From: a bacterium
Lineage (GTDB): Bacteria; SZUA-79; Acidulodesulfobacterales; Acidulodesulfobacteraceae
Direction of reading: 5' to 3'
NCBI GenBank assembly: GCA_021789455.1
Contig: JAJYJN010000014.1
Coordinates: 1-23,107, forward strand
Length of the DNA: 23,107 nt
Both the position numbers and the translations under genes were made by a program. Position 1 is the first letter of the stretch. Each line of letters begins with the position of its first letter. This document shows, piece after piece, positions 1 through 23,107 of the stretch. Below the pieces are notes generated by a model. It ran no database searches, had not been told where the DNA came from, and saw only the letters and a list, made by a program, of their open reading frames with translations.

Positions 1-56
1 TAAAGAATAAAATAGTCGTATGTATTTAGAAAATAAAGAGGATTCTAATAAAAAAA

Positions 57-785
57 CTATATTGCCGTATTGGATATTGCATTATTCTGCAATTCCGTGA
101 TTTTTGCAACCGCCTTTTTAGAAAGGTCATAAAGCTTGCCGAAAACTTCAAATTCTATGGGCGTTTTTTCGGCGCATCCCTGAATTTCGATAATTTTTTG
201 GCTGCCCGTCAGTATAAAATTAAAATCCAGATCGGCGGTCGAGTCTTCCGAGTAATCTAAATCTACCAGAATTTCTCCGTTTACTATGCCTATGCTTATT
301 GCGGCGACGGAGTCGTAAAACGGCATTTTTTCAATTTTTTCTTGTTTTATGAGATTTAAAAACGCTAAGTATGCGGCTACGTAAGCGCCGGTTATGGAAG
401 CCGTTCTCGTTCCGCCGTCGGCGCTTATAACGTCGCAGTCTATAAGAATAGTTATGCCGGGAAAATATGAAAAATTAATAACCGACCTAAGCGACCTGCC
501 GATTAACCTCTGTATCTCCTGCGCCCTTCCGTTTACTTTTCCTTTTGACGAATCCCTCGGTATTCTGCTTTGCGCAGACCTTGGGAGCATCGAATATTCC
601 GCCGTAAGCCATCCCTCTTCTTTGTCTTTTAAAAACGGCGGCACCTTATAATCCACGGATGCGGTGCATATTACTTTAGTATCTCCGACTTCTATTAGGC
701 AGGAGCCCTCGGCATATTTCATATAACCCGGAGTTATAAGCATAGGTCTCATTTCATCTACAGCCCTGTTATTATTTCTCGACAT
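57..785 (-). CDS. rph: Ribonuclease PH
   Basis: Phosphorolytic 3'-to-5' exoribonuclease that trims the 3' ends of tRNA precursors in the cytoplasm, using phosphate and releasing nucleoside diphosphates. The 242-residue length is normal for the family. The N-terminus carries the usual RAxDEMRP segment (residues 7-14). The conserved core PRSAQSRIPRD and a later SADGGTRTASITGAY stretch, which contributes to the phosphate site and catalytic core, are intact. The ATG at 785 lies seven bases after the stop of the TusA-like selenoprotein gene and has only a weak Shine-Dalgarno, so translation may depend on the upstream gene. It is the last recognisable gene of the long minus-strand run. The remaining 56 bases to the window edge show no convincing terminator. 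Identification is secure from the sequence. Confidence 0.96.
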   Translation of the reverse strand: MSRNNNRAVDEMRPMLITPGYMKYAEGSCLIEVGDTKVICTASVDYKVPPFLKDKEEGWLTAEYSMLPRSAQSRIPRDSSKGKVNGRAQEIQRLIGRSLRSVINFSYFPGITILIDCDVISADGGTRTASITGAYVAAYLAFLNLIKQEKIEKMPFYDSVAAISIGIVNGEILVDLDYSEDSTADLDFNFILTGSQKIIEIQGCAEKTPIEFEVFGKLYDLSKKAVAKITELQNNAISNTAI

Positions 786-791
786 TCTTAT

Positions 792-1049
792 TTATTCCCA
801 GTTTTTATTTTTTATAAAAAATACGTAAAGGTCTTTTAAGTTTACCGCATTTAGCAACTGCACGCCCATTAAAGAACATAATGCGGGTATATCGTTTAAC
901 AAAGAATCCTTATCCGAAATTACGGTTAAGATATCGTTTTGTTTCAAAGTTTTAAGTTTACGGACGACCGCCCATACCGGAGGGCCTCAGCAAAGCCCCC
1001 TGATGTCGAGTACGTTAACGCCGTAATTTAATAATTGTTTGTTCTCCAT
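792..1049 (-). CDS. TusA/SirA-like selenoprotein, read through an in-frame UGA (Sec21)
   Basis: Reading the UGA at 987-989 as selenocysteine gives an 85-residue protein starting MENKQLLNYGVNVLDIRGLC, then Sec21, GPPVWAVVRKL and onward to a TAA at 792-794. It aligns without gaps to the TusA/SirA/YedF family: LDxRGL, then the catalytic position (Cys19 in E. coli TusA, Sec21 here), the final Pro of CPxP, a V..V/I..D strand and the DIPxxC motif with a conserved downstream Cys. The family carries persulfide sulfur for tRNA thiolation, sulfur trafficking or redox chemistry; the substrate here is unknown. The ATG has a strong AAGGAG at about five bases. UGA is an ordinary stop elsewhere in this window (glyA, valS, the fusion gene) and Trp is TGG within this same gene, which argues against a changed code. 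A SECIS-like hairpin follows the UGA. The main alternative is a nonsense mutation or sequencing error. Confidence 0.82.
959..989 (-). promoter_or_regulatory. Bacterial SECIS-like hairpin for UGA recoding
   Basis: Ten bases after the UGA (987-989) the mRNA can form a hairpin from UAUGGGCGGUCGUCCGUA (976-959): a 7-bp stem with two wobble pairs and a GGUC tetraloop (969-966). The loop begins 17 bases after the UGA. From memory, E. coli fdhF has a GGUCU apical loop about 18 bases after its UGA, and the loop G and U contact SelB. Both loop sequence and spacing therefore match what is known of bacterial SECIS elements. A competing helix (GGGGGC with GCCCUC) would place the UGA in its loop. Folding was done by eye. 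Confidence 0.75.
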
Positions 1050-1099
1050 TTTTACTCCTTTATAATTTGATTAGTTAAGTTTTTATAAGCCGAATTAAC

Positions 1100-1561
1100 T
1101 TATTTAACCTTTATCGCCGCATCTAAAATACCGTTAATAAATGCCGGCGATTCGTCGTTTCCGAATTTTTTTGCGATTTCTACCGCCTCGTTAATAACGA
1201 CGTTTTTGGGAGTTTCAGGTACAAAAATAATTTCGTAAATAGAAAGCCTCAATAAATTTCTGTCCACGCGGGACATTCTTTCTATACTCCAGTTTTTGGA
1301 AATATTTTTTATTACTTCGTCGATTTTTTTTAAATTTATCAGCGTTCCATTAACTATGGAAGAAAAAAAATCGAATATTTCCGCGGTATCTTTCTTTTTA
1401 TTTAAATCTTCTTTTGTTTTTATAAATCCGTCTCTCTTTAGACTTTCCACGGCAAAATCGTTATAAAATCTGTTTATTTTATAATCTAAGTTGCTTATAT
1501 CGCCGTCTTCTTCATATAAAAATTGCAGCGCCAGCTCTCTTGCTTTTCTTCTTTTAGTCAT
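1100..1561 (-). CDS. nusB: Transcription antitermination factor NusB
   Basis: All-helical RNA-binding protein that works with NusE (S10) on boxA RNA in ribosomal RNA antitermination. The 153 residues show the family signature: RRKARELALQFLYE at the N-terminus, the central WSIERMSRVDRNLLRLSIYE segment, and the C-terminal PKNVVINEAVEIAKKFGNDESPAFINGILD. It follows ribH by 17 bases, the ribH-nusB order common in proteobacteria. The ATG at 1561 lacks a strong Shine-Dalgarno, so coupling to ribH is possible. The charged insert around residues 35-60 is longer than in E. coli NusB but within family variation. Identification is secure. Confidence 0.96.
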   Translation of the reverse strand: MTKRRKARELALQFLYEEDGDISNLDYKINRFYNDFAVESLKRDGFIKTKEDLNKKKDTAEIFDFFSSIVNGTLINLKKIDEVIKNISKNWSIERMSRVDRNLLRLSIYEIIFVPETPKNVVINEAVEIAKKFGNDESPAFINGILDAAIKVK

Positions 1562-1578
1562 ATACGGCTATTTTATTT

Positions 1579-2064
1579 TCAGCTCTTCTTAATTTTTGCG
1601 TAAAGACTTGCCATTTCGACTGCAGACATTGCGGCATCGAAACCTTTGTTGCCCATCTTAGTTCCGGCGCGCGATATAGCCTGCTCGATTGATTCCGCGG
1701 TTATAATTCCGTAACTTACCGGAATGTTATAATGAATCGAAAGTTCGGAAATTAATTTCGTAACTTGATTAGATAAGAGGTCAAAGTGGGTGGTCTCGCC
1801 TCTTATTAAAGTTCCCAAGCATATTACGGCGTCAAATTTTTTTGTTTCCAGCAGCATTTTTACCGCCATAGGAATTTCAAATGCTCCCGGAACTTTTACG
1901 ACAGAAACGCTATCATCCGCAGCGCCGGCTCTTTTAAGATAATCTAATGCTCCGGACAAAAGTTTGCCGTTAATAAAATCGTTAAATCTCGATATAACTA
2001 TGCCGAATTTAAAACCGGCGGCTTTAAGCTCTCCTTCAATCAAATTAAAACCGTGCATTCCCAT
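1579..2064 (-). CDS. ribH: 6,7-dimethyl-8-ribityllumazine synthase
   Basis: Penultimate enzyme of riboflavin synthesis. It condenses the pyrimidine intermediate with 3,4-dihydroxy-2-butanone 4-phosphate to lumazine and usually forms a 60-mer or pentamer. Visible motifs are FGIVISRFND near the N-terminus, the VKVPGAFEIPMAVK substrate region and RGETTHFD with the catalytic His (His93 from this start). An in-frame ATG exists at 2076, but its G and the next codon form the GGAG that sits six bases before the ATG at 2064, so 2064 is the better start and gives 161 residues. The ATG at 2058 is a further possibility. It lies between ribBA and nusB. Function is secure; the start is likely. Confidence 0.95.
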   Translation of the reverse strand: MGMHGFNLIEGELKAAGFKFGIVISRFNDFINGKLLSGALDYLKRAGAADDSVSVVKVPGAFEIPMAVKMLLETKKFDAVICLGTLIRGETTHFDLLSNQVTKLISELSIHYNIPVSYGIITAESIEQAISRAGTKMGNKGFDAAMSAVEMASLYAKIKKS

Positions 2065-2107
2065 TGCATACTCCATTAAATTAAATAATTAAATTATAAT
2101 TATAGTT

Positions 2108-3313
2108 TTACTTAATTTTCAACAAATGTCCCATTTTTTCTTTTTTAGTTTCAAGATAATGTTTATTGGTTTCGTTAGGACATATCTCTATGGGGACTCT
2201 TTCGACTACGCTTAGTCCGTATCCTTCAAGCCCTATTATTTTTTTAGGATTATTAGTCATAAGCCTCATTTTCCCTACTCCTATATCGACCAAAATTTGA
2301 GCGCCTACGCCGTATTCCCTTAAATCGGCTTTAAATCCTAATTTTTCGTTTGCTTCTACCGTATCGTAGCCTTCGTCTTGAAGGTTATACGCCTTTAATT
2401 TATTTACCAAGCCGATTCCCCTGCCTTCCTGCATTAGATAAAGTATTACGCCTTTGCCTTCCTCGTCTATCATTTTCATAGCCGCCTTTAACTGGTCTCC
2501 GCAGTCGCACCTCATAGATCCGAAAATATCTCCGGTAAGACACTGCGAATGGACTCTCACCAAAACGGGTTCATTCTTGTTAATTTCTCCCTTAACTAAA
2601 GCAACATGTTCTTCAAAGTCTATATCGTTAGAATAAGCTATAATTTTAAAATCCCCTGCAAATTCGGTAGGAATTTTAGATTCGACAAGCCGCTTAACGT
2701 GTTTTTCATGTTTAAGCCTGTAATTTATCAAATCTTTAATAGTTAAAATTTTAATATCGAATTTTTTTGAAAACTCTATTAAATCAGGCATCCTCGCCAT
2801 AGTTCCGTTGTCGTGCATTATTTCGCATATAACTCCGTATGGCTTTAAACCTGCTATTCTGGCTATATCTATAGAGCCTTCCGTCTGTCCGGTTCTTGTT
2901 AATACGCCGCCGTTTTTACCCCTAAGAGGGAAAATATGGCCGGGTCTTACCAGGTCTGAGGGTTTTGCGTCGTCCTTTATAGCCGTTAATATAGTTTTCG
3001 CCCTGTCGTGCGCAGAGATGCCGGTCGTAACTCCCTCTTTAGCCTCAATAGAAACGGTAAACGCCGTAGTAAATTTTGACTCGTTATTAACCACCATAGG
3101 CGGGAGATCTAAACTGTCGGCTTTTTCTTCGGTAAGCGTAAGGCATATTAAGCCTCTGGCATATTTCGTCATAAAGTTTATAATTTCAGGGGTGGTATGC
3201 TCTGCCGCTACTACTAAATCTCCTTCGTTTTCCCTGTCCTCGTCGTCGACGAGTATAATCATTTTACCTTCTTTTATATCTGCAGCCGCCTCTTCTACGG
3301 TAGCTAAACTCAT
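2108..3313 (-). CDS. ribBA: Bifunctional DHBP synthase / GTP cyclohydrolase II
   Basis: Supplies both precursors of riboflavin. The N-terminal half (about 1-200) is 3,4-dihydroxy-2-butanone 4-phosphate synthase, with the acidic [10 protein letters not shown] motif (residues 23-32) that binds Mg and substrate. The C-terminal half (about 205-401) is GTP cyclohydrolase II, with zinc ligands Cys258, Cys269 and Cys271 in [17 protein letters not shown] and the QEGRGIGL motif. The 401-residue length is normal for a RibBA fusion. Within the DHBP domain the usual GHTEA reads GQTEGS, putting Gln143 where many homologues have a catalytic His; this may be a clade variant. The ATG at 3313 follows a GGAG about ten bases upstream. 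It lies between ribE and ribH in the riboflavin block. Confidence 0.96.
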
Positions 3314-3379
3314 AATCGGTCATCTCCTTTTTTTAATGCAATCCACAATACTATAATTAATATATATGCGCTATAATTT

Positions 3380-4081
3380 TTAAATAAACCCGTTTTCGGT
3401 TAAAAATTCCATCGTCACGCCCCCCGCTTTGCCGTAGCCGTTTCTTTCTTTGACCGCATTACCTTCGCCGCCGCGGATAAGTTTCGACGCTCCTAAATCG
3501 TTTAAACGGCTGACGACCGTTCTTTCTATTATATCGGATTCGATATTTACGTAATCGCCGATAGTTTTATAATTAAGATTAGTTTCTCTATATGTTAACG
3601 GAATAATGCTGACTAAAAATGTATCGCTTTTAACTTCGTTAACCGTAAGGCTGATTCCGTCAATAGACGCCGAACCTTTTGCGATTATGTATTTTTCTAA
3701 ATTATCGTCTATCGAATGCGTTATTTTTATGCCGATTATTATAGAGTTGCCGAGTTTTTTAGTTTCGGTTATTTTCCCTATGCCGTCTATGTGTCCTAGA
3801 ACAAAATGTCCCGAGATATCCGAATTAACCGAAAGAGCCGGTTCTATATTTACGGCTTCGTTAATTTTCAAATATTTTAACGCGGACGCATTAAACGTCG
3901 CAGGCGTATAATCGAAAGATAAAACCGGATAAGCTATTTTTTTCACAGTAAGGCAGACTCCGTTAACCGAAATACTCTGCCCTATATATGCGCTTTTTCC
4001 GGCGCCTTTTACGGCTATCGAAATAACGCCTCCGCTTATAGATTTAACTTTCCCAAGCTCTTTTATTATACCGGTAAACAT
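3380..4081 (-). CDS. ribE: Riboflavin synthase (alpha chain)
   Basis: Last step of riboflavin synthesis: dismutation of two lumazine molecules into riboflavin and the pyrimidine intermediate. The duplicated lumazine-binding barrels are visible: MFTGII at the start, VNGVCLTV at 39-46, GHFVLGHIDG at 91-100, and the second-repeat counterpart SIDGISLTV at 139-147. At 233 residues it is somewhat longer than the typical 200-220, mainly through a polar linker (about 198-222) before a conserved-looking MEFLTENGF tail. No clear Shine-Dalgarno precedes the ATG, which is 59 bases after the ribD stop. Some organisms call this gene ribC. Confidence 0.95.
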   Translation of the reverse strand: MFTGIIKELGKVKSISGGVISIAVKGAGKSAYIGQSISVNGVCLTVKKIAYPVLSFDYTPATFNASALKYLKINEAVNIEPALSVNSDISGHFVLGHIDGIGKITETKKLGNSIIIGIKITHSIDDNLEKYIIAKGSASIDGISLTVNEVKSDTFLVSIIPLTYRETNLNYKTIGDYVNIESDIIERTVVSRLNDLGASKLIRGGEGNAVKERNGYGKAGGVTMEFLTENGFI

Positions 4082-4140
4082 AAAATATACATTATCCTAA
4101 AATTTAATATATTTATACTTCTACGCTAAAATATAGCGGT

Positions 4141-5319
4141 CTAAGCAAATTCGGGATAATACGATAAAAATACATCGTCTTTAATTTTTTTTACGGTTAA
4201 ATCTGAAAAATTAATTTTTTCGTTAAATTCTAAATTCAGCCGTCCAAACAGGTCTAATCCGTTTTTTCTTCCTAAAAAATAAGGAGTAAAGTTAAAAATT
4301 ATCTTATCGCAAAATCTTTCTTTTATCAGCGAACTAAAAAGTTCCGGACCTGCTTCGACTAATATTCCGGTTATTTTTAATTCCCCGCATTTTTTAAATA
4401 CATATTCCAAGTTTAATAATTTTTTACCTTCTTTAATATTATAATATACATCTGCTATAATTGCACCTTTTTCTTCTAAATGCTTTTTTCTTTCGACCTT
4501 TGCATCATCGTAATCGTTTGAAGCAAAAATTAAAACGTTTCCGCGACTTTCAAAAATTTTTGAACTTAGGGGGGTATTTAAATCAGAATCTAAAACTATT
4601 TTAGTCCACCTTTTTTTTAAAAATTTCTCCTTTATGTCTGATTTATTTATTCTAACGTCTAAAGCAGGATCGTCTTTTATAAGGGTTTTTGCCGATATCA
4701 TCACGGCATCGTTGATAAACCTGATATAATGAGTATATTCTAAAGATTTAGGCGACGAGATATATACTTTTTCTGTATCGGTTTTATAGCCCAAATTTCC
4801 GTCTAAAGTAACGGCCTCTTTAACGGTTATAAAAGGCATACCCGTAGTTATGTATTTAAAAAAAATTTCGTTAATCCGATTAGCTTCTTTTGAGAGAACG
4901 CCGTCTTTTACTTCAATACCGTTATTTAGTAAATATTCCAATCCTTTTCCCGATACCAAAGGGTTTGGGTCCTTAATCGCCGATACTACTCTTTTTATTC
5001 CGGACTCTTTAATTTTATGCACGCACGGAGGAGTTTTTCCGAAATGGCTGCACGGTTCTAACGTTACGTATATAGTACCGCCTTCGGCATCTTTTCCCGC
5101 ATTATTTAAAGCTATAACTTCCGCATGGGGCTGACCCGCTTTTTCGTGAAATCCTTCGCCGACTATAATACCGTTTTTAACTACTACGGCTCCGACGGCT
5201 GGATTGGGAGAAGTTAATCCTTGTCCTTTTTTTGCAAGATTTAAAGCTCTGGCTATAAAATATTCGTCTTTGTCGTATGTATGTTTATTAAGATTTTTTT
5301 TTGATGAGTTCGGAGACAT
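4141..5319 (-). CDS. ribD: Bifunctional riboflavin deaminase/reductase RibD
   Basis: Performs the second and third steps of riboflavin synthesis. The N-terminal zinc deaminase domain shows HAE (His66, Glu68) and PCSHFGKTPPC (Cys90, Cys99). The C-terminal NADPH-dependent reductase domain (about 160-392) is more divergent: it has LDGNLG where LDGK/R is common, an ISAKTLIKDDPALDVR segment in place of the usual VGxxTVxxDDPxLxxR, and VEAGPEL where VEGG is typical. The start codon at 5319 lies inside the end of nrdR (32-base overlap), no later in-frame ATG precedes the deaminase domain, and there is no strong Shine-Dalgarno, so translational coupling to nrdR is likely. This leaves no room for an FMN riboswitch directly ahead of ribD. 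The 392-residue length is normal. Confidence 0.94.
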   Translation of the reverse strand: MSPNSSKKNLNKHTYDKDEYFIARALNLAKKGQGLTSPNPAVGAVVVKNGIIVGEGFHEKAGQPHAEVIALNNAGKDAEGGTIYVTLEPCSHFGKTPPCVHKIKESGIKRVVSAIKDPNPLVSGKGLEYLLNNGIEVKDGVLSKEANRINEIFFKYITTGMPFITVKEAVTLDGNLGYKTDTEKVYISSPKSLEYTHYIRFINDAVMISAKTLIKDDPALDVRINKSDIKEKFLKKRWTKIVLDSDLNTPLSSKIFESRGNVLIFASNDYDDAKVERKKHLEEKGAIIADVYYNIKEGKKLLNLEYVFKKCGELKITGILVEAGPELFSSLIKERFCDKIIFNFTPYFLGRKNGLDLFGRLNLEFNEKINFSDLTVKKIKDDVFLSYYPEFA

Positions 5320-5746
5320 TTTCGTATAACTCGTTTATATCTTTAAAGGAAAGATAGACGGAAGCAAACCGGACGTAACTTATTGCATCCAAATTTTTTA
5401 ATTTATTTAAGACATGCTTTCCTATTTCTTCGCTTTTTATCTCTTTTAAATTAGTTTCCTCGAACCATTTCTCTATTGAAATTACTATTTCTTCTATGTT
5501 GTAGTACGGAACGGGCCTTTTCTCGCATGCTTTTATTAAACCGTTGAGAACTTTTTGCCTGTCGAACGATTCTCTTCTTCCGTCTTTTTTAATTATTAAA
5601 GGAGATGAAGAAATAACGGTTTCTAAAGTCGTAAACCTTTTTCCGCAGACGTTACACTGCCTTTTTCGTTTAGTAGATCTACCGTCTTTCGATATTCTCG
5701 AATCTACGACTTTGTCGTCGTCGTTAAGGCAAAAAGGGCATTTCAT
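5288..5746 (-). CDS. nrdR: Transcriptional repressor NrdR
   Basis: ATP/dATP-sensing zinc-finger repressor of ribonucleotide reductase genes. The N-terminal zinc ribbon has Cys3, Cys6, Cys31 and Cys34 with the typical VVDSR and [15 protein letters not shown] segments, followed by an ATP-cone domain (about 50-140) with [20 protein letters not shown] sequence. The 152-residue length is typical. Its ATG overlaps the glyA stop as ATGA, and its 3' end overlaps ribD by 32 bases, so the three genes are probably co-translated. No ribonucleotide reductase gene is in the window; the glyA-nrdR-ribD neighbourhood is a standard arrangement. Confidence 0.96.
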
Positions 5747-6993
5747 AATAATGTTTCATACAGCGGGAATTTGGCGCATAAAGCATGCACCTCTTGTTTG
5801 ATGTCGTTTTTTACTGTTTCGTCGCCGGGATTTTTTAAAACTTCTACTATAAATTCGCCTATTTTTACCATCTCGTTTTCCTTCATGCCTCTTGTCGTAA
5901 CCGCCGGAGTACCTATCCTTATTCCGCTTGTAACGAAAGGAGACCTTTCGTCGAAAGGAACCTTGTTTTTATTTACGGTTATGCCTACTTCGTCGAGTAA
6001 TGCCTCTGCCTGTTTGCCTGTCATTTCCGATTTTCTAAAATCAACAAGCATTAGGTGATTATCAGTACCGCCGGATATCAAGGAAAAACTGTTATTTTGA
6101 AGCGTATTGGCAAGGGTTGCGGCATTAAACACGACCTGCCTCTGATAATTTTTAAAATTTTCGCTTAACGCTTCCTTGAAAGCCACCGCTTTTGCAGCGA
6201 TTACATGCTCGAGCGGACCGCCCTGAATTCCGGGAAATATTGCGGAGTTAAGCTCCTTTTCGTATTTAGCCTTTGCAAGTATGATTCCCCCTCTGGGACC
6301 CCTTAGCGTCTTATGCGTCGTAGTAGTTACGAAATCGGCATAAGGCACTGGGTTTGGATGAAGATCCGCCGCAACTAATCCGGCTATATGCGCCATGTCC
6401 ACCATAAGATAGCATCCCGCCTCATCGGCTATATCCCTGAATTTTTTAAAATCTATAATTCTAGGATATGCGCTCGCGCCGGCTATTATCATCTTAGGTT
6501 TATTTTCTAAGGCTATTTTTCTTAATTCTTCGTAGTCTATAGTCTCCGTAGATTTATTTACTCCGTAAGGAATAATATTGAAATATTTACCGGAAAAATT
6601 TACGGGGCTTCCGTGAGTTAAATGCCCTCCGTGGGATAAATCCATTCCGAGAACGGTATCTCCTGGTTTTAAAAAAGCGTAAAATATAGCCATATTTGCC
6701 TGAGATCCGGAATGAGGCTGAACGTTTGCATATTCGGCGTTAAATATTTTTTTAATTCTGTCTATTGCAAGCTGTTCTATATCGTCTATATAGCCGCATC
6801 CGCCGTAATATCTTTTTTTTGGATATCCTTCTGCATATTTGTTCGTTAAAACGGAACCCTGCGCCTGCATAACCGCAGGCGATACAAAATTTTCGGAAGC
6901 TATCAATTCCAGTGAGTTTCTTTGTCTGTTGACCTCTTTTTTTATAAACTCGTAAACTTCGATATCTGTTTCTTCAAGATTTTTAAAATCCAA
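5743..6993 (-). CDS. glyA: Serine hydroxymethyltransferase
   Basis: PLP enzyme converting serine and tetrahydrofolate to glycine and 5,10-methylene-tetrahydrofolate, the main entry of one-carbon units. Motifs: [11 protein letters not shown] near residue 29, [27 protein letters not shown], the PLP-contacting [11 protein letters not shown] (Asp199, His202) and the Schiff-base lysine Lys228 in [14 protein letters not shown]. The 416-residue length is typical. The start codon is TTG (6991-6993), supported by AAGGTG about eight bases upstream and by the correct N-terminus. The gene ends in TGA overlapping the nrdR ATG. It lies 25 bases after rpiB. Confidence 0.97.
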
Positions 6994-7018
6994 TTTATTT
7001 TCACCTTTTTAAATATTT

Positions 7019-7468
7019 TTATATATTTAGTTTCTCTATAGAGCTTATTTTATTAATTCTGTTTTCATGCCTGCCTCCTTCATATTTTGCAGACATAAAC
7101 CTGTCTATAAATCTTAAGGCTTCCGTCGGAGTAGTAGTCCTTCCGCCCATCGTTATTATATTAGCATTATTATGCTCTTTAGCAACCTGCGAAGTATATT
7201 CGTCGTGTACTAACGCCGCCCTGATCCCGTCAACTTTATTTGCCGTTATTTCCATTCCTATTCCGGTACCGCATACTAATATTCCGAAAGAATTTTTATC
7301 TTTATCTTCTTTGACTTTTTCGGCTACTTTCAGTGCATAATCCGGATAATCCACGCTCTTTAAAGAATCCGTCCCAATATCGAGATACTTTACGCCTTTT
7401 TTTTCAAGCGCATCTTTTATAGATTCTTTTAATTCAAAACCGGCATGATCAGAACCTAAATATATCAT
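7019..7468 (-). CDS. rpiB: Ribose-5-phosphate isomerase B
   Basis: Interconverts ribose 5-phosphate and ribulose 5-phosphate (RpiB/LacAB family, unrelated to RpiA). The 149 residues include SDHAGFELKE at the N-terminus, the catalytic Cys66 in GILVCGTGIGM, and His99 in the KEHNNANI segment. The ATG is seven bases after the fabF stop, with GGAGG inside the last fabF codons. In this setting it may supply ribulose 5-phosphate to the riboflavin pathway, since RibB uses ribulose 5-phosphate; this link is inferred from position only. Confidence 0.95.
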   Translation of the reverse strand: MIYLGSDHAGFELKESIKDALEKKGVKYLDIGTDSLKSVDYPDYALKVAEKVKEDKDKNSFGILVCGTGIGMEITANKVDGIRAALVHDEYTSQVAKEHNNANIITMGGRTTTPTEALRFIDRFMSAKYEGGRHENRINKISSIEKLNI

Positions 7469-7475
7469 GTATGTA

Positions 7476-8732
7476 TCAACCCTCCCATTTTTTAAAGACT
7501 AACGTAGCGTTAGTTCCGCCGAAGCCGAAAGAATTCGACATAGCAAACTTTATGTCCCCTTTTTGAGCCGTATTAGGAACATAATCGAGATCGCATTCTT
7601 CGTCTCTTTCTTCAAGATTAATTGTCGGCGGTATAATTCCCGTTTTAACGGTCAGCACGGTAGCAACCGCCTCTATTCCTCCTGCGGCTCCTAATGAGTG
7701 CCCTATCATAGATTTAATAGAACTTATTTTAAGTTTATACGCTTTATCTCCAAAAAGCTGTTTTATAGCTTTGGTTTCATTTAAATCGTTATAATAAGTC
7801 GACGTCCCGTGGGCATTTACGTAATCCAAGTCGGCTGGATTTATCCCTCCGTCTTCAATCGCATTTTTCATGCTGTAATACGCGCCTTTAGCTTCGGGAT
7901 CCGGCGTAGATAAATGATATGCGTCCGAAGACACTCCGTATCCTACTATCTCGGCATATATTTTTGCTCCTCTTTCAAGCGCGGAATTCATTTCTTCCAA
8001 AATTAATATGCCTGCGCCTTCGCTGACTACGAAACCGTCCCTTTGTTTATCAAACGGCCTTGAAGCCTTATCGGGTTCGTCGTTCCTTGTGGAAAGAGCT
8101 TTCATAGCGTTAAAACCCGAAATACACAGAGGCGATATAGTCGATTCGGCTCCTCCGGCTATCATTGCGTCGGCATCGCCTCTTGCGATAATTTTATAAG
8201 CGTCTCCGATAGAATTTGTACCGGTTGAACAAGCCGATACCGTACTTGCGTTAGGCCCTTTTGCTCCGGTCATTATAGAAACCTGCCCCGGAGCAAGATT
8301 TATCAAAAGCATCGGTATAAAAAACGGGGAAATCTTTTTGGGTCCGCTCTCTAAAAGCATAGTGTGATATTTTTCTATAGTCATAAGACCGCCTATGCCG
8401 GCTCCAATCCAAACGCCTATCTTGTGGGCGTTAGCATCGTTAATTTGAAGCCCCGACATATCTAAAGCCATCTTAGACGCTGCTACGGCATAGTGTATGA
8501 ACTGATCCATCTTTTTAACTTCTTTTTTTTCTATAAATTTTTCCGGATCAAATCCTTTAACTTCGCCGGCTATTTTTGTCGTATAGCCTTCGGTATCAAA
8601 TCTTGTAATGCGTCCTACGCCGCTTTCTCCTTTGATCATTCTTTCCCATGAAGTTTCTGCGTCGTTGCCGAGCGCCGTAATCATGGAATATCCTGTTACG
8701 ACGACCCTTCTTTTGCAATTAATTTTTTCCAT
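7476..8732 (-). CDS. fabF: Beta-ketoacyl-ACP synthase II
   Basis: Condensing enzyme that elongates acyl-ACP with malonyl-ACP in type II fatty acid synthesis. The Cys-His-His triad is intact: Cys168 in SACSTGTNSIGDAY, His308 in NAHGTSTYYND and His345 in SMIGHSLGAAG. The 418-residue length and N-terminal RRVVVTGYSMITALG fit FabF. It follows acpP by 36 bases in the near-universal acpP-fabF order. No good Shine-Dalgarno is visible ahead of the ATG at 8732. FabB is a less likely alternative given the gene order. Confidence 0.96.
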   Translation of the reverse strand: MEKINCKRRVVVTGYSMITALGNDAETSWERMIKGESGVGRITRFDTEGYTTKIAGEVKGFDPEKFIEKKEVKKMDQFIHYAVAASKMALDMSGLQINDANAHKIGVWIGAGIGGLMTIEKYHTMLLESGPKKISPFFIPMLLINLAPGQVSIMTGAKGPNASTVSACSTGTNSIGDAYKIIARGDADAMIAGGAESTISPLCISGFNAMKALSTRNDEPDKASRPFDKQRDGFVVSEGAGILILEEMNSALERGAKIYAEIVGYGVSSDAYHLSTPDPEAKGAYYSMKNAIEDGGINPADLDYVNAHGTSTYYNDLNETKAIKQLFGDKAYKLKISSIKSMIGHSLGAAGGIEAVATVLTVKTGIIPPTINLEERDEECDLDYVPNTAQKGDIKFAMSNSFGFGGTNATLVFKKWEG

Positions 8733-8768
8733 AATAAGAATAATTTAGTACATTGTAAATAAATTATA

Positions 8769-9002
8769 TTATTTTGTATGTTCGTCGATATATGAAACGG
8801 CATCCTGAACCGTTTTAATTTTTTCGGCATCTTCGTCGGATATTTCTATTCCGAATTCTTCCTCGAAAGCCATAACTAATTCGACGGTATCTAAAGAATC
8901 TGCTCCGAGATCCTCAACGAAAGAAGCTTCGTTTGTAACTTCATCGGGCGTAACTCCCAACTGCTCGACGATAATCTCTTTTACCTTGCTCTCCACTGAC
9001 AT
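8769..9002 (-). CDS. acpP: Acyl carrier protein
   Basis: Carries growing acyl chains on a phosphopantetheine arm. The 77-residue acidic protein has the DSLDTVEL motif with the modified Ser36. It is preceded by the strongest Shine-Dalgarno in this cluster, AAGGAGGAGGT about eight to ten bases before the ATG, consistent with the need for much more ACP than enzymes. A TATAAT at 9034-9029 lies between the upstream palindromic repeat and the Shine-Dalgarno and could serve a dedicated acpP promoter, although no good -35 was found. Confidence 0.97.
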
Positions 9003-9036
9003 TTATTTTCACCTCCTCCTTGTTATATATTATATA

Positions 9037-9136
9037 TTATGGGGACAGAATTCAATTCTGTCCCCATAACAACTTGAAAACAGAATTCAATTCTGTCCCC
9101 ATCACAAATTTGATTTCTAATTCACTTCCGTCCCTG
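9037..9136. repeat. Tandem REP-like palindromic repeats between fabG and acpP
   Basis: Unit 1 (9037-9069) is a perfect palindrome with 16-bp arms (TTATGGGGACAGAATT) around one central C. Unit 2 (9076-9100) keeps the inner CAGAATT-C-AATTCTG and the right-hand GTCCCC, but its left arm reads GAAAA instead of GGGGA. A third, more degenerate half unit (about 9111-9135) keeps CTAATTCACTTCCGTCCC. Together they fill nearly the whole gap between the two genes. As RNA, unit 1 makes a very stable hairpin. Such dispersed palindromes are commonly REP/BIME-type elements mobilised by Y1 transposases; that assignment is inferred, and no transposase is present here. Confidence 0.85.
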
Positions 9137-9138
9137 GA

Positions 9139-9891
9139 CTACATATACATCCCGCCGTTGACGTTTAAAACTGTGCCGGTAATATAGGCTGAAAGTTCCG
9201 AACACAGGAAGAGAACGGCGTTTGCTATCTCCTCCGGTTCGGCTATTTTGTTTAAAGGAATACTTTTTTTAATGGCATCTTTTACGTCTTCAGGCAGTTT
9301 ATCGGTCATTACCGTCCTTATGAATCCGGGGGCTATCGCATTTGCGAGTATTCCTCTCGCCGCATATTCTTTTGCTATAGATTTTGTAAAAGCTATAATT
9401 CCTGCTTTAGAAGCGGCATAGTTAGCCTGTCCCATATTGCCTATTTCTCCTATAACCGAGGCTATGCTTATTATTCTTCCAGACTTTGCCTTAAACATAT
9501 GTTTTAATACATTTTTGGTAATATAGAACATACCGTTAAGATTAACGTCTATAACGTCTAACCAGTCTTCGTCGCTCATCCTTATAAGCAGGCCGTCTTT
9601 AACTATTCCGGCATTATTGACGAGAATATCTATTTTAGATTCTTTAGCTATAATCGCATTAACCGTATCGGAAATTTTTTCTGAATTTTTAACGTTTGAA
9701 GTATAAAAATCAAAATTTTCCGATATTTTTTTTATTTCATCCTTAACGGTTTCAAATCTTTTATCGTCTATGTCGATTATTATAACTCTTGCGCCTGCAT
9801 TAAGCAAAACCTTAGATATAGACAGTCCTATTCCGGAAGAACCTCCCGTCACAACGGAAACTTTGCCTTTCAGGTCTATTTTAACGGACAT
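9139..9891 (-). CDS. fabG: 3-oxoacyl-ACP reductase
   Basis: NADPH-dependent short-chain dehydrogenase that reduces beta-ketoacyl-ACP in fatty acid elongation. The nucleotide site TGGSSGIG (15-22), the NNAG motif (92-95) and the catalytic set Asn117, Ser145, Tyr158 and Lys162 are all present. The C-terminal ITGTVLNVNGGMYM is typical of FabG. The 250-residue length is normal. A GGAG lies six bases before the ATG. The position between fabD and acpP makes FabG much more likely than another SDR. Confidence 0.95.
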   Translation of the reverse strand: MSVKIDLKGKVSVVTGGSSGIGLSISKVLLNAGARVIIIDIDDKRFETVKDEIKKISENFDFYTSNVKNSEKISDTVNAIIAKESKIDILVNNAGIVKDGLLIRMSDEDWLDVIDVNLNGMFYITKNVLKHMFKAKSGRIISIASVIGEIGNMGQANYAASKAGIIAFTKSIAKEYAARGILANAIAPGFIRTVMTDKLPEDVKDAIKKSIPLNKIAEPEEIANAVLFLCSELSAYITGTVLNVNGGMYM

Positions 9892-9918
9892 AAAACGCTC
9901 CTATATTTAATGAATTTA

Positions 9919-10899
9919 TCAATTTTCTAATTTTATTTTCTCGAATTCTTTAAGCGAATCCACGGAATTAATTGAGACTGCGTCTACATTTTTATCTATT
10001 CTTTTAATTAATCCGCTTAATACGTTTGACGGTCCAATTTCTATAAATTTAGTAACTCCGGATATTTTCTCCATATTTATCACTAAATCTTTCCACATAA
10101 CCGGCGACGTTATCTGCTCTAAAAGCAGTTTGACGGCATCGTCTTTTTTAAAATAATTAAGCGACGTTGCGTTAGAAAATATTTCAAAACGCGCATCGTT
10201 AAAGCGATTTGCATCTATAAACAACGAAAGGTTTTCCTTTGCTTTAGCCATAAAAGGCGTATGAAACGGCGCACTTACAGGAATCATAACTATTTTTTTT
10301 GCTCCTTTTTCCTTAAGCAGCGCACACGTTTCATCTATAAATGACGAAATTCCGGATATCACCGTCTGAATAGAAGAGTTTAAGTTTGCTATAAAAACTC
10401 CTTCTTCATTTTTTGAAGCATTTACTTCTTTTATAACGTTTTTTATTATCCCGTCGTCAAGACCTATAACTGCCGCCATTTTACCGAAACCTACCGGACA
10501 AGCGGTCTGCATAAATAATCCTCTTTTTTTGACTATTAAAAGAGCATAATCAAAATCGACGCTTCCGGCAGAAACATTTGCGGTATATTCTCCCAAGCTA
10601 TGCCCTGATACGCATTTCGGCTTTAAGCCGAATTCTTTTTCTATCACTCTAAGTATAGCAATGCTTACGGTCAAAAGTGCAGGTTGCGTATTTTCCGTCA
10701 AGTTCAACTCGCTTTCGTTGCCGCCGAGAATTAAATCTTTCATATCCTGCTTTAAGATGTCCGAAGATTCTTCCAAGATATGGCGAGCTTCGTTAAAATT
10801 TTCAAAAAAATCTCTCCCCATCCCTATATGCTGAGAACCTTGACCGGGAAAAACAAAAGCAATATTTGAATTTAAATTTAAAGATTTTTCTATTTCCAT
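9919..10899 (-). CDS. fabD: Malonyl-CoA:ACP transacylase
   Basis: Transfers malonyl groups from CoA to ACP to supply the elongation cycle. Motifs: FVFPGQGSQHIGMG near the N-terminus, the nucleophile Ser101 in GHSLGEYTA, the substrate Arg within KKRGLFMQ, and His213 in PVSAPFHTPFM. The 326 residues are slightly longer than the usual 305-315 because of a polar N-terminal lead. No obvious Shine-Dalgarno precedes the ATG at 10899, which lies 24 bases after fabK. Confidence 0.96.
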   Translation of the reverse strand: MEIEKSLNLNSNIAFVFPGQGSQHIGMGRDFFENFNEARHILEESSDILKQDMKDLILGGNESELNLTENTQPALLTVSIAILRVIEKEFGLKPKCVSGHSLGEYTANVSAGSVDFDYALLIVKKRGLFMQTACPVGFGKMAAVIGLDDGIIKNVIKEVNASKNEEGVFIANLNSSIQTVISGISSFIDETCALLKEKGAKKIVMIPVSAPFHTPFMAKAKENLSLFIDANRFNDARFEIFSNATSLNYFKKDDAVKLLLEQITSPVMWKDLVINMEKISGVTKFIEIGPSNVLSGLIKRIDKNVDAVSINSVDSLKEFEKIKLEN

Positions 10900-10923
10900 A
10901 AATTTTATATAAACAAAATATAA

Positions 10924-11871
10924 TTAATTCGCTACAAACTTTCCTGCGTTTTTAAAAAACGCTTCCGTCTGCGAAACAATTTCATCGATAACTTCTTTGA
11001 CCGTTTTTTCTTCTTTTATAAGGCCTGCTATCTGCCCGCTCATTAAAGAACCCATTTCCGCATCTCCGTCAACCGACGCCGCTTTTAATTTTCCTGTTCC
11101 AAGTTTTTCGTATTCTTCGATAGGCGCGCATTTTTCTTCAAGCTCAAGAAACATTTTTGCAAGCTTGTTTTTTAAAACTCTGACGGGATGGCCGGTCGGT
11201 CTTCCCGTAACGACGGTATCTCTGTCTGACGCTTTTATAACGGAATTTTTCCAGTTCTGATGTATATGACACTCCTTAGTCGCAAGAAACCTCGTTCCCA
11301 TTTGAATGCCGCTTGCGCCGAGACATAACGCCGCCGCAAAACCCCTGTAATCGGCAATGCCGCCTGCGGCTATTACCGGAATATTAACGGCATCGGCAAC
11401 CTGTGGAACCAAAGCCATAGTAGTAATTTCTCCTATATGTCCTCCCGATTCCGTGCCTTCCGCAATTACGGCATCCGCTCCGGCTTTTTCCATTCTTTTT
11501 GCAAGAGCCGTAGAAGGTATAACGGGTATAACCTTTATTCCGGCATCATGAAACTTTTTTATGTAAGGGCCCGCATTGCCCGCCCCTGTCGTAACTATCG
11601 CGACTTTTTCTTTTATTACCGCATCTATAAGCTCTTCGATATAGCTTAAATACAATATAAGATTTACTCCGAACGGTTTGTCCGTGTTTTCTTTTGCTTT
11701 TCTTATTTCCTGCACGACAAGTTCCGGCGGCATCTGTCCGGCGCCTATAATACCCAAACCTCCCGCATTTGAAACGGCCGCGGCAAGCCTGTGGTTTGAC
11801 GCCCATGCCATACCGCCCTGAAATACCGGATATTTTATTCCAAGAATATCGCAGATAGGAGATTTTATCAT
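10924..11871 (-). CDS. fabK: FMN-dependent enoyl-ACP reductase II
   Basis: TIM-barrel flavoprotein of the FabK/nitronate monooxygenase family that reduces trans-2-enoyl-ACP. The sequence shows the N-terminal YPVFQGGMAW, NAGGLGIIG, the FabK-type EGTESGGHIG with catalytic His145 (His144 in S. pneumoniae FabK), and phosphate/FMN-binding AAGGIAD and GASGIQMGTRFLATKE. The 315-residue length is typical. Its place between fabH and fabD in a fatty acid operon favours FabK over a nitronate monooxygenase. An AAGGTGG Shine-Dalgarno overlaps the fabH stop region. It probably replaces FabI; no FabI is seen in the window. Confidence 0.92.
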   Translation of the reverse strand: MIKSPICDILGIKYPVFQGGMAWASNHRLAAAVSNAGGLGIIGAGQMPPELVVQEIRKAKENTDKPFGVNLILYLSYIEELIDAVIKEKVAIVTTGAGNAGPYIKKFHDAGIKVIPVIPSTALAKRMEKAGADAVIAEGTESGGHIGEITTMALVPQVADAVNIPVIAAGGIADYRGFAAALCLGASGIQMGTRFLATKECHIHQNWKNSVIKASDRDTVVTGRPTGHPVRVLKNKLAKMFLELEEKCAPIEEYEKLGTGKLKAASVDGDAEMGSLMSGQIAGLIKEEKTVKEVIDEIVSQTEAFFKNAGKFVAN

Positions 11872-11877
11872 TTTATT

Positions 11878-12861
11878 CTACCACCTTATTATAGAAGAAG
11901 CCCAGGTTAAACCTGCGCCTATAGCATCTATAAGCACTATGTCGTTTTCTTTAATTCTGCCCGACGAATAAGCTTCGTCGAGAGCAATCGGTATCGACCC
12001 GCTTGAAGTATTTCCGTATTTTTCCACGTTAACGAAAACTCTTTCCATGGGAAATTTTAATTTCTTTGCCGTAGCTTCTATAATTCTGATGTTGGCCTGG
12101 TGCGGAACGAATAAATCTATATCTTCCGGTTTAAGTCCGTTAAAATCTATGGCTTCCTGGGCTATATCTTTAAGATAATTTACGGCATATCTGAACAGTT
12201 CGGAACCTTTCATTTTTATATAATGCTCGCGGCCGTTGACGCTTTCATGACTGGCCGGCATCAAAGAGCCGCCGGCTTTAAGCATTAAAATATCGTCGTG
12301 TCCGCCTTCGGAATGCATATGTGTAGAAAGAATACCGCGGTTATTTTGAATATTTGCCGTCAACACCGCAGCGCCCCCCCCGTCTCCGAATAAAACGCAG
12401 GTCGATCTGTCTTCGTAATCCGTAATTCTTGAAAGCAGATCGGCTCCTATAACTAAAACATTTTTATATTTTCCGGATTTAATAAAACTGTCGGCTACGG
12501 ACAACGAATATATAAAACCGCTGCATCCAGCACTGATATCAAAAGCAGCCGCATTCTTAAGTCCCAATTTGTCCTGTACTATGCAGGCAGTCGACGGGAA
12601 AATCATATCAGGGGTGATAGTTCCGACAAGCACAAGCTCAATATCTTCCGGTTTTAAACCTGAAACATCTAAGGCTTTTTTTGCGGAAGCCGCCGCTATG
12701 TCGGAGGTCGTCAAACCTTTTTCCGCAATTCTCCTTTCTTTTATGCCCGTCCTGGACATAATCCATTCGTCGGACGTGTCCACTATATTGCACAGTTCTT
12801 CGTTCGTCAACACTTTTTTAGGAACGAAAGAGCCGATACCGGTTATTTTTGAATAAATCAA
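11878..12861 (-). CDS. fabH: Beta-ketoacyl-ACP synthase III
   Basis: Starts fatty acid synthesis by condensing an acyl-CoA (usually acetyl-CoA) with malonyl-ACP. The catalytic triad is intact: Cys113 in FDISAGCSGFIYSL, His254 in VPHQANIRI and Asn284 in KYGNTSSGS. The 327-residue length is normal. The start codon is TTG at 12859-12861, eleven bases after a GGAG; the upstream ATG that overlaps this GGAG is out of frame. It lies 23 bases after plsX and just ahead of fabK. Primer preference cannot be read from the sequence. Confidence 0.96.
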   Translation of the reverse strand: MIYSKITGIGSFVPKKVLTNEELCNIVDTSDEWIMSRTGIKERRIAEKGLTTSDIAAASAKKALDVSGLKPEDIELVLVGTITPDMIFPSTACIVQDKLGLKNAAAFDISAGCSGFIYSLSVADSFIKSGKYKNVLVIGADLLSRITDYEDRSTCVLFGDGGGAAVLTANIQNNRGILSTHMHSEGGHDDILMLKAGGSLMPASHESVNGREHYIKMKGSELFRYAVNYLKDIAQEAIDFNGLKPEDIDLFVPHQANIRIIEATAKKLKFPMERVFVNVEKYGNTSSGSIPIALDEAYSSGRIKENDIVLIDAIGAGLTWASSIIRW

Positions 12862-12884
12862 CTTAAATTAAACTCCATAATTAG

Positions 12885-13898
12885 TTAATTTGGGATATTT
12901 TGGGCATTTGCTTCTATTTTATTGCTTATATTATGTATTATGCCTTTTTCGACGAAATGCTTTGCTACCAATATTGCGCTCGTTAAAGCTTTTGAACTTG
13001 CTCCGCCGTGAGCGATAAAAGCGGCTCCGTTAACGCCGAGTAACGGCGCTCCGCCGTATTCGTTATGGTCCACGAGCTTTTTAAATTTTTTTAAAGATTT
13101 TCTTGCCATAAAAAAACCGCACTTTGCCATAAAACTTTTATTTATCTCTTCCCTTAAAAGATTAAAAATCGTCTCCGCCAATGTTTCCGCCGCTTTCAAT
13201 ATAACGTTTCCCGTAAAACCGTCGCAAACGACGACGTCAACTTTGCCGTTAAACACTTCCCTTCCTTCCACGTAGCCGTAAAAATTTAAATCGGTATTTT
13301 TAATTATAGCAAATGCTTCCCTCGTCAGATCGTTACCTTTAGATGCTTCTTCGCCGTTGCTTAACAATCCTACCTTTGGATTGTCTATTCCTTTCATAAA
13401 CGAAGCATATTCCGAACCCATTATGGCAAATTCCGCAAGATGATAAGGTTTAACGTCAACGTTAGCCCCTGCGTCTATTAAAACGGTATATCCTCCGACT
13501 GCCGGCATAATCGTTGCAATCGCAGGTCTGTCTATTCCGTTAATTCTTTTAAAAACAAACATGGCTATAGCCAGAGATGCACCGCTGTTTCCTGCGCTTA
13601 TAATTGCATCTGCTTCATTCTTTTTTACTAATTCGTAAGCGATACGCATTGAAGAATTTTTTTTATTTCTTACTATAGCCGAAGGCGAATCTTCCATCGT
13701 TATGCGTTCAGGCGCATGAACTATTTTAATTCTGGAGCCGTTATAGTTATTTTTTTTAATAGCATCCTTTAAAACGGTTTCATCGCCGGTTATAGTTATT
13801 TCTATATCCTTATTGGACTCAACTGCGGCTATAGCTCCCATAACTTCAGGTTCCGGAGCCTTATCGGAACCGAAACCGTCCAAAGCTATTCTAATCAT
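12885..13898 (-). CDS. plsX: Phosphate acyltransferase PlsX
   Basis: Peripheral membrane enzyme converting acyl-ACP to acyl-phosphate, the donor for PlsY in phosphatidic acid synthesis. The N-terminus IALDGFGSDKAPEPEV corresponds to the usual DAMGGD.AP.E segment but has FGS in place of MGG. Further conserved parts are SAGNSGASLAIAMF, the DAGANVDVKPYHLAEFA segment, LLSNGEEASKGNDL, and VVCDGFTGNVILKAAE. The 337-residue length is typical. A GGAG lies eight bases before the ATG. The rpmF-plsX-fabH order is conserved across many bacteria. Confidence 0.96.
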   Translation of the reverse strand: MIRIALDGFGSDKAPEPEVMGAIAAVESNKDIEITITGDETVLKDAIKKNNYNGSRIKIVHAPERITMEDSPSAIVRNKKNSSMRIAYELVKKNEADAIISAGNSGASLAIAMFVFKRINGIDRPAIATIMPAVGGYTVLIDAGANVDVKPYHLAEFAIMGSEYASFMKGIDNPKVGLLSNGEEASKGNDLTREAFAIIKNTDLNFYGYVEGREVFNGKVDVVVCDGFTGNVILKAAETLAETIFNLLREEINKSFMAKCGFFMARKSLKKFKKLVDHNEYGGAPLLGVNGAAFIAHGGASSKALTSAILVAKHFVEKGIIHNISNKIEANAQNIPN

Positions 13899-13934
13899 TA
13901 ACAGTCTCCAAGTTTGCGCATGGTATCCGCTTAT

Positions 13935-14126
13935 TTAAGATTTTTCCTGCGCTTTTTCTGCTACTATTTTTCTACCTTTGTAAGTTTTACAGCTGGGACA
14001 CATCCTGTGCGGAAGAAGCGGTTCGCCGCAATTAGGACATTTTGAATAATTAACGGGCGTAAGGCTGTCGTGCGTCCTTCTTTTATCCCTTCTGCATTTT
14101 GAATGTCTTTTCTTTGGATTTGCCAT
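13935..14126 (-). CDS. rpmF: 50S ribosomal protein L32
   Basis: Small large-subunit ribosomal protein. It has the N-terminal ANPKKRHSKCRRDKRRTHDSL segment shared by L32 and an intact zinc ribbon (Cys30, Cys33, Cys43, Cys46). The 63 residues include a short Lys/Glu-rich tail. GGAG lies eight bases ahead of the ATG. It is the first gene of the long fatty-acid/riboflavin run and has its own promoter downstream of valS. A zinc-free paralogue, if any, is not in the window. Confidence 0.96.
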   Translation of the reverse strand: MANPKKRHSKCRRDKRRTHDSLTPVNYSKCPNCGEPLLPHRMCPSCKTYKGRKIVAEKAQEKS

Positions 14127-14178
14127 TTGAAATTCTCCTGTTTATCTTATATAAAAAAATTATAAAAATCTATGCTAT

Positions 14179-14207
14179 ATTATTAAATTAAAATTATAAA
14201 AAGTCAA
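14179..14207 (-). promoter_or_regulatory. Sigma70-type promoter for the rpmF-plsX-fab operon
   Basis: A -35 TTGACT (14207-14202) and a -10 AATAAT (14184-14179) are separated by 17 bases, matching the consensus at five of six positions each. The predicted start near 14172 leaves a leader of about 46 bases with a GGAG before rpmF. The -35 begins three bases after the valS stop, so the rpmF operon can be transcribed independently of valS. Confidence 0.6.
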
Positions 14208-14209
14208 TT

Positions 14210-16711
14210 TCATTTTTCTAACGCTATTAAAATATTATCGTCGGACGCCTTAAAATCCGCTTGATCGGAAAATATTAACCGCTCGGCCCTGACTGCCGAC
14301 CTTATATCGCCGGAAATATCGTTTATGATTTCTATATAGTCCTGATTTAACGCCTGAATTAAGATTTTATGAACTTTATGATTCTGGTGAAGATTTAAAT
14401 TAGTGCGCAATTTCCTTGAAGCATCAAGAATATTCAGCAATACAGCCGAGTATTTTAAAGAATCTTTAAAAATTAAATCGTTTCTAAATTCCGGCCAAAA
14501 AGATTTATGTATGCTTTTATCTTTTTCATATCTTTTATAGAACGACAGATAGAGTTCCTCGGTTATAAACGGCATGAAAGGCGCAAACATTTTAACGGCA
14601 TTTAAAGAAATAAAATACATAATATTCAGCACGGTTTTTTTTCTTTCGGAGCTTTCTTCGCTTTCGTCCCAAAACACGTTTTTTATAATTTCAAGATAAT
14701 TATCGCAGTATGAATTATAGAAAAAATCTTGAAGCGTTCTCATGCACAGAGAATATTCATAAGACTCCATATAATTGCCGCAAGATTTCAGCGTGTTTTC
14801 GAATTCCGTCAATATCCATTCGTCTATGCGGCTAAGTTTAAGGTCTTTTACATTTTTTTCGTAAGGATTAAAATCGGATTCTACGTTCGTTATCAAAAAT
14901 CTTGCGGCGTTCCATATTTTAATGGTCAATCTTCTGCCGTTTGCAACGTCTTCTTCGCTGAAACGAAGATCCTGTCCTAAATTTGCCTTAGATGCCCAGT
15001 ATCTTAGGGCGTCTGCCGAGTACTTGCCGGTTATTTCTTCGGGGCTTACAAAATTTCCCAAGCTTTTAGACATCTTCTTGCCGTTTTTGTCCAAACCCCA
15101 TCCGCTTATCATTACGTCTTTAAAAGGTATGTCTCCCGTATGATAAACGGATTTTACAACCGTATAAAAAAGCCATGTGCGGATAATTTCCTGCGCCTGC
15201 GGACGCAGCCCCATAGGATAAATAGTATTATAAAGTTTTTTGCTCTCGGCGTCTTCGTATGACCATAACGAATTTATAAGAGGCGTAAGCGAGGACGTCA
15301 TCCAAGTATCCATAACGTCGTTTTCGGGAATCAATTTGCTTCCGCCGCATTTTTTGCATTTCATGTTTACCGGCATAATTACTGCGGGATCCACGGGAAG
15401 TTCTTTTTCTGATGCGACGACGACTTCTCCGCATTCCGCACAGTACCAGACCGGAAACGGAACTCCGTAAAATCTCTGCCTCGAAATATTCCAGTCCCAT
15501 TTAAGATTATTAATCCATTCGTCGTATCTGGTTTTCATAAACTGAGGATGCCAGGACATCCTGTTGCCTGCGTCTATAAATTTTTCTTTATTTTCTAAAA
15601 TTTTTATAAACCACTGTTCTGCTAAAATAAATTCGACCGGAGTCGAACATCTGTCGTGAACTCCGACGTTATGATTCAGAGGCTTTTCCAACTTTATCAG
15701 CGACATTTTTCTTAAATCTTCAACTATGCCTTTTTTAGCGTCCCTGACGTTTAATCCTTTATAGCCGCCGGATAATTCGTTTAATCTTCCCGACCTGTCT
15801 ATTATAATTGCCGTGTCTAAACTATGTTCTTTCCATTTCTTAACGTCTTCCGCATCGCCCCACGTACAGACCATCATAAGACCCGAACCGTAAGACATAT
15901 CTACGGACTCGTCATATTTAACCGGAACGTTTTTATTGTATAACGGAGTTTTGACGCTCTTTCCTTCCAAAAAACGATATCTTTCGTCCGCCGGATTAGC
16001 GTAAACGGCGACGCATCCTCCGAGCAGTTCGGGACGTGTCGTAGATATAATAAGGCCTTTACCTTCGTCTGATTTAAATTCTATATCGTACAGTACGCCT
16101 GTAAATTCTTCCATGACTACATCTGCCTGAGCAAGAGAAGTCCTGCACTGCGGACACCAAAGTATAGGTTCGTTGCGCCGCTCGATAAGACCTTTGCCGT
16201 AAAGGTCTAGAAACGATTTCTGAGCGGTCTTTCTGCATCTTTCGTCTATCGTGGAATACGATAAACTATAGTCGGCGCTTATTCCGACCGATCTCCATAG
16301 CGATTTATATATATCTATTCCTATTTTTGTTTCTTTAAGGCACAAATCTATAAATTCTTCTCTCGTAATTTTAGATTTATTGATTTTATATTTTTTTTCT
16401 ACGTAACGTTCGGTCGGAAGACCGTTGTCGTCGAAACCCATAGGATAGAAAACGTTATAACCCTTCATCCTTTTATATCTTATAATAAATTCCGCCTGCG
16501 AGTAACTCATTACGTGTCCGACATGCAGATGCGCCGACGAAACATAAGGAGGCGGAGTATCGACCGAATAAATATCTTTTCCTTTATCTTCCAAAGAAAA
16601 TTTATAAATATCGTTGTCTTCCCAATATTTAGATATTTTTTCCTCTACCGACTTGTAATCGTAATTTTTAGGAAAATCCTTGAAATCTATAAAATCGTTC
16701 TTTTCTTGCAT
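14210..16711 (-). CDS. valS: Valyl-tRNA synthetase, archaeal-type
   Basis: Class I aminoacyl-tRNA synthetase charging tRNA-Val. The class I signatures are HLHVGH (61-66) and KMSKS (546-550). The editing (CP1) domain shows STTRPELLGGCVAVYANP. Zinc-ribbon cysteines are visible in ILWCPQCRTSLAQADV and WYCAEC...CKKCGG. Several segments (YPMGFDDNGLPTERYVEK, MMVCTWGDAEDVKKWKE, NDVMDTWMTSSLTP) look like the archaeal/Rickettsia form rather than the common bacterial form with PAHDPND. The 833 residues lack the long C-terminal coiled-coil arm of standard bacterial ValS. The ATG has no Shine-Dalgarno and lies only about three bases after the predicted transcription start. Function is secure; lineage is inferred from remembered motifs. 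Confidence 0.94.
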   Translation of the reverse strand: MQEKNDFIDFKDFPKNYDYKSVEEKISKYWEDNDIYKFSLEDKGKDIYSVDTPPPYVSSAHLHVGHVMSYSQAEFIIRYKRMKGYNVFYPMGFDDNGLPTERYVEKKYKINKSKITREEFIDLCLKETKIGIDIYKSLWRSVGISADYSLSYSTIDERCRKTAQKSFLDLYGKGLIERRNEPILWCPQCRTSLAQADVVMEEFTGVLYDIEFKSDEGKGLIISTTRPELLGGCVAVYANPADERYRFLEGKSVKTPLYNKNVPVKYDESVDMSYGSGLMMVCTWGDAEDVKKWKEHSLDTAIIIDRSGRLNELSGGYKGLNVRDAKKGIVEDLRKMSLIKLEKPLNHNVGVHDRCSTPVEFILAEQWFIKILENKEKFIDAGNRMSWHPQFMKTRYDEWINNLKWDWNISRQRFYGVPFPVWYCAECGEVVVASEKELPVDPAVIMPVNMKCKKCGGSKLIPENDVMDTWMTSSLTPLINSLWSYEDAESKKLYNTIYPMGLRPQAQEIIRTWLFYTVVKSVYHTGDIPFKDVMISGWGLDKNGKKMSKSLGNFVSPEEITGKYSADALRYWASKANLGQDLRFSEEDVANGRRLTIKIWNAARFLITNVESDFNPYEKNVKDLKLSRIDEWILTEFENTLKSCGNYMESYEYSLCMRTLQDFFYNSYCDNYLEIIKNVFWDESEESSERKKTVLNIMYFISLNAVKMFAPFMPFITEELYLSFYKRYEKDKSIHKSFWPEFRNDLIFKDSLKYSAVLLNILDASRKLRTNLNLHQNHKVHKILIQALNQDYIEIINDISGDIRSAVRAERLIFSDQADFKASDDNILIALEK

Positions 16712-16720
16712 AGTTTTTCA

Positions 16721-16749
16721 AGTTTAGCAATTTTTTATTAAAAAATCAA
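16721..16749 (-). promoter_or_regulatory. Candidate valS promoter
   Basis: A -35 TTGATT (16749-16744), a 17-base spacer and a -10 TAAACT (16726-16721) face valS, each matching consensus at four of six positions. The predicted start near 16714 is only about three bases before the ATG, and no Shine-Dalgarno is present, implying a nearly leaderless mRNA. Confidence 0.4.
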
Positions 16750-16767
16750 CTTTAGAAAACAAAAATA

Positions 16768-16776
16768 TGATATAAT
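16768..16776 (+). promoter_or_regulatory. Extended -10 promoter of dnaX
   Basis: TGATATAAT is a perfect extended -10 element (TGnTATAAT). It ends eight bases before the dnaX ATG, with no convincing -35 and no Shine-Dalgarno, so the expected transcript starts at or next to the ATG. It is divergent from the valS promoter within the same 72-bp gap. Confidence 0.55.
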
Positions 16777-16783
16777 AATTAAA

Positions 16784-18376
16784 ATGTACCAGGTGCTTGC
16801 ACGAAAATATAGACCAAGGATTTTTGACGAGATAATAGGGCAGGATGCAATCGTTCAAACTTTGAAAAATGCGGTAATAAACGATAGGCTTTCCCACGCA
16901 TATATATTTACGGGAACCAGGGGCGTAGGCAAAACATCCATTGCAAGAATACTCGCAAAATCCATTAACTGCGAAAACGGTCCGACTGTAAATCCTTGCG
17001 GCGTATGTTCGGCCTGCGTCCAAATTCAGAACGGAAGTTCTGTGGACGTTATAGAAATAGACGGTGCATCGAATACCGGAGTCGATTCGGTAAGAGAGTT
17101 AAAAGAAAACATAATATATTCGCCGCAAAGTTTAAGATTTAAAATCTATATAATAGACGAAGTCCATATGTTATCCAACAGCGCGTTTAACGCTCTGTTA
17201 AAAACTCTGGAAGAACCTCCCGCTCACGCAAAATTTATCTTCGCCACTACCGAAATCCATAAAGTTCCGGAAACTATTTTATCGCGGTGCCAGAGATTTA
17301 ACTTTAAACGGATACCGACGAAAATAATATTCGAAAAATTGAAAGAAATAGCTAAAGCAGAAAATATCAACGCAACAGATGAAAATTTTATGATTATAGC
17401 ATCTCTTGCCGACGGTTCTCTGAGAGATTCTCTTTCAATTTTCGATACCGTTATATCTTATTTTGGAAACAATATTGAAGAAGATATTTCAGGCGTGCTT
17501 GGACTTACGTCTAAATCTATAACTTCACAACTTATATCTTCTATATTCAATAAAGATTATGAAGGCGCGCTGAAAGCGGTAAAGGAAATTTACGAATCGG
17601 GATCAGACTTAAGGCAGTTCATGAAACAAGCGGCGCATTATATAAGAAACATAATAATCGTAAAATTACGATATAAAGACCTTATATACGACTTAACCGA
17701 CGAAGAAATTAAAACGATAGAGCCGCTTGCGGAGCAAAAATCCCTTGAAGAGCTTTTAGATATGCTCGACGTAATGATAAACGCCGACGTTAAATTTCAA
17801 AGGATTTCTTCGCCTTTATTAATGATGGAATTGACGATTTTCAGGCTGTTTAACGTTCCCGATAAAAAAAACGTGACCGAACTTATTTTAAAAATCGACG
17901 AATTAAAAAATAAAACTAAACATAATTACGGAACGGCAGAATCGATAAAACCTCATACATCTATAGAAATAAAGCCTGCCGAAAAACAAAATATAATTAT
18001 AAATAACCGGTTGAACGAAGGAAAATACGTCAAGGCGAAACCGGTTGAACGCACAACTTACAATGAACAGGTTGAATATGCGAAACCTGTTGAACATGCC
18101 GAAACTTTTGAACGGAACGAGCTGAAAAAAGATTCGGGACAGCTTTTGGAACATGAAAAACTATTCGAACATTTTTCAAAAATGGATGAAAAGTTGAATG
18201 AAAAAGAAAAAACAACAAAACCAAAAAATTTTCAAACGGCTTCGCCGATAACGGAAGAACGTCTTCAAAAAGATTTTCAAAAAGACTTCGCCGAAAAAAC
18301 AATAACGGACGATAAAATAATCGAAAGCATAAAAGAAGTATTCGGCGATAGTATTAAAAGAATAGATAAAATATAA
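16784..18376 (+). CDS. dnaX: DNA polymerase III subunits gamma/tau
   Basis: AAA+ ATPase of the clamp loader that links replisome components. Walker A is GTRGVGKT (44-51), the zinc module uses Cys63, Cys72, Cys75 and Cys78, Walker B contains DEVH (125-128), and the SRC sensor region follows (LSRCQRF). The conserved core ends near residue 359 (LTIFRLFNVP). The remaining 170 residues are low-complexity, rich in Lys and Glu with repeated PVE-type units, and show no recognisable tau domain V. An A8 run sits exactly at the core/tail boundary (17864-17871) and could yield a short gamma form. First gene of the dnaX-ybaB-recR group. Confidence 0.96.
   Translation: MYQVLARKYRPRIFDEIIGQDAIVQTLKNAVINDRLSHAYIFTGTRGVGKTSIARILAKSINCENGPTVNPCGVCSACVQIQNGSSVDVIEIDGASNTGVDSVRELKENIIYSPQSLRFKIYIIDEVHMLSNSAFNALLKTLEEPPAHAKFIFATTEIHKVPETILSRCQRFNFKRIPTKIIFEKLKEIAKAENINATDENFMIIASLADGSLRDSLSIFDTVISYFGNNIEEDISGVLGLTSKSITSQLISSIFNKDYEGALKAVKEIYESGSDLRQFMKQAAHYIRNIIIVKLRYKDLIYDLTDEEIKTIEPLAEQKSLEELLDMLDVMINADVKFQRISSPLLMMELTIFRLFNVPDKKNVTELILKIDELKNKTKHNYGTAESIKPHTSIEIKPAEKQNIIINNRLNEGKYVKAKPVERTTYNEQVEYAKPVEHAETFERNELKKDSGQLLEHEKLFEHFSKMDEKLNEKEKTTKPKNFQTASPITEERLQKDFQKDFAEKTITDDKIIESIKEVFGDSIKRIDKI
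17864..17874 (+). other. Possible dnaX slippage site (A8 run)
   Basis: Codons 361-363 read AAA AAA AAC, containing the classical -1 heptamer A AAA AAC within eight consecutive A bases. Loss of one A in the mRNA (or +1 shift) gives AAA AAA ACG followed at once by UGA (363 residues). A -1 shift or gain of one A adds 13 codons and then meets UAA (376 residues). Either product would be the AAA+ core without the charged tail, like gamma. Programmed or transcriptional slippage in dnaX is known in E. coli and Thermus; its use here is inference. Confidence 0.4.
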
Positions 18377-18408
18377 CGCATATTAACGCCTATTAAAAAG
18401 TTAAACGT

Positions 18409-18437
18409 TTGCAAAAAAATAAAAAATTAAATAAAAT
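18409..18437 (+). promoter_or_regulatory. Candidate promoter for ybaB-recR and the fusion gene
   Basis: TTGCAA (18409-18414), a 17-base spacer and TAAAAT (18432-18437) lie in the 104-bp gap after dnaX. The predicted start near 18444 gives a leader of about 37 bases containing the GGAGG of ybaB. The -35 matches consensus at four of six bases and the region is very AT-rich, so chance matches are possible. Confidence 0.4.
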
Positions 18438-18480
18438 ATAAAGATATATTTAAAAAATCAATATAATGGAGGCTAATAAA

Positions 18481-18795
18481 ATGTCGAAAAATATCGCCGG
18501 AATGTTAAAGCAGGCGCAGAAACTTCAATCCGATATGCTTAAAATGCAGGAAGAATTGGGCTCTAAAATAGTAGAAGCAAGCGCAGGCGGAGGAATGGTT
18601 ACCGCAAAGGTAAACGGAAAACAGGAACTGCTTGAAATAAATATAGATAAAACAGTCGTAAATCCCGATGACGTCGAAATGCTTCAGGACCTTATAGTAG
18701 CTTCTATAAACGAAGCTCTTAACAAGTCTAAAGATATGGTAACCGGAGAAATGTCCAAATTAACGGGCGGGCTTAATATGCCCGGTCTTTTTTAA
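18481..18795 (+). CDS. ybaB: Nucleoid-associated protein, YbaB/EbfC family
   Basis: Small dimeric DNA-binding protein nearly always found between dnaX and recR. The N-terminal helix MSKNIAGMLKQAQKLQSDMLKMQEEL, the central ASAGGGMVTAKVNGKQELLEINID strand region and the C-terminal MSKLTGGLNMPGLF are typical. An in-frame ATG at 18466 would add five residues, but it overlaps the GGAGG (18468-18472) that sits eight bases before the ATG at 18481, so 18481 is chosen. The resulting 104 residues match the usual family length. Confidence 0.95.
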   Translation: MSKNIAGMLKQAQKLQSDMLKMQEELGSKIVEASAGGGMVTAKVNGKQELLEINIDKTVVNPDDVEMLQDLIVASINEALNKSKDMVTGEMSKLTGGLNMPGLF

Positions 18796-18806
18796 CAGGC
18801 CGTTTA

Positions 18807-19412
18807 ATGTCTTTAAACCATTCGGATTACGTCAAAGATATAGTATTCGCATTTAAAAAACTCCCCGGCATAGGAGAAAGATCTGCAAGAAGACTTGCAT
18901 TCTACTTATTGTCACAGAACGAATCCGTAGCCTACGGTCTTGCGGATGCAATAAAAAATGCCAAACAAAACATAAAATTATGCCAAAAATGTTTTAATTT
19001 AAGCTCCGACGATATCTGCCATATATGCGGCAACCCGTCCAGAAACGGAAAACAGCTGTGCATAGTAGAAAATCCGGAAATAATATACGTATTTGAAAAA
19101 AGCGGAAATTATAACGGTTATTATCATGTCCTGCACGGTTTAATAAATCCTCTTGAAGGTATAACGCCGTCGGATTTAAAGCTAAAAGAGCTTGCAAGCA
19201 GGGTAGAAAACGGCGGTTTTGAAGAAATTATTCTTGCGCTTAATCCAAATTCCAACGGAGAAGCTACCTCTATTTATATTCATAAAATTTTATCGCCTTA
19301 TAACGTCCGCATTTCCGCTTTGGCAAGAGGAATACCGATAGGCTCCGATTTGGAATACGTAGATAAAGACACGCTGTCGGAAGCTCTTAATTACAGAAAA
19401 AAATTCGATTAA
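18807..19412 (+). CDS. recR: Recombination protein RecR
   Basis: RecFOR-pathway protein that helps load RecA at gaps. The helix-hairpin-helix LPGIGERSARRLAFYLL lies at 19-35. The zinc finger has Cys59, Cys62, Cys71 and Cys74. The Toprim domain begins at LCIVENPEIIYVFEKSG and includes LHGLINPLEGI and ALNPNSNGEATSIYI. The C-terminal LARGIPIGSDLEYVDKDTLSEAL is typical. The 201-residue length is normal. It follows ybaB by 11 bases and its stop is one base from the start of the downstream fusion gene. Confidence 0.97.
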   Translation: MSLNHSDYVKDIVFAFKKLPGIGERSARRLAFYLLSQNESVAYGLADAIKNAKQNIKLCQKCFNLSSDDICHICGNPSRNGKQLCIVENPEIIYVFEKSGNYNGYYHVLHGLINPLEGITPSDLKLKELASRVENGGFEEIILALNPNSNGEATSIYIHKILSPYNVRISALARGIPIGSDLEYVDKDTLSEALNYRKKFD

Positions 19413-19413
19413 G

Positions 19414-21714
19414 ATGAACAATAAGGTTTTACTTATATCGGTTGACAACCTCAGATACGACTGCGTTAGCTATATTAAAAACAGACCTCATCTGAAACAA
19501 TTTTACGTCGAAAATTTAGTAGATACGCCCACGTTAGACGAAATCGCCGAAAACTCCACGGTTTTTACCGATTGTTTTTCCACCTCGAGCTATACGACTG
19601 CGGCGCATGCCTCTTTATTTACCGGATTGTTACAGCCCAAGCACGGTTTAAGGCCTTTTTTTTATAAAAAAATGAGGACAGACTGCGCGACTCTAGCGGA
19701 AATTTACAAAAATAGCGGCTATAAAACCATATTTTATTCAGACGTTATAGAACTTTTTCAGCCTTTGGGGCTTACCAAGGGATTCGATTTTATATATGCA
19801 AACGATATTAATCTGCTTTTTAAACAAATTTCGGCTTTAGAAAACGAAAAGGTATTCTGTTTCATACATCTTTTCGACATTCACGAACCTTATATTTTTT
19901 CGCAAAATTATAACGAAAATCATTATAACGACGACTATTTTGCATTCATAAATAAAATGTCCTCTTTATACAAAATACCCGTTCAGAATAATAATCCTTT
20001 CACTCTCTGGAATAATTTTTCCGGAAAAGTAAATTACGGGGTGCAAATTATGCTTCCCCCATACATTTACGGGGTCAATAAATTCGACAAAGGGCGCTTC
20101 AGGCTTATATACGGTTTTTTAAAAAATGCCGGATATTTTAACGATGAAAATATATATTCTATTTTTGCCGACCACGGAGAAGGCAGAATAGTTTTCTACG
20201 ATATGCCGGTTTTCGGCCATATGGGCGAACTTTTCGACGAAGTCATAAAAATACCGCTGATACTGCATGCGCCGCAATTAGAAAAAGGAGTAAATAATAA
20301 ATTAGCTTCTATAGTAGATTTATTTCCGACCTTGATCTCTTTATCCGGTTTAAAGGTCATTCCCGACGATAAAAGCGCCCCATCAGGTTCAAATTTAATC
20401 GAAACGGACGGATTATCTTTACTTGGAGAAAAAGAAAGAGAATACTGCTATTCGGAATTTTGCACGCAAAATATGTACAACGAAATAATGCAATTTTCCG
20501 CCGGCGTTTATGACAGAAGCAAAAACGGCGCCTCTTTTAAAGACAAGTATTTCCTGTCTCAACGCTCGATAAGGACTAAAGACCGTAAATATTTATTCAT
20601 TCCGGATAATATTTTGCAGTCGGAAGCAAAAAAAATCTTAGAAAACATTAATCTTTCCGATGAAGACTTTATAATAGAAATGTTTAACTCAGTTATGAGA
20701 AAAAGGGTCGGCAAACCAGAATACCTGTTTCTCCTCAATTCGCTTAAATCGAAACAGACTACCAGACAAAACATTTATCAAAGCATGATAACTTCGGAAA
20801 TTTATAACAGGCCTAAAAATTATTATTTCGACCTTATAAACGACCCGCTTGAAGAAAATTTCAATGCATTAAATACTTCTCTATCTGATTCCATAAAATA
20901 TATCGAAATATTAAACGAAATAGAAAGCCATTCATTTATAAGCGAAAACTTATTCGACGATAAAAGCGCAACCGGCAAAAACGGCGCACGCATTATATTT
21001 AACCAGCCGGAATCCGATAAAAACATAGCGGCTGAATCTCTTGCGCTTCTTGAACAAAAAATTTCGCTCGGTATAGAAATTATTAAAGAAGCGGAAGACA
21101 GATATGGAGATAAAATCGGCATAGCATTCACGGGCGGTAAAGATTCAACCGTTTTATTAGACTTGATAAGACGCTCGAAAAATGGGAAAATACCTTTTAA
21201 GGTTATTACCATAGATACGTCGGCAGAATTCCCCGAAATTAAAGAATTTATGGAAAAATTAAAATCCGCATGGAACTTTGAAATTGTAAAATACTCAAAC
21301 AATGAAGCACTTCGGCAAAAATATCCTATAGCTAAAGATAAAACCGACTGCTGCAACACCCTTAAAACTATTCCTCTTAAGGAGTCTATTAAAGATCTTC
21401 ATCTTAAAGCTATGTTTACCGGAATAAGAAGGGATGAAAACGAAGCCAGGGCAAACGAATCCTATTTTTCTAAAAGAAAAGACCCCCACCATTTCAGAAT
21501 TCATCCTTTGCTTCATTTTACGGAAAAAGATATATGGGATTATATCAAGTTTAATAATCTTCCGTACTGCAATCTCTACGAACAGGGTTACAGATCTATA
21601 GACTGCGCGCCCTGCACTCATAAAACCTCGGAACAAGATGCCGCCGAACGCTCCGGGCGCTCACAGGATAAAGAAGCCGCCATGGACAAACTGCGTCAGC
21701 TTGGATATTTCTGA
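19414..21714 (+). CDS. Fusion of a sulfatase/alkaline-phosphatase-like hydrolase with a CysD/PAPS-reductase-type PP-loop domain
   Basis: A 766-residue, probably cytoplasmic protein (no signal peptide) of unknown function. Residues 1 to about 510 are an alkaline-phosphatase-superfamily domain: ISVDNLR (Asp11, Asn12), STSSYTTAAHASLFTG, HLFDIHEPY (152-160), FADHGE (Asp253, His254), FGHMGELFDE (His269) and a sulfatase-like tail YYFDLINDPLEEN. Against the sulfatase signature CxPxR, the nucleophile position is Thr61 and the Arg is His65, so a formylglycine sulfatase is unlikely. Residues about 540-766 are a PP-loop ATPase: GGKDST (574-579), TGIRRDENEARA, GYRSIDCAPC and a CysD-like MDKLRQLGYF end. 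Cys646, Cys647, Cys731 and Cys734 match the CC...CxxC [4Fe-4S] set of APS reductases, but the catalytic ECGLH tail is absent. It starts one base after recR without a clear Shine-Dalgarno. Each domain is clear; the joint role is not. Confidence 0.85.
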   Translation: MNNKVLLISVDNLRYDCVSYIKNRPHLKQFYVENLVDTPTLDEIAENSTVFTDCFSTSSYTTAAHASLFTGLLQPKHGLRPFFYKKMRTDCATLAEIYKNSGYKTIFYSDVIELFQPLGLTKGFDFIYANDINLLFKQISALENEKVFCFIHLFDIHEPYIFSQNYNENHYNDDYFAFINKMSSLYKIPVQNNNPFTLWNNFSGKVNYGVQIMLPPYIYGVNKFDKGRFRLIYGFLKNAGYFNDENIYSIFADHGEGRIVFYDMPVFGHMGELFDEVIKIPLILHAPQLEKGVNNKLASIVDLFPTLISLSGLKVIPDDKSAPSGSNLIETDGLSLLGEKEREYCYSEFCTQNMYNEIMQFSAGVYDRSKNGASFKDKYFLSQRSIRTKDRKYLFIPDNILQSEAKKILENINLSDEDFIIEMFNSVMRKRVGKPEYLFLLNSLKSKQTTRQNIYQSMITSEIYNRPKNYYFDLINDPLEENFNALNTSLSDSIKYIEILNEIESHSFISENLFDDKSATGKNGARIIFNQPESDKNIAAESLALLEQKISLGIEIIKEAEDRYGDKIGIAFTGGKDSTVLLDLIRRSKNGKIPFKVITIDTSAEFPEIKEFMEKLKSAWNFEIVKYSNNEALRQKYPIAKDKTDCCNTLKTIPLKESIKDLHLKAMFTGIRRDENEARANESYFSKRKDPHHFRIHPLLHFTEKDIWDYIKFNNLPYCNLYEQGYRSIDCAPCTHKTSEQDAAERSGRSQDKEAAMDKLRQLGYF

Positions 21715-21726
21715 TTAAATTTGTGA

Positions 21727-21754
21727 CGGTGACAGAATTGAATTCCGGTCGCCG
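21727..21754. repeat. Degenerate copy of the palindromic repeat
   Basis: CGGTGACAGAATT, a central G and AATTCCGGTCGCCG form an imperfect palindrome sharing the GACAGAATT core and overall layout with the repeats at 9037-9136. Paired bases include GGTGAC with GTCGCC (one wobble) and the AATT centre. It starts 12 bases after the fusion-gene stop and may act as a transcript-end hairpin, though the following T tract is poor. Confidence 0.7.
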
Positions 21755-21785
21755 TATTTACAATTTTTCGACACCTTTTTTCGCA

Positions 21786-21814
21786 TTGACATATTTTAAA
21801 AAAACTAATAAAAT
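21786..21814 (+). promoter_or_regulatory. Sigma70-type promoter for ffh
   Basis: A consensus TTGACA (21786-21791), exactly 17 bases, then TAAAAT (21809-21814; five of six). It is the best promoter match in the window. The predicted start near 21821 gives a leader of about 100 bases before the ffh ATG. This leader has no Shine-Dalgarno but contains an AT-rich palindrome at 21840-21856. Confidence 0.6.
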
Positions 21815-21839
21815 AATAGTTTTCAATTATAAAATCTTT

Positions 21840-21856
21840 CTTAATTATTAATTAAG
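21840..21856. repeat. 17-bp AT-rich palindrome in the ffh leader
   Basis: CTTAATTA, one T, then TAATTAAG: perfect 8-bp arms, placed about 20 bases downstream of the predicted ffh transcription start. It could be an operator or a weak RNA hairpin. AT-rich palindromes arise easily by chance in this composition, so functional meaning is uncertain. Confidence 0.35.
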
Positions 21857-21921
21857 ATATTGAATAAGCTAAAAGCCTGTTCGGTATTTTTAAAAAATTA
21901 TTTAAATTATAAATTAGCGCA

Positions 21922-23107
21922 ATGTTTGACGGACTTAGTTCAAAACTCGAAAAAGTTTTTAAAAACCTTAAAGGTTACGGAAAGCTGTCTGAAAAAAATA
22001 TAGAAGACAGTCTTAAGGAAGTCAGGCTTTCTTTGCTTGAAGCCGACGTAAACTACCTTATAGTAAAAGAGTTTATAGAATCCGTAAAAAATAAAGCCGT
22101 AGGCGAAAAAGTAGCCGACAGCCTGACCCCTGCCCAACAGATTATTAAAATAATAAGGGACGAATTAGTTGAACTGCTGGGAAACAACGAGCCTTTAAAT
22201 ATTAAGACAAAGCCTCCCGTCATCATAATGCTAATAGGTCTTCAGGGTTCGGGTAAAACGACTACTGCGGGAAAACTCGCGCTTTATCTTCACAGAATGA
22301 AACGCAGCGTATATCTAGTTCCCGCGGACGTTTACAGACCGGCGGCTATACTTCAGCTTAAGAAAATCGGCGCAAGCATAAATATTCCGGTTTACGAAAC
22401 GCCGGAAGAAAATGGGAAAATCCTGCAAAAGCCCGACGAAATAGTTAAAAGCGCTATAGAAATAGCCGAAAAACATGCATACGATACCATAATCGTCGAT
22501 ACTGCCGGACGACTCGAAATAGACGAACCGTTAATGGACGAGCTTAAACTTCTTAAAAATAAATTTAATCCAAACGAAATATTATTCGTAGCAGACTCCA
22601 TGCTGGGGCAGAGCGCGGTTACGGTAGCAAAAACCTTCAACGAAGCTCTTGATATATCAGGGGTCGTCCTAACGAAAGTTGACGGCGACGCAAGAGGCGG
22701 AGCGGCTCTTTCTATTAAAAAAACCGTCGCCAAACCGATTAAATTCATAGGCATCGGTGAAAAACTCAGCGATTTCGAAGTCTTTTACGGCGACAGGATA
22801 GCCGACAGGATACTCGGCATGGGCGACATATTAAGCCTTATAGAAAAAGCCCAGGAGTCTATTGACGAAAAATCTGCTAAATCTATAGAAGAATCTCTTA
22901 ACAAAAAAGATTTTACGGTTAAAGATTTTGCCGAACAGCTTAAAATGATGTCAAAAATAGGCGGGATTACTCAGATTGCAGGCATGATACCCGGCTTTTC
23001 AAAAATAAAAGATAAATTTAATTCTGAAGCGGCTGAAAAAGAGATAGTTAAAATTAAGGCTATTATTAATTCTATGACGGAAAAAGAAAGGCTGAACCCC
23101 GACATAT
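21922..23107 (+). CDS. ffh: Signal recognition particle protein Ffh (C-terminus cut by window end)
   Basis: GTPase subunit of the signal recognition particle, which binds 4.5S RNA and signal sequences and targets ribosomes to FtsY at the membrane. The N domain begins MFDGLSSKLEKVFKNLKGYGKLSE. The G domain shows GLQGSGKT (106-113), DVYRPAA, DTAGR (193-197), TKVDGDARGG (Asp254) and GIGEKLSDFEVF. The M domain starts near GMGDILSLIEKAQE and continues to the window edge at about residue 395, so the C-terminal RNA-binding part is outside. The start gives the canonical N-terminus but lacks a Shine-Dalgarno. It has its own promoter and is probably not strictly dependent on the recR operon. Confidence 0.96.
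   Translation, partial: MFDGLSSKLEKVFKNLKGYGKLSEKNIEDSLKEVRLSLLEADVNYLIVKEFIESVKNKAVGEKVADSLTPAQQIIKIIRDELVELLGNNEPLNIKTKPPVIIMLIGLQGSGKTTTAGKLALYLHRMKRSVYLVPADVYRPAAILQLKKIGASINIPVYETPEENGKILQKPDEIVKSAIEIAEKHAYDTIIVDTAGRLEIDEPLMDELKLLKNKFNPNEILFVADSMLGQSAVTVAKTFNEALDISGVVLTKVDGDARGGAALSIKKTVAKPIKFIGIGEKLSDFEVFYGDRIADRILGMGDILSLIEKAQESIDEKSAKSIEESLNKKDFTVKDFAEQLKMMSKIGGITQIAGMIPGFSKIKDKFNSEAAEKEIVKIKAIINSMTEKERLNPDI

Follow-up and report, generated by a model that had tools for sequence, protein, structure and literature searches.

The gene lying between nusB and rph in the window, by which we mean the whole 23,107-nucleotide stretch of DNA analysed here, very probably encodes a selenoprotein in which the sulfur-accepting cysteine of a small sulfur carrier of the TusA fold has been replaced by selenocysteine (Sec), and we refer to it as Sec-TusA. 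The frame reads MENKQLLNYGVNVLDIRGLC-U-GPPVWAVVRKLKTLKQNDILTVISDKDSLLNDIPALCSLMGVQLLNAVNLKDLYVFFIKNKNWE, with one TGA at codon 21 and TAA as its final stop in the translation of the minus strand, and the one plus-strand frame checked over the same nucleotides is full of stops. A preliminary description had reported this 85-residue frame with its single UGA, a ribosome binding site and a tight fit between the neighbouring genes, all of which hold, with gaps of 50 nt to nusB and 6 nt to rph (Table 1). Among the relatives, inspection by eye found G-rich sites before the start codon in many of 27 loci and a weak or absent Shine-Dalgarno sequence in some, such as L008. The ribH gene also lies upstream, together with nusB, in 27 of 27 loci, and these neighbours, of which we take nusB and rph to be such by sequence recognition rather than family search, offer with rph no link to sulfur or selenium. 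Elsewhere in the window, positions 19414-21714 of the plus strand encode a 766-residue protein with an N-terminal sulfatase domain (PF00884, residues 5-312) and a C-terminal PAPS reductase domain (PF01507, residues 570-737), an unusual-looking fusion in a sulfur-metabolising lineage.

Table 1. Features of the Sec-TusA locus, in positions of the window
Feature	Position	Strand	Basis
Sec-TusA gene, 85 residues, predicted Sec at position 21	792..1049	-	ATG 1047-1049, TAA 792-794; PF01206 match; 27 relatives with one TGA each
In-frame TGA, predicted to be read as U21, motif L-C-U-G-P-P-V	987..989	-	TGA in 28/28; aligns with Cys19 of E. coli TusA
Candidate SECIS apical hairpin UAUGGGC-GGUC-GUCCGUA, +11 to +28 after TGA, loop GGUC at +18 to +21	959..976	-	Covariation; energy against synonymous-codon shuffles; single folds
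Shine-Dalgarno-like AAGGAG, 5 nt upstream of ATG	1055..1060	-	Sequence
Second conserved Cys, C58 (...DIPALC)	876..878	-	TGT or TGC in 28/28; aligns with Cys56 of E. coli TusA
nusB, upstream neighbour	1100..1561	-	Upstream in 27/27 loci
rph (RNase PH), downstream neighbour	57..785	-	Within 1.5-kb flank in 25/27 loci

Incorporation of Sec at codon 21 is strongly supported at the level of sequence, by a conserved TGA at the catalytic position, coding that continues past it, a SECIS-like hairpin on its 3' side and Sec machinery in the lineage. The TGA stands at codon 21 in all 28 sequences compared (the window and 27 other loci), where it is always preceded by Cys and followed by Gly. As in a bacterial selenoprotein gene, the frame remains coding beyond this in-frame UGA: pairwise differences after the TGA, uncorrected for relatedness, are 0.228, 0.103 and 0.490 at codon positions 1, 2 and 3, and third positions differ far more than second positions before the TGA too, a bias which, past the TGA, argues that the part after it is selected as protein. 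In a search of 99 genomes, the best match in 27 of the 30 family genomes carried exactly one internal TGA, at 59-98% identity, and the nearest genome to the window, G001, has 95% of sampled 31-letter words in common with it. If the TGA were a plain nonsense mutation or a sequencing error in a pseudogene, truncated gene calls such as those described below would be expected, but this reading is vanishingly improbable and in practice already refuted, since the TGA is found in 28 of 28 sequences, the codon-position bias extends past it, the hairpin covaries and the sel genes are there. Decay in the sister genomes, which the preliminary description had named as a sign against it, was not seen: the TGA is kept in 27 of 27, evolution past it is protein-like and the hairpin covaries, and with this TGA recurring in 27 other genomes, a sequencing error in the window is very unlikely.

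When 5.8 billion proteins were searched with a profile, 55 matches were obtained, consisting of 25 fragments, 28 proteins of Cys type and 2 full-length proteins (P0002 and P0003) with Trp at the TGA position. The fragments (P0004-P0027 and P0034) begin after the TGA position, in keeping with the earlier expectation that gene callers would miss or truncate the gene; some are named TusA-related sulfurtransferase or hypothetical protein, one comes from a Nitrospirae bacterium, and the DNA ahead of them is known only for those from loci analysed here. The two Trp proteins would fit decoding of UGA as Trp in the lineage, through a variant code or a suppressor, yet P0002 differs from the G024 protein at no other position, and the codon in G024 is TGA. 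Furthermore, TGA terminates 6 of the 22 window genes checked and lies inside none of them, TGG occurs at the Sec codon in none of the 28 sequences, and the Cys-type homologues have Cys there, so that decoding as Trp is scarcely credible; both this reading and that of a pseudogene were rejected on the codon evidence. The Trp of P0002 most likely arose when genes were called with table 4 on a contig of 615 bases, and table-4 calls on short contigs probably account for P0002 and P0003 alike. As expected for a bacterial selenoprotein with Cys homologues, Cys occupies the Sec position in all 28 Cys-type matches covering it, in the motifs CCSAP, CCSTP or CCAQP accompanied by S[DN][KN]xSM[LI][NH]DI.

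Codons +6 to +8 after the TGA, which specify Ala-Val-Val, read GCG GTC GTC in 26 of the 28 sequences and are frozen individually, with GCG in 27 of 27 cases of Ala and GTC in 28 of 28 and 27 of 27 cases of Val. Across 22 window genes, by comparison, GTC accounts for 20% of 407 Val codons, and at codon +4, a conserved Val, the sequences use GTA 17 times, GTT 10 times and GTC once. The frozen C-GGUC-G at +17 to +22 belongs to a hairpin in which +11 to +17 pair with +22 to +28 around a GGUC loop, and among 27 sequences (24 distinct) the 7-bp helix pairs in 95.8% of cells and the GGTC loop is invariant. Covariation in the helix is 0.358 compared with 0.169 +/- 0.029 in shuffles that ignore the relatedness of the sequences, none of 500 shuffles reaching the observed value, and register-shifted hairpins give at most 0.112; two of the five covariation measures were not above the shuffles, namely pairs changed on both sides (239/500) and further pair types (118/500). 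The pair +14/+25 is G-C, U-G or U-A among relatives, +13/+26 is U-A, U-G or C-G and is broken in three, and +12/+27 is A-U or U-A and is broken in four. RNAalifold found the same helix unprompted, plus a two-pair helix nearer the TGA. In all 28 sequences the hairpin energy is lower than the mean of synonymous-codon shuffles (mean z -2.5), though it is unremarkable in single cases such as L012, for which 214 of 1000 shuffles were as low. Folding the 59 nt around the TGA in the window alone gave a different hairpin (z -0.14), and it took the alignment of relatives to bring the element to light. Neither the window nor loci L088 and L089 gave a match in Rfam gathering scans, a result that we do not count as evidence on SECIS elements. 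The position and the GGUC loop are, we presume, in agreement with those of the E. coli fdhF SECIS, and the selD genes of G001, G015 and G003 can form, with pairing done by hand, a hairpin whose loop likewise starts at +18. A stem-loop with a conserved apical loop thus lies immediately downstream of the UGA, as in bacterial selenoprotein genes, and judged on the aligned sequences the covarying hairpin is a predicted bacterial SECIS element.

The preliminary description had proposed a search for the selenocysteine machinery, and most of it was recovered: in 19 family genomes, which are relatives of the window's organism and not its own assembly, matches over curated cut-offs were obtained for SelA in 17, SelB in 17, SelD in 19 and tRNA-Sec in 15. 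The selD gene itself has one in-frame TGA in each of the 19 genomes, placed within TSAHG-U-GCK in G001, G015 and G003, and ARAGORN identified tRNA-Sec(tca) in all five loci given to it, of seven family loci fetched. The part of the expectation left unfilled is tRNA-Sec in G001, G003, G008 and G016, where neither the Rfam model over its cut-off nor BLAST with the G004 gene found it, the tRNA scan having scored only part of the candidates in 14 of the 19 genomes, including G001 and G003, and all of them in G008 and G016. These include the two genomes with the protein closest to that of the window, G001 and G003, and ARAGORN also found no tRNA-Sec in the 16-20 kb around their sel genes. Six tRNA-Sec loci were inspected, and in five of them the gene adjoins what by eye we take to be fba; G003 has fba (L092, G003:C12; E <= 1e-60) with no tRNA-Sec beside it, and fba was not found in G001, G008 or G016 at the same threshold. 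Because G001 and G003 have SelA, SelB and a TGA-containing selD, we read the missing tRNA-Sec in these two genomes as non-recovery, and regard it as the weakest link of the case. Overall the Sec-TusA interpretation is supported, in that, of the three outcomes that would speak against it, the two put to the test did not occur, leaving the one gap of tRNA-Sec in G001 and G003.

Within the family, the gene is widespread but not universal. Genome G012 provides a natural empty site (L077, G012:C131), in which nusB is followed after a short gap by rph with no Sec-TusA gene in between, indicating that not every family member needs the protein. Genomes G013 and G026 also lack a match, but nusB itself was not found in them either. 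A scan of contigs with the patterns DIRGLCCG, which is built on Cys codons and is not expected to detect a TGA, and PPV[WLR]AVVxKL gave 23 loci in named genomes, all 23 with the TGA and GCGGTCGTC; the scan rests on the second pattern, and divergent relatives are therefore missed. The named loci include those of Candidatus Acididesulfobacter diazotrophicus AP1, SZUA-79 and Nitrospirae bacterium BP4.bin67 (L073), and the lineage with Sec-TusA includes Candidatus Acidulodesulfobacterales. The paralogue G029:C14, a weak match within the family, also has a TGA, but this is located upstream of the start; the gene is an ordinary TusA of CPVP type and was rejected.

Outside the family, no match with a TGA was found at E <= 1e-6 in 356 genomes, with 386 searched and at most 13 candidates considered per genome. 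Two genomes of another phylum, G387 (BP4.bin67, labelled Nitrospirae) and G408, hold relatives with the same TGA and loop, and they are the only 2 of 395 genomes of the phylum of G387 with matches at E <= 1e-10, both with the TGA frame. The Nitrospirae copy, whose genome has SelA, is neighboured by a universal stress protein on a contig of 7.6 kb. The G408 copy (L089, G408:C117; TGA at 1678-1680 of the locus, minus strand) is a divergent frame reading IIDVRGLC-U-GDPV...SDKIASLSDIPAWC, with SDIPAWC after the GDPV, and carries GGGAG ahead of its ATG. Its 5-7 bp hairpin, with GGTC at +18 to +21, was matched in stability by 40 of 1000 synonymous shuffles. No SelA candidate was found in G408, a fragmented assembly that also carries a Cys-type CCAQP copy (L088), and we regard L089 as a possible, unproven second example of Sec-TusA. 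A tree built from few columns, with long branches and without L089, unites the 28 Sec rows in one clade (100/99), which also contains the post-TGA fragment P0034. The Nitrospirae row groups within the family, a hint of gene transfer or of misbinning.

With Cys put at the TGA, the protein matches the Pfam TusA family PF01206 at E 1.5e-12 and 47.6 bits against a cut-off of 28.6. An AF2 model is TusA-like (mean pLDDT 85.8), and its best PDB match by Foldseek is E. coli TusA from the complex with IscS (TM 0.77/0.84, E 7.7e-6); the protein almost certainly has the TusA fold, and score and fold together place it in PF01206. The gapless alignment with TusA-family proteins claimed at the outset, including the DIPxxC motif, was confirmed with E. 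coli TusA, pairing U21 with Cys19, C58 with Cys56, D53 with Asp51 and K47 with Asp45. The passages of the IscS-TusA paper used here describe Cys19 as the sulfur acceptor, about 4 Å from the sulfur of IscS Cys328, with Asp45 hydrogen-bonded to the NH of Cys19 and Asp51 4.2 Å from its sulfur. The Sec therefore sits at the position of the nucleophile, where the preliminary description had placed the persulfide Cys, and with Asp45 replaced by Lys the canonical function of TusA cannot be assumed. The active-site motif also departs from CPxP, as had been noted, being UGPP in 27 of the 28 sequences and UGTP in L027.

Other TusA-like genes occur in the same genomes. Genome G001 has three more, one of them between iscU-like and iscS-like genes, which makes the Sec copy look like a specialised extra. 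The product of one G001 locus (L080:3025-3282), which lies downstream of what we take by eye to be an ArsR-like regulator, is TusA-like but divergent, has the motif SCCMPP and matches PF01206 at E 9.2e-10. Family genomes G012, G020, G023 and G024 also carry a CCSAP or CCSVP copy (L083, L082, L084 and L081, respectively), close to nitroreductase-like and TetR-like genes whose domains were checked in G024, and in G012 this Cys-type copy is present although the Sec gene is absent between nusB and rph.

Compared with the corresponding sulfur forms, selenols have greater acidity and selenolates stronger nucleophilicity, properties that would be of use to an acidophile in transferring sulfur. In the mechanism we propose, SelB with Sec-tRNA would dock on the C-GGUC-G hairpin and Sec would be inserted at the UGA. 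The selenolate of U21, with C20 adjoining and K47 and D53 expected nearby, would then take sulfane sulfur from a donor, which may be a cysteine desulfurase, a rhodanese or a DsrE-type protein, and hand it on to an acceptor, while the vicinal C20 could resolve an Se-S intermediate. Sec-TusA might thus form one specialised branch of a multi-TusA sulfur relay in an acidophilic sulfate-reducing, possibly sulfide-oxidising lineage. The available text of PMC6776010 describes the order Candidatus Acidulodesulfobacterales, which includes AP1, as sulfate-reducing and possibly sulfide-oxidising and as having dsrAB, dsrD, dsrL and dsrEFH; it also lists sirA and sirA-like transcripts among those in only one of two expression profiles. 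We infer the carrier role, the partners and any role in selenium delivery, and put the chance that the protein is a sulfane-sulfur carrier at about even.

An unlikely, though not negligible, alternative is that Sec is inserted into a redox enzyme or chaperone, in which a Cys-Sec selenenylsulfide reduces disulfides or peroxides, or in which the pair binds a metal. The vicinal C-U, C-C in the Cys homologues, is unlike the canonical CPxP of TusA, the family's closest Cys homologue in G024 adjoins a nitroreductase and a TetR regulator, and a 2026 review (PMC13188914) considers that most uncharacterised selenoproteins likely serve redox functions. These points are to be set against the TusA fold, the location of Sec exactly at the sulfur-acceptor position, the retention of the Asp51 equivalent and the second Cys, and the sulfur-based lifestyle that the available text of PMC6776010 reports for the host order. 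More improbable still is that Sec-TusA carries selenium, passing a perselenide or selenosulfide to SelD and so allowing the cell to control its own selenoprotein synthesis. The Sec gene does need SelD for its own synthesis, and the TusA-like domain protein YedF is tied to SelD by gene neighbourhood and co-occurrence in the sources available in part, but those sources describe YedF itself with CPXP, that is, with Cys, the neighbours in the loci checked are nusB, ribH and rph rather than sel genes, and in G001 the Sec-TusA gene lies on a contig other than that of selA and selD. Returning to transfer of sulfane sulfur, a wider proposal that we hold tentatively, as somewhat less probable than the carrier role itself, is that a CU/CC-type TusA subfamily forms a dedicated Sec-based sulfur (or selenium) carrier branch, in which, among acidophilic sulfur bacteria and in some representatives of a second phylum, selenium would stand in for the carrier sulfur and would make the transfer of sulfane sulfur into dissimilatory sulfur metabolism faster or tolerant of acid, or deliver selenium to SelD.

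The preliminary description had stated that Sec was reported in some SirA/YedF-like proteins, and this found no support: YedF is described with CPXP in the text available, and the table of PMC13188914 has no TusA or SirA. That 2026 inventory of prokaryotic selenoproteins counts 119 families or subfamilies, and its text and Table 1 name no TusA/SirA, YedF, PF01206 or COG0425. The main text of the deep-Sep paper has no SirA, TusA or YedF, and the available part of a 2022 review lacks SirA and TusA and names YedF once, as a selenium-related protein. Among the leading titles pairing selenoprotein or selenocysteine with TusA or SirA, none concerns a Sec-containing TusA; supplements and a 2026 groundwater survey with further candidates lie outside this search, and we make no claim to priority. 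Given the absence of TusA from the PMC13188914 list, Sec-TusA looks like an undescribed selenoprotein family, and it would add a probable new family to the prokaryotic selenoproteome. If the interpretation is true, the literature searched contains no earlier example of a sulfur-relay carrier with the TusA fold that uses selenocysteine, and this would be the first. In TusA, which is central to sulfur transfer, the chemistry depends on a single nucleophilic Cys, and a natural Sec version, conserved within a bacterial family and with Cys relatives, would permit a direct test of what selenium contributes to persulfide transfer, especially at low pH. The interpretation also makes sense of a group of truncated database entries named "TusA-related" or "hypothetical", and the compact candidate SECIS, C-GGUC-G at +17 to +22, should be useful for recognising more members.

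Sec-TusA exhibits likeness to several known systems and is identical to none of them. It resembles E. coli TusA (YhhP; PDB 1DCJ, 3LVJ) in fold, in length, in having Sec or Cys at the Cys19 position and in keeping the second Cys of DIPxxC and the Asp51 equivalent, but differs in having Sec for Cys, UGPP for CPEP, Cys for Arg before the Sec, Lys at the Asp45 position and a predicted SECIS in the gene. It also falls below the NCBIfam equivalog cut-off for TusA proper (NF001423; 47.1 against 78 bits). With the YedF or SirA-like proteins (TIGR03527, PRK11018) it shares a TusA-like domain and a link to selenium, whereas TIGR03527 proteins are described, in the text available, with CPXP and a fused DsrE-like domain; Sec-TusA is a single domain of 85 residues with no DsrE-like domain fused at its C-terminus, and its scores are 27.4 for PRK11018, where the cut-off is 79, and 14 for TIGR03527, where it is 110. 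In NCBIfam release 20.0, 27 family members match only TusA and YedF models (E <= 0.001), with no selenoprotein model among the matches. Since the cut-offs or motifs of TusA proper and YedF are not reached, the gene is classed as a selenoprotein gene encoding a TusA-domain protein, and as neither of these two. The CC-type TusA-like proteins (28 matches among P0028-P0056, and copies in G012, G020, G023, G024 and G408) are the nearest Cys homologues found, with vicinal Cys at the same place and an SDK/NDIP-type signature, and differ in having Cys rather than Sec, SAP, SVP or AQP rather than GPP, no internal stop and other gene neighbours where these were seen. Finally, the rhodanese-like and DsrE-like selenoproteins are likewise from sulfur-relay-type families that acquired Sec, and they belong to other Pfam families, PF00581 and PF02635.
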